The position numbers were made by a program, and so were the translations under genes. From contig NC_017586.1 of assembly GCF_000240165.1 (NCBI RefSeq), forward strand, positions 1,984,001-2,048,000: DNA of 64,000 nt, read 5' to 3'. Of this stretch, positions 1-64,000 are shown piece by piece. The DNA comes from Streptantibioticus cattleyicolor NRRL 8057 = DSM 46488. GTDB taxonomy: Bacteria; Actinomycetota; Actinomycetes; Streptomycetales; Streptomycetaceae. Below the pieces are notes generated by a model. It searched no databases, had not been told where the DNA came from, and was given only the letters and a program-made list of their open reading frames with translations. Every line of letters starts with the position of its first letter. Position 1 is the first letter of the stretch.

Positions 1-81
1 CCCCGACGAAGAGTGCAAGCGAACGATCGCCACCGGCCGGGCGGCCCGGGGGCCGACGGCAGAGACGGAGAAGACGGCCCG

Positions 82-1068
82 ATGTCCAGCCCCCGCCCGT
101 CGCCCCCCACCACCCCCGGCCGTCCCCGGCCGCGTGACGACCGGCCGGTCCACGGTTCCGGGCCCTCGGCGGACGTCTCCCCCGCACGGCGCCGGCCGGC
201 TCCGCGCTGGTGGGCCGAGCTGCCGCTGATCGCCCTGGTCTACGCCGCGTACTCGGGCGGACGACTGCTGGTGGCCGGCGGGACCGGCTCCGCGGTGGCG
301 CACGGCGAGGCGATCGTCCGCCTCGAACACACCTTGCGGATCTCCCCCGAGCACGCGCTCAACCAGCTCTTCACCCACCAGGCGTGGCTCGGGGTGCCGG
401 CCTGCTTCGCCTACGCCACGCTGCACTACGTGATCACCCCGGCGGTGCTGGTGTGGCTGTGGCGGCGGCACAGCGGCAGCTACCTGTACATGCGCACCTG
501 GCTGATGATCTCCACGCTGCTGGGGCTGATCGGCTTCTCGCTGCTGCCCACCGCGCCGCCGCGCCTGCTGCCGGCCGCCGCCGGTTTCCAGGACACCATG
601 GCGCACTTCTCCCACCTGGGCTGGTGGGGCGCGGACGCCAGCGCGCCGCAGGGCCTGGGCGGGATGACCAACCAGTACGCCGCCATGCCCAGCCTGCACG
701 TGGGGTGGGCGCTGTGGTGCGGGGTGATGCTGTGGCGGTACGCCGAAAACCGCGTGCTGCGGGTGGCCGGGCTGGCGTACCCGGTGGCGATCACCTTCGT
801 GGTGCTGGGCACCGCCAACCACTACCTCCTCGACGCGGTGGCCGGGGTCGCCGTGATGATCGTCGGCCTGCTGCTGACGCGCCCGGCACGCCATCTCACC
901 GCCCGCGTACGCTCCCGGTTCGCCCGCCGCGCCGCCCCCGCCGCCGTCCCGGCCCCGCCCGCCCTCGTGCCGGCCCCCCGCCCGGCGCCCGGACCGGCGG
1001 ACCCGCCGGTGGCGGCCACCCCCGCCGCCGTCGCGGGCCCGGCCCCGGCGAGCCCGGCGGGACGCTGA
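82..1068 (+). CDS. PAP2-superfamily integral membrane protein (inositolphosphotransferase/phosphatase type)
   Basis: A membrane enzyme of the PAP2/AUR1-like superfamily, which acts on lipid phosphates or phosphoinositol lipids; the substrate cannot be told from sequence. Residues 1-45 are a Pro/Arg-rich cytoplasmic tail, followed by about six hydrophobic segments. The family motifs are visible: PSLHVGW at 203-209 and ANHYLLDAVAG from 245, each supplying an active-site His, with the Asp following the second. The last 60 residues are a low-complexity Ala/Pro tail. I chose ATG 82 because a GGAG stands 11 bases upstream; an in-frame GTG at 13 would add 23 Gly/Arg-rich residues. The next gene begins 61 bases after the stop on the same strand but shows no functional link. 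Confidence 0.8.
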   Translation: MSSPRPSPPTTPGRPRPRDDRPVHGSGPSADVSPARRRPAPRWWAELPLIALVYAAYSGGRLLVAGGTGSAVAHGEAIVRLEHTLRISPEHALNQLFTHQAWLGVPACFAYATLHYVITPAVLVWLWRRHSGSYLYMRTWLMISTLLGLIGFSLLPTAPPRLLPAAAGFQDTMAHFSHLGWWGADASAPQGLGGMTNQYAAMPSLHVGWALWCGVMLWRYAENRVLRVAGLAYPVAITFVVLGTANHYLLDAVAGVAVMIVGLLLTRPARHLTARVRSRFARRAAPAAVPAPPALVPAPRPAPGPADPPVAATPAAVAGPAPASPAGR

Positions 1069-1129
1069 GGCCGGCGGCGTCCGGGGCCCGGCGGCCCGCT
1101 CCGTCCGCCCCGGATGCCACACTGCCCGG

Positions 1130-2248
1130 GTGAGCGATGACAGCAACCGGGCCGGGTCGGTGGGGGCGCGTCTTGCCGAGGTGCGGGGGAACGGGGTGGC
1201 GCCGAAGGCGCTGGACGCCCGGGGGATCGCGGCGCTGGCCGCCAACCCGGGGTGCGGGCGGCGGGCGCTGGTGGACACCGCGGGGGTGGACAAGGCCGCG
1301 CTGGCCCGGGCGCTGGGGAGCCCGGCCTCCTTCGGGCAGTCGCGGTTCGCCTTCGGCCGCGGGCACGCCTTCGAGGCCGGGGTGAAGGCGGACGGCTGCC
1401 GGGAACTGCTGCGGCTGCTGGGCGAACGCCTCGGCGCCCCGGAGACCGGCCCGGACGGCGTCCGCCTCCCCGACCTCGCCGCCCCCGGCCCCGCCGGACG
1501 CGCCGAACGCACCCGGCTGGCGCTGCGCGAGGCCACCGAGGCGGCCGGGGCCGACGGCAGTTGGAGCGTGCTCGACCACCCGCTGCTCCCGCTGGACGTG
1601 GCCGGCGCGACCGCCTACGTCGAGCCCGACGCGGTCGTGGTCGCCCCGGACGGGCGCTGGACGGTGGTCGAGATCAAGTCGTTCCCGATCCTGGACGGCA
1701 CCGCGGACCCGGCGAAGGTCGGCGCGGCGGCCCGCCAGGCCGCGGTCTACGTCGCCGCCCTGGAACGCCTGGACGCCGCCGCACCGCGCACCGATGCGCT
1801 GCTGGTCTGCCCCAAGGACTTCTCCAACCTGCCCACCGCCGAACTGGTCGACGTCCGCAGGCAGCTCGCGGTGACCCGGCGCCAGCTCGCCCGGATGACC
1901 CGCATCGAGGATATAACCGCCCGCCTGCCGCGCGGCGCCACGCTCGACGTGCGGCTGCCCGCGCCCCGGCTGGCGGCGGCGCTGGACGCGGTACCCGCCG
2001 CGTACGCCCCGGAGTGCCTGGCCTCGTGCGAGCTGGCCTTCCACTGCCGCGCCCAGGCCCGTTCCGCCGGCTCGGTGACCGTCCTCGGCCGCTCGGTACG
2101 CGGCGAACTCGGCTCGATCGAGACCGTCCCCGACCTGCTCGCCGCCGCCCACGGCCGACACGGCGACCCCGCCGACCCCGCGGTCGCGGCGCTGCGCCGG
2201 GCGGCGGAGCTGCGGGCGCTGGCGCTCGGCGAGGAGGGGCCGGCATGA
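1130..2248 (+). CDS. PD-(D/E)XK nuclease with Cas4/AddB-like iron-sulfur cysteines
   Basis: Probable DNA nuclease. The RecB-type core is seen as a GRGHAFE segment near residue 77, Asp167 in VEPDAVVV, the E-x-K pair Glu181/Lys183 in VVEIKSF, and Gln203/Tyr207 in RQAAVYV. One Cys lies upstream of the core (Cys42, NPGCGRR) and three downstream (Cys296, Cys300, Cys306), the spacing that holds a 4Fe-4S cluster in Cas4, AddB and Dna2. That is family knowledge applied to this sequence, not shown here. The gene overlaps the next by four bases (ATGA), so the two are probably translationally coupled, and a helicase gene follows. The start is GTG; there is no strong ribosome site, but a CACACT hexamer 7 bases upstream fits a leaderless transcript. 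Role in DNA repair or phage defence is inference. Confidence 0.72.
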   Translation: MSDDSNRAGSVGARLAEVRGNGVAPKALDARGIAALAANPGCGRRALVDTAGVDKAALARALGSPASFGQSRFAFGRGHAFEAGVKADGCRELLRLLGERLGAPETGPDGVRLPDLAAPGPAGRAERTRLALREATEAAGADGSWSVLDHPLLPLDVAGATAYVEPDAVVVAPDGRWTVVEIKSFPILDGTADPAKVGAAARQAAVYVAALERLDAAAPRTDALLVCPKDFSNLPTAELVDVRRQLAVTRRQLARMTRIEDITARLPRGATLDVRLPAPRLAAALDAVPAAYAPECLASCELAFHCRAQARSAGSVTVLGRSVRGELGSIETVPDLLAAAHGRHGDPADPAVAALRRAAELRALALGEEGPA

Positions 2249-3804
2249 CGCTCTTCACCACCCTGGCCCGGGCGCAGGCCGTCGCGGCCGGGCGGGCCCA
2301 GCCGGTGGCGACGGTGCGCCACCGGCACCTGTCGGAGCGGCCGATGGTCTTCGTGCCGTTGACGACCGCGGGCGAGGTGGGGGCGCCGCTGGGGGCGATG
2401 GTGGGCACCGACCGCGACGACCCGGCGCTGCTGGTGGTACCCCAGCCGCGCGACCGTACCCTGCGCTTCGCCTTCCTCGCCGACCTGGCCGCGCACCTCC
2501 TGCCCCACCTGTCCGGCTACGAGGACGTGGTGGAGCACGAACCGGGCAAGGAGACCGACCCGGCGACCGGCCGCAAGGTCACCGTGGAGCGCCAACTGTG
2601 CGCCGACGCGCCGCAGTTGATCGTGGCCAACCCGGCCGTGGTGGAGTACGTGCGGCTGCTGGGGCGTTCGACGCGGTTCCGCCGCACCGCCGAGGAGGAC
2701 CCGGCCGCGCCCCATCCGGTGCCGTCCCGGGTGCCGCTGCTGGGGCGGTGGCTGACGCACTACGGGGAACGGGCCCGTACCCCCGGCAGCGCGCTGCTGG
2801 TGACGATGACGCAGTTGCTGGCCCGGCACTGGGCCACCGGGCAGAGCGCGGCCGAGGACCAGCACCTGGGCGCCCTGCTGGCCTGGATCGACCCGCCGGA
2901 CGGACTCGACGGGGCGACCGCGGCGCGGCGCGCGGAGAGCGCCCGGGGCGCCGACGGCCTGCTGCTCACCCCGCCCGCCGGTCCGGCCACCGACCCGGTC
3001 TTCGACAACGTCGCGCTCGCCCCGGCGATGGCCCGGTACGACGCCGCGCGGGAGTCCGGGGGCGACCCGGGCCCCGCCGAGCGGGAGATCCGCGACCTGC
3101 TCGCCGGTCAGCTGCGGCCCACCTGGGACGCCGTCTGGCACGGCGTGGACCTGCTGCGGACGCTGCCGGAGGCGGCGCACGCGGCCGAGCGGTGGAAGGG
3201 CGACCGCTGGTCGTTCACCGGCCACCGGGACCGGGTGCGGGCCGGCGAGCCGCCGCAGCCCCGGCTGGACGACGCGGTCACCGCGGCCCGCAAACTGGCC
3301 GGCCGGGAGACCGCCCAGGCCCGGCTGGACGCCCAGGAGGCGCTGGACGATCCGCTGGTGATGGCGGAGCGGCGGCTGGCCGGGGAGGCGTTCGCGGGCC
3401 GGGTGACCGCGGTGGAGATGGCGTACTCCGAGGGGCGGGTGGCCCGGCCGCGTCCGCTGGTGACGGTGGAGGTGGCCGACCGGCCGCTGCTGGCGGAGGG
3501 GGCCAAGGTCTACCGGGCGCTGCCGGACGGCCGGACCCAGGAGGCGGAGTTCACCGGCGGTACGGCCCCCGGCGCGCTGACGCTGCGGTTGCTGGGCGGC
3601 ATGGGCCGCGGCAAGGTGCCGGACGCCGGTACGGTGCCCGTGGTGGGCGACCAGGTGTGCTGGACGCTCTTCGAGCACGCCCCGCGCGGCGGCCCGGAGC
3701 TGCCGGACGCGGAGGCCACCCCGTGGACGCACGGCGGCCCGTCCGGCCCCGGCGCGGCCACCCCGGAGCCGGCCGACGCCCCGACGGCGGACGACTTTCT
3801 GTGA
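2245..3804 (+). CDS. Conserved-looking protein of unknown family, middle gene of nuclease-helicase set
   Basis: A 519-residue soluble protein that I do not recognise. It has no signal peptide or membrane segment. It starts at ATG 2245 inside the stop of the nuclease gene (ATGA), so co-expression is strongly suggested. The N-terminal half is mixed alpha/beta with a short conserved-looking RHLSERPMVFVPL stretch; the centre (about residues 230-370) is helical and charged; residues about 385-480 contain alternating short hydrophobic strands ending in a Gly-rich GGMGRGKVPD turn and a VGDQVCWTLFE strand, suggesting a small beta-barrel. The last 40 residues are acidic and Pro-rich. No nuclease or ATPase motif is visible. 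It may be an adaptor or specificity subunit for its neighbours; this is inference from position only. Confidence 0.6.
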   Translation: MTLFTTLARAQAVAAGRAQPVATVRHRHLSERPMVFVPLTTAGEVGAPLGAMVGTDRDDPALLVVPQPRDRTLRFAFLADLAAHLLPHLSGYEDVVEHEPGKETDPATGRKVTVERQLCADAPQLIVANPAVVEYVRLLGRSTRFRRTAEEDPAAPHPVPSRVPLLGRWLTHYGERARTPGSALLVTMTQLLARHWATGQSAAEDQHLGALLAWIDPPDGLDGATAARRAESARGADGLLLTPPAGPATDPVFDNVALAPAMARYDAARESGGDPGPAEREIRDLLAGQLRPTWDAVWHGVDLLRTLPEAAHAAERWKGDRWSFTGHRDRVRAGEPPQPRLDDAVTAARKLAGRETAQARLDAQEALDDPLVMAERRLAGEAFAGRVTAVEMAYSEGRVARPRPLVTVEVADRPLLAEGAKVYRALPDGRTQEAEFTGGTAPGALTLRLLGGMGRGKVPDAGTVPVVGDQVCWTLFEHAPRGGPELPDAEATPWTHGGPSGPGAATPEPADAPTADDFL

Positions 3805-3810
3805 TCACAA
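3801..3810. promoter_or_regulatory. 10-bp perfect palindrome at end of middle operon gene
   Basis: TGTGATCACA spans the stop codon of the unknown protein, 141 bases before the helicase start. It could be a short operator for an internal promoter in the 147-base gap, or chance. The rest of the gap (3811-3951) holds no clear promoter and no strong terminator. Confidence 0.2.
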
Positions 3811-3951
3811 CGGACTTTTCATGACCAACTCCGGCCGCCGTCGGCCCAGTTGTCGCCGAGCGGGGACTACCTGGGCCGTCGGCCGGGGAAACATTCCGCT
3901 GGGCCGCCACCAGGCGGCCCGGTCCGCGACCAGTGAGCGAGGACGAGGGCG

Positions 3952-5319
3952 TTGAACGGTGACGGGACCGCGCGGGCCGGCGTGGCGGCGCCGGGGGACG
4001 GCGATCCCGCGGCGGCGGCCGGGGCGGCCACCGAGGCGATCCTGCGGGACGTGCGGTCCGGCACCCACCGCGGCGTGGTGGTCGACTCACCGCCCGGCGC
4101 CGGCAAGTCGACGCTGGTGGTGCGGGCCGCCACCGAACTGGCCGGGGCCGGCGAGCAGGTGATGATCGTCGCGCAGACCAACGCCCAGGTCGACGACCTC
4201 GCCGACCGGCTGGCCACCGCCGCCCCCGAGGTCACCGTCGGCCGGCTGCACGGCAGCGACTCGCCGCCCGACCCGGCGCTCGCCCGCCACCCCTCGGTGG
4301 CCGTCTCGGCCAAGCCGGCCGATCTGCGCGACCGCCAGGTGGTGATCGCCACCGCCGCCAAGTGGGGCTACGTCAAGGACGTCGAGCCGTGGCGGCAGGC
4401 GATCGTGGACGAGGCGTACCAGATGCGTTCGGACGCGCTGCTGCGGGTCGCCGGCCTCTTCGAGCGGGCGCTCTTCGTCGGCGACCCCGGCCAGCTCGAC
4501 CCGTTCAGCGTGGTCGGCGCCGACCAGTGGGCCGGGCTGGCCTACGACCCGTCGGCCAGCGCGGTGGTCACGCTGCTGGCGCACAACCCCGGGCTGCCGC
4601 AGCACCGGCTGCCGGTCTCCTGGCGGCTGCCGGCCACCGCCGCGCCGCTGGTGTCGGGGGCGTTCTACCCGTACACGCCGTTCCGCAGCGGCACCGGCCA
4701 CGGTGACCGGCGGCTGGCCTTCGCGGTGGCCTCGGACGGCGACGGGCCGGACCGGGTGCTGGACGAGGCGGCGGCCGGCGGCTGGGGGCTGCTGGAGCTG
4801 CCGGCCCGGCGCACCCCGCGTACCGACCCGGAGGCGGTGGCGGCGGTGGCCACGGTGGTGCGGCGGCTGCTGGAACGCGGCGGGGTCACCGTCAGCGAAC
4901 GGTCGCCGGAGCCGGTACCGCTGACCGCCGACCGGATCGCGGTCGGCACCGCCCACCGCGACCAGGCGGCGGCCGTGCGCGCCGCGCTCGCCGCGCGCGG
5001 CGTCACCGGGGTCGCCGTGGACACCGCCAACCGCCTCCAGGGCCGCGAGTTCGACGTCACCGTGGTGCTCCACCCGCTCTCCGGCCGCCCCGACGCCACC
5101 GAGTTCCACCTGGAGACCGGCCGCCTGTGCGTGCTCGCCTCCCGCCACCGCCACGCCTGTATCGTCGTCTGCCGCGCCGGCGTCGCCGAACTCCTCGACG
5201 AGCACCCGTCCACCGAACCCGTCAGCCTCGGCGTCACCGTCAAATTCCCCGATGGCTGGGAGGCCAACCACGCCGTCCTCGCCCACCTCGCCGAACACCG
5301 CGTGACGTGGCGCCCATGA
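3952..5319 (+). CDS. SF1B (Upf1/Dna2-like) helicase ATPase
   Basis: Probable DNA or RNA helicase. All core motifs are present in order: Walker A DSPPGAGKST (P-loop Lys52), motif Ia QTNAQVDDL at 75-83, Walker B IVDEAYQM (Asp153/Glu154), motif III VGDPGQLDPF at 176-185, motif IV around SWRLPATAAPLV at 223, motif V RLQGREFDV at 361-369, and a motif VI-like LASRHRHA at 395-402. The DEAY/RLQGxE pattern is that of the Upf1/Dna2 group rather than UvrD. At 455 residues it is a bare helicase core with no accessory domain. The start is TTG with GAGGACGAGGG upstream; an in-frame GTG at 3982 is an alternative. Together with the nuclease two genes upstream it would make a split Dna2-like or AddAB-like pair, which is inference. 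Confidence 0.82.
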   Translation: MNGDGTARAGVAAPGDGDPAAAAGAATEAILRDVRSGTHRGVVVDSPPGAGKSTLVVRAATELAGAGEQVMIVAQTNAQVDDLADRLATAAPEVTVGRLHGSDSPPDPALARHPSVAVSAKPADLRDRQVVIATAAKWGYVKDVEPWRQAIVDEAYQMRSDALLRVAGLFERALFVGDPGQLDPFSVVGADQWAGLAYDPSASAVVTLLAHNPGLPQHRLPVSWRLPATAAPLVSGAFYPYTPFRSGTGHGDRRLAFAVASDGDGPDRVLDEAAAGGWGLLELPARRTPRTDPEAVAAVATVVRRLLERGGVTVSERSPEPVPLTADRIAVGTAHRDQAAAVRAALAARGVTGVAVDTANRLQGREFDVTVVLHPLSGRPDATEFHLETGRLCVLASRHRHACIVVCRAGVAELLDEHPSTEPVSLGVTVKFPDGWEANHAVLAHLAEHRVTWRP

Positions 5320-5459
5320 CCGGCGCCCCCGTACGCCGCGGTGGGCGGTCACCTCTCGCGGCCCCGCGCGGAACGGTTACGGCCCTGGCACTTCGGGCTT
5401 CGCCCGGGGATGGGGCGTGCGGGACAATGGATGGCGGTCCACGAACTGGAGGGATGTAG

Positions 5460-5828
5460 ATGTCCGAGCCGCAGCCGGCTCATCGCGCGTCGGACGGTGC
5501 CCGGTACCGGCCGCGGCGGCCCGCGTCGCTGATCTTCGAACCGCCGGCCCCCGGAGCCGACCCGGAGCACTTCTTCGACCTGGAGTCGATGGACGATCCG
5601 CAGCTGCTGCTGGACCGTTCGACCGAGCTGGCGCTGGCCTTCCGGGCGGCGGCCGACCGGGCCACCGAGTACCAGGCGATGGCGGCGGCGCAGCTGGCCG
5701 ACCCGGGACGGTTCGACCGGCTCACCCTCGGCGCGATCGCCGAGCGGGCCAACTGGTCGGAGGACTACGCCAAGAAGATGGTGGAGTTCGGCGCCGAACT
5801 GCTGCGGCAGGAGCCGCGGCGCGACTGA
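5460..5828 (+). CDS. Conserved hypothetical protein, 122 aa
   Basis: A small soluble protein with no domain I can name. After a basic, Pro-rich N-terminus (1-25) it has an acidic stretch ending in FFDLESMDDPQLLLDRSTEL and then two or three amphipathic helices. The segment LTLGAIAERANWSEDYAKKMVEFGAELL resembles a helix-turn-helix in outline, but too weakly to call. The start is supported by GGAGGG six bases before ATG 5460. It follows the helicase by 140 bases on the same strand; whether it is part of the same transcript is unclear. Confidence 0.6.
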   Translation: MSEPQPAHRASDGARYRPRRPASLIFEPPAPGADPEHFFDLESMDDPQLLLDRSTELALAFRAAADRATEYQAMAAAQLADPGRFDRLTLGAIAERANWSEDYAKKMVEFGAELLRQEPRRD

Positions 5829-5985
5829 GCCGGCCACCACGGGGACCGGAGGGATCCGGCCACCCCGCACGTGCAGATGCACCGGCATCACGTGCCACCG
5901 GCATATTAGCGGGCAAGGGCCGATGTGTCCCGAATTCCCGCCATCCACCGGTCCGGCACCCCGCGCGCCGCTAGATCTGTCCGTC

Positions 5986-6630
5986 ATGAGCGAACGGTTC
6001 TGGGAGACAGGCGACGGCGGCGGGATGCCGGGCACGGCCCGGCGGGGCGGACACGGCGGCCGGGAGGACCACGGCCTGCCCGGCGCCGTGACGCCGGACA
6101 CCGCGGCCCGCCCCGACCCCTTCGCGCACACCGCCCACGTCACCCCGGACGGCGCCGACTGGCTCGCCTCGGCCAGCGCCTTCCCGCGCAGCGTCCAGGC
6201 GCTGTGGTCGGCCCGCCCGGCGCGGGCGAGCGTGCTGCCCTGCGGCACCGTCTTCGACGTGGCCAACCTCCCGGCGCTCTTCGGCCGCCAGGTGCTCGAC
6301 CAGTTGTGGACGGCCGGGCCGGGGTGCGGGCCGGTGTCCGTGCACCGCGGGCGGCTGCTGCTGTTCGCCGCCCCCGGCACCGCCGACCGGCTGCCGTCGC
6401 TGCTGGCCTGGGAGGAGTGGGGCGCCGCGGTGCCGCCGCTGCTGTGCCACGGCCGCGGGGACGTGGTGACCATCCCGCCGCTGGTGCCGGACCCGGCGTG
6501 GGAGGAGTCCGCGGGGCCGGCCCGCTGGGTGGTGGCCCCGGACTCCCGGTACCCGTGGCTGCCCGGCCCCGACGTGCTGCTGTGGGCCGTCCTGCGGGCC
6601 GCCCGCCGGGCCCGCAGCCGCCCGGTCTGA
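5986..6630 (+). CDS. Short Prim-Pol-like domain protein
   Basis: A 214-residue protein resembling the N-terminal part of actinobacterial proteins annotated as bifunctional DNA primase/polymerase. Family-like segments are ARASVLPCGTVFDVANLP, RGRLLLFAAPG, GRGDVVTIPPLVP and RWVVAPDSRYPWLPG. The short Streptomyces forms often lack clear catalytic acidic residues, and no convincing DxD pair is visible here, so enzyme activity is doubtful. ATG 5986 is preferred over GTG 5923, which would add 21 residues of unlike composition. A tRNA gene follows after 62 bases. Confidence 0.6.
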   Translation: MSERFWETGDGGGMPGTARRGGHGGREDHGLPGAVTPDTAARPDPFAHTAHVTPDGADWLASASAFPRSVQALWSARPARASVLPCGTVFDVANLPALFGRQVLDQLWTAGPGCGPVSVHRGRLLLFAAPGTADRLPSLLAWEEWGAAVPPLLCHGRGDVVTIPPLVPDPAWEESAGPARWVVAPDSRYPWLPGPDVLLWAVLRAARRARSRPV

Positions 6631-6648
6631 CCTCGGACGTCGCCGATT

Positions 6649-6677
6649 TTCACTCTCCCGGACCAGGATGCTAGGGT
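6649..6677 (+). promoter_or_regulatory. Promoter of first tRNA-Lys gene
   Basis: TTCACT (6649-6654) and TAGGGT (6672-6677) are separated by 17 bases and lie 15 bases before the tRNA, fitting a vegetative sigma promoter. Confidence 0.5.
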
Positions 6678-6692
6678 CTTCAACGTCAACCG

Positions 6693-6765
<73 letters not shown>

Positions 6766-6775
6766 CCTGGTCACC

Positions 6776-6806
6776 GAAGCGTCCCTCCACCTCGGAGGGG
6801 CGCTTC
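6776..6806 (+). terminator. Terminator after first tRNA-Lys
   Basis: Inverted repeat with a 13-base-pair stem (GAAGCGTCCCTCC against GGAGGGGCGCTTC, one G-T pair) and a five-base loop, 10 bases beyond the tRNA. No T-run, as is common in high-GC genomes. Confidence 0.7.
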
Positions 6807-6945
6807 CGGCGTTCCGGGCCTCCGCGGCCGGACACGGTGCGGGACGTGGCGCGAATCACACCCGTCCCAGGCGTGATCAAGCCCTTCCGGGGGTACCGCG
6901 AGCGAACGGTTCATGTATGCTCGACTCGTCGACAACGACAGACAC

Positions 6946-7018
<73 letters not shown>

Positions 7019-7026
7019 CAGCTCAC

Positions 7027-7055
7027 CGGCCCGGGAACGCCACGTTCCCGGGCCG
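7027..7055 (+). terminator. Intrinsic terminator after second tRNA-Lys
   Basis: Perfect 13-base-pair stem (CGGCCCGGGAACG and its complement) with a CCA loop, followed by TGGTGTTTT. It also sits between the tRNA and the convergent protease gene ending at 7082. Confidence 0.8.
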
Positions 7056-7081
7056 TGGTGTTTTCCGGAACCCCCCGTTCC

Positions 7082-8344
7082 TCAGTGGTCCCGGGTGACC
7101 TCGACCCGCCAGCCGCCGTCGGCGTCGCGGGAGAGCACCCGCACCGTCAGCCCGGCGGCGCGGTCGGTGAAGCTCTCCCCGGTGCGGAACGGCGCGTCGT
7201 TGAGGGAGTTGAAGCTGGCGCTGCTGAAGTCGCAGGCGGAGCTGGCCGGATGGGCGTCGGCCACGGTGACCGGGCCGTTGCCGGATTCCACGTCGGTGCG
7301 GACCCGGTAGACCAGGACGCCCTCGGTGCACCCCTGGGCGTCGTTGCCGCGGGTGGTGCGGGCCTCCACCACGTAGGCGGCGCTGCGGCCGGAGGGGACG
7401 ACCACGGCCTTGGTGCCGCCGCCCTCCTCCAGCGGCGCGAGGCGGATCCGCCGGCTGCCGGGGCCGGTCAGGCAGGCCAGCTGGGCGTCGGCGAGCCAGC
7501 CCAGCCGCCACTTGTGCCAGGCGAACAGGTCGCCCTGGAGCCCCCAGTCCAGCGACATGGTGTCCCACTGCCCGGCCAGCGCGTCGGTGCGGCGGAAGTC
7601 GTCGACGGCGTAGAGGTCGGGCAGGCCGAGTATGTGGCCGTTCTCGTGGGCGAGGACGCGGAAGCCGGCCTGGTCGTGGCCGTAGATGACGGAGACCCGG
7701 TCCAGCCGGGCGCCGTCGGCGGAGGTGGCCGCGGTGGCGCCGGTCCAGGTGACGGAGAGCACGGTCTCGTCGGCCGGGGGGCCGGCGTTGGGGGTGGCGA
7801 TGACGTCCACCAGGTCGTAGCCGCGCAGCGGTATGTGCTGGGCGGCGGCGACCGCGGCCAGGTCGCGCATCATGGCCCGGTGGGTGTTCCAGCCGTAGCC
7901 GCGGGCTATCCCGTAGCCGCTGAACGGGCGGGGCATCCGCAGGTAGCGCAGCACCGGAACCGGCTGGTAGCGCAGCCTGCCGTAGGAGGCCCGGGCGTAC
8001 CAGCGGGAGACCGCCGGGAAGAACTCCTCGTACCGGGCGCGGGCGCTGCCGTGGGCCGGGGCGTCGGGGAAGTCGACGAAGAGCACCAGCGCCCGCAGCG
8101 TGCCGGTGGAGCGGGCGTACGCCGGGTTGGGGGCGGCCGGGAACCCCTCGGACATCTCGACGCCGGGGCGGGCCGGGAGCGCGCAGGGCCGGGAGGAGGG
8201 GGCGGCGGCCGGCGGGGCGGAGGAGGAGGCGCCGCCGAGCACCGCCGAGCCGCCGGAGGCCACCGAGAGCACGGCGGTTATCGCGGCGGCCTTCACCCCG
8301 CCGCGTCCGCCGCCCGCACCGGCCCTGCGGTGCCCGCGCCTCAT
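7082..8344 (-). CDS. Secreted M6-like zinc metalloprotease, paralogue A
   Basis: Likely an extracellular metalloprotease of the M6 (immune inhibitor A-like) group. Residues 1-45 form a basic, hydrophobic signal segment ending in an Ala/Ser-rich stretch. The zinc-binding HENGH is at 233-237 and is followed by the family's LPDLY at 241-245. A conserved-looking WDTMSLDWGLQGDLFAWHKW block comes after it, and SYGRLRY precedes it. It lies seven bases downstream of paralogue B on the same strand, so the two form a tandem operon. The two share the order of all these blocks but are clearly diverged. No C-terminal binding domain is present. Confidence 0.8.
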   Translation of the reverse strand: MRRGHRRAGAGGGRGGVKAAAITAVLSVASGGSAVLGGASSSAPPAAAPSSRPCALPARPGVEMSEGFPAAPNPAYARSTGTLRALVLFVDFPDAPAHGSARARYEEFFPAVSRWYARASYGRLRYQPVPVLRYLRMPRPFSGYGIARGYGWNTHRAMMRDLAAVAAAQHIPLRGYDLVDVIATPNAGPPADETVLSVTWTGATAATSADGARLDRVSVIYGHDQAGFRVLAHENGHILGLPDLYAVDDFRRTDALAGQWDTMSLDWGLQGDLFAWHKWRLGWLADAQLACLTGPGSRRIRLAPLEEGGGTKAVVVPSGRSAAYVVEARTTRGNDAQGCTEGVLVYRVRTDVESGNGPVTVADAHPASSACDFSSASFNSLNDAPFRTGESFTDRAAGLTVRVLSRDADGGWRVEVTRDH

Positions 8345-8351
8345 CGCCCGC

Positions 8352-9620
8352 TCACCGCTTCTCCACCGTGACCGGCCAGCCCCCGGAGCGGTCCCGGCGC
8401 CCGACCCGGAAGCGGATCACCGCGTCACGGCCGGGGCCGTAGCGGTGGGCGTAGGACTCGCCGGAGCGCAGCGGGGCGTCGGCGAGCGGCGGGTAGACCG
8501 AGTCTCCGTAGCAGCCGCCGGTGCCGGGGTGGCCGTCGAGCACCCGTATCGGGCCCTGCCCGGAGGGGACGTCGGTGCGCACCTCGTACAGCAGGACGCC
8601 CTCGGCGCAGCTGGTGGCGTCGTTGCCGCGGGTGGTACGGGCCTCGGCGGCCAGCGCGGAGACGGCGCTGGTGGGCACCACCAGCAGCCGGGTGCCGCGG
8701 CCGGGGGCCTCCACCGGGGCCAGCCGGGCGGTGCTGGTGCCGCGCCGGGCGGCGCAGGCCACCTGGTCGCCGTCGAGCCAGCCGTACTTCCACTTGTGCC
8801 AGCCGAACAGGTCGGGCGCCAGCCCGAATTGACTACCCATCAGGTCCCAGTCGCCGACCCGGGTGTCCCAGCCGGCTCCGGCTCCGCCGCCGTCCGGCGG
8901 GCGGGCGTACAGGTCGGGCAGGTCGAAGACGTGGTTGGTCTCGTGGGCCAGGACGTTGCGGTCCGGCGGGCGGTGTTCGAAGACGGTGACGAAGCGGCGG
9001 ACGCCGGAGCCCGGGGCGGGCAGCGGGCGGTCCAGGCTGATCACCTTGGTGGCGTCGGAGTCCACCCCGGGGGCGCCGGGGTCGGCCACCAGGTAGACCA
9101 CCGGGTAGCGCCCGAGGTCCACGGCGTGGCCGACGGCGGCCACCGCGTCGCGCAGGTACCGGCCACGGGGCGCCGCCGCCCAGTCCCGGTGGATGGCGTA
9201 GGCGCCGGCCGGCCGCGGCATGGTGAACCAGCGCGGCACCACGCGCGGGCGCAGCCGGAAGCGCCCGTAGGAGGCGCGGGCGAAGTAGGCGGTGGTGGCC
9301 GGGAAGTGATCGGTGGCCAGTTCGGCCGGGGGCGTCTCGGGGCGGTGGCCGGGGAAGGCGAGGAAGAGCAGCACCGCGCGGAGTTCGCCACGGGGCCGCG
9401 GATAGGCCGGATCCCAGTCGCTGACACCCTCGGAGTGGCGTACCGCGGTGCGCTCCAGGGCGCACGGGCCGCCGCGCGGGACGGCCACCGCGGGCCCGGT
9501 GGCCAGTGTCCAGGCGACCAGCGCGGCGAACCCCCACAGCAGCGCGGTCGCCCGGCGCGCGATGCGCCGGTCGCGGTCGGGCGTGCGCCGGGGCACGTCC
9601 GCTATGCCATGTGCTCGCAC
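8352..9620 (-). CDS. Secreted M6-like zinc metalloprotease, paralogue B
   Basis: Second member of the tandem protease pair. Counting from GTG 9620, HETNH lies at 226-230 and PDLY at 235-238, followed by WDLMSQ-type and FGWHKWKYGWL segments as in paralogue A. A hydrophobic segment at about 26-46 (ALLWGFAALVAWTLA) is a signal peptide or anchor. GTG 9620 is chosen because GGGGAGG stands six bases before it; an in-frame GTG at 9662 would add 14 residues. The two paralogues probably arose by duplication and may have different substrates; no pro-region or C-terminal domain can be distinguished. Confidence 0.78.
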   Translation of the reverse strand: MRAHGIADVPRRTPDRDRRIARRATALLWGFAALVAWTLATGPAVAVPRGGPCALERTAVRHSEGVSDWDPAYPRPRGELRAVLLFLAFPGHRPETPPAELATDHFPATTAYFARASYGRFRLRPRVVPRWFTMPRPAGAYAIHRDWAAAPRGRYLRDAVAAVGHAVDLGRYPVVYLVADPGAPGVDSDATKVISLDRPLPAPGSGVRRFVTVFEHRPPDRNVLAHETNHVFDLPDLYARPPDGGGAGAGWDTRVGDWDLMGSQFGLAPDLFGWHKWKYGWLDGDQVACAARRGTSTARLAPVEAPGRGTRLLVVPTSAVSALAAEARTTRGNDATSCAEGVLLYEVRTDVPSGQGPIRVLDGHPGTGGCYGDSVYPPLADAPLRSGESYAHRYGPGRDAVIRFRVGRRDRSGGWPVTVEKR

Positions 9621-9768
9621 GCGACCTCCCCGGACCGGATCGGGTGACCTCGTCCCCCTCACCCTTGCCCCGGTTGCGGGGGTTTGCCCTGTTCTACTGG
9701 TCCGGACGGGTCAGTCTCGATCAGCTACGGTCCGTAACGGGCGATCGTCAGCGATCGTGGAGGGGCAG

Positions 9769-9855
9769 ATGAGTACAGCACTCATGCACGAACGATCAGC
9801 CGGTCGCGTGCAATACCGCCGCCGTGCCAAGAATCACCGCCCGCACGGTGGCTGA
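9769..9855 (+). CDS. Possible 28-residue basic peptide
   Basis: ATG 9769 is preceded by GGAGGGG at good spacing and opens a 28-codon frame rich in Arg and His (MSTALMHERSAGR at the start), ending at TGA 9853. It sits in the 300-base divergent region between the protease pair and the GGDEF-EAL gene. The strong ribosome site and an ordinary stop are the only evidence. It could be a leader peptide or a chance frame. Confidence 0.3.
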   Translation: MSTALMHERSAGRVQYRRRAKNHRPHGG

Positions 9856-9954
9856 CGGACACCGCGAACCTCTATGATCGCCACATTTCCAGCGTGAAAA
9901 CCGTCCGCGGCCGGACACCGGTCCCTCCCCGACTACTTGTGCGAGACGACTGCG

Positions 9955-11814
9955 ATGCGGGAGCAAGCTGAAGGCAGACCCTCGGTCGGCCGGGAGAGCG
10001 AGCCCGCGACACATCCCTCAAGCATCACGGAGTGTGACGAGCTGACCCCCGGACGCCCCACCGGGCTGCTCCGCGACTACCACGCCGCCTTCAACGCCGC
10101 CCGGGGCGCGATGGCGCTCCTCGACCACGACGGCCACCTGCTGGCCGCCAACCCGGCGCTCGGCACCCTGCTCGGCTGCGACCCGGCCCGCCTCACCGAC
10201 CGGCAGGCCGCCGACCTGGTGGGGCTGGGCGGCGACGAACGGATCCGGGACGCCTACCGCGAAGTGCTCAGCGGCCGACGGGACCGGCTGCGCTGCACCT
10301 GCCGCCTCAAGCACGCCGACGGCCACGCGCTCTGGGCCGAGGTCACCGTCGACCGGCTGCGCCACGCCGAGCCCTCGCTGCCCGCGCCGTGCGCCCCGGA
10401 GGCGGAACGGCCGGCCGCGCCCCGCCCGGTGGCCGGCCGCGCCGAGGGCACCGCCGGCGCGCTGCTGTGCGTCCAGGACGTCACCGAACGACGCGAACTC
10501 GCCGACCGGCTGCGCCACTTGCAGATGCACGACCCGGTGACCCGGCTGCCCAACCGCACCCTCTTCTTCGAACGCCTCTCCGCCGCGCTGCGCTCCCCCG
10601 CCACCGGCCGGGTCGGCATCTGCTACCTCGACCTGGACGGCTTCAAGGCGATCAACGACACCCTCGGCCACGCCATCGGCGACCGGCTGCTGGCCGCCGT
10701 CGCCGCCCGGCTCACCGCCTGCGTGACCGACGGCGGCCACCTGGCGGCCCGGCTCGGCGGGGACGAGTTCGCGCTGCTGGTCGAGGAGTCGGCGGGCACC
10801 GAACAGCTCACCACGCTGGCCGAGTCGGTGCTCACCGCTCTGCAACGCCCGTTCGACCTGGACGGCCACCGGCTCGCCGTCTCGGCCAGCATCGGCGTGG
10901 TGGAGCGCTCGGCGGCCGGCACCACGGCCACCGGTCTGATGCAGGCCGCGGACACCACGCTGTACTGGGCCAAGGCCGACGGCAAGGCCCGCTGGACGCT
11001 CTTCGACCCGGAGCGCAACGCCAACCGGATGACCCGCCAGTCGCTGTCGTCCACACTGCGCCAGGCGGTGGAGCGCGGCGAGTTCACCCTGGAGTACCAG
11101 CCGCTGGTGGCGCTGGACGGGGGGCGGCTGCGCGGCGTCGAGGCGCTGGTGCGCTGGGAGCATCCGCGGTTCGGCCGGCTCGCGCCGAATCGCTTCATCT
11201 CACTGGCCGAGGAGAACGGTTCCATCGTCCAGCTCGGCCGCTGGGTGCTGGCCGAGTCCTGCCGCTGGGCCCGCGCCTGGCACAAGGACCACCCCGAGGC
11301 GCCGCCGTTCGTCAGCGTCAACGTGGCGGTGCGTCAGGTGTGGGACTCCGACCTGGTGGGCGACGTGGCCGCGGTGCTGGACGAGACCGGGCTGCCGCCC
11401 GCGCTGCTCCAGCTGGAGCTGACCGAGTCCGCGGTGATGGGCTCCACCGGCCGTCCGTTGCAGGCGCTGTACGCGCTCCACGAGATGGGGGTGCGGATCG
11501 CCATCGACGACTTCGGCACCGGCTACTCCAACCTGGCCTATCTGAGCCGGCTGCCGGTGACCGCGCTCAAGCTGGACGGATCGTTCGTCCGCGGCTTCCG
11601 CTCCCGTGAGCACCCCAACCCGGCCGACGAGACCATCGTGGAGGCGCTGGTGCAGCTGGCCCACCGGCTCGGGATCACGGTGACCGCGGAGTGCGTGGAG
11701 AGCGCGGAGCAGGCCGAGCGGCTGCGCCGGATCGGCTGCGACACCGGCCAGGGGTGGTTCTACTCCCGGCCGGTCGCCCCGGACCGGATCACGGCGATGC
11801 TCGGCGGGGGCTGA
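9955..11814 (+). CDS. PAS-GGDEF-EAL cyclic di-GMP turnover protein
   Basis: Cytoplasmic cyclic di-GMP enzyme with a PAS sensor (about 35-180), a GGDEF domain (190-350) with intact GGDEF at 268-272, and an EAL domain (365-615) with EAL at 396-398, Glu in LELTES, DDFGTGYS at 518-525 and the Lys of ALKLDGSF. Both cyclase and phosphodiesterase sites look usable, although the usual AEGVE motif reads AECVE (579-583). No RxxD inhibitory site stands before GGDEF. The architecture matches the Streptomyces CdgA/RmdA type, which affects the timing of sporulation; I cannot say which. ATG 9955 is chosen; TTG 9937 is an in-frame alternative. No membrane segment is present. Confidence 0.88.
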   Translation: MREQAEGRPSVGRESEPATHPSSITECDELTPGRPTGLLRDYHAAFNAARGAMALLDHDGHLLAANPALGTLLGCDPARLTDRQAADLVGLGGDERIRDAYREVLSGRRDRLRCTCRLKHADGHALWAEVTVDRLRHAEPSLPAPCAPEAERPAAPRPVAGRAEGTAGALLCVQDVTERRELADRLRHLQMHDPVTRLPNRTLFFERLSAALRSPATGRVGICYLDLDGFKAINDTLGHAIGDRLLAAVAARLTACVTDGGHLAARLGGDEFALLVEESAGTEQLTTLAESVLTALQRPFDLDGHRLAVSASIGVVERSAAGTTATGLMQAADTTLYWAKADGKARWTLFDPERNANRMTRQSLSSTLRQAVERGEFTLEYQPLVALDGGRLRGVEALVRWEHPRFGRLAPNRFISLAEENGSIVQLGRWVLAESCRWARAWHKDHPEAPPFVSVNVAVRQVWDSDLVGDVAAVLDETGLPPALLQLELTESAVMGSTGRPLQALYALHEMGVRIAIDDFGTGYSNLAYLSRLPVTALKLDGSFVRGFRSREHPNPADETIVEALVQLAHRLGITVTAECVESAEQAERLRRIGCDTGQGWFYSRPVAPDRITAMLGGG

Positions 11815-11852
11815 GCCCTCCGCCGAGCACCGTCCGCGAGACGTGGCCGGTC

Positions 11853-13589
11853 TCAGCAGGCGCCGAGGTCCTGCCAGGCGCCCCACTGGCTGGCGCCGGG
11901 CACCTCACCCTGCGTCCACCACTTGGCCTGCCAGGTGTGGCCGTTGTAGGAGACGGTGTTGCCCGCGGTGTAGACCGCCGACTTGTCCCAGGCCGCGGCG
12001 GTGCAGGTGCCGGGGGTCGGGGTGGGGGTCGGGGTCGGGGTGGGGGTCGGGGTCGGAGTGGGCGTCGGAGTGGGGGTCGGGGTCGAGGAGCACGAGGCGG
12101 CCGAGCCGTTGGTGGCGTCCACGATCTTGTTGAAGAGCGTGGCCGAGGTGTCCAGGTCCAGCAGCGAGTACATCATCGAGCCGCCGAGCCCGTGGCAGTG
12201 CGCGTAGTCCGCCTTGGCCTGGATCGACTGGGCGCCCAGGCCCGTCCAGAACTCGGTGCCGTTGTAGAACCAGTTGGAGCCCGTCTTGGGGTCGTAGAAG
12301 GTGTCCGCCGGGTTGTCGACGATCCCGGTGAGCTCCTTGTAGTAGGCGGTGCCCGCGGTCTGGCTCAGGCTGCGCGCCGAGGCGGGGCCGGTGGCCGACT
12401 GGTACAGGCCGTGGTTGCTCCCGGCGGGGACGCCGGTCCAGCCGCGGTAGTACAGCGGGTAGCCCATGGTGAGCTTGGCCGCCGGGAAGCCGCCGGCGAT
12501 CCCGTAGGCCGCGTCACCGGTGGTCCAGGCCTTGACGGCGTTGTCGGTGCTGTACTTCTCGGTGCCCGGGTCGACGGCCTTGGACGGGTCGTCGGGCGAG
12601 GAGTACGTCGGGTCCTGGTGGTTGGTGGGCCCGGTGGCGTCCCACGCGCCGTGCATGTCGTAGGTCATGACGTTCGCGTAGTCCAGGTACTGGCCGACCT
12701 TGTCGGTCTGGATCTGCGCGATCTTGTCCTGGCCGGCCGGCATCGCGGCGGTCAGCAGCATCTTGCGGTTGCCGGCGGCGCCGTACGCGTCCAGCTCGCT
12801 GCGGAACTCGGCCAGCAGCGCGGTGTAGTTGGCCTTGTCGGCCGTGCTGTAGTGGTTGCCCACATGGCCGCCCGGCGAGCCCGGGTACTCCCAGTCGATG
12901 TCGAAGCCGTCGAAGATCCCGGCGGCGCTGCCCGGGCCGCCGTAGCCGCCCTGCACCGGCAGGTTGCCCTTGATGAACATGTCGATGCAGGAGCTGACGA
13001 ACTTCTTGCGGCTGGCGTCGCTGGCGGCGACGTCGGAGAAGTACTTGGAGTACGTCCAGCCGCCGATGGAGGCGACGATCCTCAGCTTGGGGTACTTCGC
13101 CTTCAGCTCCTTGAGCTGGTTGAAGTTGCCCACGATCGGCTGGTTCCAGGTGTCCGCCTGGCCGTTGACGCTGATGTCGGCGCCGAACGACTTCTGGTAG
13201 TCGGCGAAGGCGTCGCCCGCCCCGTCACCGGCGTTGGGGTCGCTCTCGTTGGAGGCGTCGGACGCCTTGGTGGCCTCGAAACAGGTCAGGTTGGACGGGT
13301 CGATGTTCTCGAACGAGTAGTTGAGGATGTCGAGCTTGCCGGCGATGCCGCGGGTGTCGAGGTCCTTGGGGTAGAACGCGTTGCCGTACACGCTCCACTG
13401 GTCGTAGTAGGCGATCTTCACGCCGCCGCTGCTCGCCGCCGCCGGGGCCGCCGCGGCGGCCGGGGCGGGGGCGGCCCCCGCCGACGCGGCCCCGGCGAGC
13501 GCGCCGACGGCCCCGGCGGCGAGCGCCAGCACCGACAGCGCGGCGGTCAGCGGTCTGTTGGCCTGTCGGCCCTTGCGGAACACATGCAC
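11853..13589 (-). CDS. Secreted GH18 chitinase with C-terminal chitin-binding module
   Basis: Extracellular chitinase. Residues 1-40 are a signal peptide rich in Ala, then a GH18 domain (about 55-490) with SIGGWTYS at 174-181 and the catalytic DGFDIDWEY motif (Asp227, Asp230, Asp232, Glu234; Glu is the acid). A pure Thr-Pro repeat linker of about 30 residues (497-527) leads to a CBM5/12 module (528-578) with the AKWWT chitin-binding motif. GTG 13589 is chosen because AGGAGG precedes it; upstream in-frame sequence has no coding character. Two dre-like boxes and a vegetative-type promoter stand upstream, so repression by DasR and induction by GlcN-6-P is expected. It shares the same module with the second chitinase at 16878. 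Confidence 0.93.
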   Translation of the reverse strand: MHVFRKGRQANRPLTAALSVLALAAGAVGALAGAASAGAAPAPAAAAAPAAASSGGVKIAYYDQWSVYGNAFYPKDLDTRGIAGKLDILNYSFENIDPSNLTCFEATKASDASNESDPNAGDGAGDAFADYQKSFGADISVNGQADTWNQPIVGNFNQLKELKAKYPKLRIVASIGGWTYSKYFSDVAASDASRKKFVSSCIDMFIKGNLPVQGGYGGPGSAAGIFDGFDIDWEYPGSPGGHVGNHYSTADKANYTALLAEFRSELDAYGAAGNRKMLLTAAMPAGQDKIAQIQTDKVGQYLDYANVMTYDMHGAWDATGPTNHQDPTYSSPDDPSKAVDPGTEKYSTDNAVKAWTTGDAAYGIAGGFPAAKLTMGYPLYYRGWTGVPAGSNHGLYQSATGPASARSLSQTAGTAYYKELTGIVDNPADTFYDPKTGSNWFYNGTEFWTGLGAQSIQAKADYAHCHGLGGSMMYSLLDLDTSATLFNKIVDATNGSAASCSSTPTPTPTPTPTPTPTPTPTPTPTPGTCTAAAWDKSAVYTAGNTVSYNGHTWQAKWWTQGEVPGASQWGAWQDLGAC

Positions 13590-13639
13590 GGGGACAACCT
13601 CCTGGTGTGGGGGCGCGGGCAGGGGACCGCGGTCGTGTA

Positions 13640-13697
13640 TGGATAACTGCCGCGTCAGGTACGCGTCAATGGTCTGGACTAATCCTGGACTAGACCA
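13640..13697 (-). promoter_or_regulatory. Chitinase promoter with two DasR-box-like sites
   Basis: On the minus strand TTGACG (13669-13664) and TATCCA (13645-13640) are 18 bases apart. Two matches to the dre core TGGTCTAGACCA lie just upstream of the -35: TGGTCTGGACTA at 13670-13681 (10 of 12) and TGGACTAGACCA at 13686-13697 (11 of 12). Confidence 0.72.
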
Positions 13698-13800
13698 ATA
13701 CCCGGGCCACGCCGCCGTTCCCCGGGAACAGAAGGCAACGGGCGACTGGACCACGGCCGTCCGCGACACGGCGCCCCGGCGGCGCGGTTGAGCAGCGCGC

Positions 13801-13830
13801 CGCCCCCGGGCCACCAGGCACCCGGGGGCG
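13801..13830 (-). terminator. Terminator of the flavin monooxygenase gene
   Basis: CGCCCCCGGG and its complement form a 10-base-pair stem with a 10-base loop, 14 bases beyond the stop of the gene at 13844. Confidence 0.6.
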
Positions 13831-13843
13831 GTGAGGGGGGCGG

Positions 13844-14995
13844 TCAGGCGGACGCGGTCGGCAGCCCGTAGACGTCCGCGATCAGCTCGTACGAGCGCAG
13901 CCGGGCCTGGGGGCCGTGCGCGTTGGAGGTGAGCATCAGCTCGTCCGCGCCGGTGCGTTCGACCAGCGCGTCGAGCCCCTTGCGCACCGTGTCCGGGGTG
14001 CCGAACTCCACGTCGGCGAGCCAGGAGTCGGCGAACTCCCGCTCCATCGGCGAGAACGGGTACGCCTCGGCCTCCTCGGGGGTGGGGACGAGGCCGGGGC
14101 GGCCGGTGCGCAGCCGGAGCATGGCCAGCGCGCCGGTGAGCACCTGGCGGCGGGCCTCCTTCTCGTCCTCGGCGGCGAACGCCTGCACGCCGATGAGCGC
14201 GTAGGGGCGGTCGAGCACGGCCGAGGGCTTGAAGGAGTCCCGGTACAGCTCCAGCGCCGGCACCGTGTTGCGGGCCGAGAAGTGGTGGGCGAAGGCGAAC
14301 GGCAGCCCGAGCGCCCCGGCGAGCTGGGCGCTGAACCCGGAGGAGCCCAGCAGCCACACCGGCGGGCGGTGCGGGGACTGCACGCCGCCGGGCGAGGTCG
14401 CCTGCACCGGACCGGGGACGGCGTGGATCCGCGCGTAGGGGTGGCCCTCGGGGAAGTCGTCGTCGAGGAAGCGGACCAACTCGGCGAGCTGACGCGGGAA
14501 GTCGTCGGCGCCCTCGCGCAGGCCGTCGGCGCGGCGCAGCGCGGCGGCGGTGGCGCCGTCGGTGCCCGGGGCACGCCCGAGGCCCAGGTCGATCCGGCCG
14601 GGGGCGAGCGCCTCCAGGGTGCCGAACTGCTCGGCGATCACCAGCGGGGCGTGGTTGGGCAGCATCACCCCGCCCGAGCCGAGCCGGATGGAGGTGGTGT
14701 GGGCGGCGAGGTTGGCCAGGATGACCGCGGGCGAGGTGCTGGCGACGCCGGGCATCGAGTGGTGTTCGGCCACCCAGTAGCGGTGGAAGCCGCGGGACTC
14801 GGCGAGCCCGGCCAGCCGGGCGCTGGTGCGCAGCGCGTCGCCCGCGGTGCGCCCGGCGCCTACGGTGACCAGGTCGAGCACGGACAACGGCACCGGGGCG
14901 GTGCCGTGGGCGGTGCCGCGGATGCCGTCGCCGGCCGCCGGTGCGGGGCCGTCGCTCCCGGACCGCTGCTCGTCGGTGTAGTGCTCGTCAGCCAC
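13844..14995 (-). CDS. LLM-class flavin-dependent oxidoreductase
   Basis: A luciferase-like monooxygenase of the single-component MsnO8-like type, which uses reduced flavin to oxidise an unknown small molecule. Typical segments are PLSVLDLVTVGAG (substituted start of the TIM barrel), YWVAEHHSMPGVASTSPAV, IRLGSGGVMLPNHAPLVIAEQFGTLEAL and GRIDLGLGRAPGTD. Residues 1-35 form a disordered acidic/Gly extension. The gene stands alone, 95 bases from the divergent-free UspA gene upstream, with its own terminator. Confidence 0.85.
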   Translation of the reverse strand: MADEHYTDEQRSGSDGPAPAAGDGIRGTAHGTAPVPLSVLDLVTVGAGRTAGDALRTSARLAGLAESRGFHRYWVAEHHSMPGVASTSPAVILANLAAHTTSIRLGSGGVMLPNHAPLVIAEQFGTLEALAPGRIDLGLGRAPGTDGATAAALRRADGLREGADDFPRQLAELVRFLDDDFPEGHPYARIHAVPGPVQATSPGGVQSPHRPPVWLLGSSGFSAQLAGALGLPFAFAHHFSARNTVPALELYRDSFKPSAVLDRPYALIGVQAFAAEDEKEARRQVLTGALAMLRLRTGRPGLVPTPEEAEAYPFSPMEREFADSWLADVEFGTPDTVRKGLDALVERTGADELMLTSNAHGPQARLRSYELIADVYGLPTASA

Positions 14996-15090
14996 GCTCG
15001 GTCGCCTCCCGGACGGATGGGTCGGTACTGCCGGGAGGGGACAACCGGAGCGATTCTCCGGTTATTCCCGGGCGGCGGACGGCACGGCCG

Positions 15091-15609
15091 TCAGGCGCCG
15101 GCCGTACGGGCCAGCAGGGCGAGCGGGTCGGCGACCCGGTGGGCGCGGGAGAGGGTGTCGCGCAGCTCGGACGGGGGCACCGCGAGCACCGGGCAGACCG
15201 CCTGCTCCAGGCAGTGGCGGGCCACCGAGCGACGGAAGAGGCGGGTGACCCGGCGCCGTCCGCCGGTGCTGACCACCAGCAGGTCGTCGGGGCGGTCGGC
15301 GACGGCCGTCAGCACCTCGCCGGGCTCGCCGCGCACCACCAGGGCGCTCATCCGCACGCCCTCCAGCCGGCCGCCGAACGCGTCGTCGAACGCCTGGGCC
15401 AGCCGCAGCCGCGCGGACCGCTCCCACTCGCGCAGCAGCGGCGGGCAGGGGCTGCGCAGATAGGCCGTCTCGCCGCCGGGCGGCGTCCAGGCGAGCACCG
15501 GGACGAGCAGCGCGTCCCGCCGCCGCGCCTCCGCGATCGCCCGGTGCAGGGCGGTGAGGCTGTTGAGCGATCCGCTCACCCCGACGATCACGCGTGCCTG
15601 CCCGGCCAC
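15091..15609 (-). CDS. Universal stress protein (UspA-like)
   Basis: Single Usp domain of 172 residues. The fold is recognised from VIVGVSGSLNSLTALHRAI at the N-terminus, VVRGEPGEVLTAVADRPDDLLVVSTGG in the centre, and the nucleotide-binding-like GGRRRVTRLFRRSVARHCLEQAVCPVLAVP at the end. The final G-x2-G-x9-GS signature of ATP-binding members is not intact (Arg and Ala replace Gly), so ATP binding is uncertain. The last 25 residues go beyond the usual domain. Confidence 0.78.
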   Translation of the reverse strand: MAGQARVIVGVSGSLNSLTALHRAIAEARRRDALLVPVLAWTPPGGETAYLRSPCPPLLREWERSARLRLAQAFDDAFGGRLEGVRMSALVVRGEPGEVLTAVADRPDDLLVVSTGGRRRVTRLFRRSVARHCLEQAVCPVLAVPPSELRDTLSRAHRVADPLALLARTAGA

Positions 15610-16036
15610 GACGGCCCCTCCATGTCTGCTCGATTGCGTGTGTACGAACTGCGTGTCACCTATGTTCGACGTTTGAACACCAGGTAAAACAGGTGCCTCG
15701 CCTGTGTTTCGCAGGCATATTCGCCGGATTCACCTATCAATTTAGCAGCGAGGGTGGCGCGGCACCAAAGAAGCACGAAGCACGCGGACCGCTGGCGGGG
15801 CACGCCGGCGTACGGCGGGGGCGCATGGCTTGTGCCGTTGGCATATGCCAGAGTGACAATCCGCTGGACAACCCCACGGAAAGCGCTCTCGAAGTGGGCA
15901 ACCCCGGCCCCCGGCAGGGCCGTTGAGGCTATCGTTGGGAGCGGCCGGCTTCCGGACGGTGCACCGCGCCACGCGTCCGCGCCGGGCGGCCCGGCCACGC
16001 ACGAGGCAAGCGGTCACACCTGCTGAGGGGGACACC
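15610..16036. other. 427-base intergenic region with low-GC stretch and palindrome
   Basis: No convincing gene. Bases about 15650-15770 are much richer in A/T than the rest of the window and probably hold the promoter of the UspA gene. A perfect 12-base palindrome TGGCATATGCCA lies at 15839-15850, about 190 bases before the IclR gene, and is a candidate operator. Translations across this region do not look like protein. Confidence 0.5.
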
Positions 16037-16792
16037 GTGGCGCTGGAGCACCGGAGGATGGCGCCCGCCTACGCCGTCCAGTACGCGATGCGGCTGCTGG
16101 AGACCGTCGACCGGCACGGCTGCGGCGTGAGCGGCGAGCAGCTCTCCCGTGAGCTCCGGGTGCCCGTGGGCGACCTCGCCCCGCTGCTGACGATGCTGCG
16201 GCGCGAGGGCTACCTCAGCGTCCTGCCCGACGGCGCCTTCGTGGTCGGCGAGTCGCTGCTGCTGCTCGGCACCACCAACCGCAAGCAGGCGCTGGCCGAC
16301 AAGATCAAGGGCATCCTCAACCGGCTGCGCGACGAGGTGGGCGCCGCGGTCTACTTCAGCCGTTACGACGACGGCGAGGTGCGGATCGTGGACTACGCCG
16401 ACGGCCCGGCCGCGCCCAGGGTCAACGAGTGGGTGGACTTCCGTTCCGCCGCCCACGCCAGCGCCGTCGGCAAGTGCCTGCTCACCCAGCTCGACCAGGA
16501 CGGCCGCCGCGACCACCTGTCCCGGCACAAGGTGGCCCGGCTCACCTCCAAGACGATCACCAACGAGAAGGTGCTCTTCACCAAGTTGGACAGCCAGCCC
16601 GCCACCGTCCCCACGCTCGACCTCCAGGAGTACGCGGTCGGCACGGTGTGCGCCGCCGTCCCGGTCACCGTGGGCAGCGCGGTGTGCTGCCTGGCCGTCT
16701 CCATGCCGCTGGACCGGGCGCACCGGCTGCGGGCGGCGGCCGACACGCTCAACAAGCGGGCCGCGCCGGTGCTGCTGTCGCTGGCGTTCTGA
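16037..16792 (+). CDS. IclR-family regulator, SsgR-like
   Basis: A 251-residue transcription factor with an N-terminal winged helix (about 10-75; LSRELRVPVGDLAPLLTML recognition region) and a C-terminal IclR effector domain (90-250). The segments VNEWVDFRSAAHASAVGKCLL, DHLSRHKVARLTS and TVPTLDLQEYAVGTVCAAVPV resemble, from memory, SsgR, the IclR protein that activates the sporulation gene ssgA. No ssgA gene is next to it in this window, so it may be a paralogue. GTG 16037 follows TGAGGGGG. Confidence 0.75.
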   Translation: MALEHRRMAPAYAVQYAMRLLETVDRHGCGVSGEQLSRELRVPVGDLAPLLTMLRREGYLSVLPDGAFVVGESLLLLGTTNRKQALADKIKGILNRLRDEVGAAVYFSRYDDGEVRIVDYADGPAAPRVNEWVDFRSAAHASAVGKCLLTQLDQDGRRDHLSRHKVARLTSKTITNEKVLFTKLDSQPATVPTLDLQEYAVGTVCAAVPVTVGSAVCCLAVSMPLDRAHRLRAAADTLNKRAAPVLLSLAF

Positions 16793-16877
16793 AACCCCGG
16801 CGCGACGCAGCGCCTGGACGAACGGAGCGGGGCCGGGCGCGCACCCGCCCGACCCCTGCTCTGCTTTACGTCCGGCG

Positions 16878-18125
16878 TCAGCAGGGCCCCTCGTCCTGCC
16901 AGACCCCGGAGCCGCCGGTGGACGGGGCCTCACCCTGCGTCCACCACTTGGCCTTCCAGGTGTGCCCGTTGTACGAGACCTCGTTGCCGCCCACGTAGAC
17001 CGCGGTGGGGCTGTAGGCCGGGGCGGTGCACTGGCCCGGCGAGGTGGGGGGCGGGGTGGGCGTCGGCGAGGTGGGCGGGGTGGCGCCGGCGAACTTCACC
17101 AAGAACTTGGTGAAGTCCCACGGGCTCTGCGGGACGCTGCTGCACGTGCCGGAGGTCTTGCCGTTGTTGTCCGGCGGGGTGCACTGGCGGTCGCGGTTGA
17201 CCGACCAGTTGGTGAAGCGCGCCATGTGGTGGCTGGTGGCGTAGTCCAGCACGGCCTGGAAGTCCGACTGGTAGAAGTACTCGCCGCTGTCGCTGCGCCC
17301 GTTCATCTGGGAGATGCCCTCGTGGGCGTAGGCGGTGGCGGAGTCCCAGCCGAAGGTCGACTGGAGGACGGTGTTGAAGTTGGTCAGCGCGCTGGTCTGG
17401 GCGGCGGCGCCGCTGAAGCCGCCGTCGAACGGCATGATCGAGAAGTTGTCCGGGACGAACCCCTGCGACTTGGCCTCGTTCAGCATCTGCTTGCCGAACC
17501 AGCCGGTGCCGTCGGCGGTGCCGGCGGTGGTCACCGAGATGTAGATGCCCGGGTTCTTCTGCTGGAGGATCCTGGCGGCGCCGATCTCGTTGTGGACCGC
17601 CGCGGAGTTCTCGTACTCCGGCTCCTCGAGGTCGAAGTCGAGCGCCTTGAGCCCGTACTTGTCGACCACCTGCTGGTACGCGGCGGCGGTGGCCTCCGGG
17701 GTGCCGCACGCCTGGCCCAGCTTGGTGCCGGCGTAGCCGCCGACCGAGGCGGAGACGTCGCCGCCCTTGGCGCGGATCTGCGAGATGACCCCGGCCACCG
17801 CGGTGTCCGAGGCGACCGGGCTGGTCCCGTCCCAGGTGGGCGAACACCCGCCGCCGTTGGGCGCCAGGATGAAGGCGAGCTGGAACGCCTTGAGCCCGGT
17901 GGCGTCCATCACCTGACCGGGGTCCGGCGGATCGTTGTCCAGCGGCATCAGATACGGCGCGGCGGCGAACCAGTTGTTCCCGATCGCGGCGGGCTGAGCG
18001 GCGGACTGGGCGGCGGCCGTCGTGGGGGCGGCCTCGGTGGTGGCCGCCACCGCGGTCGACGCGGCCACCGAGAGCGCCGCCGTCGACACGACGGCGGCGA
18101 GCGTACGCAATCTACGGCGTTGCAC
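16878..18125 (-). CDS. Secreted GH18 chitinase (small-domain type) with chitin-binding module
   Basis: Second extracellular chitinase. A signal peptide (1-28) is followed by a GH18 domain (about 48-345) whose catalytic DxDxE motif reads LDFDLEE (Asp163, Asp165, Glu167), with SVGGYAG at 127-133 as the SxGG strand. A short Thr/Pro linker leads to a CBM5/12 module (about 365-415) with AKWWTQGE, nearly the same as in the chitinase at 11853. The catalytic domain differs strongly from that enzyme, so they are not simple duplicates. GTG 18125 is chosen for the GGGAGG five bases upstream. Dre-like boxes flank its promoter. Confidence 0.9.
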   Translation of the reverse strand: MQRRRLRTLAAVVSTAALSVAASTAVAATTEAAPTTAAAQSAAQPAAIGNNWFAAAPYLMPLDNDPPDPGQVMDATGLKAFQLAFILAPNGGGCSPTWDGTSPVASDTAVAGVISQIRAKGGDVSASVGGYAGTKLGQACGTPEATAAAYQQVVDKYGLKALDFDLEEPEYENSAAVHNEIGAARILQQKNPGIYISVTTAGTADGTGWFGKQMLNEAKSQGFVPDNFSIMPFDGGFSGAAAQTSALTNFNTVLQSTFGWDSATAYAHEGISQMNGRSDSGEYFYQSDFQAVLDYATSHHMARFTNWSVNRDRQCTPPDNNGKTSGTCSSVPQSPWDFTKFLVKFAGATPPTSPTPTPPPTSPGQCTAPAYSPTAVYVGGNEVSYNGHTWKAKWWTQGEAPSTGGSGVWQDEGPC

Positions 18126-18152
18126 GTGAGCCTCCCGGCAGGGTGTGGGAGT

Positions 18153-18220
18153 TGGTACAGACCAATCGCCCCACAGCGTGACTCTCTGACGCGACCGCGT
18201 CAATAGATTGGACTGGACCA
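18153..18220 (-). promoter_or_regulatory. Chitinase promoter flanked by DasR-box-like sites
   Basis: Minus-strand TTGACG (18203-18198) and CACGCT (18180-18175) are 17 bases apart. TGGACTGGACCA (18209-18220, 10 of 12 to the dre core) is upstream of the -35 and TGGTACAGACCA (18153-18164, 10 of 12) is near the expected transcription start. Confidence 0.68.
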
Positions 18221-18319
18221 GTCGCTCGCGAGCCCGGGCCGCGCCGGGGCACCCGTGGCACCGGGAAAGGAGGGGTGGTCGGGAGCACCCTCGGGGATCC
18301 GGTAGAGTTTTCCTCGCGG

Positions 18320-18392
<73 letters not shown>

Positions 18393-18415
18393 CTTCACGG
18401 CAGAGCCGTTGACCT

Positions 18416-18441
18416 GGGCGTTCTCCCTCGGGAGGACGCCC
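18416..18441 (+). terminator. Terminator after third tRNA-Lys
   Basis: GGGCGTTCTCCC pairs with GGGAGGACGCCC across a very short loop, followed by TTCGTCGTTT. Confidence 0.7.
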
Positions 18442-18557
18442 TTCGTCGTTTCCGGGCGCCGGACGGGGGCGGTCGCGCCCCGGGCCGTGGGGATGAAGGT
18501 TCTCCCGGCCTGGCGGCATCATGCCTATACGGGGGCATTCCGGGAAGGAACGGCGTC

Positions 18558-18890
18558 ATGGACACCTGGGCGACATGGACGACCGTGGGCGTGATCGCGG
18601 GCTCCGGTGGCGTGGTCACCGAGGAGGTCGGCCCGATCACCGGGGACCTCACCATCCACACCACCTGGCTGGACGGCGAGGCCCGGGTCGCGGTGCAGTA
18701 CACCGGGGCCGAGGAGTGGTTCACCCTCGTCGGCAGCCCGGTCACCGCCCCCGACGAGAGGACCGGCCGCGCGGTCCACCAATCGGCCGTGGAGGCGGTA
18801 CGCGAGGGCGGCGGATCCCGGCTCGAACACCCGGCCGAACCCCCGGCCGAGCCGGCCGCCGTCCCGGACCGGGCCGGCCTCCAGGGCTGA
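18558..18890 (+). CDS. Small hypothetical protein between two tRNA-Lys genes
   Basis: A 110-residue protein with a strong ribosome site (GGAAGGA) before ATG 18558. It begins with a Gly/Val-rich segment (VGVIAGSGGVVTEEVGPITGDL), continues with beta-strand-like TIHTTWLDGEARVAVQYTG, and ends in a Pro/Ala/Glu-rich tail from residue 85. It has no signal peptide, no membrane segment and no domain I recognise. Third-position GC bias supports coding. Confidence 0.6.
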   Translation: MDTWATWTTVGVIAGSGGVVTEEVGPITGDLTIHTTWLDGEARVAVQYTGAEEWFTLVGSPVTAPDERTGRAVHQSAVEAVREGGGSRLEHPAEPPAEPAAVPDRAGLQG

Positions 18891-19016
18891 CCCCGGGGCC
18901 GGCCCTGGACCCGGACCCGGACCCGTACCGGCCGCCCGCCGGGCCGGCCGGGCGTCGCGGCACGCCCGTGTACCGGAGCACCCCTCGGCATCGGTTAAGA
19001 TTTTCACGTTGGTCCG

Positions 19017-19089
<73 letters not shown>

Positions 19090-19112
19090 CTTCACGGCAG
19101 AGCCGTTGACCT

Positions 19113-19138
19113 GGGCGTTCTCCCTCGGGAGGGCGCCC
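19113..19138 (+). terminator. Terminator after fourth tRNA-Lys
   Basis: Same hairpin as at 18416, with GGGCGTTCTCCC against GGGAGGGCGCCC (one G-T pair in place of A-T). Confidence 0.7.
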
Positions 19139-19229
19139 TTCGTCATGTCCGGGGCCTTCGGGCCGGCCGGGGCGACCGCCCGGTGAGACGGGCCTTCCCC
19201 GGCGCCCCCGGACCGGTGATCATCGGGCC

Positions 19230-20222
19230 ATGAGCACCGAGCAGACGGACCAGCACACCACCGCCCCGGCACCGGGGCCCGGCCCCCGCTCCCCCGGCGA
19301 CCGCGCCGCGCGGCTGGCCGTGACCGTCTTCCCGCTGCTGGTGATCGCGGCGGGCGCGGTGGGGCTGGTGGCGCCGGCGCACTTCACCGGGTGGGCCCCG
19401 GCGGTCCCGTACCTGCTGGGTGTGGTGATGTTCACCATGGGGCTCACGCTCACCCCGCCGGACTTCGCGGCGATCGCCAGACGGCCCTGGGCGGTCGGCC
19501 TCGGCCTGGTCGCGCACTACGTGATCATGCCGGGCCTCGGCTGGCTCGTCGCGGGCGCCCTCGGGCTGCCGGCCCAGCTCGCGGCCGGGGTGATCCTGGT
19601 CGGCTGCGCGCCCAGCGGTACGGCGTCCAACGTGGTCACCTACCTGGCCCGCGGCGACGTCGCGCTGTCGGTGTCGGTGGCCACCGTCTCCACGTTCCTG
19701 GCCCCGCTGGTCACCCCGCCGCTGACGCTGCTGCTGGCCGGGGAGTACCTGCACGTGGACGCGGGCGCGATGGTCACCGACATCCTCAAGACGGTGCTGG
19801 TGCCGGTGGTGGCCGGGGTGGTGGTGCGGCTGCTCGCCGGGTCCTACGTGGACCGGGTGCTGCGGGCGCTGCCGTGGATCTCGGCGGTCACCATCGCCGT
19901 CATCGTGCTCACCGTGGTCTCCGGCAGCGCCGGACGCATCCGCGACGCGGCCGGCCTGGTGCTGCTCGCGGTGGTGCTGCACAACGGCCTCGGGCTCGCC
20001 CTGGGGTACGCGGCCGGCCGCGCGGCCCGGCTCGGCCGGCCGGGCAGCCGCGCGATGGCCTTCGAGGTCGGCATGCAGAACTCCGGCCTGGCCGCCTCGC
20101 TGGCCACGGCGCACTTCAGCCCGGCCGCCGCGCTGCCCGCGGCCGTCTTCTCGGTGTGGCACAACGTCTCGGGCGCCCTGGTCGCCGCCTGGATGGCGCG
20201 GCGGGGCCGCACCAGGGCGTAG
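19230..20222 (+). CDS. Bile acid:sodium symporter (BASS) family transporter
   Basis: An inner-membrane secondary transporter with nine to ten hydrophobic segments between residues 27 and 325. The family is recognised from YLLGVVMFTMGLTLTPPDF, VGCAPSGTASNVVTYLARGDVALSVSV and AFEVGMQNSGLAASLA, which form the sodium and substrate site in this family. Bacterial members move organic anions such as bile acids, pantoate or pyruvate; the substrate here is unknown. The N-terminal 25 residues are a Pro-rich cytoplasmic tail. It stands alone, convergent with the broken kinase gene. Confidence 0.9.
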   Translation: MSTEQTDQHTTAPAPGPGPRSPGDRAARLAVTVFPLLVIAAGAVGLVAPAHFTGWAPAVPYLLGVVMFTMGLTLTPPDFAAIARRPWAVGLGLVAHYVIMPGLGWLVAGALGLPAQLAAGVILVGCAPSGTASNVVTYLARGDVALSVSVATVSTFLAPLVTPPLTLLLAGEYLHVDAGAMVTDILKTVLVPVVAGVVVRLLAGSYVDRVLRALPWISAVTIAVIVLTVVSGSAGRIRDAAGLVLLAVVLHNGLGLALGYAAGRAARLGRPGSRAMAFEVGMQNSGLAASLATAHFSPAAALPAAVFSVWHNVSGALVAAWMARRGRTRA

Positions 20223-20231
20223 GCGCAAAGG

Positions 20232-20916
20232 TCACGGCGTCACGATCCGCGGACGCGCCAGCACCGAGTTGTCGACGACGACGTCCGTCATCGGCACCGG
20301 GTCGACCTCCTCCAGGTAGATCCGCTCGGCCACCTGGTACCTGTCGCGGTGGATCGCCTCCGCCCCGGACCCGGCCCAGTCCTGGTCACGCTCGGCGCCC
20401 CGCCGCAGGGGCGGCTCCGCGTCCACCCGCAGCCAGATCCGGAAGTCCCGGTACGCGTCGATCCCGGGGCGGAAGGCGAAGACGCCGTCCACCACCAGCA
20501 CCGCGTCGGGCGCGAGCGGTGTCGTCTCCGACGAGTGGTCCCGCTGGGTCAGCGGGTCGATGGCGCACAGCGCGCACCAGGCCGCCTCCGGTGACCGGCA
20601 GGGGTCCAGCAGCAGGCGCTTGACCGCCGCGTGGTCGTACGCGTCGCGGTAGCAGCCCTCGCCGGACACCCGGTCCGCCAGGTGCCGGTCCCGCCACGGC
20701 TTCTTGAAGTCGTCGAGGGTGGCCCGCGGCACCGGCCGCCCCGCGGCGGCGATCCGCTCGGCCGGTTCGTGCCCGAAGCTCGTCCTGCCGGCCGAGGGCG
20801 AGGACGCGTTCGGCGATCTCCTGGACCAGCGTGCCGCGCTCGGCGGAGGCCGCCGGAGGGCGGGGCTGCCGCCAGGACGAGGACGAGTGGACCACGTGCG
20901 CCTGTGGCGATCTCAT
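20232..20916 (-). pseudogene. Uridine kinase-like gene that has lost its P-loop
   Basis: Two frames together give a nucleoside/uridine kinase of the P-loop family. The N-terminal frame reads AERGTLVQEIAERVLALGRQDE and then, at about 20779, the sequence continues in another frame with FGHEPAERIAAAGRP and RATLDDFKKPWRDR. In related proteins, from memory, about 16 residues carrying the Walker A motif (GxxxxGKT) lie between these two parts. They are missing here and the frame is lost. The rest (DPLTQRDHSS, VLVVDGVFAFRP, AERIYLEEVDP) is intact. An internal start at 20732 leaves a 166-residue piece without an ATP site, so a working kinase is unlikely. Confidence 0.75.
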
Positions 20917-20975
20917 GGGGCGAACCTGACGGGAGGCCCCGGGTGAGCCGCCGGGGGTGCGGTAGGTTGCCCGCC

Positions 20976-21576
20976 ATGACCGAGCCCGTCCCCGCCGACC
21001 GGCCGCCCGATCCGCTCAGGACCGGACGGCTCGTGCTCCGCGCGTCCGAGGCGCGGGACCGTGCGGCCTTCATCGAGCTGTTCGCCTCGCCGGAGGTGGG
21101 TGCCCACATCGGTGGCCCCCGGCCGCGGGACGAACTCGAGCGCGCGGTGCCCGAGGTCCCCGGGCGGCGCCCCGGCCTTCTCGTGGCCGAACTCGACGGA
21201 GCGATGATCGGTCACGCTCGACCGGCGCGGCCCGGAACGTCTCGGGCGGGTCCGTCCTGAGGGCGGCGAGGCCGAACTCGGCTACCTGTTCCTGCCGCGG
21301 GCGTGGGGCCACGGGTACGCCGCCGAGGCGTGCGCGGCGGCGCTCGACCGGTTCGCCGGCGCGTTCCCCGGCGAGCCGGTGGTGCTCACCACGCGGACCG
21401 CCAACGCCCGCGCGATGCGCCTGGCGGCGAAGCTGGGCTTCACCGAGGTGGAACGGTTCGAGGAGTACGGCGCCGAGCAGTGGTTCGGCGTGTGGTCCCC
21501 GGGGCCGCCGTCCGGTCGGCCCCGTACCCGGAGCGTCAGCGGGCCAGCCGGCCCAGCAGCGCAGCGGCGGCCGTGA
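20976..21576 (+). pseudogene. GNAT acetyltransferase broken by a frameshift
   Basis: The N-terminal frame starts at ATG 20976 (RTGRLVLRASEARDRAAFIELFASPEVGAHIGG) and runs to MIGH at about 21210, after which the protein continues in another frame as VTLDRRGPERLGR, ELGYLFLPRAWGHGYAAEA and NARAMRLAAKLGFTEVERFEEYG, the acetyl-CoA-binding and C-terminal parts of a RimJ/RimL-type GNAT. A loss of about five bases near 21210-21215 explains it. The end runs into the convergent ABC permease gene. Sequencing error is possible. Confidence 0.72.
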
Positions 21577-22420
21577 TGCCGGCCACGGCGGCGACCGCCA
21601 GGGCCCCGAAGTCGGCCGCCAGATGCGCCGGGGTGCCGAGCAGCAGCCCGCGCAACGCGTCCACCTGGTAGCTGAGCGGGTTGACCCGGGTCACCGCCTG
21701 GAGCCAGCCGGGCATGACGGAGACCGGGTAGAGGGCGTTGGAGCCGAAGAAGAGCGGCATGGTGATCGCCTGACCGATGCCCATCAACCGGTCGCGGGTG
21801 AGCACGATCCCGGCGATCGTCATGGACAGGCAGGAGAAGAAGGTGGCCCCCAGCACCACGGCGGCGGCGACCCCGAGCAGCCGCAACGGGTTCCAGGTCA
21901 GGGCGACCCCCAGCACCGCGGCGATGACGATCACCACCACCGCCTGCACCAGCGCCTTGACCCCGGCGGCGAACGCCTTGCCGGTGACGAGCGCGGCCCG
22001 GGGCGTCGGGGTGACCAGCAGCTTGGTGAGCACCCCGGAGTCCCGCTCCCAGATGATCATGATCCCGTAGAAGATCGCGATGAACATCGCGGACTGCGCG
22101 ATGATCCCGGGCGCCAGGTAGTCCAGATACGGCACGCCCCCGGTGGGGATGGCCCGGATGCGGGTGAAGGTCTCGCCGAAGATGATCAGCCACAGCGCGG
22201 GCTGGACGGCCCGGGTGTACAGCTCGGTGCGGTCGTGGCGGAGCTTTTGCAGTTCCACCGCGCACATGGCGAGCACCCGGGCGGGCAGCACCCGCCAGCC
22301 GGTACGCGCTCTGGGGGCGACGAGCAGCAGATCGAGCCCGGTGGCGGTGGCGTCGCCGGGGGCGGCGGTACGGCCCGGGTCAGCCGACGCGGGACGCCGT
22401 GCGGCGGGTGCGGCGCACAT
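21536..22420 (-). CDS. ABC-2 type exporter permease
   Basis: Membrane subunit of a drug- or metabolite-exporting ABC transporter (DrrB/ABC-2 type), with six hydrophobic segments between about 70 and 290. Characteristic stretches are QPALWLIIFGETF near the first membrane helix, YLDYLAPGIIAQSAMF, and the end motif NPLSYQVDALRGLLLG. It overlaps the ATPase gene by 41 bases and follows it in a MarR-ATPase-permease operon. The N-terminal 45 residues are a Pro/Ala-rich tail, so the true start may lie further in. Confidence 0.87.
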   Translation of the reverse strand: MCAAPAARRPASADPGRTAAPGDATATGLDLLLVAPRARTGWRVLPARVLAMCAVELQKLRHDRTELYTRAVQPALWLIIFGETFTRIRAIPTGGVPYLDYLAPGIIAQSAMFIAIFYGIMIIWERDSGVLTKLLVTPTPRAALVTGKAFAAGVKALVQAVVVIVIAAVLGVALTWNPLRLLGVAAAVVLGATFFSCLSMTIAGIVLTRDRLMGIGQAITMPLFFGSNALYPVSVMPGWLQAVTRVNPLSYQVDALRGLLLGTPAHLAADFGALAVAAVAGITAAAALLGRLAR

Positions 22421-23261
22421 CGCTGAACTCCCCTCCCTCGTCGAGACTGCCGCCGGCCACGTCCCGGAAGACGTCCTCCAGCGACGGCTCGGACGCCCCG
22501 GGGACGCCGCCGGTACGCCGCCGCAGTTCGTCCTTGAGCTGCCGCGGGGTGCCGGAGGCGCGGATCCGGCCGTGGTGCATCAGCGCCACGCGGTCGCAGT
22601 ACTGGTCGGCCTCGTCCATGTAGTGCGTGGTGACCAGCACGGTCATCCCGGTGGCCCGGCGCACCGCGGTGATGTGGTCCCACACGGTGGTACGGGCGAT
22701 GGGGTCCAGGCCGATCGTCGGTTCGTCGAGGATGAGCAGCCGGGGGGCGCTGACCAGCGCCTGGGCCAGTTCGAGGCGGCGGACCATGCCGCCGGAGTAC
22801 GTCTTGGCCAGCCGGTCGGCGGCGTCCGCGAGGCCGACGGCGGCCAGCGCCTGCCGGACCCGGGCGGCCCGTTCCCGCCGGGGGACGTCGAAGACCCGGG
22901 CGAAGAGCGAGACGTTCTCCCGGCCGGTGAGCCCGGCGTCGGCGGAGAGCTGCTGGGGCACGTAGCCGAGCAGCCGGCGCACCGCCATGCGGTCACGTGC
23001 CGCGTCGTGTCCGAAGACCCGTACCGTTCCGGCGGTCACCGGCAGCAAGGTGGTGATCGCCCGGATCGCCGTGGTCTTGCCGGCGCCGTTGGGCCCGAGC
23101 AGCCCGAAGACCTCGCCGGGGCGTACCGCCAGGTCGAGGCCGTCGACGGCCCGGGTGGCGCCGAAGTGGTGGACGAGGTGGTGGCAGACGACGGCGTCGG
23201 GCCCGGTGTCGCGTCCGGTGGGCGGCGGGGCGGGGGGCCGGGGGTCGGGAGGGTCGGTCAT
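22380..23261 (-). CDS. ABC exporter ATP-binding protein (DrrA-like)
   Basis: Nucleotide-binding subunit partner of the ABC-2 permease. It shows Walker A GLLGPNGAGKTTAI, the Q-loop YVPQQLS, signature TYSGGMVRRLELAQAL, Walker B LLILDEPTIGLDP and the switch His in VTTHYMDEADQ. The C-terminal part (VALMHHGRIRASGTPRQLKDEL and after) is the DrrA-type extension. The 4-base overlap with the MarR gene upstream (ATGA) suggests coupled translation. Substrate unknown; in this family antibiotics or lipids are common cargo. Confidence 0.92.
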   Translation of the reverse strand: MTDPPDPRPPAPPPTGRDTGPDAVVCHHLVHHFGATRAVDGLDLAVRPGEVFGLLGPNGAGKTTAIRAITTLLPVTAGTVRVFGHDAARDRMAVRRLLGYVPQQLSADAGLTGRENVSLFARVFDVPRRERAARVRQALAAVGLADAADRLAKTYSGGMVRRLELAQALVSAPRLLILDEPTIGLDPIARTTVWDHITAVRRATGMTVLVTTHYMDEADQYCDRVALMHHGRIRASGTPRQLKDELRRRTGGVPGASEPSLEDVFRDVAGGSLDEGGEFSDVRRTRRTASRVG

Positions 23262-23713
23262 GGGGGTTCGGCCTCCTTGCGCAGGTTCTCCGCGAGTCGG
23301 CGCAGCGCCGGAAGGGCGGCGGCCAGCGCCCGCCGGTCGTCCTCGGGGAGGGCGGCGACCTGCCGGCGCAGCAGCGCGTCGCGCCGGTCCCGCCAGGCCC
23401 GCAGCCGTGCGGTCGCCTCCGGGGTGGGCAGCAGCCGGGCCGAGCGGCGGTCGCCGGGGTCGGTCTCCCGGCGCAGCAGTCCGGCCGCGCCGAGCTGGTT
23501 GACCAGGGTGGAGACCGAGTTGCCCGCGAGGTACAGCCGGCGGGCGGCGTCCGAGACGCGGATGCCGGGGTCTTCCTCGACCAGCCGCAGCAGTTCGACC
23601 TGCGCCCCGCGCAGCCGGGGCCCGGTGAGCCCCCGGCGCAGCGCGCGCCGTACCAGCCGGTGTATGCCGGCCAGCACATCGGCGAGGGCGTCGGGCAGCT
23701 CCGCTGCGGCCAC
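23258..23713 (-). CDS. MarR-family regulator of the exporter
   Basis: A 151-residue winged-helix protein: dimerisation helices at both ends, HTH DAARRLYLAGNSVSTLVNQLGAAGLL and wing RRETDPGDRRSARLLPTPE. It is the first gene of the operon with the exporter, so it most likely controls its own operon in response to the exported compound. No clear palindromic operator could be fixed in the 122 bases upstream. Confidence 0.85.
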   Translation of the reverse strand: MAAAELPDALADVLAGIHRLVRRALRRGLTGPRLRGAQVELLRLVEEDPGIRVSDAARRLYLAGNSVSTLVNQLGAAGLLRRETDPGDRRSARLLPTPEATARLRAWRDRRDALLRRQVAALPEDDRRALAAALPALRRLAENLRKEAEPP

Positions 23714-23835
23714 ATCGCCAGGTTAGCTCGCAACACGAGGTATCGCCCCGGGTCGGCGGGGCGGTGGCGAACGCGGACCGGGCGGGTCCCTCTCCGCCGC
23801 GAGGGGCCCGCCCGGGGTACCGGTGGCGAGGACGG

Positions 23836-24435
23836 TCAGAACTGCACGTCGGCGCAGGCGTAGAAGGCGTTGCCGGTGTCGGCGATGGTCCATACGCCGA
23901 GGATGAGCTGCTTGCCGGTGTGGCCGGAGGGGATGGTGGCGTTGTGCACCACGGTGGACGGCGGCTGGGCGCCGTTGTAGGGGATGGTCAGGAAGGGCTC
24001 GGGTTCCAGCTCGGAACGGGTGAGCGGGCGGGTGGGGTCGTAGCTGCTGTTGGTGATGTAGTACTTGAAGTCGGTGGTGGCGTGGCGGGCGGTGAGCGTC
24101 CAGGTGAAGTCGTAGCTCTGGCCGCCGGTGAGATGGGTGGCCGGCCAGTCGCCGCCGCGCGGGTCGTCGAGTTCGGCGAAGCGGTCGTTGCCGCCGCTGC
24201 ATATGGTGCCGTCGGAGGGGCCGGCCAGGGGGAAGCCCTTGGGGCCCTCGACGCTCTGCGGCTCCCATTGGATGTCGCCGCAGTCGGTCACCGTGCCGGC
24301 GGCGCACAACGCCTGGCGGCTCGGTGGCGTGCTGATGTAACCGTGGCTGTTGGCGCTGCCGGTGGCCAGCACGGTGGCGCCGAGGACGCCGAGTCCGACC
24401 ACGGCGGCACTGAGCTTGCCGCGCTTTGTGCGCAT
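23836..24435 (-). CDS. AA10 lytic polysaccharide monooxygenase, secreted, chitin-active type
   Basis: Copper-dependent oxidase that cuts crystalline chitin. The signal peptide (1-30) ends in ATGSANS so that His31 becomes the mature N-terminus (HGYISTPPSRQ), and His118 in TARHATTDF completes the copper histidine brace. Four Cys (44, 52, 79 and near the end) can form the family's disulfides. The 199-residue length is that of a single-domain AA10 with no binding module. Two dre-like boxes flank its promoter, so it should be co-induced with the two chitinases to open chitin for them. Confidence 0.93.
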   Translation of the reverse strand: MRTKRGKLSAAVVGLGVLGATVLATGSANSHGYISTPPSRQALCAAGTVTDCGDIQWEPQSVEGPKGFPLAGPSDGTICSGGNDRFAELDDPRGGDWPATHLTGGQSYDFTWTLTARHATTDFKYYITNSSYDPTRPLTRSELEPEPFLTIPYNGAQPPSTVVHNATIPSGHTGKQLILGVWTIADTGNAFYACADVQF

Positions 24436-24548
24436 GGGGCACTCCTGACGTGCGTGGGGTTCACGATGTGGGGTGCGGTGCAGGGGGTGGAACGGGTGCA
24501 GGGGAACGTGCGGGGAAGGCGTGCGGTGTCGAGCGGGGGGAGGCGCTG

Positions 24549-24601
24549 CGGTCTAGACCAAGACGCACCATAGTCTTCATGTTTTCGCCATGTCCAGACC
24601 A
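24549..24601 (-). promoter_or_regulatory. LPMO promoter with two DasR-box-like sites
   Basis: Minus-strand TGGACA (24596-24591) and TATGGT (24572-24567) are 18 bases apart. CGGTCTAGACCA (24549-24560, 11 of 12 to the dre core) lies at the expected transcription start; a weaker site (24590-24601, 9 of 12) overlaps the -35. Confidence 0.74.
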
Positions 24602-24657
24602 ATGCATGGCAGCGCTCCGCACCAACTCGGCGCACTTCCCCAGCAGTTGCGCGCCGC

Positions 24658-25848
24658 TCATCCCGCCGTACGCGCCCCCGTCCGCCCGCCACGCGCCGCC
24701 AGCGCCACCCCCACCACCACCGTCAGCGCCGACACCCCGCCCGCCAGCGGCACCGCGGCCCGCCCGGCCGGCGTGCAGCACAGCACGAGCACCGCGGCGC
24801 AGGGCAACGTGAGCTGCTGGGCGAGGCCGCGTTTGACGGTACGGGCGTGCAGCAGCCACACGGTGAACAGGTAGACGGCCGCCGGAACGGTGACCGCGGC
24901 CCCCGCCGCCCGCGCGCCGATGTGGGCCGTACCGACCGCCTCGGCCACCGCCACCTCCATCCCGGCCCCGATCGCCGCGGCCGAGGCGAAGACCGCGTAA
25001 TGGCCGTAACCCCACGCGAACGCCCGCCGGTTGGAGGTGAGGCGTTCATGGATCGGCACCGCGAAGTAGATCCACCAGGCGGCGAAGACGATCAGCAGCC
25101 CGCCGAAGGCGAGCGGCAGCAACTCGCCGAGGCCACCGTGCCGGTCCAGCGCGGTCTGCACCGCGACCGTCGCCGCCGAGATCGTCTCGCCCAGCACGAT
25201 GATGGTGAACAGCCCGTACCGCTCCGCGATGTGATGGGGGTGCCACGCGGTCGGACAGGCGGCCTCCGCCACCACCGGCACCGTCAGCTCCGCCGCCACC
25301 ATCACCACGAAGGCCCACCACGGCACCGGACCCGGCGGCAGCAGCAACACCAACCACCCCACCTGGCACATCGCCACCCCGGCCGCGTACCGCCCCGCCG
25401 CCACCCGCTCCCGTCCGCGGCTGCCGTGCGCCGCGCGCGACCACTGGCCCACCAGCGCCAGCCGCATCACCAGGTAGCCGATCGCGGTCACCCCGAACTC
25501 ACCCCGGTCGAACGCCCGCGGGACCCCCGCCGCCAGCACCAGCACCCCGGCGATCTGCACCAGCGTGGCGACCCGGTACGCCACGTCGTCGTTGTCGTAC
25601 GCCGACGCGAACCACGAGAAGTTCATCCAGGCCCACCACACCGCGAAGAACACGGCCGCGTAACCGCTCACCCCGGCCGCCGCGTGGCCCGCCTCCAGCG
25701 CGTGCGCCAGGCGCGCCCCCGCCTGCGCCACCGCCACCACGAAACACAGGTCGAAGAACAACTCCAGCGGCGTCGCCACCCGGTGCCCCTCACCCCGGCC
25801 GCGCGCCGCCATCCGCCGGTACGGTCGGTACGTCGCCATGGCGCCCAC
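24658..25848 (-). CDS. LtrA (low temperature requirement A) family membrane protein
   Basis: A 396-residue integral membrane protein with about ten hydrophobic segments. The LtrA signature TPLELFFDLCFVVAVAQ stands near residue 26, followed by FFAVWWAWMNFSWFASAYDNDD and the conserved HIAERYGLFTIIVLGETI. The family is named from a Listeria gene needed for growth in the cold; the biochemical role is unknown. Two Met codons at the N-terminus (25848 and 25839) are both possible starts. Confidence 0.85.
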   Translation of the reverse strand: MGAMATYRPYRRMAARGRGEGHRVATPLELFFDLCFVVAVAQAGARLAHALEAGHAAAGVSGYAAVFFAVWWAWMNFSWFASAYDNDDVAYRVATLVQIAGVLVLAAGVPRAFDRGEFGVTAIGYLVMRLALVGQWSRAAHGSRGRERVAAGRYAAGVAMCQVGWLVLLLPPGPVPWWAFVVMVAAELTVPVVAEAACPTAWHPHHIAERYGLFTIIVLGETISAATVAVQTALDRHGGLGELLPLAFGGLLIVFAAWWIYFAVPIHERLTSNRRAFAWGYGHYAVFASAAAIGAGMEVAVAEAVGTAHIGARAAGAAVTVPAAVYLFTVWLLHARTVKRGLAQQLTLPCAAVLVLCCTPAGRAAVPLAGGVSALTVVVGVALAARGGRTGARTAG

Positions 25849-25910
25849 TGTCCGCCAACCGTCCGCCGGCCACGGCGCGGCGCGCCGGACGGGTCACACC
25901 GGCAGCGCGA

Positions 25911-25940
25911 GGGCCGCCCCGCGAGACGGCGGGGCGGCCC
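25911..25940 (-). terminator. Terminator after M1 peptidase gene
   Basis: GGGCCGCCCCG and its complement form an 11-base-pair stem with an 8-base loop, 14 bases past the stop at 25955. Confidence 0.72.
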
Positions 25941-25954
25941 TGGGGGGGGAGGCG

Positions 25955-27460
25955 TCAGCGGGTCGGGTGGGCGGGGTGCTCGGCGGCGGTCGCCTGGTGG
26001 ATCTGCTTCCAGGACTTGGGCTGGTGCGGGGAGACGGCCGCGCGCAGACCGGCCTTGGCGGCGGTGGCGGTGGCGGGCCTGGCGGGGGTGTAGAGCCAGG
26101 TGGTGAAGAAGTCGCCGAGCTTCTTGCCGGAGATCTTCTCGGCGAGCTTCTGGAAGTCGGCGATACGGGCGTTGCCGTAGGCGTGGGTGGCGGTCCAGGT
26201 GCGCAGGATGCTGAAGAACGCCTTGTCGCCGACGGTGTTGCGCAGCGCCTGGAGGGCTTCGGCGCCGCGGTCGTAGACGGCGGCGTCGAACTGCTTGTCG
26301 GCGCCGGGGTCACCGGGCTTGACGGTCCAGAAGGGGTCGTTCGCCGGGTGCGAGGAGTAGACGTAGTCGGCGAGTTCCTGCGTGGTGCCCTCGCCGACGT
26401 GCTCCGACCACAGCCACTGGGCGTAGCTGGCGAAGCCCTCGTTGAGCCAGATGTCCTGCCAGCGCTCCAGCGAGACGTCGTCGCCGAACCACTGGTGGGC
26501 CAGTTCGTGGACGACCACCGAGACGTTGGAGCCCTTGGCGAAGTCGGCCGGGCTGTAGTAGGGCCGGGTCTGGGTCTCCAGCGCGTAGTGGGTGGTGGTG
26601 TTGGGCACGTAGCCGCCGACCGAGTCGAACGGGTAGCGGCCGAAGATCGAGCTCTCCCAGTCGATGACCTCGCCGGTGCGCTCCACGCTGGCGCGGGCCG
26701 CCGCCGCGTTGTCGCCGAGGTCCTTGCTGTAGGCGTTGATCACCGGCACGCCGCCGTCGGTGGTGCCGGTGGTGATGTCGAACTTGCCGACCGCGAGGGT
26801 GGCCAGGTAGGTGGCCTGCGGCTTGTTCTGCCGCCAGGAGTAGCGGGTCCAGCCGGCCTGTGAACTGGGCGTCGCGGGAAGGCCGTTGGAGATGGCCTGG
26901 GTGCCGTCGGGTACGGCGACCGAGACGTCGAAGGTGGCCTTGTCCGAGGGGTGGTCGTTGCTGGGGAACCACCACCAGGCCGACTCGGGCTCGTCGGCGG
27001 CGACCGCGCCGTCCGGGGTGCGCTGCCAGGCGGTGAAGCCGTTGACCACCACCTTGGAGGGGACGCCGGAGTAACGCACCACGATGGTGACGTCCGAGCC
27101 CTTGGCCAGCGGCTTGGCCGGGGTGATCCGCAGCTTGTGGGCGGCGGGGTCCTCGCTGAAGGCCGCCTTGTGCCCGTCGACCCGGACGTCCTGGACGCCG
27201 AGGGAGAAGTCGAGGTCGAAGCCGGACAGGTCCTGCGTGGCGGTGGCCAGCAGGGTCGCCGTGCCGCTGAGGGCGTCGGTCTTCGGCTGGTAACGCAGCC
27301 GCAGGTCGTAGTGGGAGACGCGGTAGCCGCTGTTGCCGTACGTCGGGTAGTACGGGTCGCCGATGCCCGGCGCTCCGGGCGTCGGCTCGGCGGCGGCTGC
27401 CGGGATCGCCAGCAGCAACGCGAGCGCGGACGCGGCCGAAGCGATGGCTCTCTTGCGCAC
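25955..27460 (-). CDS. Secreted M1-family aminopeptidase
   Basis: Zinc aminopeptidase with a signal peptide (1-24, cleavage after AAAA). The zinc motif HELAH is at 318-322 with the third ligand Glu341 in LNEGFASYAQW; ALETQ at 293-297 takes the place of the GAMEN substrate-binding motif. The 501-residue length is the short M1 type with N-terminal beta domain and catalytic domain and no C-terminal helical domain. It likely digests peptides outside the cell. It has its own terminator. Confidence 0.9.
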   Translation of the reverse strand: MRKRAIASAASALALLLAIPAAAAEPTPGAPGIGDPYYPTYGNSGYRVSHYDLRLRYQPKTDALSGTATLLATATQDLSGFDLDFSLGVQDVRVDGHKAAFSEDPAAHKLRITPAKPLAKGSDVTIVVRYSGVPSKVVVNGFTAWQRTPDGAVAADEPESAWWWFPSNDHPSDKATFDVSVAVPDGTQAISNGLPATPSSQAGWTRYSWRQNKPQATYLATLAVGKFDITTGTTDGGVPVINAYSKDLGDNAAAARASVERTGEVIDWESSIFGRYPFDSVGGYVPNTTTHYALETQTRPYYSPADFAKGSNVSVVVHELAHQWFGDDVSLERWQDIWLNEGFASYAQWLWSEHVGEGTTQELADYVYSSHPANDPFWTVKPGDPGADKQFDAAVYDRGAEALQALRNTVGDKAFFSILRTWTATHAYGNARIADFQKLAEKISGKKLGDFFTTWLYTPARPATATAAKAGLRAAVSPHQPKSWKQIHQATAAEHPAHPTR

Positions 27461-27589
27461 AGGTCCTCCAACTCGGGGGCTCGAACCAGGGGTAGCGAGC
27501 GAACGGTTGGACGATATGCGGACGCGTGGCCGCGGGCCACCGGTTCTCAGGTGCCTGTCATGAAAGCTTCATGGCCGGGCAATACAAAC

Positions 27590-27622
27590 GCGCCACCTTC
27601 GCGGGCGGTGCGAAGGTGGCGC
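27590..27622 (-). terminator. Terminator after class B PBP gene
   Basis: Perfect 13-base-pair inverted repeat (GCGCCACCTTCGC) with a 7-base loop, 35 bases beyond the stop at 27657. Confidence 0.75.
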
Positions 27623-27656
27623 GCGGTGGCGGCGTACCGCCTGGTCAGGAGGTGCG

Positions 27657-29114
27657 TCAGGAGGTGCCCAGGGCCGCCTTCGTCATCGCCTTGGCGATCG
27701 GTCCGGCCATGCCGTTGCCGCTGATCTCCGAGCGGACGCCGTCGGGGTCGTCGACCATGACGGCCACCGCGATCTCCTTGCCCGCGCTGTTCTTGGCGTA
27801 GGAGACGAACCAGGCGTACGGGTTGCCGCTGTTGTCGACGCCGTGCTGGGCGGTGCCGGTCTTGCCGCCGACCTCCATGCCGGGTATCTGCGCGTTGACG
27901 CCGGTGCCCTGCTGGACGACGCTCACCATGGCCGAGCGCAGCTGTTCGGCGGTGCGGGCGCTGACCGGGTGGGACTTGACGCTGGTGGAGATGGTCTGGA
28001 GGGCGTCGCCGCCGCCGTCGACCACCTTGGTGACCAGCCGGGGCTGCATCAGCTCGCCGTTGTTGGCGATCGCGGCGCCCACCATGGCCATCTGCAGCGG
28101 GGTGGCGCGCACGTCGAACTGGCCGATACCGGTCTGCCCGGTCGAGGACTTCGGCATGCCGGTCGGGTAGACGCTGGTCGCGACGCTGATCGGGATCTCC
28201 AGCTTGCTGTCGTCGAAGCCGAACTTGTCGGCCATCGCCTTGACCTTGTCCTGGCCGAGGTCGATCGCCATCTTGGCGAAGACGGTGTTGCAGGAGTACT
28301 CCAGCGCCACGCGTATGGAGGCGTCCTTGCAGGGCGCGGAGGCGTTCTCGTTGGGCAGCGGGTTGAGCGTGCCGGGCAGGGTGTACGGGTAGGGGCTGTC
28401 GGTCTTCTGGTCGACGGAGGAGTACAGGTTGTTCTCCAGCGCCGCGGCGGCGACCACGAGCTTGAACGTGGAGCCGGGCGGGTACGTCTCGCGGATCGCC
28501 CGGTTGTTCATCGGCTGCTGCTTGTCGGTGGTGTACTGCACCCACGCCTTGGCGTCCGCCTTGGAACTTCCGGCGATCTTCGACGGGTCGTAGGAGGGGG
28601 CGCTGACCAGGCCGAGGACGTCACCGGTCTTGGGATCGAGGGCGACGGCGGCGCCGTGCCGGTTGCCCAGGCCGTCGAAGGCGGCCTTCTGCACGGCCGG
28701 GTCGATGGTGGTGAGCACGTCACCCGGCTTGCCGTTCTTACCGGTGAGTACGTCGAAGAGGCTCTTGGTGCGGCTGTCGGTGCCGTTGAGCACGTTCTGG
28801 TAGACGCCCTCCAGCTGGGTGGCGCCGTACACCTGGGAGCTGTAGCCGGTGACGGGCGCGTAGAGGCCGCCGTTGGGGTAGGTGCGCTTGTACGCGAAGT
28901 CGCTGCCGGTGGTGCGGGCGGAGCCGGTGATCGGCTTTCCGGCCACGATGATGTCACCGAACGGGTTCGCATACCTCGCGATCATGTTCCGTCGGTTGTG
29001 CTTGTCGTCGGCGAGCGCCTGCCCCTTGACCGCCTGGACCCAACTGGCCCGCGCCATGACGGCGATGACCAGCAGCAGACAGAAAATCGATGTACGCCTG
29101 ATCGTCTTGTTCAT
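27657..29114 (-). CDS. Class B penicillin-binding protein (PbpA-like transpeptidase)
   Basis: Cell-wall transpeptidase anchored by one N-terminal membrane helix (8-25). The transpeptidase motifs are all there: STFK at 215-218, SCN at 274-276 and KTG at 418-420. The N-terminal non-catalytic part is short, so the 485-residue protein is of the actinobacterial PbpA type rather than FtsI. ATG 29114 is the first start with a membrane anchor; in-frame sequence upstream runs on for 2.7 kb without protein-like composition. No rodA/ftsW partner is adjacent, and the next gene is divergent. Confidence 0.9.
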   Translation of the reverse strand: MNKTIRRTSIFCLLLVIAVMARASWVQAVKGQALADDKHNRRNMIARYANPFGDIIVAGKPITGSARTTGSDFAYKRTYPNGGLYAPVTGYSSQVYGATQLEGVYQNVLNGTDSRTKSLFDVLTGKNGKPGDVLTTIDPAVQKAAFDGLGNRHGAAVALDPKTGDVLGLVSAPSYDPSKIAGSSKADAKAWVQYTTDKQQPMNNRAIRETYPPGSTFKLVVAAAALENNLYSSVDQKTDSPYPYTLPGTLNPLPNENASAPCKDASIRVALEYSCNTVFAKMAIDLGQDKVKAMADKFGFDDSKLEIPISVATSVYPTGMPKSSTGQTGIGQFDVRATPLQMAMVGAAIANNGELMQPRLVTKVVDGGGDALQTISTSVKSHPVSARTAEQLRSAMVSVVQQGTGVNAQIPGMEVGGKTGTAQHGVDNSGNPYAWFVSYAKNSAGKEIAVAVMVDDPDGVRSEISGNGMAGPIAKAMTKAALGTS

Positions 29115-29219
29115 CCCGGGGAAAGGACGAACGGGGAGGGCGGTTGGTTCCCTCGGGTGACGCACACCGCACCGGCGGTCCCCGGGCCGGAGGCAAAGGC
29201 GACCCGATATGTTCGGATT

Positions 29220-30503
29220 GTGAGGAGCAGCCGATTCCGTGCGGCGCTGGAGGCGCTGGGCACCGCCGTCTCCGCCCACCAGGGCATGACCACCCCCCTG
29301 CTGGCGGTGATGGCGGTCTGCGTCGCCGACATCCTCGTCGGCCCCAACCACTTCCTCGCCCCGCTGATGGTGGTCGCCCCGGCGCTGGCGGTGGCCACCA
29401 CGACCTGGCGGCGCACCCTGGTGGTGGGGGCGGTGGGGGGCCTGGCGCAGGCGGTGCTGGTCCGCTACGACGCCACGCTGACCAGCCACGACCGCCGGAT
29501 CCTGGCCGGGATGGCGGTCGGCTACCTGACGGTGGTGCTCTTCAGCGCCTACGGGGCGTGGTGGCGGGAGCTGCGGTCCCGGCAGTTCCAGGCGGTGGTC
29601 TCGGTGGCCGAGGCGGCCCAGCGGGCCCTGCTGCGTCCGCCCGGGCCGCGGGTGGGCGGGCTGCGGCTGGCGGTGCGCTACTCCTCGGCGGCCGACGCGG
29701 CCCAGATCGGCGGCGACCTGTACGCGGTGCTGGACACCCCGTACGGCGTACGGGTCCTCATCGGCGACGTGCGCGGCAAGGGGCTGGACGCGGTGCAGAC
29801 CTCGGCGGTGGTGCTGGGGGCCTTCCGGGAGGCCGCCTACGACGAGGACGAGCTGACCGGGGTGGCCCGGCGGGTGGACGCCAGCGTGGCGCGGCACGTG
29901 CCGGACGGCGAGTTCACCACCGCGCTCTTCGCCGAGTTCCCGGGCGGCGAGGGGGCGCCGGCCGGGAACGAGATCGAGATGCTGCACTACGGCCACGTCC
30001 CCGGGCTCAAGGTGGCCCCGGACGCCACCGTCACCACGCTGGAGCCCCCGGAGCCGTGGGTGCCGCTGGGGCTGACCCGTTTCGTCACCGGCGCCCCGGT
30101 GCCGTGGCGGGTGCCGCTGAGCCCGGACGACGTCCTGGTGCTGTGCACCGACGGGGTGGTGGAGGCGCGCGGCCACGCGGACGGGGAGTTCTACCCGCTG
30201 GCGGAGCGGATCGGCCCGCTGGTCGCCGGGGCCGCCGACGACCTGGAGGCCGCCGTCGAACAGGTCTCGGCGGATCTGCTGGAGTTCACCGCGGGGACGC
30301 GGACGGACGACTCGGTGCTGCTGTTGCTGGCCCGGGGGCGTCCGGCCGTCTCCGGGGTCACCGGGGTGGCGCACGCCCCGGTGGGAGCGGATCAGCGGGC
30401 GTTGCGGGCCAGGTCGAGCGCGTACTCGGGCCACCACTGGCCGGCCGGGGGTCCGCCGTTGCAGGGGCCGTCGGACTCGCCGGGGGGCTTGACCCACAGG
30501 TAG
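29220..30503 (+). CDS. Membrane-anchored PP2C-type (SpoIIE-like) phosphatase
   Basis: Protein serine phosphatase. Three to four hydrophobic segments (about 28-110) precede a SpoIIE/PP2C domain: ARSSAADAAQIGGDLYAV-like metal site (QIGGDLY), VLIGDVRGKGLDA, and the end motif TDDSVLLLL. Such proteins act on anti-sigma antagonists. The domain ends near base 30340, but no stop occurs until 30503, giving about 50 extra residues that overlap the convergent GH6 gene by 112 bases; that tail looks non-native. GTG 29220 is the likely start; GTG 29157 would also be in frame. Confidence 0.8.
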   Translation: MRSSRFRAALEALGTAVSAHQGMTTPLLAVMAVCVADILVGPNHFLAPLMVVAPALAVATTTWRRTLVVGAVGGLAQAVLVRYDATLTSHDRRILAGMAVGYLTVVLFSAYGAWWRELRSRQFQAVVSVAEAAQRALLRPPGPRVGGLRLAVRYSSAADAAQIGGDLYAVLDTPYGVRVLIGDVRGKGLDAVQTSAVVLGAFREAAYDEDELTGVARRVDASVARHVPDGEFTTALFAEFPGGEGAPAGNEIEMLHYGHVPGLKVAPDATVTTLEPPEPWVPLGLTRFVTGAPVPWRVPLSPDDVLVLCTDGVVEARGHADGEFYPLAERIGPLVAGAADDLEAAVEQVSADLLEFTAGTRTDDSVLLLLARGRPAVSGVTGVAHAPVGADQRALRARSSAYSGHHWPAGGPPLQGPSDSPGGLTHR

Positions 30504-31402
30504 GCGTCGAGGAGCTTGCGGCCGGTACGGGTGGTGGGCGGGGTGCCCAGGGCCCGGCCGGGCGGGTTGCACCAGCCCTGCTGGGGGTCGCGGCCGGCCA
30601 GCGGGCCGTTGCCGTTGCGGCTGGTGTCGATCACGAAGTGCTTGCCGCCGAGCGCCTCGGACAGCCGCAGCCCGTAGGCGGTACTGGCCCGGGTGGTCTG
30701 GAAGTTGGAGGTGTTCAGGGCGAACCCGGCCGCCCGGTCGACCCCGGCGCGCCGCAGCGGTCCGGCCATCCGCAGCGGGTCGGTGATCCAGCCGGAGTTG
30801 CCGGCGTCCAGGTAGACCGCGGTGGCCGGCAGCGAGGTGAGCCGGCCGACCGCGTAGGCCAGCAGCGCATACCGTTCGTCCTGGTAGCGGGGCGGGGTGC
30901 AGCCGTCCACCATGTGGGCGACGGCGTCGGGCTCCAGCACCACGGTGGCCGGGCGGGGGCCGATCCCGGCGGCGAGGCGGTCGACCCAGGAGCGGTAGGC
31001 GGTGCCGTCGGGTGCGCCGCCGCCGGAGAACTGGCCGCAGTCGCGGTGCGGGATGTCGTAGGCCACCAGCAGGGCGCGGCGGCCGGCGGCTGCGGCCTGC
31101 CGGGTGTAGCGGGCGGCCTGCCCCTCGGGGTCGTCGCCGCCGATCCACTTTCCGGCCGGCTGGCGGGCGATCCGGTCGAGCAGCGCCGCGTCGGCGTCGT
31201 GGCCGTCCGCGCGCCACTGCTCGCGCTGCTGGACGGCGGCGCTGTCCGGGTCGGCCCAGAACGGGGCGCCGGGGAGCGCGGGGGCGGCGTGGGAGGTCTC
31301 GGTACGCGGCGCCCGGCCGGGCGAGGAGCACCCGGCCACCAGCAGCGCGACGCCCACCAGCGCGGCGGCGAGCGCGCCGGGACGGGCCGGGTGTGCGGAC
31401 AT
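30392..31402 (-). CDS. GH6 family glycoside hydrolase, lipoprotein
   Basis: Cellulase-type beta-1,4-glucan hydrolase. The N-terminus is a lipoprotein signal with lipobox LVAGC (Cys about 24), so the enzyme is membrane-anchored outside the cell. GH6 features are YDIPHRDCGQFSGGG (catalytic Asp region), VVLEPDAVAHM, YLDAGNSGW, NTSNFQTT and the C-terminal YLWVKPPGESDGPC. ATG 31402 follows GGGGAGTGG. There is no cellulose-binding module. I looked for the CebR operator TGGGAGCGCTCCCA upstream and did not find it. Confidence 0.88.
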   Translation of the reverse strand: MSAHPARPGALAAALVGVALLVAGCSSPGRAPRTETSHAAPALPGAPFWADPDSAAVQQREQWRADGHDADAALLDRIARQPAGKWIGGDDPEGQAARYTRQAAAAGRRALLVAYDIPHRDCGQFSGGGAPDGTAYRSWVDRLAAGIGPRPATVVLEPDAVAHMVDGCTPPRYQDERYALLAYAVGRLTSLPATAVYLDAGNSGWITDPLRMAGPLRRAGVDRAAGFALNTSNFQTTRASTAYGLRLSEALGGKHFVIDTSRNGNGPLAGRDPQQGWCNPPGRALGTPPTTRTGRKLLDAYLWVKPPGESDGPCNGGPPAGQWWPEYALDLARNAR

Positions 31403-31910
31403 CCACTCCCCCGTTCGACGACGAGACGAGACGACGCTGACCGAGGCGGCCGGCGGCCGGGCCGCCCCTGGCCCGCCCGGGGCCCACCCCGCCGCCGCGC
31501 GCCGCGCAGCGGGCGCACCGTGACGCCGCCGGGCCCGGCACGGCACGCGGGTGCGGCACCGGCCGGCTGCCATGCTGGCACACCCCGCCGGGCACCACCG
31601 CCGGGCGCGGCCGGTGGCGGCGGCACGCCACCCGACCGGTCCCGGCCGGGCACCGGTCACCCTGCGCGGCCGTTCCCTGACCTGGCGTCAACTCGCCCTG
31701 TACGTGGCGTCGTCGGCGCTCTACGGTGGACGGGACGGCCCGCCCGGCGGGGCGTCCTGCCGTCGGCCCGAACGGCGGAATCCATGGGCCTCCCCGGCCG
31801 CGCCGGACCACTCCCGCAGTCCGGAGGGCGCAACGGGAAGGGCCGCCGGGTCGGCGGTGCCGGGGGGAGCGGGCCGCCGACCGCGGCGCCCCGCCACGAC
31901 GGGCGGCGGG
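31403..31910. other. 508-base gap with no gene seen
   Basis: Very GC-rich sequence between the GH6 gene and the NagD-like gene. Neither strand gives a protein-like frame. A TTGACG lies on the minus strand near 31685 but lacks a matching -10. I see nothing else. Confidence 0.4.
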
Positions 31911-32690
31911 TCAGACCAGGTCGATCAGGTCGGCGATGGAGTCGACCACCCGGGACGGGCGGAACGGGTGGCGTTCGATGTCGGCGGGGTGGGTGAGCCC
32001 GGTGAGCACCAGGAAGGTCTCCATGCCGGCCTCCAGTCCGGCGAGCACGTCGGTGTCCATCCGGTCGCCGATCATGGCGGAGGTCTCGGAGTGGGCGCCG
32101 ATGGCGTTGAGGCCGGCCCGCATCATCAGCGGGTTGGGCTTGCCGACGAAGTACGGTTCCTTGCCGGTGGCCTTGGTGATCAGGGCGGCCACCGAGCCGG
32201 TGGCGGGGAGCGCGCCCTCGGCCGACGGCCCGGTCTCGTCCGGGTTGGTGGCGATGAACCGGGCGCCGGCGTTGATCAGCCGGATCGCCTTGGTGAGCGC
32301 CTCGAAGGAGTAGGTGCGGGTCTCCCCCAGCACCACGTAGTCGGGGTCGGCGTCGGTGAGCACGTAGCCGATGTCGTGCAGCGCGGTGGTGAGCCCGGCC
32401 TCGCCGATGACGTAGGCGGTGCCGCCGGGGCGCTGGTCGTCCAGGAACTTCGCGGTGGCCAGCGCGGAGGTCCAGATGGCCTCGACGGGCACGTCGAGAC
32501 CCATCCGGGCGAGCCGGGCGTGCAGGTCGCGCGGGGTGTAGATGGAGTTGTTGGTGAGCACCAGGAAGGGCTTGCCGGAGCCGCGCAGCCGCTTGATGAA
32601 CTCGTCGGCGCCGGGCACCGGGATGCCCTCGTGGATCAGCACCCCGTCCATGTCGGTGAGCCATGACTCGATGGGCTTGCGCTCTGACAC
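31911..32690 (-). CDS. HAD-IIA phosphatase (NagD-like)
   Basis: Cytoplasmic phosphatase. HAD motif I is DMDGVLIHEG (Asp13, Asp15), motif II LVLTNNS, motif III Lys in VGKPNPLMM, and motif IV MIGDRMDTDV. A C2B cap lies between, as in NagD, which hydrolyses nucleotide or sugar phosphates. It stands alone between the GH6 gene and the phosphonate operon. Any tie to GlcNAc use is only by family name. Confidence 0.88.
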   Translation of the reverse strand: MSERKPIESWLTDMDGVLIHEGIPVPGADEFIKRLRGSGKPFLVLTNNSIYTPRDLHARLARMGLDVPVEAIWTSALATAKFLDDQRPGGTAYVIGEAGLTTALHDIGYVLTDADPDYVVLGETRTYSFEALTKAIRLINAGARFIATNPDETGPSAEGALPATGSVAALITKATGKEPYFVGKPNPLMMRAGLNAIGAHSETSAMIGDRMDTDVLAGLEAGMETFLVLTGLTHPADIERHPFRPSRVVDSIADLIDLV

Positions 32691-32788
32691 GGGGACGTCT
32701 CCTCAGTCCGGAACGGTTGGGCCCAGGGTAGCCGGTGGCCGGCGCGGGGCGCGGGGGCGTCCGGCTGCCGGTCACCGGCGGGCGGCGG

Positions 32789-33844
32789 TCAGCTGCCGGT
32801 GGCCGTCTTCCAGGCGGAGACGTATCCGTCGAGTTCGCCGTTGATCTTCTTCCAGTCGGGCTGGAAGACGTCGACGCCGGACATGACGCGGCGCAGCGCG
32901 TCGGCGTTCTTGTCGGTGGGGTGGACGTCGGTGCGGGAGGGGAAGCCGCCGCCGATCGCGGAGACCTCCCGCTGCACCTCGGGGGAGAGCAGGTAGTCGA
33001 GGAACTTCTTGGCGTTGGCGGTGTGGGGGGCGTTCGCGACCAGGCCGGCGGCGTAGGGCAGGGCGAAGGTGGTGGGCCGGCCGCCGCCGTCCGGGGCGGG
33101 GAAGAAGATGCCCTGGGAGGGCATGGAGGCGGTGTCGGCGTAGTTCATCTGCACGTCGCCGTTGGCGACCAGCAGTTCGCCCTTGTCCACCTTGGCGGCC
33201 AGGGCGCCGGTGGACTTCGACGGGCCGACGTTGTTGGCCTGGAGCTTCTTGAGGAAGCCCATCGCCTTGTCCTGGCCGCCGAAGTCGTGCACGGCCTTGA
33301 TCAGCACCGCGGTGCCGTCCCCGGCGACGCCCGGCGTGGAGTACTGGATCCTGCCCTTGAACCGGGGGTCGAGCAGGTCGCTCCAGGTCCTGGGGGGCCG
33401 CGGGAGCTGCTTGGTGTTGTAGACGAAGCACAGGTAGTTGTCGACGACGGAGGTCCACTTGCCGTCCGGGTCCTTGTCCGTCGCCGTGACCTTGTCCGAG
33501 CCGGCCGGGCGGTAGGCGGCGAGCAGCCCCTTGGCGTCGGCCTGCTGGATGAAGGGCGGCAGGGTGACGACCACGTCGGCCTGGGTGTTGGCCCGTTCGC
33601 GGGCGAGGCGCTGGACCATCTCGCCGGAGCCGCCCTCCACGTAGTCGACCTTGATGCCGGTCCTGGCCTGGAAGTCCTTGAAGACCTTGTCGTAGAAGCC
33701 GTCGCCGGTCTGCGACTTGAGCCCGTCGGCGCTGTAGACGGTGATCTCCTTGGCGTCGCCGGCCGCCGAGGTGCCGGCGCAGGCGGTCAGCGAGGCGCCC
33801 AGGGCGAGGACGGCGAGGACGGCGGTGACGGGGTTTTTGGGCAT
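32789..33844 (-). CDS. ABC substrate-binding lipoprotein, probable 2-aminoethylphosphonate
   Basis: Extracellular binding protein for an ABC importer. The lipobox LTACAG (Cys about 22) anchors it. The body is a type 2 periplasmic fold with KEITVYSADGLKSQTGDGFYDKVFKDFQ at the start, resembling iron and 2-aminoethylphosphonate binding proteins. The neighbouring permeases, ATPase, PhnX-like hydrolase and FAD oxidoreductase make aminoethylphosphonate the best substrate guess. ATG 33844 has AAGGAG upstream. Confidence 0.78.
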   Translation of the reverse strand: MPKNPVTAVLAVLALGASLTACAGTSAAGDAKEITVYSADGLKSQTGDGFYDKVFKDFQARTGIKVDYVEGGSGEMVQRLARERANTQADVVVTLPPFIQQADAKGLLAAYRPAGSDKVTATDKDPDGKWTSVVDNYLCFVYNTKQLPRPPRTWSDLLDPRFKGRIQYSTPGVAGDGTAVLIKAVHDFGGQDKAMGFLKKLQANNVGPSKSTGALAAKVDKGELLVANGDVQMNYADTASMPSQGIFFPAPDGGGRPTTFALPYAAGLVANAPHTANAKKFLDYLLSPEVQREVSAIGGGFPSRTDVHPTDKNADALRRVMSGVDVFQPDWKKINGELDGYVSAWKTATGS

Positions 33845-33888
33845 GGCGCGGGAAGCTCCTTGCTTCGGGTGGCGGTCGAGCGGGACGG

Positions 33889-34686
33889 TCAGCGGTACGA
33901 GGCCCGGGTACGTATCCGGGAGACGGCGAGGAGCACCAGCAAGGTGGCGGCCATCAGCACCACCGCCATGGCGGCCCCGGCGAAGAGGGCGCCGCGGTCG
34001 GTGGCGCCGAACAGGGTGACCGGCAGCGGCACCCAGCTCGGCGGGTAGAGCATCATCGTGGCGCTCAACTCGCCCATGGACAGCGCGAAGCAGAGCCCGG
34101 CGGCGGCGGTCAGCGACGGCAGCAGCAGCGGCAGCCGCACCCGCCACAGCACGTATCCGGGGCTCGCGCCCAAACTCGCCGCGCTCTGCTCGTAGGCCGG
34201 GTCGAGCCGGGTGAGCGCGGCGGACACCGACTGGTGGGCGAAGGCGGTGACGAGCACGGTGTGGGCCAGCACCACGATGGCGGGGGTGCCGTTGAGCAGC
34301 AGCGGCGGGGTGGAGAAGGCCACCAGCAGCGACAGCCCGACGACCACCGAGGGCACCGCCACCGGCAGCACGAACAGCGCCTCGACCACCCGTCGGCCGC
34401 GGCGGCGCAGCGCCTGCGCGGCCAGCGCCGCCCAGGTGCCCAGCGCCAGCGCGGCCACGCTGGCGACCACCGCGGTCACCAGCGAGGTGACCAGCGCGTG
34501 CAGGGCGTCCCCGTGCACGGCCTCGCGGTAGTGGGTCAGGGTGGGGCCGGAGGGGAAGGCGCCGCTCCAGCCGGTGGCGAACGAGGCCGCCACCACCACC
34601 GCGAACGGCAGCGCGAACAGCGGCAGGAACAGGACGAGGAAGACGGCCCGGGCGGCCCGGCGGCCGGCCCGGCTATGCACCAACAC
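33889..34686 (-). CDS. ABC importer permease, second subunit
   Basis: Inner-membrane subunit with six hydrophobic segments. The ABC-permease EAA loop is seen as YEQSAASLGASPGYVLWRVRLPLL. It overlaps the other permease gene by 14 bases, so the two are a pair in one operon. The conserved MGELSATMMLYP region in the last part is common in iron- and phosphonate-type importers. Confidence 0.83.
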   Translation of the reverse strand: MLVHSRAGRRAARAVFLVLFLPLFALPFAVVVAASFATGWSGAFPSGPTLTHYREAVHGDALHALVTSLVTAVVASVAALALGTWAALAAQALRRRGRRVVEALFVLPVAVPSVVVGLSLLVAFSTPPLLLNGTPAIVVLAHTVLVTAFAHQSVSAALTRLDPAYEQSAASLGASPGYVLWRVRLPLLLPSLTAAAGLCFALSMGELSATMMLYPPSWVPLPVTLFGATDRGALFAGAAMAVVLMAATLLVLLAVSRIRTRASYR

Positions 34687-35554
34687 GGCGTGCTCCGGCG
34701 GGGGTTCGGGACAGGACGATCCGGTAGATCCCGTACAGGGCGACCGAGAGCACCACGTTGACCACGGCGACCACGCAGGCGCCGGGGTAGTCGGACTCCA
34801 GGATCGCCTTGCCGTAGATCAGCATCGGCAGGGTGGTGACGCCCTTGGCGCCGGTGAACAGGACGATGCCGAACTCGTTGAGGCACATCACCAGCACCAG
34901 CGAACCGCCGGCCGCCAGCGAGGGCAGCGCCTCGGGCAGCACGATCCGGGCGACGATCCGCGGCGCGCGGGCGCCCAGCGAGGCGGCGGCCTCGATCTGC
35001 GCGGTGTCCACCTGCGAGAAGGCGGCCAGCAGCGGGCGCATCACGAACGGGGTGAAGTAGGTGACCTCGGCGAGCAGCACGCCCCAGGGGGTGTGCAGGA
35101 AGTCCACCGGCCCGCTCGCCGCGCCGGTGGCGTCGGTCCAGATGCCGTTGACGATGCCGGTGGTGCCGTAGACGAACAGCAGCGCCAGCGTGATCAGGAA
35201 CGACGGGAAGGCCAGGAAGATGTCGATGAACCTGCCGATCAGCCGGCCGCCGGGGAACGGCACGAACGCGATCACCAGCGCGAGGACGAACCCCAGCAGC
35301 AGGCAGCCGGCGGTGGCGCCGACCGCGATCAGCACGGTGTGCGCCAGCGCGGTGCGGAACCCCGCCGAGCCGAGGACCGCGGCGTAGGGGGCGAGCGAGT
35401 GGCCGCCGGAGTCGGGCGAGAAGGACTGCCGGACCACCAGGGCCAGCGGGTAGAGGAAGACCAGGGCGAGCAGGGCCACCGGCGGCACCGCCCACACCCA
35501 GCGCGGCACCCGTCCGGGGCCGGCGGCGGCGCGGGGCACCGTGGCGTCAGCCAT
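34673..35554 (-). CDS. ABC importer permease, first subunit
   Basis: Inner-membrane subunit of the same importer, with six hydrophobic segments and an EAA loop IEAAASLGARAPRIVARIVLPEALP. It overlaps the ATPase gene by eight bases at its start and the second permease at its end. A cytoplasmic extension (1-18) precedes the first helix. Confidence 0.84.
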   Translation of the reverse strand: MADATVPRAAAGPGRVPRWVWAVPPVALLALVFLYPLALVVRQSFSPDSGGHSLAPYAAVLGSAGFRTALAHTVLIAVGATAGCLLLGFVLALVIAFVPFPGGRLIGRFIDIFLAFPSFLITLALLFVYGTTGIVNGIWTDATGAASGPVDFLHTPWGVLLAEVTYFTPFVMRPLLAAFSQVDTAQIEAAASLGARAPRIVARIVLPEALPSLAAGGSLVLVMCLNEFGIVLFTGAKGVTTLPMLIYGKAILESDYPGACVVAVVNVVLSVALYGIYRIVLSRTPAGARRVGA

Positions 35555-36611
35555 CGCCGACCCCCGCCGCGAGCAGCACCGCGTCCTCGGCGGCGAAGTG
35601 GACGGTGACCGGGTGGCCGGGGGCGGGCGGCTCGCGCAGTTCGCGTACGTCGGCCATCACCCGGTGGCCGCCGACCTCGACCAGGAGCCGGTGGGTGGCG
35701 CCGCGCCACTGCACCTCGCGCACGGTGCCGGTGAGCGCGTTGGGCCCCTCGCCGAGCCCGACGAGGTGCGGCCGGACGCACAGCGTCGCGGTGGCGCCCG
35801 GCGCGGCGGGGCCGACCGCCACCTTCAGGTGGTGTCCGGCGAAGTCGACCCCGTCGGCGCCGACGGTGACCGGCAGCAGGTTGGCGCTGCCGACGAAGGA
35901 GGCGGTGAACTCGGTGGCGGGGGTGCGGTAGAGCTGCCGCGGGGTGCCGCAGTCCCGCAGCCGGGCGGAGTCCAGCACCGCGATCCGGTCGGCGAGGGTG
36001 AGCGCCTCGATCTGGTCGTGGGTGACGTAGAGGATGGAGACGTCGGGCAACTCCCGGTGCAGCCGGGCGAGTTCGGCGAGCATGCCGGAGCGCAGCCGGG
36101 CGTCGAGCGCGGAGAGCGGTTCGTCCAGCAGCAGCACGCCGGGGCGGACGGCGAGCGCGCGGGCGATGGCGACGCGCTGCTGCTGGCCGCCGGAGAGCTC
36201 CCGGGGGTAGCGGCGGGCGTAGCCGGACATGCCGGTCATCTCCAGCGCCTCGGCGACCCGGGCGGCGATCTCCTGCCGCGGCACCCGGCGGGCCTTGAGC
36301 CCGAAGGCGACGTTGGCCTCGACCCGCATGTGCGGGAAGAGCGCGTAGCTCTGGACGACCATGCCGATGCCGCGCCGGTGCGGGGGCAGCCGGGTGACGT
36401 CGCGGTCGCCGATGAGCACCCGGCCCGAGGCGGGGGTGACGAACCCGGCCACCGCCCGCAGCGCGGTGGTCTTGCCCGAGCCGGAGGGGCCGAGCAGGGC
36501 CATGACCTCGCCGGGGGCCACGGTGAGGTCGAACCGGTCGAGGACGGTGGCGGCGCCGTACCGGACGGTGACGGCGTCGAAGCGGATCCCCGCGTTCGGC
36601 GCGGCGGGCAT
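35547..36611 (-). CDS. ABC importer ATP-binding protein (PotA/PhnT type)
   Basis: ATPase of the importer. It has Walker A LLGPSGSGKTTALR, signature ELSGGQQQRVAIARAL, Walker B VLLLDEPLSALDA and switch His in YVTHDQIEAL. The C-terminal third (about 240-354) is a TOBE-type domain (FVGSANLLPVTV, CVRPHLVGLG). The start codon overlaps the stop of the PhnX-like gene upstream, so the genes are coupled. Confidence 0.9.
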   Translation of the reverse strand: MPAAPNAGIRFDAVTVRYGAATVLDRFDLTVAPGEVMALLGPSGSGKTTALRAVAGFVTPASGRVLIGDRDVTRLPPHRRGIGMVVQSYALFPHMRVEANVAFGLKARRVPRQEIAARVAEALEMTGMSGYARRYPRELSGGQQQRVAIARALAVRPGVLLLDEPLSALDARLRSGMLAELARLHRELPDVSILYVTHDQIEALTLADRIAVLDSARLRDCGTPRQLYRTPATEFTASFVGSANLLPVTVGADGVDFAGHHLKVAVGPAAPGATATLCVRPHLVGLGEGPNALTGTVREVQWRGATHRLLVEVGGHRVMADVRELREPPAPGHPVTVHFAAEDAVLLAAGVGDG

Positions 36612-37309
36612 CAGACCTCCTCCTCCCGTGCGGTCAGCAGGGCGGGCAACTCGGCGACGGAGCCGAGGACATGGGTGGCGCCGGCGCCGGTGAGCCGTTC
36701 GCGGTCGTGGGCGCCGGTGAGCACCCCGGCCACCACGGCGGCCCCGGCCCGGACGCCGGTGAGCATGTCGTAGGAGGTGTCACCAGCCACCGCGACCTGG
36801 CGGACGTCGTCGGTGCCGGTGCGCAGCAGGGCGGTGAGGACCAGGTCGGGGTAGGGGCGGCCCCGGCCGGCGTCGGCGGGGCACAGGGTCAGGTCGGCGA
36901 TCTCCCGCCAGCCGAGGGCGTCCAGGATGGCGTCCTGGGTGGTGCGGGAGAAGCCGGTGGTCAGCGCCACCTTGCGGCCCTGGTCGCGCAGGGCGGCGAT
37001 GGCCCCGGCGGCCCCGGGCAGCGCGGTGACCAGGCCGCCGTCGACCAGCTCGGCGTAGGCCAGCTCGAACTCGGTGTTGGCGCGCCGGGCCAGCTCCTCG
37101 TCGCCGAAGAGGGCGCGGAAGACGGAGATCTTGGACTCGCCCATGGTGGCGCGTACGTACGCCAGGTCGGGGGCGACGCCGAGCCGTTCGGCGGCCCGGG
37201 TGAAGGCCTGCTCGACCAGGCCGCCGTCGGCGACGGTGGTGCCGGCCATGTCGAGGACGACCAGCCGGGTGCGCGGGTCGTGGTCGGTGGGTGCGGGGGT
37301 GGGGGTCAT
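36611..37309 (-). CDS. PhnX-like HAD phosphonatase
   Basis: Likely cleaves phosphonoacetaldehyde (or a related phosphonate) to release phosphate. Motif I is LDMAGTTVAD with nucleophile Asp20 and Ala22 in the place typical of phosphonatases; Lys60 in MGESKISVFRAL lies where the Schiff-base Lys of PhnX sits, which supports the C-P hydrolase reading. Motif IV is VAVAGDTSYDM. At 232 residues it fits the PhnX-like family found beside aminoethylphosphonate genes. An in-frame GTG at 37318 overlapping the previous stop is an alternative start. Confidence 0.78.
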   Translation of the reverse strand: MTPTPAPTDHDPRTRLVVLDMAGTTVADGGLVEQAFTRAAERLGVAPDLAYVRATMGESKISVFRALFGDEELARRANTEFELAYAELVDGGLVTALPGAAGAIAALRDQGRKVALTTGFSRTTQDAILDALGWREIADLTLCPADAGRGRPYPDLVLTALLRTGTDDVRQVAVAGDTSYDMLTGVRAGAAVVAGVLTGAHDRERLTGAGATHVLGSVAELPALLTAREEEV

Positions 37310-37314
37310 GGTGG

Positions 37315-38433
37315 TCACCAGCCGAGTTCGTTCGCGGTGTCCTCGCCGATCGCCGGCGAGCAGGTCATGCCACGGCCGCCGGGGCCGGTGACCAGCCAGG
37401 CACCGTCGGGCAGTTGGCGCCGGTGGACGACGGCGGCCGGGTCCAGGCACTGGGCGTAGACGCCGGCCCAGCGGCGCCGGACGCGGGGTATCGGGCGGCC
37501 GAGCAGTTCGCCGGCCACGGTGGCGAGGTGGTCGTAGGGCTCCTCGTCCACGTCGAAGCCGAAGGGCTCGTCGTACTCGTGGGTGTCGCCGATGGTCAGG
37601 CCGCCGTCGAGGCGCTGCACCATCAGCAGTTGCATCCGGTGGGCGGCGGCCACCGGCGGCTGCGGCGACCCGGCCCGGAGCGCGTCGAGGGCGCCGCCGG
37701 CGTACGCCGGGTAGTAGCGGAAGCTGTCCGCGTCGGCGACGGCGGTGGTCAGCGTCTCGCCGAGCGGCTCGGTCTGCATCATCTGCAGCCGCACCCGGCG
37801 TACCGGCAGGTCGGGGGCGTGTTCGCGGACCAGGCCGGAGAGCCAGGCGCCGGTGCACAGCACCACGTGGTCGCCGTCGTGGCGGTCGCCGTGGTCGTCG
37901 GTGACGCCGCCGGGGTGGAGCCCGCGCACCTCACGGCCGGGGAGGAAGGTGTAGCGGCCGGAGGCGGCCAGGTGGTCGCGGAGGGCGCGCTGGGTGACCC
38001 GGGGTTCCACGGCGGCGTCCCGCTCGCACCACAGGGCGCCCAGCAGGTCGCCGCGGAGCGCCGGGTTGAGGGCGCGGACCTCGTCGGCGCCGAGCCATTT
38101 CAGGCCGCGTTCGCCGGCGTCGGGGCGGGCGAGGACCTCCTCGGCGACGGCCCGTTCGGCCTCGGAACGGACGGCGGTGAGCGAGCCGCCGGGCCGGAAG
38201 CCGACGCCGGGGACGCGGGCGCCGATCTCCTGCCACAGCTCCCGGGCGCGCAGCGCGGTGCGCAGCTCGGGACCGGCGGCCCGGCCGCCGACCCACACCA
38301 GGCCGAAGTTGCGGACCGACGCGCCGCGCGCCTCCCGCTCCCGTTCCAGATGGACCACCTCGTGCCCGCGGGCTACCGCGTGCCAGGCGTGCATGGTGCC
38401 GAGGGCCCCGGCGCCGACGATGACGACTCTCAT
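37315..38433 (-). CDS. FAD-dependent amine oxidoreductase of phosphonate gene clusters
   Basis: A DAO/glycine-oxidase-type flavoenzyme. The FAD-binding GxGxxG motif is at the N-terminus (MRVVIVGAGALGTMHAW) and VVHLEREREARGASVRNFG follows; the C-terminal ITGPGGRGMTCSPAIGE-like segment closes the FAD site. Related enzymes beside PhnX-like genes oxidise 2-aminoethylphosphonate to phosphonoacetaldehyde, which the next gene could then cleave. ATG 38433 is chosen at the start of the FAD motif; upstream in-frame codons to 38538 would place the putative operator inside the gene. Confidence 0.8.
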   Translation of the reverse strand: MRVVIVGAGALGTMHAWHAVARGHEVVHLEREREARGASVRNFGLVWVGGRAAGPELRTALRARELWQEIGARVPGVGFRPGGSLTAVRSEAERAVAEEVLARPDAGERGLKWLGADEVRALNPALRGDLLGALWCERDAAVEPRVTQRALRDHLAASGRYTFLPGREVRGLHPGGVTDDHGDRHDGDHVVLCTGAWLSGLVREHAPDLPVRRVRLQMMQTEPLGETLTTAVADADSFRYYPAYAGGALDALRAGSPQPPVAAAHRMQLLMVQRLDGGLTIGDTHEYDEPFGFDVDEEPYDHLATVAGELLGRPIPRVRRRWAGVYAQCLDPAAVVHRRQLPDGAWLVTGPGGRGMTCSPAIGEDTANELGW

Positions 38434-38508
38434 GCCCCGGAGCTTGCGGGGCGGGCGTGGAGCGTCCACGTCGGAGCGATGAAGCGCCGGTGAACTCCCC
38501 ATCACGTT

Positions 38509-38520
38509 TGGGCTAGACCC
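38509..38520. promoter_or_regulatory. Dre-like operator before the phosphonate operon
   Basis: TGGGCTAGACCC matches 10 of 12 bases of the DasR-box core. It sits 76 bases upstream of the FAD oxidoreductase start and next to a gene for a DasR-like regulator, the likely ligand of this site. Confidence 0.5.
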
Positions 38521-38577
38521 GTTATCTTTCTGTGACATGGATTCACCGTAGCGGCCGGGTACGACAACGGGCCAGGG

Positions 38578-39384
38578 TCAGTCGCCGGACAGCCGGGTGG
38601 TGAAGCTGAACCGGTCGCCGCGGTAGAGGGAACGCACCCGTTCCACCGGCCGCCCCCCGGTGTCCCGGGAGAGCCGGTGCAGCAGCAGCATCGGCAACGC
38701 GGGCGGGGTGCCGATCAGCAACGCCTCGCGGGGCGTGGCCAGTACGGTCTCGATCTTCTCCTCGGCGGTGGCGAACCGCACCCCGAGCCGTTCCCGCAGG
38801 TACGCGTAGAACGACGAGTCCGGGTCGAACTCCCGGTCCAGCGCGGGGAACCGGGCCACCGGCACGTAGGTGCTCTCCAACCCCACCCGCTCGTCGTCGG
38901 CGAGGAGCACGCGCTCCAGGTGCCACACGGGGTCGTCCGCGGCGATGTCCAGCTGCCCGCCGAGCACCTGCCCGGCCGGCCGCCGGTCCAGCCCGATCAG
39001 ACTGCGGCCGGGCACCCGCCCCTGACGCCGTACCCCCTCGGTGTACGACACCAGCGACAACGGCTGCTCCAGCTTGGGCCCGGCGACCACCGTGCCACGC
39101 CCCCGGCGCCGCAGCCGCCCCTGGAGCAGCAACTCCCGCAACGCCTGCCGCACGGTCTCCCGGGCCACCCCGTAACGCGCCGCGAGATCCCGCTCGGTGG
39201 GCACCGCGCCGCCCTCCCCGAGCTGGTCGACCAGCGCCTCCAACTCGGTCTTCACCGCGTAGTACTTGGGTACGCGGCCGTGCTCGGGGATCCCGGCCCG
39301 CACCGGCCGGCCGGGGCCGGGGTCGGCGCCCTCGCCGACGGGGTCTTCGGGGACGTCCGGAGTCGTTCCGTGAGGCTGCTGCAC
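38578..39384 (-). CDS. GntR/HutC regulator, DasR-like
   Basis: Transcription factor with an N-terminal winged helix (about 38-102; TERDLAARYGVARETVRQAL) and a C-terminal UTRA effector domain (110-268). The segments LVSYTEGVRRQGRVP, EEKIETVLATPREA and ERVRSLYRGDRFSF are close in pattern, from memory, to DasR, the GlcN-6-P-responsive chitin regulator. It is not next to dasABC, so I take it as a paralogue that controls the adjacent phosphonate operon. GTG 39384 is the likely start, with a disordered N-terminus of 35 residues. Confidence 0.82.
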   Translation of the reverse strand: MQQPHGTTPDVPEDPVGEGADPGPGRPVRAGIPEHGRVPKYYAVKTELEALVDQLGEGGAVPTERDLAARYGVARETVRQALRELLLQGRLRRRGRGTVVAGPKLEQPLSLVSYTEGVRRQGRVPGRSLIGLDRRPAGQVLGGQLDIAADDPVWHLERVLLADDERVGLESTYVPVARFPALDREFDPDSSFYAYLRERLGVRFATAEEKIETVLATPREALLIGTPPALPMLLLHRLSRDTGGRPVERVRSLYRGDRFSFTTRLSGD

Positions 39385-39413
39385 GGGGCGATCTTCGCAG
39401 AAGCGCCCCGGCG

Positions 39414-40274
39414 TCAGCGCCGGCGCCGCCCGAAGAGGGTCACCAGGACGACGCCGGTGGTCACCAGGGCACAGGACAGCCCGAGGATGCGGGCCGAGTA
39501 CCGCCCGGTTGCGGCCAGTTGGGGCCGGGGCGGGACCAGGTCGAACGCGTAGTGGTTGGACTCCCCCACCCACGCGCCGCCACCGCCGCGGCGCTGCATG
39601 GTGGTGGCGGAGGCGACGACGCGGTCGGGGGCGGCGGTGCCGTCGGTGAACCGCAGCCGCAGCGGTACGGTGACGGTGGCGTGCGCCGGCACCGTCAGCC
39701 CCGGGCCGTTCTCGCCGCCGGCCAGCCCCACGTTCTCCGCGTGCTCGGTCCCCTCGAACGCCACCGGCTGCCACCCGGCCCCGCCCGGCCGCCGCCACTC
39801 CAGCGCGATCCGCCCCGGCGTCAGCTTCCGCTCCGCGTCCACCAGGACGATCACCGGATGCACCTCCCGGCACTCGTCCCCGGTCGTGTTGCGCAACGTC
39901 AACGTGAACCCCCGCGCCCGCTCCCCCGGCACGTACGCCACCGGTCCCCCGTCGAGCCGGGCCACCACCGGGAACTCGGTGGCGGCGGGGTCCCCGCACA
40001 CCGGCGGGGTGACGGCGGGGTCGGGCGGCGGGGCGGGGTCGGGGTGCGGGTCGTTCCGGCCCACGGCGGAAGCCGACCCGGCGCCCCGGGTCCGCCCGCT
40101 ACGCGGCGCCGCCCCCACCGTCGCGCCGGCGCCCCCCGCGCCCCGGGCCGCCGCGGGCACCGGACCGGCGTACGGGACGGTCGCGGCGAGCGCGACGGCC
40201 GGGCCGGCGATGACGGCGGCGACGGCCGCCAGCGGGACCAGGGCCGCGGCGGGACGGACGGTGCGCAACTGCAT
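39414..40274 (-). CDS. LAXTG-anchored surface protein
   Basis: A secreted wall protein. Residues 1-28 are a signal peptide; 35-95 are low-complexity Ala/Gly/Pro; 100-240 form one beta-rich domain with two Cys (VCGDPAATEF and DECREVHP), resembling the extracellular domain of other actinobacterial LPXTG proteins. The C-terminus has the class E sorting signal LAATG (253-257), a hydrophobic segment and RRRR. A class E sortase gene is present at 46839. ATG 40274 is preferred because AAGG precedes it; GTG 40295 is possible. No enzyme motif is seen. Confidence 0.82.
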   Translation of the reverse strand: MQLRTVRPAAALVPLAAVAAVIAGPAVALAATVPYAGPVPAAARGAGGAGATVGAAPRSGRTRGAGSASAVGRNDPHPDPAPPPDPAVTPPVCGDPAATEFPVVARLDGGPVAYVPGERARGFTLTLRNTTGDECREVHPVIVLVDAERKLTPGRIALEWRRPGGAGWQPVAFEGTEHAENVGLAGGENGPGLTVPAHATVTVPLRLRFTDGTAAPDRVVASATTMQRRGGGGAWVGESNHYAFDLVPPRPQLAATGRYSARILGLSCALVTTGVVLVTLFGRRRR

Positions 40275-40579
40275 GACGGTGCCTTCGTGTGCCACGGGGT
40301 GGTCGGGGTGCCGTCAGCAATGTCACACGCGGGGGCGGCGGGGCGGGGTCCGACGCGGTGGGGTGGGGTGGGGATGGCCCGGATGCGCGGGGTTGCCGTC
40401 CGGTTGGCGGAGTTCCCCTTGCGGGTTCGCTCGCGCTGACGGTCAGCCATTACCTCGCCGGGGTGCCCCCGATCCCCTTTCGTCGTGGCTGGCGTCACAG
40501 CTGTTTCCCCCCGCCCACCCGTGGCTGTCATCGCATAGCGCGGGGTGCGCACTGTCATCGTCGGGTCCGGGGGCCCTCC

Positions 40580-40649
40580 GGGGTGACTCCTCGCTCCCCG
40601 TATCCGCCACGGTTGCGCTCCGGCTACTGGGTCGCTGCGGGGACACCCC
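40580..40649 (+). repeat. Left 70-base arm of inner inverted repeat
   Basis: Pairs with 40785-40854. The two arms match at 66 of 70 positions; four mismatches cluster in the middle. The arms are 135 bases apart with similar but gapped sequence continuing inward. Confidence 0.9.
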
Positions 40650-40784
40650 TGCACGCCCCCGTCCGGTCTCGTTCCGCGCTGCGGCACGGGGCGGGTAAGA
40701 AAAAGATCGGGGTCACCCCAACCTCCTCACTCACCCCCACCCGCGAAGAGAGGCACCCGCACGACGGCCGGAGGGGGTGTGCCG

Positions 40785-40854
40785 GGGGTGTCCCCGCAGC
40801 GACCCAGTAGCCGGAGCCAAGCTGTGGCGGATACGGGGAGCGAGGAGTCACCCC
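40785..40854 (-). repeat. Right 70-base arm of inner inverted repeat
   Basis: Reverse complement of 40580-40649 with four mismatches. A third copy of the terminal motif GGAGTCACCCC occurs at 41007-41017. Confidence 0.9.
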
Positions 40855-41049
40855 CGGCGCGCCCCCGACCCCGTACCGGCAGTAGGCGAAGCCCCCGGTG
40901 CCGAACCAAACCAAAACCCCACCCCACCCCCCCACCGGAGGGAAAGGGGCCCGCCCAGTCGTGGGCGCCGGGGTTCCGGGGGCACCCCGACACACCGGGG
41001 CCGACGGAGTCACCCCGGCACCCTGGAACGGGCGAACCGGCCACCACGT

Positions 41050-42168
41050 TCATGGCTGACCGCCAGCGCGAGCGAACCCGCGTAGGGCGAGGCGGGCGGC
41101 GCCGACCGCGACGAGGCGGGGGGCGTCCGGGGCGTCCGGGGCGACCGAGACGGGGACGGGGTGGCCGGCCCGGAGGGCGAGGGTGGCGGCGACGTGCCGG
41201 GTGTAGACGTCCGGCGCCGCGAGGACCGCACGGCCGCCGAGCACGACATGGTCGATGTCGAGGAGGGCGACGAGGTTGGCCGCGCCGACGCCGAGCAGCC
41301 GGGCGGCCCCGGCGGCGTCCCGGCGCCGGAGCGCGACGAGGCAGAGCGCCTCCAGGCAGCCCCGGTTGCCGCACCCGCACAGCGGACCCGCCAACTCCAC
41401 CGTCTGGTGGCCGAACTCCCCCGCCCCGGTACGCGCCCCCCGGTACAGCGTGCCGCCGAGCACGAGGCCGGCGCCGAGGCCGGTGGCCAGGTGGAGGTAG
41501 GCGAAGGAGGCGGTGGAGTCGGGGCGGGCGGCCTGGACGGCGAGGGCGGCGGTGTTGGTGTCCTTGTCGAGCACGACCGGCAGGGAGAGGCGGTCGGCGA
41601 GCGCGTCGCGCAGCGGGTACCCGTCCCAGCCGGGGAACCCGGTGACCCGGTGGAGCACGCCGCGGGCGTGGTCGAGCGGGCCCGGCGCCGCGACCCCGGC
41701 GCCGAGGACGTCGGCCGCCGGGACGCCGGCGACCACGTCCCGTACCCGCGTGGCGACCGCCGACAGCAAGGTTTCCGGGGGCGCCCCGAGGTCGAAGGGG
41801 ACGGTGCGGGCGGTCACCGGTTCGCCGGCGAGGTCGACGAGGACGGTGGTGAGTTCGTCGCGGTCGAGGTGGACCCCGACCGCGTACCGGGCGGTGCGCA
41901 CCAGCCGCAGCAGGGTGCGGGGCTTGCCGCCGGTGGAGGGGGTGCGTCCGGCCTCGTCGGCGAGGCCGTCGGCGCGCAGCCGGGCGACGATCTTGCTGAC
42001 CGCCTGCGGGGTGAGCCCGGTGCGTTCGGCGAGTTCGGCGCGGCTGACGCCGGGGCCGTCGCCCACGGTGGCCTGCCGCAGCAGTTCCAGGACGAGCGCG
42101 GTGTTGTGGCCGCGCAGCACCGGCAGGTTGGCCCCGGCACCGCCGATGCCGTCCGTCGGACCGCTCAT
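41050..42168 (-). CDS. ROK-family transcriptional regulator
   Basis: Sugar-responsive repressor with an N-terminal winged helix (20-80; GVSRAELAERTGLTPQAVSKIV) and a ROK domain. The ROK signature is seen as ATGLGAGLVLGGTLYRGARTGAGEFGH and the zinc motif CGCGNRGC at 264-271. ATG 42168 follows GGGGGAG. It is divergent from the Gfo/Idh gene with a palindromic operator between them, so it probably controls that gene and itself. The last codons lie within the large palindrome. Confidence 0.9.
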   Translation of the reverse strand: MSGPTDGIGGAGANLPVLRGHNTALVLELLRQATVGDGPGVSRAELAERTGLTPQAVSKIVARLRADGLADEAGRTPSTGGKPRTLLRLVRTARYAVGVHLDRDELTTVLVDLAGEPVTARTVPFDLGAPPETLLSAVATRVRDVVAGVPAADVLGAGVAAPGPLDHARGVLHRVTGFPGWDGYPLRDALADRLSLPVVLDKDTNTAALAVQAARPDSTASFAYLHLATGLGAGLVLGGTLYRGARTGAGEFGHQTVELAGPLCGCGNRGCLEALCLVALRRRDAAGAARLLGVGAANLVALLDIDHVVLGGRAVLAAPDVYTRHVAATLALRAGHPVPVSVAPDAPDAPRLVAVGAARLALRGFARAGGQP

Positions 42169-42232
42169 CGTTCTCCCCCAGGGCCGCCGTCGTCCGTGGT
42201 GGGCCGCCGCTCCCACGGGCGGCCCTTGCTTG

Positions 42233-42259
42233 CACTTTAGCAACGCTGTTGTTTAAGTG
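42233..42259. promoter_or_regulatory. Operator palindrome between ROK and Gfo/Idh genes
   Basis: A 27-base inverted repeat with 10 of 13 pairs (CACTTTAGCAAC opposite TGTTGTTTAAGTG), A/T-rich against its surroundings, ending 6 bases before the Gfo/Idh start. Its position suggests a repressor site for the ROK protein. Confidence 0.6.
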
Positions 42260-42264
42260 GACGC

Positions 42265-43344
42265 ATGAGCAATGCCCCGTTGCGCGTCGGCCTCATCGGC
42301 TACGGCCTGGCCGGCTCCGTCTTCCACGCCCCGTTGATCGCCGCCACCGACGGCCTGGTCCTGGACACCGTGGTCACCGGCGACCCGGAACGCCGGGCGC
42401 GGGCCGTCGCGGAGCACCCCGGGGTGACCACGGTGGCCGGCGCCGACGAGCTGTGGGCCCGGGCCGGCCGGCTCGACCTGGTGGTCGTCGCCTCCCCCAA
42501 CCGCACCCACGTCCCGCTCGCCACCGCCGCGCTGCGCGCCGGGCTGCCGGTGGTGGTCGACAAGCCGGTGGCCGGCACCGCCGCCGAGGCCGCCGCGCTG
42601 GCCGACCTGGCCGAGGAACGCGGCCTGCTGCTGTCGGTCTTCCAGAACCGCCGCTGGGACAACGACTTCCTCACGCTGCGCGCCCTGCTGGACGACGGCG
42701 CGCTCGGCGAGGTCCGCCGCTTCGAGTCGCGTTTCGAACGCTGGCGTCCGGTCCCCAAGGGCGGCTGGCGCGAGTCGGGCGACCCGGCCGAGTACGGCGG
42801 CCTCCTGTACGACCTGGGCAGCCACCTGGCCGACCAGGCGCTCACCCTCTTCGGCCCGGTGCGCACCGTCTACGCCGAGGCCGACGTACGGCGGCCGGGC
42901 GCCGAGGCCGACGACGACACGTTCATCGCGCTGGAGCACGCGGGCGGCGTCCGCTCGCACCTGTGGATGAGCGCGGTGACCCCACAACTCGGGCCCCGGA
43001 TGCGGGTGTTGGGCTCCACCGCGGGTTACGTCAAGTACGGCCTGGACCCGCAGGAGGCCGCGCTGCGCGAGGGGCGGCGGCCGGGCCCCGGCTGGGGCGA
43101 GGAGCCGGAGTCGGCGTGGGGCACGCTGGGCGCCGGCCAGTCCCCGCCGGACGGCGGCGGCGAGCCGGTGCCCACCCGGCCCGGTGACTACCCCGCGTAC
43201 TACGCCGGGGTCGCCGCCGCGCTGCGCGAGGGCACGGCGCCGCCGGTCACCGCCCGGGAGGCGGTCGCCGTCCTCCAGGTGCTGGAGGCCGCCCGCCGCT
43301 CCGCCCGCGAGGGCCGCACCGTCTCCCTGGAGGAACGGGCATGA
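42265..43344 (+). CDS. Gfo/Idh/MocA-family NAD(P)-dependent oxidoreductase
   Basis: Sugar or polyol dehydrogenase. The N-terminal Rossmann fold has VGLIGYGLAGSVFHAPL, where GxGxxG binds the nucleotide, and the family EKP motif reads DKPVAGT. The C-terminal alpha/beta domain includes the catalytic-type segment EYGGLLYDLGSHLADQALTLFG (Asp and His). Control by the ROK regulator suggests a sugar substrate, not otherwise known. The stop overlaps the next gene by four bases (ATGA). The short leader (6 bases after the operator) suggests a nearly leaderless transcript. Confidence 0.88.
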   Translation: MSNAPLRVGLIGYGLAGSVFHAPLIAATDGLVLDTVVTGDPERRARAVAEHPGVTTVAGADELWARAGRLDLVVVASPNRTHVPLATAALRAGLPVVVDKPVAGTAAEAAALADLAEERGLLLSVFQNRRWDNDFLTLRALLDDGALGEVRRFESRFERWRPVPKGGWRESGDPAEYGGLLYDLGSHLADQALTLFGPVRTVYAEADVRRPGAEADDDTFIALEHAGGVRSHLWMSAVTPQLGPRMRVLGSTAGYVKYGLDPQEAALREGRRPGPGWGEEPESAWGTLGAGQSPPDGGGEPVPTRPGDYPAYYAGVAAALREGTAPPVTAREAVAVLQVLEAARRSAREGRTVSLEERA

Positions 43345-43874
43345 GCCACCCGACCCCGTCCACCCCGCGCCCCGAGGCGGGCGAACGCGAACGGGCCGCC
43401 GCGCTCGTGGCCGAGCTGGAGGAGCAGGAACGCCGCCTGGTGCTGCCCCGGCTCACCCATGAGGACACCTGGCGGCTGGGCACCCTGCTGCGGGAGCTGG
43501 CCGCCGTCCGGCGGGCGCCGGTGGCGGTCTCGGTACGCTGCGGTGAGCAGCGGCTCTTCCACTGCGCCCTGCCCGGCTCCAGCGCCGACAACGACGAGTG
43601 GATCGAGCGCAAGTGCCGGGTGGTGCGCCGTTACGGGGAGAGTTCCTACCTGGTCGGGGCGCGGTTCCGGGCGAAGGGGACGACCTTCGAGGCGTCCGCG
43701 CGGCTGGATCCGGCGCGTTACGCCGCGCACGGCGGGGCGTTCCCGCTGCGGCTGACCGGGGGCGGCGCCGCGGTGGCCGGTGTCGTCGCCGTCTCCGGCC
43801 TGCCGCAGGCCGAGGACCACGCGCTCGTCGTGGAGGCGCTGGAACGCCTGACCGGCGAGGGCGCGCGGGGCTGA
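43341..43874 (+). CDS. UPF0303 (heme-degrading-domain) protein
   Basis: A 177-residue protein of the UPF0303/HbpS-like fold. The family features are LGTLLRELAAVRRAPVAVSVRCGEQRLFHCALPGSSADNDEWIERK and a C-terminal VVAVSGLPQAEDHALVVEAL. Some members bind heme or corrinoids; function here is unknown. It is coupled to the Gfo/Idh gene and so probably shares its ROK control. Confidence 0.82.
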   Translation: MSHPTPSTPRPEAGERERAAALVAELEEQERRLVLPRLTHEDTWRLGTLLRELAAVRRAPVAVSVRCGEQRLFHCALPGSSADNDEWIERKCRVVRRYGESSYLVGARFRAKGTTFEASARLDPARYAAHGGAFPLRLTGGGAAVAGVVAVSGLPQAEDHALVVEALERLTGEGARG

Positions 43875-43912
43875 CCTTCCGGTCCCCGGCGCGGGGCCGG
43901 GGACCGGGGGCG

Positions 43913-44770
43913 TTACGCCTGCTTCAGCTCCTGGCGCTGCCGGCCCAGCCCTTCGATCTCCACCTCGACCACGTCGCCGGGGCGCAGGTAGGGCTTGGGC
44001 TCGGGGCGGCCCATGGCGACACCGGCCGGGGTGCCGGTGCTGATGACGTCACCGGGGTGGAGCGTCATGAACTGGCTGACGTAGCGCACCACATAGGCCA
44101 CCGGGAAGATCTGGTCGGCGGTGGAGCCGTCCTGGCGCAGCCGCCCGTTGACCCACAGCCGTACGGTGAGCGCCTGCGGGTCGGGGACCTCGTCGGCGGT
44201 GACCAGCCAGGGGCCCAGCGGGCTGAAGGTCTCGCAGTTCTTGCCCTTGTCCCACTGGCCGCCGCGCTCCAGCTGGAACTCGCGCTCGGAGACGTCGTTG
44301 GCGACCGCGTACCCGGCGACGGCGGCCAGCGCCTGCTCGTCGGTCTCCAGGTAGCGCGCGGTGCGGCCGATGACGACGGCGAGTTCGGCCTCCCAGTCGG
44401 TCTTGACGCTGCCGCGCGGGATCAGCACCGGGTCCTCGGGGCCGACCACGGTGTCCGCGGCCTTGAGGAAGACGATGGGCTCGGCGGGGACGGCGGCGCC
44501 GACCTCGGTCGCGTGGTCGTAGTAGTTGAGCCCGATGCAGACGATCTTGCCGACGCGGGCGAGCGGCGGGCCGATCCGCGTCCCCGGGGCGTCGACGGCG
44601 GGCAGCGTGCCCTCCTCGGCGGCCCGGCGGATCCGGTCCAGGGCGGCGGGGTCGGCGAGCAGGGCGCCGTCGACATCGGCCACCAGGGCCGAGATGTCAC
44701 GCGGGATCCCGGCAACGTCCAGCAGCGCAGGGCGTTCCGCTCCGGCCGGTCCGACACGCAGCAGCTTCAC
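43913..44770 (-). CDS. Fumarylacetoacetate hydrolase (FAH)-family enzyme
   Basis: Metal-dependent hydrolase or decarboxylase acting on diketo acids. Metal ligands are in DWEAELAVVIG and the typical IVCIGLNYYDHATE, NDVSEREFQ and GDVISTGTPAGV segments are present. The 285-residue length with its own N-terminal domain fits the ureidoglycolate-lyase-like subgroup. It is convergent with the UPF0303 gene. Substrate unknown. Confidence 0.87.
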   Translation of the reverse strand: MKLLRVGPAGAERPALLDVAGIPRDISALVADVDGALLADPAALDRIRRAAEEGTLPAVDAPGTRIGPPLARVGKIVCIGLNYYDHATEVGAAVPAEPIVFLKAADTVVGPEDPVLIPRGSVKTDWEAELAVVIGRTARYLETDEQALAAVAGYAVANDVSEREFQLERGGQWDKGKNCETFSPLGPWLVTADEVPDPQALTVRLWVNGRLRQDGSTADQIFPVAYVVRYVSQFMTLHPGDVISTGTPAGVAMGRPEPKPYLRPGDVVEVEIEGLGRQRQELKQA

Positions 44771-44901
44771 CAGTGGACTCCCGTGGTCGTGGGTGGGCAG
44801 GGCTTGCGGGCCCGCCGCCGTGCGGACCCGCGCCCACGGCCCGGCTCAGCGGCCGACTTGTTCGATCCTCCAAGCCCGATCGGCCGCTCCGCAACACCCG
44901 C

Positions 44902-45123
44902 TCACCTGCTGGACTCCCCGGCATCCGGTGTCACCCGCGCCCCACGCGACAACACCGCCCGCTCGACCGCCGTCCACGCCGTGGTGGTGACCAGGTAGAC
45001 CCCGGCCGCGAGCGGCACCACCGCCGCCGTCACCAACGTCCCGAACGACAGCAACGGCACCCACCGGGCACCCGGTGCCGCGTTCTGCGCCGCCATGGCC
45101 GAGCGGGGCCGACCAGCGCTCAC
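44902..45123 (-). pseudogene. YidC/Oxa1 C-terminal fragment
   Basis: A 73-residue frame whose centre, RWVPLLSFGTLVTAAVVPLAAGVYLVTTTAWTAVER, looks like the last membrane segments of an actinobacterial YidC-type insertase. The rest of the insertase is absent; the bases upstream belong to the symporter gene. GTG 45123 overlaps the symporter stop (GTGA), so the fragment might still be translated. I read it as a remnant; a working mini-membrane protein cannot be excluded. Confidence 0.5.
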
Positions 45124-46625
45124 CCAGTGGCACGTTCACGTTCGGACACCGGCTGGTTCCACGCCTCCTCGGCGAGCACCTCGGTGTCCGGGCGGGGGTC
45201 GTGGGGGCGGGGGGTGGCGTAGGTGGCGGCGAGGGTGACCGCGATGTTGACGCCGAGGGCGAGGAGTCCGGCGTTGACGCCCCAGAGGGGGTCGTGGCCG
45301 GAGAAGACCAGGGCGCAGACGGTGCCGAAGCCGGCGGCGAGGCCGGCGACGGCGCCGGGCAGGGTGAGCCGGCGCCAGAGGAGGCCCACCAGGACCATCG
45401 GCACGAGTTGGGCCATGCCCTCGTAGGAGATGAGCGAGAGCCGCACCAGGGTCTCCGGTACCTGGTAGGTCATCAGGAGGGCGAGGGCGCCTGCGGCGAC
45501 CACGACGACCTGGGACCACAGCTTCTGGCGGTTGGCCAGCCGGGGTACCGCGCCCAGTACGCTGCGGCCCCACATCGTGCCGATGACCAGCATGAAGACC
45601 GCCATCGGCACGATCGAGGAGAGCGCCGCCGCGACCCCGACCAGGCCCACCAGCCAGGCCGGCAGGGCGTCCACCACCAGCTTGAACAGCGCCAGGTTGG
45701 AGCCGGCCCCGGTCAGTCCGGGCACCACGAACAGCGCCGCCATGCCCAGCAGCACCGGGACGAAGAGCAGCACCTGGTACCAGGGGAGCCAGACGGCGTT
45801 GCGGCGCAGCACCTCGGCGTCGCGGGCACCGAGGTAGCCGACGACCGTGGTCGGGAAGACCACCACGGTCAGGGAGTTGAGCAGGCTGGTGGTGATGAAC
45901 CAGCTCTGGCCCAGCCCCGGGGAGGCGTGGCCGGGGAAGGTGAGCCACTGCGGCCGTTCGGCGACCATGCGGTGGAGCAGGTGGCCGTAGCCGCCGAAGT
46001 AGTGCAGCGGGACGTAGACCGCGAGCACCGCGAGGGTGCCGATGACGAGCACGTCCTTGAGCACCGACACCCACGCGCTGCCGCGCAGTCCGCTGACCAC
46101 CACGAAGCCGGTGGTGACCAGGAAGGCGATGAAATAGGCCCAGTTGAGGCTGATCGTGCCGTAGGAGATGGTGGCGACCACCACGCCCATGCCGGTGATC
46201 TGGAGCTGTACGTACGGCAGCAGGCAGACCGAGGCGAGGACGGCGACGGCGGCGCCGAGCCAGGGGCTGGCGAACCGGTGGGCGACGATGTCGGTGACGG
46301 TGACGAGGTCGTGGCGGCGGGCGTAGGACCACAGCATGGGTCCGGCCAGGTAGCCGACCGCGTAGCCGCAGGAGAGGTAGGCGACCACGTAGAGCACGGG
46401 GACGCCGTAGTTGTAGCCCCAGCCGGCGGCGCCCAGGTAGCTGAAGCTGGTGTAGCTCTCGCCGGCCATCAGCACCCAGATGAAGACGGTGCCCAGGCTG
46501 CGTCCGCCCACCGACCACTCCCCCAGCCCGCCGGCCCGGCCGTGGCCGCGTACCGCGAGCAGGCCGAGGACCACGGTGAGCACCATGAAGGCGGCGAAGA
46601 CCGAGGTGGCGACGGTGGCGTTCAC
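45120..46625 (-). CDS. Sodium:solute symporter (SSS family, MctP-like)
   Basis: A 501-residue transporter with about 13 hydrophobic segments. SSS-type features include AGESYTSFSYLGAAGWGYNYG near residue 53 and ALSSIVPMAVFMLVIGTMWGRS with the sodium-site Ser residues. It is coupled by four bases to a DUF3311 gene upstream, a pairing typical for monocarboxylate permeases of the MctP type. Substrate is inferred only. Confidence 0.85.
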   Translation of the reverse strand: MNATVATSVFAAFMVLTVVLGLLAVRGHGRAGGLGEWSVGGRSLGTVFIWVLMAGESYTSFSYLGAAGWGYNYGVPVLYVVAYLSCGYAVGYLAGPMLWSYARRHDLVTVTDIVAHRFASPWLGAAVAVLASVCLLPYVQLQITGMGVVVATISYGTISLNWAYFIAFLVTTGFVVVSGLRGSAWVSVLKDVLVIGTLAVLAVYVPLHYFGGYGHLLHRMVAERPQWLTFPGHASPGLGQSWFITTSLLNSLTVVVFPTTVVGYLGARDAEVLRRNAVWLPWYQVLLFVPVLLGMAALFVVPGLTGAGSNLALFKLVVDALPAWLVGLVGVAAALSSIVPMAVFMLVIGTMWGRSVLGAVPRLANRQKLWSQVVVVAAGALALLMTYQVPETLVRLSLISYEGMAQLVPMVLVGLLWRRLTLPGAVAGLAAGFGTVCALVFSGHDPLWGVNAGLLALGVNIAVTLAATYATPRPHDPRPDTEVLAEEAWNQPVSERERATG

Positions 46626-46828
46626 CGGCGGGCCGCCGGGTCCCCGCGGTGCGCCAGCCAGACGGCGACCGGGGTGGCCACGGTGGCGAGCAGCATCCAG
46701 AAGAACAGGAACGGAATCCCGAAGACCGTCGGCCGTACCCGGTTGACCAGCGGAAGCGCCACCAGGAAGAGCGCGTACGGAACGAGCAGCCAGAGCAGTG
46801 ACCGGCGGCGGGCGAAAGGCTTGGACAC
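46622..46828 (-). CDS. DUF3311 small membrane protein
   Basis: A 68-residue protein with two membrane helices (LLWLLVPYALFLVALPLV and FLFFWMLLATVATPVAVWLA). DUF3311 genes stand directly before SSS symporters, as here with a four-base overlap; it is likely an accessory subunit. GTG 46828 is taken as the start. Confidence 0.78.
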   Translation of the reverse strand: MSKPFARRRSLLWLLVPYALFLVALPLVNRVRPTVFGIPFLFFWMLLATVATPVAVWLAHRGDPAARR

Positions 46829-46838
46829 GGCGACGACC

Positions 46839-47594
46839 CTAACGCGCCCCCACCGGGCGGCGCGGCTCCTCGGCACGCAACCGCGCCCACACCACCAGCC
46901 GGTAGCGCGAGGTGAACTCCGGCGTGCAGGTGGTGAGTGTGAGGTAGTAACCGGCCCCGGTCATCCGCCGCTCCGGGTGGACGCCGCTGTACGGGACGGG
47001 GGCGATCACCGTGCCGTCGTACGGGGAGGTCTGCGGCACGGTCTGCTCGACGGCGTAGGTGTAGCGGGCGTCGGCGGTCTCGATGAGCACGGTGTCGCCG
47101 GGGCGTACCCGGTCGAGGTGGCGGAAGGGTTCGCCGTGGGTGTTGCGGTGGCCGGCGAGGGCGACGTTGCCGGGCTGTCCGGGTTCGGCGGTGCCCGGGT
47201 AGTGGCCGACGTAGCCGAGGTTGAGCACGGTGGCCTTGTCGGTGCCCTCGGCGATGGGCGCGGTCAGGCCGATGGCGGGGACGCGGATGACGGCGTAGCC
47301 GGAGCCGGGACGGGGGTCGCCGGGGGCGGGGCCGCCGGCGGTTCCGTGGTGGCCGGCGGGTGACGGGGCGGGGCCGCCGCGATCCGGTCCGGCGGACGGC
47401 GGCGGCGTGGCGCCCGGGGCGGCCGAGGGGCGGGCGTCCCAGTCGCGTTCCAGCGCCGCCACCTCGTGCCGGGCACCGGCCTCGGCCTCGGCGTTGGTCC
47501 ACCACAGCGCGTGGACGACCAGCAGCAGCACCACGGCCCCGATGGTCACCGCCGCCTCGCCCAGCGCCCACAGCACGCGCCCGGCCCATCTCAT
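46839..47594 (-). CDS. Class E sortase
   Basis: Membrane-anchored transpeptidase that links LAXTG proteins to the cell wall. An N-terminal membrane helix (13-31) precedes a Pro-rich stalk (53-95) and the sortase barrel (98-240). The catalytic triad is seen as His149 in VALAGHRNTHG, Cys223 in YYLTLTTCTPEF and Arg230 in SRYRLVVWA. Class E enzymes recognise LAXTG, which is present in the protein encoded at 39414. The gene is not adjacent to its presumed substrate. It starts 10 bases upstream of the DUF3311 start region. Confidence 0.9.
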   Translation of the reverse strand: MRWAGRVLWALGEAAVTIGAVVLLLVVHALWWTNAEAEAGARHEVAALERDWDARPSAAPGATPPPSAGPDRGGPAPSPAGHHGTAGGPAPGDPRPGSGYAVIRVPAIGLTAPIAEGTDKATVLNLGYVGHYPGTAEPGQPGNVALAGHRNTHGEPFRHLDRVRPGDTVLIETADARYTYAVEQTVPQTSPYDGTVIAPVPYSGVHPERRMTGAGYYLTLTTCTPEFTSRYRLVVWARLRAEEPRRPVGAR

Positions 47595-47634
47595 GGCCGC
47601 ACACGGTAACTGACGATGCGTCAGCTTGCCAGGC

Positions 47635-48963
47635 TCAGGCGCCCGCCAGCCGGGAGACGGTGTAGATCAGCAGCCCGGCCAGCGCGCCGACCACGGTGCC
47701 GTTGATCCGGATGAACTGCAGGTCGCGGCCGACGTGGGCCTCGATCTTGCGGGAGGTCTGGTCGGCGTCCCAGCTCGCCACCGTCTCGGTGATCAGCGCG
47801 GTGATCTCGTCCCGGTAGGTGGTCACCACGTAGGTGGCGGCGTCCTCCAGCCAGCCGTCCACCTTCTCACGCAGCCGGGCGTCGGAGGTCATCCGGGCAC
47901 CCAGCGAGAGCAGCGCGGACCGGGTGCGCAGCCGCAGTTCGCTGCGTTCGTCCTCGGCGGCGGCGACCACGGTGGCGCGGACCGCGTTCCACGCCGACTC
48001 GATGACGTCCTGCACCTCGGCGCGGGCGAGCAGATCGCGCTTGAGGCGTTCGACCCGGGCCCGGGTGTCGGGGTCGGAGCGCAGTTCGGCGGCGAAGTCG
48101 GCGAGGAAGCGGTCGATCGCGCCGCGCGCCGGGTGGTCGGGCATGTCGCGCATCTCGGTGACGAAACGCAGCAGTTCCTTGTAGACCCGCTCGCCGATCC
48201 GGCGGTCCACGAAGCGCGGGGTCCACCCCGGGGCGCCGCCCTCGACGGCGGCCATCACCGAGTCGCCGTGGGCCACCAGCCAGTCGCGGGCGCGGACGCA
48301 GACCAGGTCGACCACCTTGCGGTGGCCGCCGTCGGCCACCACGCGGTCCAGCATCCGGCCGAGCCCGGGGGCGACCTCCAGCGCGTCGGCCCGCCGGTTG
48401 ACCGCCTCGGTGACCACCGCCTGCACGTCGGAGTCGCGCAGTACGGTCAGCGCGCCGCGCAGCGCGGCGGCGGCCTGCTCGGTGACCCGGTCGGCGTGCT
48501 CGGGCTCGGAGAGCCAGCGGCCGAGCCGGGCGCCGATGCCGACCGCGCGCAGCCGGGCCCGTACCACCGGCGCGGACAGGAAGTTCTCGCCGACGAACTC
48601 GCCGAGCGAGCGGCCGAGGACGTCCTTCTTGGTGGGGATGATCGCGGTGTGCGGGATCGGCAGCCCCAGCGGGCGCTTGAAGAGCGCGGTGACCGCGAAC
48701 CAGTCGGCCAGCGCGCCGACCATGCCGGCCTCCGCCGCCGCCGAGACGTACCCCGCCCAGGCCCCGGCACCGGCCGCCTGGGCCCACCGGGCGAGCCCGT
48801 AGACCACCGACGCGGTGACCAGGAAACCGGTCGCGATCAGCTTCATCCGCCGTACCCCGCGCCGCCGTTCGGCGTCCGCCGGGCCGAAGGCGAAGCCGCC
48901 GGGGTGCCCCGGTCCGGTCCGTTCCGCCGGGCGCTTCGCACCGGTATTCGTCACCGCGTCCAT
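47635..48963 (-). CDS. DUF445 family membrane protein
   Basis: A 442-residue protein with N-terminal membrane helices (MKLIATGFLVTASVVYGLARWA and the following AAAEAGMVGALADWFAVTALF) and a C-terminal one (INGTVVGALAGLLIYTV). The DUF445 signature ADWFAVTALFKRPLGLPIPHTAIIP is complete. The long middle is helical and charged and likely cytoplasmic. Function unknown. ATG 48963 is chosen; a GTG three codons upstream is an alternative. Confidence 0.82.
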   Translation of the reverse strand: MDAVTNTGAKRPAERTGPGHPGGFAFGPADAERRRGVRRMKLIATGFLVTASVVYGLARWAQAAGAGAWAGYVSAAAEAGMVGALADWFAVTALFKRPLGLPIPHTAIIPTKKDVLGRSLGEFVGENFLSAPVVRARLRAVGIGARLGRWLSEPEHADRVTEQAAAALRGALTVLRDSDVQAVVTEAVNRRADALEVAPGLGRMLDRVVADGGHRKVVDLVCVRARDWLVAHGDSVMAAVEGGAPGWTPRFVDRRIGERVYKELLRFVTEMRDMPDHPARGAIDRFLADFAAELRSDPDTRARVERLKRDLLARAEVQDVIESAWNAVRATVVAAAEDERSELRLRTRSALLSLGARMTSDARLREKVDGWLEDAATYVVTTYRDEITALITETVASWDADQTSRKIEAHVGRDLQFIRINGTVVGALAGLLIYTVSRLAGA

Positions 48964-49220
48964 CCGTTCCACCCCGTGATTCTCCCTGGCCGGCCGCTTC
49001 CGGCCACGGTGGTGGAACGAACGGCGGGTTCCCGTCGTCCTCCCCGGTGGCGGCCGGTGCCCGTACCGGCGACGGGCCGTCGGAAGGGTGTGCGGACGCC
49101 GTGGGATCATGGAAGGGTGCCGCGGACCGGATTCGCGGTGCGCGTCGGCGCCGTGCGCCCGGACGCGCCCGCCGCGCCGGGAGCCCGCGTCTGCCCGAGG
49201 AATCCGAGGAGAAGCACCGC

Positions 49221-50540
49221 GTGACCCGGAAATCCGGTTATGCCCTGCTCGCCGCGCTGGCCGCGGTGGTCGCCCTGGTCTGTACCGCGATCGTGGTCGG
49301 CGTCGGGGGCGCACGGACGGAGACGTCCACCGACGCCGAGGCGCCCCGCCCCAGGGCCTCGGCCGCCGCCCCCGCCATCGCCGGCACCTGGGTGGGCACC
49401 TGGTCCGCCGCCGCCGCGGCGACGGAGCCCGACACCCCGCACGGCTACCCGGACACCTCGATCCGCAACGTGGTCCACACCAGCGTCGGCGGCACCGCGG
49501 CCCGGGTGCAGCTCTCCAACGTCTTCGGCACCGTCCCGGTGACCTTCACCCACGTCACCCTCGGGGTGGCCGACGCGCCCAGCAGCCCCCGCGCGGTCCC
49601 CGACACCCTCACCACGCTGGCGTTCGGCGGACGCCCGGCGGTGACCATACCGGCGGGCCAGTCGGTGGTGAGCGACGCGGTACGGCTGCGCGTGCCCACC
49701 GCAGCCGACCTGCTGATCACCACCTACTCGCCCACCCCGGCCGGGCCGGTCACCTACCATCCGCACGCCCGGCAGACCTCCTACCTGGCCCACGGCGACC
49801 ACGCCGGCGACCCGTCCGGCGCCGCGTTCACCGAGCGGAGCCCGTACTGGCGTTACGTCACCGCCGTCGACGTGTGGACCGACGACGCGAACGGTGCCGT
49901 GGTCGCCCTCGGCGACTCCATCACCGACGGCGTCACCTCCACCGTGGACGCCGACCACCGCTGGCCCGACTACCTGGCGCAGCGCCTGCGCACCAGCCCG
50001 GACGGCCCCCGGCTCGGCGTCCTCAACGCCGGCATCAGCGGCAACCGGATCCTCACCGACGCCGCCCCCTCCATCGCCTGGAACGGCCCGCGCGCCCTGG
50101 AACGCGCCTTCCGCGACGCGCTCTCCCGCACCGGCGTCAAGGCGATGGTCGTCGAACTCGGCATCAACGACATCATCGAACTGCCGCACCGGACCGACCC
50201 CGACGCCATCGTGGCCGGCCTCCAGCAGATCACCCGCGAGGCCCACGCCCACGGCGTCCGGGTGGTCGGCGGCACCCTGATGCCCTTCGGCGGCCAGCGC
50301 AGCTGGACCCCGGCCCTGGAACGGGTACGCCAACGCGTCAACGCCGCCATCCGCAGCGGCAAGGTCTTCGACGACGTCGTCGACTTCGACCACGCCCTGC
50401 GCGACCCGCGCCACCCGCAGCGCCTGCTGCCCGCCTACGACTCCGGCGACCACCTCCACCCCACCGACGCGGGCTACGAGGCGATGGCCGACGCGCTCTC
50501 GCTGCCCACGCTGACCGGTCCCGCCCCGGCCGGGGTCTGA
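49221..50540 (+). CDS. Secreted SGNH/GDSL-family hydrolase
   Basis: Extracellular esterase or lipase. A signal anchor (7-30) is followed by an Ala/Pro stretch and a beta domain (54-220), then the SGNH domain with all four blocks: GDSITDG (Ser), GISGNRI (Gly), ELGINDI (Asn) and GDHLHPTD (Asp/His). This two-domain layout with TWVGTWSAA at the start of the first domain is usual for actinobacterial secreted esterases. GTG 49221 follows GAGGAGAAG. Confidence 0.9.
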   Translation: MTRKSGYALLAALAAVVALVCTAIVVGVGGARTETSTDAEAPRPRASAAAPAIAGTWVGTWSAAAAATEPDTPHGYPDTSIRNVVHTSVGGTAARVQLSNVFGTVPVTFTHVTLGVADAPSSPRAVPDTLTTLAFGGRPAVTIPAGQSVVSDAVRLRVPTAADLLITTYSPTPAGPVTYHPHARQTSYLAHGDHAGDPSGAAFTERSPYWRYVTAVDVWTDDANGAVVALGDSITDGVTSTVDADHRWPDYLAQRLRTSPDGPRLGVLNAGISGNRILTDAAPSIAWNGPRALERAFRDALSRTGVKAMVVELGINDIIELPHRTDPDAIVAGLQQITREAHAHGVRVVGGTLMPFGGQRSWTPALERVRQRVNAAIRSGKVFDDVVDFDHALRDPRHPQRLLPAYDSGDHLHPTDAGYEAMADALSLPTLTGPAPAGV

Positions 50541-50854
50541 CCGCCCAGCGACCGCTCAGCCACGTACGCGAGGCGTTCCTCGAACACCTCCGCCGCGCGC
50601 GGCGTGATCGTCCTGAGCGCCACCATGCTCGTGACGATCACGTCGCACAACTCCGCCTGCACGTCCTCCCACGTATGGCTCCGGCCCTTGCGCGGATTCC
50701 CCCCGGTCACCCCGTGCACCGCCTCGGCCACCTCCCCCGCCTCCTCGGTGATCTTCAACACCCGCAACAACCGCGCCACCTCCGGCGGTGCCGTCCCGCA
50801 CTCCTCGTCGAGCCAGCGGACGAGGCGGTCGACGGTGTCCCAGTGGGTTCGCAT
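50474..50854 (-). CDS. MazG-like nucleotide pyrophosphohydrolase
   Basis: A small all-alpha NTP pyrophosphohydrolase that removes non-canonical nucleotides. The metal-binding ITEEAGEVAEA (EExxE) and ELCDVIVT (ExxD) motifs are visible. ATG 50854 is favoured because GGAG stands 7 bases before it; ATG 50866 is the alternative. The C-terminal 20 residues overlap the convergent SGNH gene by 67 bases. Confidence 0.82.
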   Translation of the reverse strand: MRTHWDTVDRLVRWLDEECGTAPPEVARLLRVLKITEEAGEVAEAVHGVTGGNPRKGRSHTWEDVQAELCDVIVTSMVALRTITPRAAEVFEERLAYVAERSLGGQTPAGAGPVSVGSESASAIAS

Positions 50855-50892
50855 GTGGTGCTCCATGGAGGACACCGTACGGGGGCCGGGCG

Positions 50893-51333
50893 TCATCGGG
50901 GGACCGCGTTCCGGTTCCGCGCCGACAGCCTCATCTCGGCCCAGACGCTCTTGCCGACGACCTGGGGGACCACGCCCCAGCGTCCGGCCAGGGCCACCAC
51001 CAGCAGCAGCCCGCGTCCGCCCTCGGCGCCGTCCACGTCCGCCGCCGGGCACCGGCCGCCGTCCCCACCGTCCGGAACGCCGGTGGCCCAGTCGCGCACC
51101 TCCACCCGCAGGCACGGCCCGTCGAGGTGATACGCCACGGCCACGCCGCTGCCCCGTGAGGCCCGTCCGTGGACGACCGCGTTGGTGACCAACTCGCTGA
51201 CCAGCAGCGCCAGATCGTCCGCGATCTCCGGGATGCCCCACTCGGCGGCCAGTTGCCGGGCCCTGCCGCGCGCGGCGGTGACGGCGGGCCGGTACCGCCG
51301 GTACCGGAGGTGTTCCGTCCGCTGGACAGTCAT
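50893..51333 (-). CDS. RsbW-type ATP-binding protein of a regulatory trio
   Basis: A 146-residue HATPase of the anti-sigma-factor/serine-kinase type. The N box is LALLVSELVTNAVVHG and the G1/G2 boxes are VRDWATGVPD and EGGRGLLLV. In Streptomyces such small ATPases often neighbour a DUF5753 regulator and a DUF397 protein, as at WhiJ-like and AbaA-like loci; both are encoded divergently next to it. Confidence 0.85.
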   Translation of the reverse strand: MTVQRTEHLRYRRYRPAVTAARGRARQLAAEWGIPEIADDLALLVSELVTNAVVHGRASRGSGVAVAYHLDGPCLRVEVRDWATGVPDGGDGGRCPAADVDGAEGGRGLLLVVALAGRWGVVPQVVGKSVWAEMRLSARNRNAVPR

Positions 51334-51435
51334 GCGCGCCCCCTTGGCACAGGTGTGTGGCCATACCTCGATCCGGTGACAGTGCGTTGATGGCTCATCG
51401 ACACTGTGCGAGCATCATGCGCAGCAACGCTGATG

Positions 51436-51454
51436 AAGTGTCAAGTCCACACTT
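51436..51454. promoter_or_regulatory. Possible operator in the trio's divergent region
   Basis: AAGTGT and ACACTT form an inverted repeat with a 7-base spacer, 84 bases before the DUF5753 gene. The region 51334-51537 is the divergent promoter region and is A/T-richer than its surroundings. Confidence 0.4.
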
Positions 51455-51537
51455 TGCCGATTCGCACCCATGGTTGCCGCCGCCCAGCGGTGAACGGCAG
51501 ACTTGACCTGCGCAAGGAGTAGGGGGACGTCCCGAAA

Positions 51538-52398
51538 ATGCCCATCAACACCAACCCGACGATCCGTCAACGGCGTTTGGCGAGGCGACTGCGCGAGCTG
51601 CGGACCGCCGCCGGGCTGACCTACGCCGACGTCTCCGAGGTACTGGGCTCCGACCGGTCCAAGATCGGGCGCATCGAGAACGCGCAGTCGGGCATCCGCC
51701 TCCCGGATCTGCGGGCCCTGCTGGACGCCTACGGCGTGACCGACCCCGCGCAGCGGCACGAGATCGAAGTGCTGGCGCGCGAGTCGAAGCAGAAGGGATG
51801 GTGGTCCCGCTACAGCCACGCCGTCGACTCCGCCTACGCCGCGTACGTGGCCGTGGAATCCGACGCCGGCGAGCTGTACAACGTCGAGACCCACCTCGTA
51901 CCGGGCCTGCTGCAAACTCCCGAATACACCAAGGCCCTCATCGAGTTGCAGGTTCCCGACGCCACCGCCGAACACGTCGAAACGCAGATCACCGTACGCA
52001 GCGAACGCCGCAAGGTACTCACCCGGGAAAACCCGCTCCAACTGTGGGTCATCATCTCCGAAAGCGTGCTCCACCACCGGGTGGGCTCCCGGGGCGTCAT
52101 GAAGGCCCAGCTCGAATCGCTGGCCGAGGACAGCAGACTGCCCAACGTGCAGCTCCAGGTACTCCCCCGCGAGGACCCGATGAACGCCTGCCTGTTCGGG
52201 CCGTTCGTCATCATGAGCTTTCCGACGGCCAGCGAGACGGACGTGGTCTACACCGACTCGTCCACCAGCACCGTCTACTACGAGGACCCGGCCGACGTCG
52301 ATGTCTACACCACACTGTTCCGCCGCTTGAACATGGCGGCGACAAACGTCAACAAGTCACGGGCGCTCATCCTGGACGCCATAAGGGAAATGGGGTAG
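51538..52398 (+). CDS. WhiJ-like HTH/DUF5753 regulator
   Basis: A 286-residue regulator with an XRE-type helix-turn-helix (about 12-70; LTYADVSEVLGSDRSKIGRIENAQSG) and a DUF5753 domain (100-280) with the usual GLLQTPEYTKALIE and LPREDPMNACLFGPFVIM. Members pair with DUF397 proteins that relieve their DNA binding; here the DUF397 gene starts three bases after the stop. Such pairs act in development and antibiotic control. ATG 51538 has AAGGAGTAGGGGG upstream. Confidence 0.9.
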   Translation: MPINTNPTIRQRRLARRLRELRTAAGLTYADVSEVLGSDRSKIGRIENAQSGIRLPDLRALLDAYGVTDPAQRHEIEVLARESKQKGWWSRYSHAVDSAYAAYVAVESDAGELYNVETHLVPGLLQTPEYTKALIELQVPDATAEHVETQITVRSERRKVLTRENPLQLWVIISESVLHHRVGSRGVMKAQLESLAEDSRLPNVQLQVLPREDPMNACLFGPFVIMSFPTASETDVVYTDSSTSTVYYEDPADVDVYTTLFRRLNMAATNVNKSRALILDAIREMG

Positions 52399-52401
52399 AC
52401 G

Positions 52402-52617
52402 ATGAATACGTACATCGAATCCGCGTCGGCGGCCGGAGTTGAGTGGACGAAGTCTTCCCACTCGGGAAACAACAACAACTGCGTCGAAGTCGCCGCACTC
52501 GGCACCGGCATACGCGCCATACGTGACAGCAAGGACCCGCACGGCCCCGCGCTGACCTTCACGGCAAGAGAATTCGCCGCGTTCGTACACGCCGCCGCGG
52601 ACGGCGAGTTCGACTGA
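52402..52617 (+). CDS. DUF397 protein, partner of the DUF5753 regulator
   Basis: A 71-residue protein with the complete DUF397 pattern: VEWTKSSHSGNNNNCVEVA, IRAIRDSKDPHGPALTFTAREFAAFV. It follows its regulator by three bases and is certainly co-transcribed. Confidence 0.92.
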   Translation: MNTYIESASAAGVEWTKSSHSGNNNNCVEVAALGTGIRAIRDSKDPHGPALTFTAREFAAFVHAAADGEFD

Positions 52618-52634
52618 GCCGAGGCACACGGAAC

Positions 52635-52940
52635 GTGGCCGAAGCCGGGGAGGACGAGCTGGCCGCCGCCGAGGAGCAGCTGCGGCTCGCGCTCGGCATC
52701 CACGGCCTGGACCGCGGGCGCACCCGGGCGATCGTCCTCGCCGGCCTCGGTCACGTCCAGCTCGAGCAGGGTGACACCGGCCGGGCGCTGGCGACCTGGC
52801 AGGCGTTCCTCGACTGCGCGACCGGGGTGCGTTCGGTGCGGGTGGACAACGGGCCGGCCGGCATCACCGCGCGGCTGCGGAGCGTCCCCGCAGGCCCCGC
52901 CGCGCAGGCGCTCCGGGAGCGGATCGCCGGCCTCGGCTGA
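52635..52940 (+). CDS. Short TPR-like protein, possible remnant
   Basis: A 101-residue frame from GTG 52635 with one tetratricopeptide-like helix pair (IVLAGLGHVQLEQGDTGRALATWQAFLD). It resembles the C-terminal end of larger XRE/TPR regulators and may be a leftover of one. It follows the DUF397 gene by 17 bases. No ribosome site is evident. Confidence 0.45.
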   Translation: MAEAGEDELAAAEEQLRLALGIHGLDRGRTRAIVLAGLGHVQLEQGDTGRALATWQAFLDCATGVRSVRVDNGPAGITARLRSVPAGPAAQALRERIAGLG

Positions 52941-53042
52941 AGGCGGCGCCGACCTGGACGTTGCGCCATCCCGGTGGAAAGATCCCGCCGTTCGGAGCGT
53001 CACAAGGTAGTTACGGGTACAACCTCAGGCCATGGCCGAGGA

Positions 53043-53054
53043 GTCTGTACAGAC
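53043..53054. promoter_or_regulatory. 12-bp perfect palindrome against PBP start codon
   Basis: GTCTGTACAGAC ends immediately before ATG 53055, next to the GAGGAG ribosome site. A protein bound here, or a hairpin in the transcript, would block translation initiation. Confidence 0.4.
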
Positions 53055-55496
53055 ATGAGCGACGAGCCTTCACGGCCGGACGACGGGGACGCGCGGGCAC
53101 ACGGCGCGGGGCACCGGCACCGCAGGAGGCGCCGGCGGACCGGGTGGCGGCGGCTGGTGCCGACGTGGCGGATGACGCTCGGCGGGGTGCTGCTGTTGCT
53201 GCTGCTGGTGTGCGGCGGGTTCGTCGCGGGGTACCTGCTGGTGGACATCCCGCCCGCGAACGCCGCGGCGACCGCGCAGAACAACGTGTACCTGTACGCG
53301 GACGGGACCACCGAGATCGCCCGCAGCGGCGCGGTCAACCGGCAGAACGTACCGCTCAGCCAGGTGCCCCGCAGCGTGCAGCACGCGGTGCTGGCGGCGG
53401 AGGACCGCGACTTCTACTCGGAGTCGGCGGTGGACCCGCGGGCGATGGTGCGGGCGGCGTGGTACACCCTCAACGGCCGTGGCCGGCAGTCGGGTTCGAC
53501 CATCACCCAGCAGTACGTGAAGAACTACTACCTCACGCAGTCGCAGACGGTGAAGCGCAAGGTGGAGGAGTTCTTCATCGCCATCAAGCTGGACCGCGAG
53601 GAGAGCAAGGACCAGATCCTCGAAGGCTATCTGAACACCAGCTTCTACGGCCGCAACGCCTACGGGATCCAGGCCGCCGCGCACGCGTACTACAACAAGG
53701 ACGTCTCCAAGCTGACCACCGCCGAGGGCGCGTACCTGGCCTCGTTGCTCAACGCGCCGAGCGCGTACGACGTGGTGGCCGAGCCGCAGAACAGGGACCG
53801 GGCGGTGGCCCGCTGGAACTACGTGCTGGACGGCATGGTCAAGAAGGGGTGGCTGAGCGCGGCGGAGCGGCAGCGGATGCGGTTCCCGATGCCGGTGAAG
53901 TCGGTGCTGGGCAACGGGCTGTCCGGGCAGCGCGGTTACCTGGTGGAGGCGGTGCGCAACTACCTGATCGAGAACAAGGTGGTGGACGAGCAGACGCTCG
54001 CGGCGGGCGGCTACCGCATCGTCACCACCATCGACAAGGCCAAGGAGGACGCCTTCGTCAAGGCCGCCCAGGACCAGTTGCTGAGCAAGCTGAGCGGTTC
54101 CGGCAGCGACCGGTACGTACGGGCCGGCGGCGCATCGGTGGATCCGGCCACCGGGGACGTGGTGGCGCTCTACGGCGGCCTGGACTACACCAAGCAGTAC
54201 GTCAGCAACGCCACCCGCCACGACTACCAGGTGGGGTCGACGTTCAAGCCGTTCGTGCTCGCCTCGGCGCTGGAGCACTCGGCCAGCACCCAGGACGGGC
54301 AGCCGATCACCCCGGACACCCGGTACGACGGCACCAACCACCGTGAGGTGCAGGGGCCGGACGGCCCGGTGGGGTACGCGCCGGCCAACGAGGACGACCG
54401 CTCCTACGGCGACATCACGGTCACCGAGGCCACCAACCGCTCGGTCAACGCCGTCTACGCGCAGATGGCGCAGGACGTCGGCGCGCAGAACGTCAAGCGC
54501 ACCGCGATCGACCTGGGCGTCCCGGAGAACACCCCGGACATGCCGAGCCGGCCGGCGATCGCGCTGGGCACCGCGACCGCCAGCGCGGTGGAGATGGCCT
54601 CGGCGTACGCGACCCTCGACGACCACGGGCGCTACCTGCCGTACTCGCTGGTGGCCAAGGTGAGCCGGGGCGGGGAGAACGTGACCCTGCCGCACCGGGA
54701 TGGCCGCCAGGCGGTGAGCCGGCGGGCCGCCGACACCACCACGGCGGTGCTGCGGGACGTGGTGGACAGCGCCGACGGCACCGGCAACGCCGCGCAGGCC
54801 GCCGGGCGCCCGGCGGCCGGCAAGACCGGCACCGCCGAGTTCGACCAGGCGGTGTGGTTCGCCGGCTACACCCCCGACCTGGTCACCGTGGTCACGGTGA
54901 TGGGCGAGGACTCCGACACCGGCAAGCACGAGTCGCTGTACGACGTCACCGGGCTGGACCGGGTCAACGGCGGCGGCTACCCGGCGCAGATCTGGGCGCA
55001 GTACACCGCCGACGCGCTCCAGGGGCGTCCGGTGGCCGACTTCGACCTCCAGGCGGCCGGGGACACCGGTCTGCCGCCGTCGGCCCCGCCGTCCTCGTCC
55101 TCCTCCGCGCCGGCCTCGCCGCCGGCCAGCGCTCCCCCGGCGACGCCGCCGGGGACCACGGCGCCGCCGCCGACGCCGCCGGCGACCTCGGGGCCGCCCA
55201 CCATGAACCCGGCCGGCGGCGGCCAGGGCGGGGTGACGGTGGGGACCAGCGGCGGTCCGGCCGGGGGCGCCACGGAGGGCGGCGCGGGCGGTCCGGGCGG
55301 CGGTACCTCCACCGGCGCCAGCCGGGGCGGCGAGGGCGGTACGACCGTGGGCCCGTCGGGCGGCGGCCAGGGCGGCGCCTCGGCGGGGACGGCGGGCACC
55401 GGCCCCGGCGGGGCGGAGGGCGGCGCCCAGGGCGGACCGGGTGCCGCCGGGGACGCCGGGGCGGCGGACGGCGCCCAGGGCCCGCCGCCCCCGTGA
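53055..55496 (+). CDS. Class A penicillin-binding protein (bifunctional)
   Basis: Makes and cross-links peptidoglycan. A basic cytoplasmic tail (1-38) and one membrane helix (41-63) are followed by a GT51 glycosyltransferase (about 90-270) with catalytic Glu116 in AAEDRDFY and GSTITQQYVKNYYL, and a transpeptidase (about 320-660) with STFK at 395-398, SVN at 463-465 and KTG at 590-592. From about residue 680 to the end (813) runs a Pro/Ser then Gly-rich low-complexity tail, probably in the wall. ATG 53055 directly follows a palindrome. Confidence 0.93.
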   Translation: MSDEPSRPDDGDARAHGAGHRHRRRRRRTGWRRLVPTWRMTLGGVLLLLLLVCGGFVAGYLLVDIPPANAAATAQNNVYLYADGTTEIARSGAVNRQNVPLSQVPRSVQHAVLAAEDRDFYSESAVDPRAMVRAAWYTLNGRGRQSGSTITQQYVKNYYLTQSQTVKRKVEEFFIAIKLDREESKDQILEGYLNTSFYGRNAYGIQAAAHAYYNKDVSKLTTAEGAYLASLLNAPSAYDVVAEPQNRDRAVARWNYVLDGMVKKGWLSAAERQRMRFPMPVKSVLGNGLSGQRGYLVEAVRNYLIENKVVDEQTLAAGGYRIVTTIDKAKEDAFVKAAQDQLLSKLSGSGSDRYVRAGGASVDPATGDVVALYGGLDYTKQYVSNATRHDYQVGSTFKPFVLASALEHSASTQDGQPITPDTRYDGTNHREVQGPDGPVGYAPANEDDRSYGDITVTEATNRSVNAVYAQMAQDVGAQNVKRTAIDLGVPENTPDMPSRPAIALGTATASAVEMASAYATLDDHGRYLPYSLVAKVSRGGENVTLPHRDGRQAVSRRAADTTTAVLRDVVDSADGTGNAAQAAGRPAAGKTGTAEFDQAVWFAGYTPDLVTVVTVMGEDSDTGKHESLYDVTGLDRVNGGGYPAQIWAQYTADALQGRPVADFDLQAAGDTGLPPSAPPSSSSSAPASPPASAPPATPPGTTAPPPTPPATSGPPTMNPAGGGQGGVTVGTSGGPAGGATEGGAGGPGGGTSTGASRGGEGGTTVGPSGGGQGGASAGTAGTGPGGAEGGAQGGPGAAGDAGAADGAQGPPPP

Positions 55497-55515
55497 CGGG
55501 TACGCCCGCCCGGGC

Positions 55516-55833
55516 TCACTTCGAGGTCAGCTCCAGGCCGACCACGGCCGCGACCAGCAGGGCGAGGAAGAAGACCCGGGCCGGGCGGACGGGCTCACCG
55601 AAGAGCACCATGCCGAGCACCGCGGTGCCGACCGCGCCGACGCCCACCCAGACGCCGTAGGCGGTGCCCACCGGCAGCCGCCGCACGGCCACCGTCAGCA
55701 GCCCCATGCTCACCACGACCCCGGCCACGGTGACCACGCTCGGCCAGAGCCTGGTGAACCCGTCGCTCGCCTTCATCGCGACCGACCAGCACACCTCGAA
55801 GACCCCGGCCAGCAACAACAGGACCCACGCCAC
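55516..55833 (-). CDS. sugE: SMR-family guanidinium exporter (Gdx/SugE type)
   Basis: A 105-residue four-helix transporter of the small multidrug resistance family. The SugE/Gdx pattern is clear: AWVLLLLAGVFEVCWSVAMK with the proton- and substrate-binding Glu13, LPVGTAYGVWVGVGAVG and VLFGEPVRP. Gdx members export guanidinium. GTG 55833 is chosen because GGAGG stands just upstream and because the leader holds a guanidine-III riboswitch at 55874-55914, which also supports the substrate. Confidence 0.9.
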   Translation of the reverse strand: MAWVLLLLAGVFEVCWSVAMKASDGFTRLWPSVVTVAGVVVSMGLLTVAVRRLPVGTAYGVWVGVGAVGTAVLGMVLFGEPVRPARVFFLALLVAAVVGLELTSK

Positions 55834-55873
55834 GACGACACCTCCACCAGGACGGACGACTTCCACAGGGGGT

Positions 55874-55914
55874 GCGTCGTCTTTGCGGGTCCCGGTACGG
55901 CGCGTCTCGTCGGG
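55874..55914 (-). promoter_or_regulatory. Guanidine-III riboswitch (ykkC-III class)
   Basis: The minus strand reads CCCGACGAGACGCGCCGTA, then CCGGGACCCGCAAAGACGA and CGC. It matches the known Thermobifida aptamer in layout: P1 CCCG/CGGG, the conserved ACGAG and AAGACG, and the pseudoknot strand GCGCCGT against ACGACGC (one C-A mismatch). A -10-like TAGCGT is at 55928-55923, so transcription would start a few bases before the aptamer. It lies about 40 bases before the sugE start. Confidence 0.85.
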
Positions 55915-55956
55915 TCCTTCCCACGCTAGCAAACGGGGCGGGTCACCCCGGGAGGG

Positions 55957-56337
55957 TCACAGGTACAGGCCGGTGGAGTCCTCCGAGCCCTGGAGGCGTT
56001 CGGCGGCCACCGCGTGCAGGTCGCGCTCGCGCATCAGCACGTAGGCGACCCCGCGCACCTCCACCTCGGCGCGGTCCTCCGGGTCGAACAGGACCCGGTC
56101 ACCCACCTCCACGGTGCGCACGTTCTGCCCCACCGCGACCACCTCGGCCCAGGCGAGACGGCGTCCGACGGAGGCCGTGGCCGGGATGAGGATGCCGCCG
56201 GTCGAGCGGCGCTCGCCCTCCGGGATGTCGGTGCGGACCAGCACCCGGTCGTGCAGCATGCGGATGGGCAGCTTGTCGTGCGTGCGCGCGTCGGCGACGG
56301 CGCCGCTGTCGAGGGACGTATTCGAGCTCACGTGCAC
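55957..56337 (-). CDS. GroES-like co-chaperone paralogue
   Basis: A 126-residue protein with a Cpn10 fold: RMLHDRVLVRTDIPEGERRSTGGILIPATA at the mobile-loop side and GDRVLFDPEDRAEVEVRGVAYVLMRERD at the end. It has an N-terminal extension of 25 residues compared with canonical GroES and stands without a groEL gene, so it is a paralogue rather than the main co-chaperonin. GTG 56331 is an alternative start. It ends 42 bases from the riboswitch leader of sugE. Confidence 0.83.
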   Translation of the reverse strand: MHVSSNTSLDSGAVADARTHDKLPIRMLHDRVLVRTDIPEGERRSTGGILIPATASVGRRLAWAEVVAVGQNVRTVEVGDRVLFDPEDRAEVEVRGVAYVLMRERDLHAVAAERLQGSEDSTGLYL

Positions 56338-56433
56338 GACGTTACCCGGCGCTCGCGGCGGACGGGCGCCGGGTGCCCGGGATGGGAGGGTACGTCCCCG
56401 CGTCCCGGGCCCGGCGCCGCGCGGGCGGGCCGG

Positions 56434-56763
56434 TCACTTCTTCTTCTTGCGCTTCGAGGAGCGCCCCGCGAGCAGCGCGACCAGCGCCACCGCGGCGATC
56501 GCGGCCGGCACCACCCGTTCCATGCGGGGGGAGCCGTCCTCGGCCACCAGCTCACCGCGGACCGAGGAGATCACCCGGTTCACCGTCACGTAGGCCCGCC
56601 CGGCCGTACGGTCCACCGCCTGCCGTGCCGAAGCCCGCGCGTTGCCGGCGATGGTCTTCGGGTGCAACCGCACGCCGATCTCGTCCAGCGTCACGGCGAG
56701 CTCCTGCCGCCTGCGGACGATGTCCGCCTCGATCTGAGCGGGAGTCCTGCCACCATCCGCCAC
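56434..56763 (-). CDS. DUF3618 membrane-associated protein
   Basis: A 109-residue protein with the DUF3618 start TPAQIEADIVRRRQELAVTLDEIGVRLHPK, one C-terminal hydrophobic helix (VVPAAIAAVALVALLAG) and a RSSKRKKKK end. Function unknown. Confidence 0.85.
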   Translation of the reverse strand: MADGGRTPAQIEADIVRRRQELAVTLDEIGVRLHPKTIAGNARASARQAVDRTAGRAYVTVNRVISSVRGELVAEDGSPRMERVVPAAIAAVALVALLAGRSSKRKKKK

Positions 56764-56925
56764 CGCGCTGCCTCCGTCACCTCGACCGATATCGTTAGAC
56801 CTTCAGTGCGGACAGTCTGTCAGCTCGGCCCGGCCGGTGCCGCGCGGCACCCCCTTCGGCGCCGCGACCGCCCGCCGGACGCGACGGCGTCCCGCCCCCG
56901 GAACCGACGACGAGGAGCCCCAGCC

Positions 56926-57393
56926 ATGAGCGAGCGCCTTCAGCCCGGCGACACCGCCCCCGCGTTCAGCCTCCCCGACGCCGACGGCGACCAGGTCCGC
57001 CTCGCCGACCGCCTCGGCCGCAAGGTCATCGTCTACTTCTACCCCGCCGCGCTCACCCCGGGGTGCACCAAGCAGGCGTGCGACTTCACCGACAACCTCC
57101 AACTCCTCGCCGACGCCGGTTACGACGTGATCGGCGTCTCCCCGGACAAGCCGGAGAAGCTGGCGAAATTCCGCGAGCAGGAAAACCTGAAGGTCACCCT
57201 GGTCGCCGACCCGGAAAAGGAGGTCATGAAGGCGTACGGGGCGTTCGGCGAGAAGAAGCTGTACGGCAAGACCGTCACCGGGGTGATCCGGTCCACCGTG
57301 GTGGTCGACGAGGCGGGCAAGGTCGAGCGGGCGCTGTACAACGTCAAGGCCACCGGCCATGTCGCCAAGATCATCAAGGATTTGGGGATCTGA
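56926..57393 (+). CDS. bcp: Bcp-type thiol peroxidase
   Basis: Peroxiredoxin that reduces hydroperoxides with thioredoxin. The peroxidatic Cys is Cys47 in TPGCTKQACDF with the resolving Cys52 five residues later, the atypical two-Cys pattern of Bcp. KVIVYFYPAALTPG and GVIRSTVVVDEAG frame the fold. Length 155 fits the family. ATG 56926 follows GAGGAG. Confidence 0.93.
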   Translation: MSERLQPGDTAPAFSLPDADGDQVRLADRLGRKVIVYFYPAALTPGCTKQACDFTDNLQLLADAGYDVIGVSPDKPEKLAKFREQENLKVTLVADPEKEVMKAYGAFGEKKLYGKTVTGVIRSTVVVDEAGKVERALYNVKATGHVAKIIKDLGI

Positions 57394-57593
57394 ACGCGGG
57401 TACCCGGTGGGGCGTCGGCGAGTGACGACCACCGAGAGGCCATTGAATCGGACATCCGGGTAATTCAGGTAATTCTTGACGATGCGGGACCGAAGCCCCG
57501 GCCGGCCGGGACCTTGGTTTAGCGCTCCCCTTTTTGCGCAGGCGTCCCTCGGCCGAAAGGCCGCGGAGGTCAAGCCGACGAGAGGAACGCACC

Positions 57594-59117
57594 GTGCCGA
57601 CCCGCGATCCCGAGCACCAGGCCGAGGCGGAGGTCGATCCGGAGGTCTACCGACGCCACCGGACGCTCTTCCGGGTCATCAGACGCCGTCAGAACCCGCG
57701 GCTGCGCCGTACCGACATCACGGTGACCGACGAGGCGGCGGTCAAGCGGGCCGTGAAGGCCGCGGCGCTGGGCAACGCCATGGAGTGGTTCGACTTCGGG
57801 ATCTACAGCTACCTCGCGGTCACCATCGGCCACGTCTTCTTCCCCTCCACCAGCGACACCGCCTCCCTGCTGTCGTCCTTCGCCACCTTCGCGGTGGCCT
57901 TCCTGGTACGGCCGTTGGGCGGGGCGTTCTTCGGTCCGCTGGGCGACCGGGTGGGGCGCAAGAAGGTGCTGGCGCTCACCATGATCATGATGGCGGTCGG
58001 CACCTTCGCCATCGGGCTGATCCCCTCCTACGCGGCGATCGGCTTCTGGTCGCCGGTGCTGCTGATCCTCTTCCGGATGATCCAGGGGTTCTCCACCGGC
58101 GGTGAGTACGGCGGCGCCTCGACGTTCATCGCCGAGTACGCCCCGGACAAGCGGCGCGGATTCTTCGGCAGCTTCCTGGAGTTCGGCACGCTGGCCGGCT
58201 ACATCGGCTCCGCGGGGATGGTCACCATCCTTACCAGCGTGCTCAGTTCGGGGGCGATGAACTCCTGGGGCTGGCGGCTGCCGTTCCTGGTGGCCGGGCC
58301 GCTCGGGCTGATCGGTCTGTACCTGCGGCTGAAGCTCGACGAGACCCCGGCGTTCCAGCGGCTGGAGTCGGAGAACGGCGCGGCCCGGGAGATCCGCGCC
58401 AGCGAGGCCGCGCAGGGCGTGGAGACGCTGGGCAAGGGCGAGTTCCGGGCCATCTTCACCCAGCACTGGCGGCGGCTGGTGCTGTGCGTGGCGCTGGTCG
58501 GCGCGTACAACATCAACGTCTACCTGTTCCAGTCGTACCTGCCGACCTACCTGTCGGACCAGCTCAAGTACAGCCCCACGCACGGCCTGGTGATCCTGTT
58601 GGCCGTCCTGGTGCTCCAGATGCTGGTGATCAACCAGGTGGGCCGGCTCAACGACCGGTTCGGCCGCAAGCCGTTGCTGATGGCCGGCATGCTGGGCTTC
58701 CTCCTGCTCTCGGTGCCCTCGTTCCTGCTGGTCAAGCAGGGCAGCGTGGTGGCGGTGGCGGCGGGCATGGTGATCCTGGCGCTGTCGCTGGTGTGTCTGC
58801 TGGGCACGATGTCGGCGGCGCTGCCGGCGCTCTTCCCGACGCAGGTGCGCTACGGCTCGCTGTCGATCGGGTACAACGTCTCCACCTCGCTGTTCGGCGG
58901 GACCACCCCGCTGGTGATCACCGCGCTGCTCAGCGCCACCGGCACCGATCTGATGCCCGCCTACTACTCGATGGCCGCCGCCCTGGTCGGCGTGGTCGCG
59001 GTGGCGTGCATGCGGGAGACGGCGCAGCAGCCGCTGGAGGGCTCCCCGCCGGCGGTGGCCACCAAGGAGGAAGCGGTCGAACTCGTCCAATCCCAGATCC
59101 AGGAGCCCCGGTTCTGA
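57594..59117 (+). CDS. MHS-family major facilitator (ProP-like)
   Basis: A proton symporter with 12 hydrophobic segments between residues 55 and 480. The MHS hallmarks are GNAMEWFDFGIYSYLA, RPLGGAFFGPLGDRVGRKKVL, RMIQGFSTGGEYGGASTFIAEY and GRLNDRFGRKPLL. Members take up osmolytes such as proline or betaine, or citrate-like acids. The N-terminal 45 residues are a charged tail. GTG 57594 follows AGAGGAA. The 200 bases upstream hold TTGACG near 57476 without a firm -10. Confidence 0.88.
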   Translation: MPTRDPEHQAEAEVDPEVYRRHRTLFRVIRRRQNPRLRRTDITVTDEAAVKRAVKAAALGNAMEWFDFGIYSYLAVTIGHVFFPSTSDTASLLSSFATFAVAFLVRPLGGAFFGPLGDRVGRKKVLALTMIMMAVGTFAIGLIPSYAAIGFWSPVLLILFRMIQGFSTGGEYGGASTFIAEYAPDKRRGFFGSFLEFGTLAGYIGSAGMVTILTSVLSSGAMNSWGWRLPFLVAGPLGLIGLYLRLKLDETPAFQRLESENGAAREIRASEAAQGVETLGKGEFRAIFTQHWRRLVLCVALVGAYNINVYLFQSYLPTYLSDQLKYSPTHGLVILLAVLVLQMLVINQVGRLNDRFGRKPLLMAGMLGFLLLSVPSFLLVKQGSVVAVAAGMVILALSLVCLLGTMSAALPALFPTQVRYGSLSIGYNVSTSLFGGTTPLVITALLSATGTDLMPAYYSMAAALVGVVAVACMRETAQQPLEGSPPAVATKEEAVELVQSQIQEPRF

Positions 59118-59140
59118 CCTCGGCACCCGGCGCGAGAGCC

Positions 59141-59146
59141 TAGAAT
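59141..59146 (+). promoter_or_regulatory. -10 box of tRNA-Leu
   Basis: TAGAAT lies 10 bases before the tRNA; no good -35 at proper distance. Confidence 0.45.
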
Positions 59147-59156
59147 GAGGCGCGAC

Positions 59157-59239
59157 GCGGCCGTGGTGCAATGGCTGACACAGCAGGTTTAGGTCCTGTG
59201 GCCCTCACGGGCTTGAGGGTTCGAATCCCTCCGGCCGCA
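59157..59239 (+). tRNA. tRNA-Leu(TAG)
   Basis: An 83-base class II tRNA: acceptor GCGGCCG against CGGCCGC, anticodon loop TTTAGGT (anticodon TAG), a long variable arm (GCCCTCACGGGC) and T-loop TTCGAAT. Discriminator A. CCA not encoded. Confidence 0.96.
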
Positions 59240-59246
59240 CGCCGAA

Positions 59247-59288
59247 CACCGGTGCCCCGGACCGCGGTTGCGGTCCGGGGCACCGGTG
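59247..59288. terminator. Bidirectional terminator between tRNA-Leu and rdgB
   Basis: Perfect 19-base-pair inverted repeat (CACCGGTGCCCCGGACCGC) with a GGTT loop. It can serve both the tRNA and the convergent rdgB gene ending at 59306. Confidence 0.85.
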
Positions 59289-59305
59289 CGTCGGGGTACG
59301 GGCCG

Positions 59306-59920
59306 TCAGCCGAGCAGTTCGGCGACGACCGGGGCGAGCGCCCGGAACGCCTTGCCGCGGTGGCTGATGGCGTTCTTCTCCTCCGCCGTCAGCTCGGCGC
59401 AGGTACGGCTCTCGCCGAGCGGCTGGAGGATCGGGTCGTAGCCGAAGCCGCCGGTGCCGGCCGGGGTGTGGCGCAACGTGCCCTCCAGGCGCCCCTCGAC
59501 CACCCGCTGGGTGCCGTCGGGCAGCGCGAGGGCGGCGGCGCAGGCGAAGTGGGCGGCGCGGTGGTCGTCGGCGATGTCGGCGAGCTGGGCCAGCAGCAGC
59601 CGCAGGTTGGCCTCGTCGTCGCCGTGCCGGCCGGCCCAGCGGGCGGAGAAGATGCCGGGGGCGCCGCCGAGGACGTCCACGCAGAGCCCGGAGTCGTCGG
59701 CGACCGCGGGCAGCCCGGTGGCGCCGGCCAGCGCGTGCGCCTTGAGCAGGGCGTTCTCGGCGAAGGTGACCCCGGTCTCCTTGACGTCGGGGACCTCGGG
59801 GTAGGCGTCGGCGCCGACGAGTTCCACGGCGAGGCCGGCCCCAGTGAGGATCGCCCGCAACTCGGTGACCTTGTGGGCGTTGCGGGTGGCGAGTACGAGG
59901 CGCTGCACGGCGGCGGTCAT
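59306..59920 (-). CDS. rdgB: RdgB/HAM1 XTP/dITP diphosphatase
   Basis: Removes deaminated purine nucleotides from the NTP pool. The Ham1 family is clear from LVLATRNAHKVTELRAIL, TFAENALLKAHA, ADDSGLCVDVLGGAPGIFSARWAG, GFGYDPIL and KNAISHRGKAFRAL. Length 204 is standard. It overlaps the upstream lipoprotein gene by four bases, and with rph forms an operon rph-lipoprotein-rdgB. Confidence 0.94.
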   Translation of the reverse strand: MTAAVQRLVLATRNAHKVTELRAILTGAGLAVELVGADAYPEVPDVKETGVTFAENALLKAHALAGATGLPAVADDSGLCVDVLGGAPGIFSARWAGRHGDDEANLRLLLAQLADIADDHRAAHFACAAALALPDGTQRVVEGRLEGTLRHTPAGTGGFGYDPILQPLGESRTCAELTAEEKNAISHRGKAFRALAPVVAELLG

Positions 59921-60306
59921 CCCTTCGGGCAGGCGGTGACGAGGTCGGCGGCGCCCCGCTGGACGGGGGCCACCTCGACCGGTTCGCCCTTGTCGAGTTG
60001 GTCCTTGGCGTTGGCGACGGCCTGGGAGAGTTCGGCCACCGCCTTGCCGGCGGCCGGGCCGGGGGTCTTCCCGGCGATCTCGTCGAGGTCCTGCTGGATG
60101 GTGCGCAGCACGGTGGCCGCCTCGCGCGGGTCGTCACCGGCCTTGCGGGCGGCTCCGGGCAGCGCGTCGGCCTGGGACCGGACGGCGGCGGCGACCGAGG
60201 CGCAGTCGCGGTGGCCGCCCTGGCCGCCGCAGCCGGCCACGGTGACCGCCGCGGCCAGCCCCAGCGCGGCGGCGGCGAGGGTGGTGGCGCGTACGGTGCC
60301 GGCCAC
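59917..60306 (-). CDS. Hypothetical lipoprotein
   Basis: A 129-residue secreted protein with lipobox VAGC (Cys about 26) after a hydrophobic signal. The mature part is helical and acidic with one Cys pair (CASVAAAV and ACPKG). No domain recognised. It sits between rph and rdgB with minimal spacing, so it is co-transcribed. Confidence 0.72.
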   Translation of the reverse strand: MAGTVRATTLAAAALGLAAAVTVAGCGGQGGHRDCASVAAAVRSQADALPGAARKAGDDPREAATVLRTIQQDLDEIAGKTPGPAAGKAVAELSQAVANAKDQLDKGEPVEVAPVQRGAADLVTACPKG

Positions 60307-60308
60307 GG

Positions 60309-61058
<750 letters not shown>

Positions 61059-61081
61059 GCTCCCGACCCTACCGACAAAAG

Positions 61082-61122
61082 CGTCGAGGCCCGCCCCGGG
61101 TCTGCCGGAGCGGGCCTCGACG
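61082..61122 (-). terminator. Terminator after nagF
   Basis: CGTCGAGGCCCGC and its complement make a 13-base-pair stem with a 15-base loop, 20 bases beyond the nagF stop. Confidence 0.65.
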
Positions 61123-61142
61123 TCGGCCAGGGGCCGTGAAGG

Positions 61143-61376
61143 TCACATCATGTCCTCGATCTCGGCGGCGATCGGGTCGGCGTCGGTGCCGATGACGACC
61201 TGGATGGCGTTGCCCATCTTGACGACGCCGTGGGCGCCGGCCGCCTTCAGGGCGGCCTCGTCGACCAGGGAGGCGTCGTGGACCTCGGTGCGCAGCCGGG
61301 TGATGCAGCCCTCGACCTCTTCGATGTTGTCGAGCCCGCCGAGGCCGGCGACGATCTTCTCAGCCTTGCTGGCCAT
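61143..61376 (-). CDS. nagF: PTS EIIB component for N-acetylglucosamine
   Basis: A 77-residue glucose-family EIIB domain. The phosphorylated Cys24 is in VEGCITRLRTEV. It passes phosphate from EIIA to GlcNAc as NagE2 imports it. Free-standing EIIB next to EIIC with this length matches S. coelicolor NagF. ATG 61376 follows CAGGAG. It is divergent from nagE2. Confidence 0.9.
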   Translation of the reverse strand: MASKAEKIVAGLGGLDNIEEVEGCITRLRTEVHDASLVDEAALKAAGAHGVVKMGNAIQVVIGTDADPIAAEIEDMM

Positions 61377-61530
61377 GTCCACTCCTGTTGTCCGGGGCCC
61401 TCGGCCGCCCGCGTGGTGCGCGCGCCGGTCCGGTGAAACGTTAACGCACGGTCGGCCCGCCTTCGCGATCACCGCGGTGAAGGCCGGCGACGGCTTTCGA
61501 CCGGGGCGGGAGGAGGGCTCTCCATGCGAC

Positions 61531-61542
61531 TGGTCTACACCA
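61531..61542. promoter_or_regulatory. DasR-box-like site in nagF-nagE2 region
   Basis: TGGTCTACACCA, 11 of 12 to the dre core, flanked by AC and TT as in known boxes. Position 155 bases before nagF suggests control of nagF. Confidence 0.72.
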
Positions 61543-61628
61543 TTCTACGTGCGCGGCACCAGCACTCCGGACGGTGCGAAACTGAAAGGGTCCCGCCGAG
61601 CCCTTTACGACTACACCGCGTGTCGGAG

Positions 61629-61703
61629 TTGCCGTAAATCGTGGATTCCTTTATGGAGTCCCGACGTGTTACAACTGGTCTACACCACTGTGGTGTAGAC
61701 CAG
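61629..61703 (+). promoter_or_regulatory. nagE2 promoter with paired DasR boxes
   Basis: TTGCCG (61629-61634) and TATGGA (61652-61657) are 17 bases apart. A perfect 29-base palindrome (61675-61703) with a one-base centre lies just downstream of the expected start and holds two mirrored dre boxes, TGGTCTACACCA (61676-61687) and TGGTGTAGACCA (61691-61702). Confidence 0.8.
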
Positions 61704-61753
61704 AGCCGCGGGCCGTCCCCCTGTCAAGCCCGCCTCTCACCAGGAGGAATCTG

Positions 61754-63055
61754 ATGAGTACGGCCACCGCTGCGGCGGCGCCCGCGAAGAAGCGGGGATC
61801 CGGCCTTTTCCAAGGATTGCAGAAGATCGGGCGGAGCCTCCAGCTTCCGATCGCGGTGCTCCCGGCGGCGGGCATCCTGCTGCGCCTCGGCCAGCCGGAC
61901 GTCTTCGGCGCGCAGGGCCTGGGCTGGGACAACGTGGCGAAGGTCTTCGCCGGTGCGGGCGGCGCCCTGCTGGACGCCTCGCTCGGCCTGCCGCTGCTGT
62001 TCTGCATAGGCGTGGCGATCGGCTTCGCCAAGAAGGCGGACGGCTCCACGGCGCTCGCCGCGGTCGTCGGCTTCCTCGTCTACTACACCGTGATCCACCA
62101 GTTCCCGGTGGCGTGCGGCGCCGGCGCCTCGTTCGTCTCGACCGGGTCGCTCGGCGGGGCGTGCGTCAAGGGGGCGACGGTGACCCCGGCCGCGTTCCAG
62201 AACCCGGGGGTGCTCGGCGGCATCATCATGGGTCTGCTCTCCGCGGTGCTGTGGCAGCGGTTCCACCGCACCAAGCTGGTCGACTGGCTCGGCTTCTTCA
62301 ACGGCCGCCGGCTGGTGCCGATCATCATGGCGTTCGTCGGCACCGCCGCCGGTGTGCTGGTGGTCCTGGGCTGGCAGCCGATCGGTGACGCGATCAGCTC
62401 CTTCGGCAAGTGGATGACGGGCCTGGGCGCCGTCGGCTCCGGTCTGTTCGGCCTGGTCAACCGTGGTCTGCTGCCGATCGGCATGCACCAGTTCGTCAAC
62501 ACCGTGGCGTGGTTCCAGATCGGTGACTTCACCAACTCGGCCCACCAGGTGGTCCACGGCGACCTCAACCGCTACTTCGCGCACGACCCGTCGGCCGGCC
62601 AGTTCATGTCCGGCTTCTTCCCGATCATGATGTTCGGCCTGCCGGCGGCGGCGCTGGCCATCGCGCACTCGGCCCGTCCGGAGCGGCGCAAGGCGGTGCT
62701 GGGCATGATGGTGTCGGTGGCGCTGACCGCCTTCGTCACCGGCGTCACCGAGCCGATCGAGTTCTCGTTCATGTTCATCGCGCCGGTGCTCTACGCCATC
62801 CACGCGGTGCTCACCGCGCTGTCGATGGCGATCACCTGGGCGCTGGGCGTCCACGCCGGCTTCACCTTCTCGGCCGGCGCCATCGACTACCTGCTCAACT
62901 GGAACCTGGCGACCAAGCCATGGCTGATCATCCCGATCGGCCTGTGCTTCGCGGTGGTGTACTACGTGCTCTTCCGCTTCGCGATCACCAAGTTCAACCT
63001 CCCCACCCCGGGCCGGGAGCCCGAGGAGGAGGTCGAGGACATCACCAAGGCGTGA
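61754..63055 (+). CDS. nagE2: PTS EIIC permease for N-acetylglucosamine
   Basis: Membrane permease of the glucose/GlcNAc PTS with about ten hydrophobic segments. The family motifs QLPIAVLPAAG-like start (28-40), GLLPIGMHQFVN (238-249) and GVTEPIEF (330-337) are present. EIIB is separate (nagF) and no EIIA is in the window. Only one EIIC gene occurs, whereas S. coelicolor has two in a row. ATG 61754 follows AGGAGGA. Its promoter has paired DasR boxes, so it is induced when GlcNAc is sensed. Confidence 0.92.
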   Translation: MSTATAAAAPAKKRGSGLFQGLQKIGRSLQLPIAVLPAAGILLRLGQPDVFGAQGLGWDNVAKVFAGAGGALLDASLGLPLLFCIGVAIGFAKKADGSTALAAVVGFLVYYTVIHQFPVACGAGASFVSTGSLGGACVKGATVTPAAFQNPGVLGGIIMGLLSAVLWQRFHRTKLVDWLGFFNGRRLVPIIMAFVGTAAGVLVVLGWQPIGDAISSFGKWMTGLGAVGSGLFGLVNRGLLPIGMHQFVNTVAWFQIGDFTNSAHQVVHGDLNRYFAHDPSAGQFMSGFFPIMMFGLPAAALAIAHSARPERRKAVLGMMVSVALTAFVTGVTEPIEFSFMFIAPVLYAIHAVLTALSMAITWALGVHAGFTFSAGAIDYLLNWNLATKPWLIIPIGLCFAVVYYVLFRFAITKFNLPTPGREPEEEVEDITKA

Positions 63056-63082
63056 CGTCCGGCCCGCACCGCGGAACGTGAG

Positions 63083-63119
63083 GAAGGCCCCCGGAACCAT
63101 GGCGGTTCCGGGGGCCTTC
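63083..63119. terminator. Bidirectional terminator between nagE2 and MBL gene
   Basis: Perfect 16-base-pair stem (GAAGGCCCCCGGAACC) with a five-base loop between two convergent genes. Confidence 0.85.
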
Positions 63120-63152
63120 GCGGTGCCCGGGCCGGGTGCGGCGCGGCAGCGG

Positions 63153-63905
63153 TCACAGGCGGTAGACGGCGCCGGAGCGGGCCAGCTCGACCGGGCCGGG
63201 GAACGCCTCGACGGCGTGGGCCAGGCTGACCGCGGGGTCGGTCCACGGCGGGATGTGGGTGAGCACCAGCCGTCCCACCCGGGCCCGGGCCGCGTGCTCG
63301 CCGGCCTGGCGCCCGTTGAGGTGGAGGTCGGGGACGGTCTCCTTGCCGTGGGTGAAGGACGCCTCGCACAGGAAGAGGTCGGTGCCCTCGGCCAGTTCCA
63401 CCAGCGGCTCGCACGGCCCGGTGTCCCCGGAGTACGTCAGCGACCGCCCGCCGTGCTCGACCCGGAAGCCGAACGCCTCGACCGGGTGGCAGACCCGGGC
63501 GGCGGTCACCGTGAACGGGCCCACCCGGAAGGTGCCGGGGGCCAGGGTGCGGAAGTCGAAGACCTCGCTCATGCACTTCTCGTCGGGGACGTCCGCGTAC
63601 GCCGTGGCCAGCCGGGACTCGGTGCCCGCCGGCCCGTGCACCGGGATCGGCTCCGGCATGCCGCCCTCGTGCCGGTAGTAACGGGCCACGAAGTAGGCGC
63701 ACATGTCGATGCAGTGGTCGGCGTGGAGATGGCTGAGGAGTACGGCGTCGAGGTCGTACAGACCGCAGTGGCGCTGCAGCTCGCCCAGGGCGCCGTTGCC
63801 CATGTCGAGGAGCAGCCGGAAGCCGTCGGCCTCCACGAGGTAGCTCGAACAGGCCGATTCCGCGGAGGGGAACGACCCCGAGCAGCCGACGACGGTGAGC
63901 TTCAT
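63153..63905 (-). CDS. MBL-fold metallo-hydrolase (RNase Z-like)
   Basis: A 250-residue hydrolase of the metallo-beta-lactamase fold. The metal motif HLHADH is at 59-64, with VCHPVEAFG, YSGDT and the late His in HIPPWTD as other ligands. MKLTVVGCSGSFPSAESACSSYL is the typical RNase Z/phosphodiesterase-like start. ATG 63905 follows GGAGG. The likely substrate is a phosphodiester, unknown which. The remaining bases to 64000 hold no gene I can name. Confidence 0.88.
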   Translation of the reverse strand: MKLTVVGCSGSFPSAESACSSYLVEADGFRLLLDMGNGALGELQRHCGLYDLDAVLLSHLHADHCIDMCAYFVARYYRHEGGMPEPIPVHGPAGTESRLATAYADVPDEKCMSEVFDFRTLAPGTFRVGPFTVTAARVCHPVEAFGFRVEHGGRSLTYSGDTGPCEPLVELAEGTDLFLCEASFTHGKETVPDLHLNGRQAGEHAARARVGRLVLTHIPPWTDPAVSLAHAVEAFPGPVELARSGAVYRL

Positions 63906-64000
63906 GCAGGAGCCTCCAGCGGTTCCGGGGGGTCTTGCGCGGTCGGTGGCGGCCGGCACATCGCCGTGCGGGCGCCATCGGGCACCGGCGGCCACGAGGC

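Follow-up and report, generated by a model that had tools for sequence, protein, structure and literature searches.

A near-universal three-gene operon of the Streptomyces family probably encodes a Dna2-type helicase-nuclease in three subunits

Three neighboring genes near the start of the window (the whole 64-kb stretch of Streptantibioticus cattleyicolor DNA that was analysed) probably encode a helicase-nuclease of the Dna2/Bad type that is divided into three subunits, follows the domain order of Dna2 and serves genome maintenance by processing DNA ends or flaps. Taken together, the genes resemble a Dna2 divided at two boundaries between domains, because their alignments are complementary. 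The structural model of the first protein, a nuclease, aligns with Dna2 residues 24-412, and the profile of the third, a helicase, aligns with Dna2 residues 644-983. IGHMBP2 is likewise shared out, with residues 7-159 matched by the middle protein and residues 205-611 by the helicase. The copy in the window is most likely a vertically inherited DNA-repair enzyme and not a phage defence, since the operon of its relatives usually lies behind a RecA-NDp damage promoter. A search of the open literature, with most subscription journals outside its scope, found no description of this gene set, in agreement with the first-pass annotation, which had proposed an undescribed system.

All three genes lie on the forward strand. 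The nuclease gene (subunit 1; 1130-2248) has a GTG start and encodes 372 residues. The middle gene (subunit 2; 2245-3804) has an ATG start, encodes 519 residues and is translationally coupled to subunit 1 through an ATGA overlap of stop and start. The helicase gene (subunit 3; 3952-5319) has a TTG start and encodes 455 residues. These reading frames and the ATGA coupling of the first two were found where the first-pass annotation had placed them. Stop and start codons overlap in most loci of the three-gene set, and most relatives have a 4-nt overlap before the helicase too, where the window has a 147-nt gap before TTG3952. The interval 3805-3955 holds a 44-codon open reading frame (3821-3955) whose TGA overlaps the helicase TTG.

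When nuclease, middle protein and helicase were searched separately, each was found in an identical set of 59 of 346 Actinomycetes genomes (15 of 127 genera), and no genome carried a subset. The order nuclease-middle-helicase is retained in nearly all loci examined, and nuclease and helicase are separate genes at every one of them. The middle protein occurs in 147 of 150 genomes of the window's family (the Streptomyces family), and the three genomes that lack it also lack the helicase. The set is also found in Streptosporangiaceae, Micromonosporaceae, Nocardia, Amycolatopsis and Actinomadura. In one genus (g77 of family f37; loci L054 and L058), nuclease and middle gene stay together, and the helicase is present at a distance of about 35-50 kb. 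Many Micromonospora loci have no helicase nearby. The first-pass annotation had suggested looking for the gene order elsewhere and had treated the genes as one set; their near-constant adjacency and exact co-occurrence support one functional unit. Two further genes downstream (5460-6630) remain neighbors of the core operon in the family; one encodes 122 residues with no family and the other 235 residues that are weakly Prim-Pol/SCO3374-like. A GGDEF/EAL class found downstream in several families was rejected as evidence of synteny because it is merely a shared domain. The window also holds four tRNA-Lys (CTT) genes, at 6693, 6946, 18320 and 19017.

Subunit 1 is a PD-(D/E)XK nuclease of the RecB/Cas4/Dna2 "iron-staple" type, as its residues and its modelled fold indicate. 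Cys42, Cys296, Cys300 and Cys306, together with Asp167, Glu181, Lys183 and Gln203, are located at the residues first reported for them. Among 40 diverse homologues, with identity down to about 35%, the four cysteines and Asp167 are present in all 40, Lys183 and Gln203 in 39, and Glu181 in 38. The RecB-type catalytic residues and the one-then-three cysteine layout thus hold up as invariant or nearly so, and the cysteine pattern predicts an Fe-S cluster. Sequence libraries gave nothing above chance for this protein, and a profile search of the PDB returned designed-repeat artefacts only. Structure prediction, which had been proposed as a check, gave a model with a pLDDT of 93.5 that matches Cas4 (Z 10.4), lambda exonuclease (8.8), the AddA nuclease (8.7), AdnA (7.9) and Dna2 (7.2), with MGME1 and Exo5 also among the matches, and places subunit 1 in the Cas4/AddAB/AdnAB/Dna2 fold class.

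Subunit 3 is, from its sequence, an SF1B motor of the Upf1/Dna2 type consisting of RecA1 and RecA2. It exceeds the curated cut-offs of Pfam AAA_11 and AAA_12, and UvrD_C_2 is reached only at an E value of 0.13. SMUBP-2 and Dna2 are the best-scoring relatives of the motor, and PADLOC 2.0 gives motor-level matches only. In 36 homologues, full or almost full conservation was seen for the Walker A motif (SPPGAGKST, residues 46-54), DEAY, GDPGQLDPF, TANRLQGRE and SRHRHAC. The first-pass annotation had called this protein a bare Upf1/Dna2-like helicase with all motifs. The motifs were borne out, but the motor is incomplete: only 45 residues precede Walker A, and domain 1B of Upf1 and Dna2 is missing and apparently sited in the middle protein.

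The middle protein had been described as belonging to no known family. That description stands at the level of sequence, as nothing above chance was found in Pfam, NCBIfam, PADLOC or PHROGs, a profile search of the PDB gave nothing, and a viral structure library gave no confident match. The AF2 model (pLDDT 91.4) allows a better reading, with a 1B/stalk part and, tentatively, an RNase H-like domain. Residues of about 342-493 (3268-3723, forward strand) are modelled as a stalk helix and a β-barrel like domain 1B of Upf1, Sen1, IGHMBP2 and Dna2, and the best rows for this region include SETX (Z 8.8), Sen1 (8.3) and IGHMBP2 (7.9). Unrelated six-stranded barrels (FNR, F1-ATPase) score alike in the same list, so that the score leaves the matter undecided and the 1B assignment rests on position and complementarity. 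On those grounds, the C-terminal part of the middle protein appears to be the 1B/stalk that the third gene lacks. Residues of about 31-364 (2335-3336, forward strand) form an alpha/beta and helical region that tentatively resembles the RNase H-like 3'-5' exonuclease domain of one archaeal family-B polymerase; the match (2vwj, Z 8.7, 182 aligned residues, 3.5 Å) is a single row near the noise level. An hhalign comparison with the single-chain TM0106 proteins gave no sequence match, so the RNase H-like reading depends on that one structural row. Assuming that this fold is correct, the domain probably lacks activity, because the catalytic DxE/acidic pair is not conserved in the alignment of the N-terminal part.

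The closest characterised protein to the operon product is Bad, a bacterial DNA2-like enzyme of Geobacillus, in which a single chain carries an Fe-S nuclease, a central domain of unknown function and a 5'-3' motor (PMC7430649). Both have, in this order, an iron-staple RecB-family nuclease, a central conserved domain and an SF1B helicase, at 1245 residues for Bad and 1346 for the three subunits summed; the likening of the central domain to the middle protein relies on the published description of Bad. Bad, however, is one polypeptide that occurs rarely and sporadically beside a DNA methyltransferase, whereas the present system is encoded by three genes and is near-universal in one family. Because it lacks the single-chain feature, the operon is not filed as a member of Dna2/Bad. 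Eukaryotic Dna2 shares the four-Cys nuclease and the order of nuclease, 1B barrel/stalk and RecA1-RecA2, but it is a single chain without the extra RNase H-like region. The Actinobacterial TM0106 family (TIGR03491) combines in one chain a RecB-like nuclease, an RNase_H_2 domain in the equivalent position and an Upf1-like AAA domain, and its helicase is matched by the profile of subunit 3 with a probability of 99.6. It differs in being unsplit, and neither subunit 1 nor the middle protein matches it in sequence; no protein of the window's genome exceeds the curated cut-off of TIGR03491. Genomes that have both this gene set and TM0106 proteins were too few to speak for or against mutual exclusion of the two. 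AddAB, AdnAB and RecBCD also join a nuclease to a motor for end resection, with a related nuclease domain and, in AddB and AdnAB, an Fe-S staple, but their motors are of the UvrD-type SF1A and not of the Upf1-type SF1B found here. Archaea pair Mre11-Rad50 with a nuclease and a motor. The archaeal partners belong to unrelated families (the NurA nuclease and the FtsK-like HerA motor), and SbcCD, the Mre11-Rad50 of bacteria, adjoins the present genes only in accessory copies.

A RecA-NDp (PafBC-type) promoter is common in front of the operon. Its consensus has been published as tTGTCRgtg - 8 nt - TannnT (PMC5656591), the RecA-NDp form has been reported in S. coelicolor (PMC5087735), and a study of S. 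venezuelae reported no mycobacterial PafBC motif from an initial search (PMC9380542). The damage box of the operon is written TTGTCAGTG. Counted as TTGTCRGTG - 8 nt - nAnnnT with at most two mismatches and a loose -10, a box lies upstream of the nuclease gene in 46 of 57 family loci. Since four of the 57 duplicate a record already counted, the distinct loci with a box number 43 of 53; the random-window control gave 1.3%. The box mostly stands 7 nt before a leaderless-type GTG, and although the loci are related, their alignment holds for the box and is lost further upstream. Genome G008 has 55 exact copies of the motif and 3 of its reversed control. One of the 55 precedes this operon, and others precede recA, uvrA, uvrB, ung, pcrA/uvrD, dnaN and genes for a RecD2-like helicase and a DinG/YoaA-type helicase. 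On these counts, the family of the window seems to have the RecA-NDp form. With at most one mismatch, the box is absent upstream of the helicase (0/97), of SbcD (0/27) and of a fourth gene found in accessory copies (0/75). No exact box occurs within the 64-kb window. The corresponding position (1101-1123, forward strand) has a degenerate -35 part (CCGTCCGCC, five mismatches), a spacer of 8 and the -10 CACACT, which ends 6 nt before the leaderless-type GTG of the nuclease. Because of this degenerate -35 part, damage control of the window's own copy is uncertain.

Accessory sister copies of the operon form a second group. In a tree of nuclease and middle protein built by a quick method, the core copies of the family form one clade (SH-aLRT 100), and a separate lineage unites copies from Nocardia, Amycolatopsis, Actinokineospora, Nonomuraea, Streptacidiphilus and Streptomyces. 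Horizontal transfer is suggested by the spread of this sister clade over several families. In the sister copies and in many non-Streptomyces copies, the nuclease is preceded by a fourth gene of about 265-290 codons (L089:2318-3163, L090:6902-7747, L050:4377-5174), whose product has an apparent coiled coil and a winged-helix-like part and matches no Pfam family above cut-off. The fourth gene also occurs in several other families, and in the window's family it was found in only 3 of 61 genomes, two of which are known to carry accessory copies. SbcCD (Mre11-Rad50) adjoins the sister copies in 26 distinct loci (L147-L164 except L152, L170, L177, L186, L210, L067, L070, L071, L089 and L090), either divergently upstream or co-directionally downstream; in the window's genome, SbcD is located elsewhere. 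A type I Wadjet operon lies directly downstream in nine accessory loci (L089, L090 and L147-L153). All nine have a RecA-NDp box with at most one mismatch upstream of jetA (e.g., L090:11861-11883; control 12/2000), which suggests that the Wadjet beside accessory copies is damage-inducible. Other accessory neighbors are Hma-type SNF2 helicase, DUF262 and type III-like genes, and one accessory copy sits on a linear plasmid. In one locus (L069:9148), a type III-like restriction helicase beside an accessory copy is preceded by a RecA-NDp-like box.

The first-pass annotation had offered two roles, end processing and anti-phage action. A complex that degrades invading phage or plasmid DNA, as other nuclease-helicase defence modules do, would suit the Wadjet, SNF2, DUF262 and type III-like neighbors of the accessory copies and the transfer to which their multi-family clade points. 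The lineage of the window is different: it is near-universal in its family and forms one clade, the neighborhoods examined around its copies contain no defence genes, and most relatives have the damage promoter. Subunits 1 and 2 have no match in PADLOC 2.0, and no relatives were found in phages or viral contigs. Defence is thus an unlikely explanation of the operon; it fits the accessory sister copies better than the window's copy, for which the anti-phage proposal is not supported.

The near-universality in the Streptomyces family and the accessory copy on a linear plasmid would also suit a factor for telomeres or replication forks that is peculiar to the linear chromosomes of Streptomyces, but the set extends to the five other groups named above, many of whose members are generally considered to carry circular chromosomes, and we regard such a factor as very unlikely. 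Still harder to credit is an RNA-directed machine, in which an Upf1-like RNA helicase would act with an RNase H-like partner and a nuclease. UPF1 and SETX, both RNA helicases, are among the motor relatives, but SMUBP-2 and Dna2 give the best scores, the fold and Cys staple of the nuclease are of the DNA-nuclease type, and the promoter of the relatives belongs to a damage regulon.

DNA end processing, the other role first proposed, is the likely job of the operon, given a RecB/Cas4-type nuclease with the Fe-S cysteine pattern and a Dna2-like motor. For this Dna2-type enzyme, we infer complex formation, polarity, substrate and repair role as follows. Subunit 1 would act as the Fe-S-stapled nuclease and subunit 3 as the SF1B motor, with movement expected in the 5'-3' direction. 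Subunit 2 would give the motor its stalk and 1B barrel, and its RNase H-like, probably inactive domain may bind DNA or bridge nuclease and motor. The complex would most likely load on a DNA end or 5' flap, where the motor would thread single-stranded DNA and the nuclease would trim it, in end resection or in flap or fork processing. In most of the family, it would be made in response to DNA damage. A wider proposal, possible but on balance doubtful, is that the three-subunit Dna2 with SbcCD is a bacterial counterpart of eukaryotic Mre11-Rad50 and Dna2 in resection. The core copy would then serve damage-induced repair in Streptomyces, and the Wadjet-coupled mobile copies, with their fourth, DNA-binding-like subunit, would complete the destruction of DNA opened by Wadjet.

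Streptomyces are studied for their antibiotics and for their genome instability, and little is understood of how they process double-strand breaks. A near-universal, apparently damage-regulated and seemingly unnamed helicase-nuclease would be a new player in this process. The mobile relatives link Mre11-Rad50 and Wadjet to a Dna2-like enzyme. With the nuclease, 1B/stalk and motor of Dna2 naturally separated into subunits, the operon would make the role of each part directly testable.
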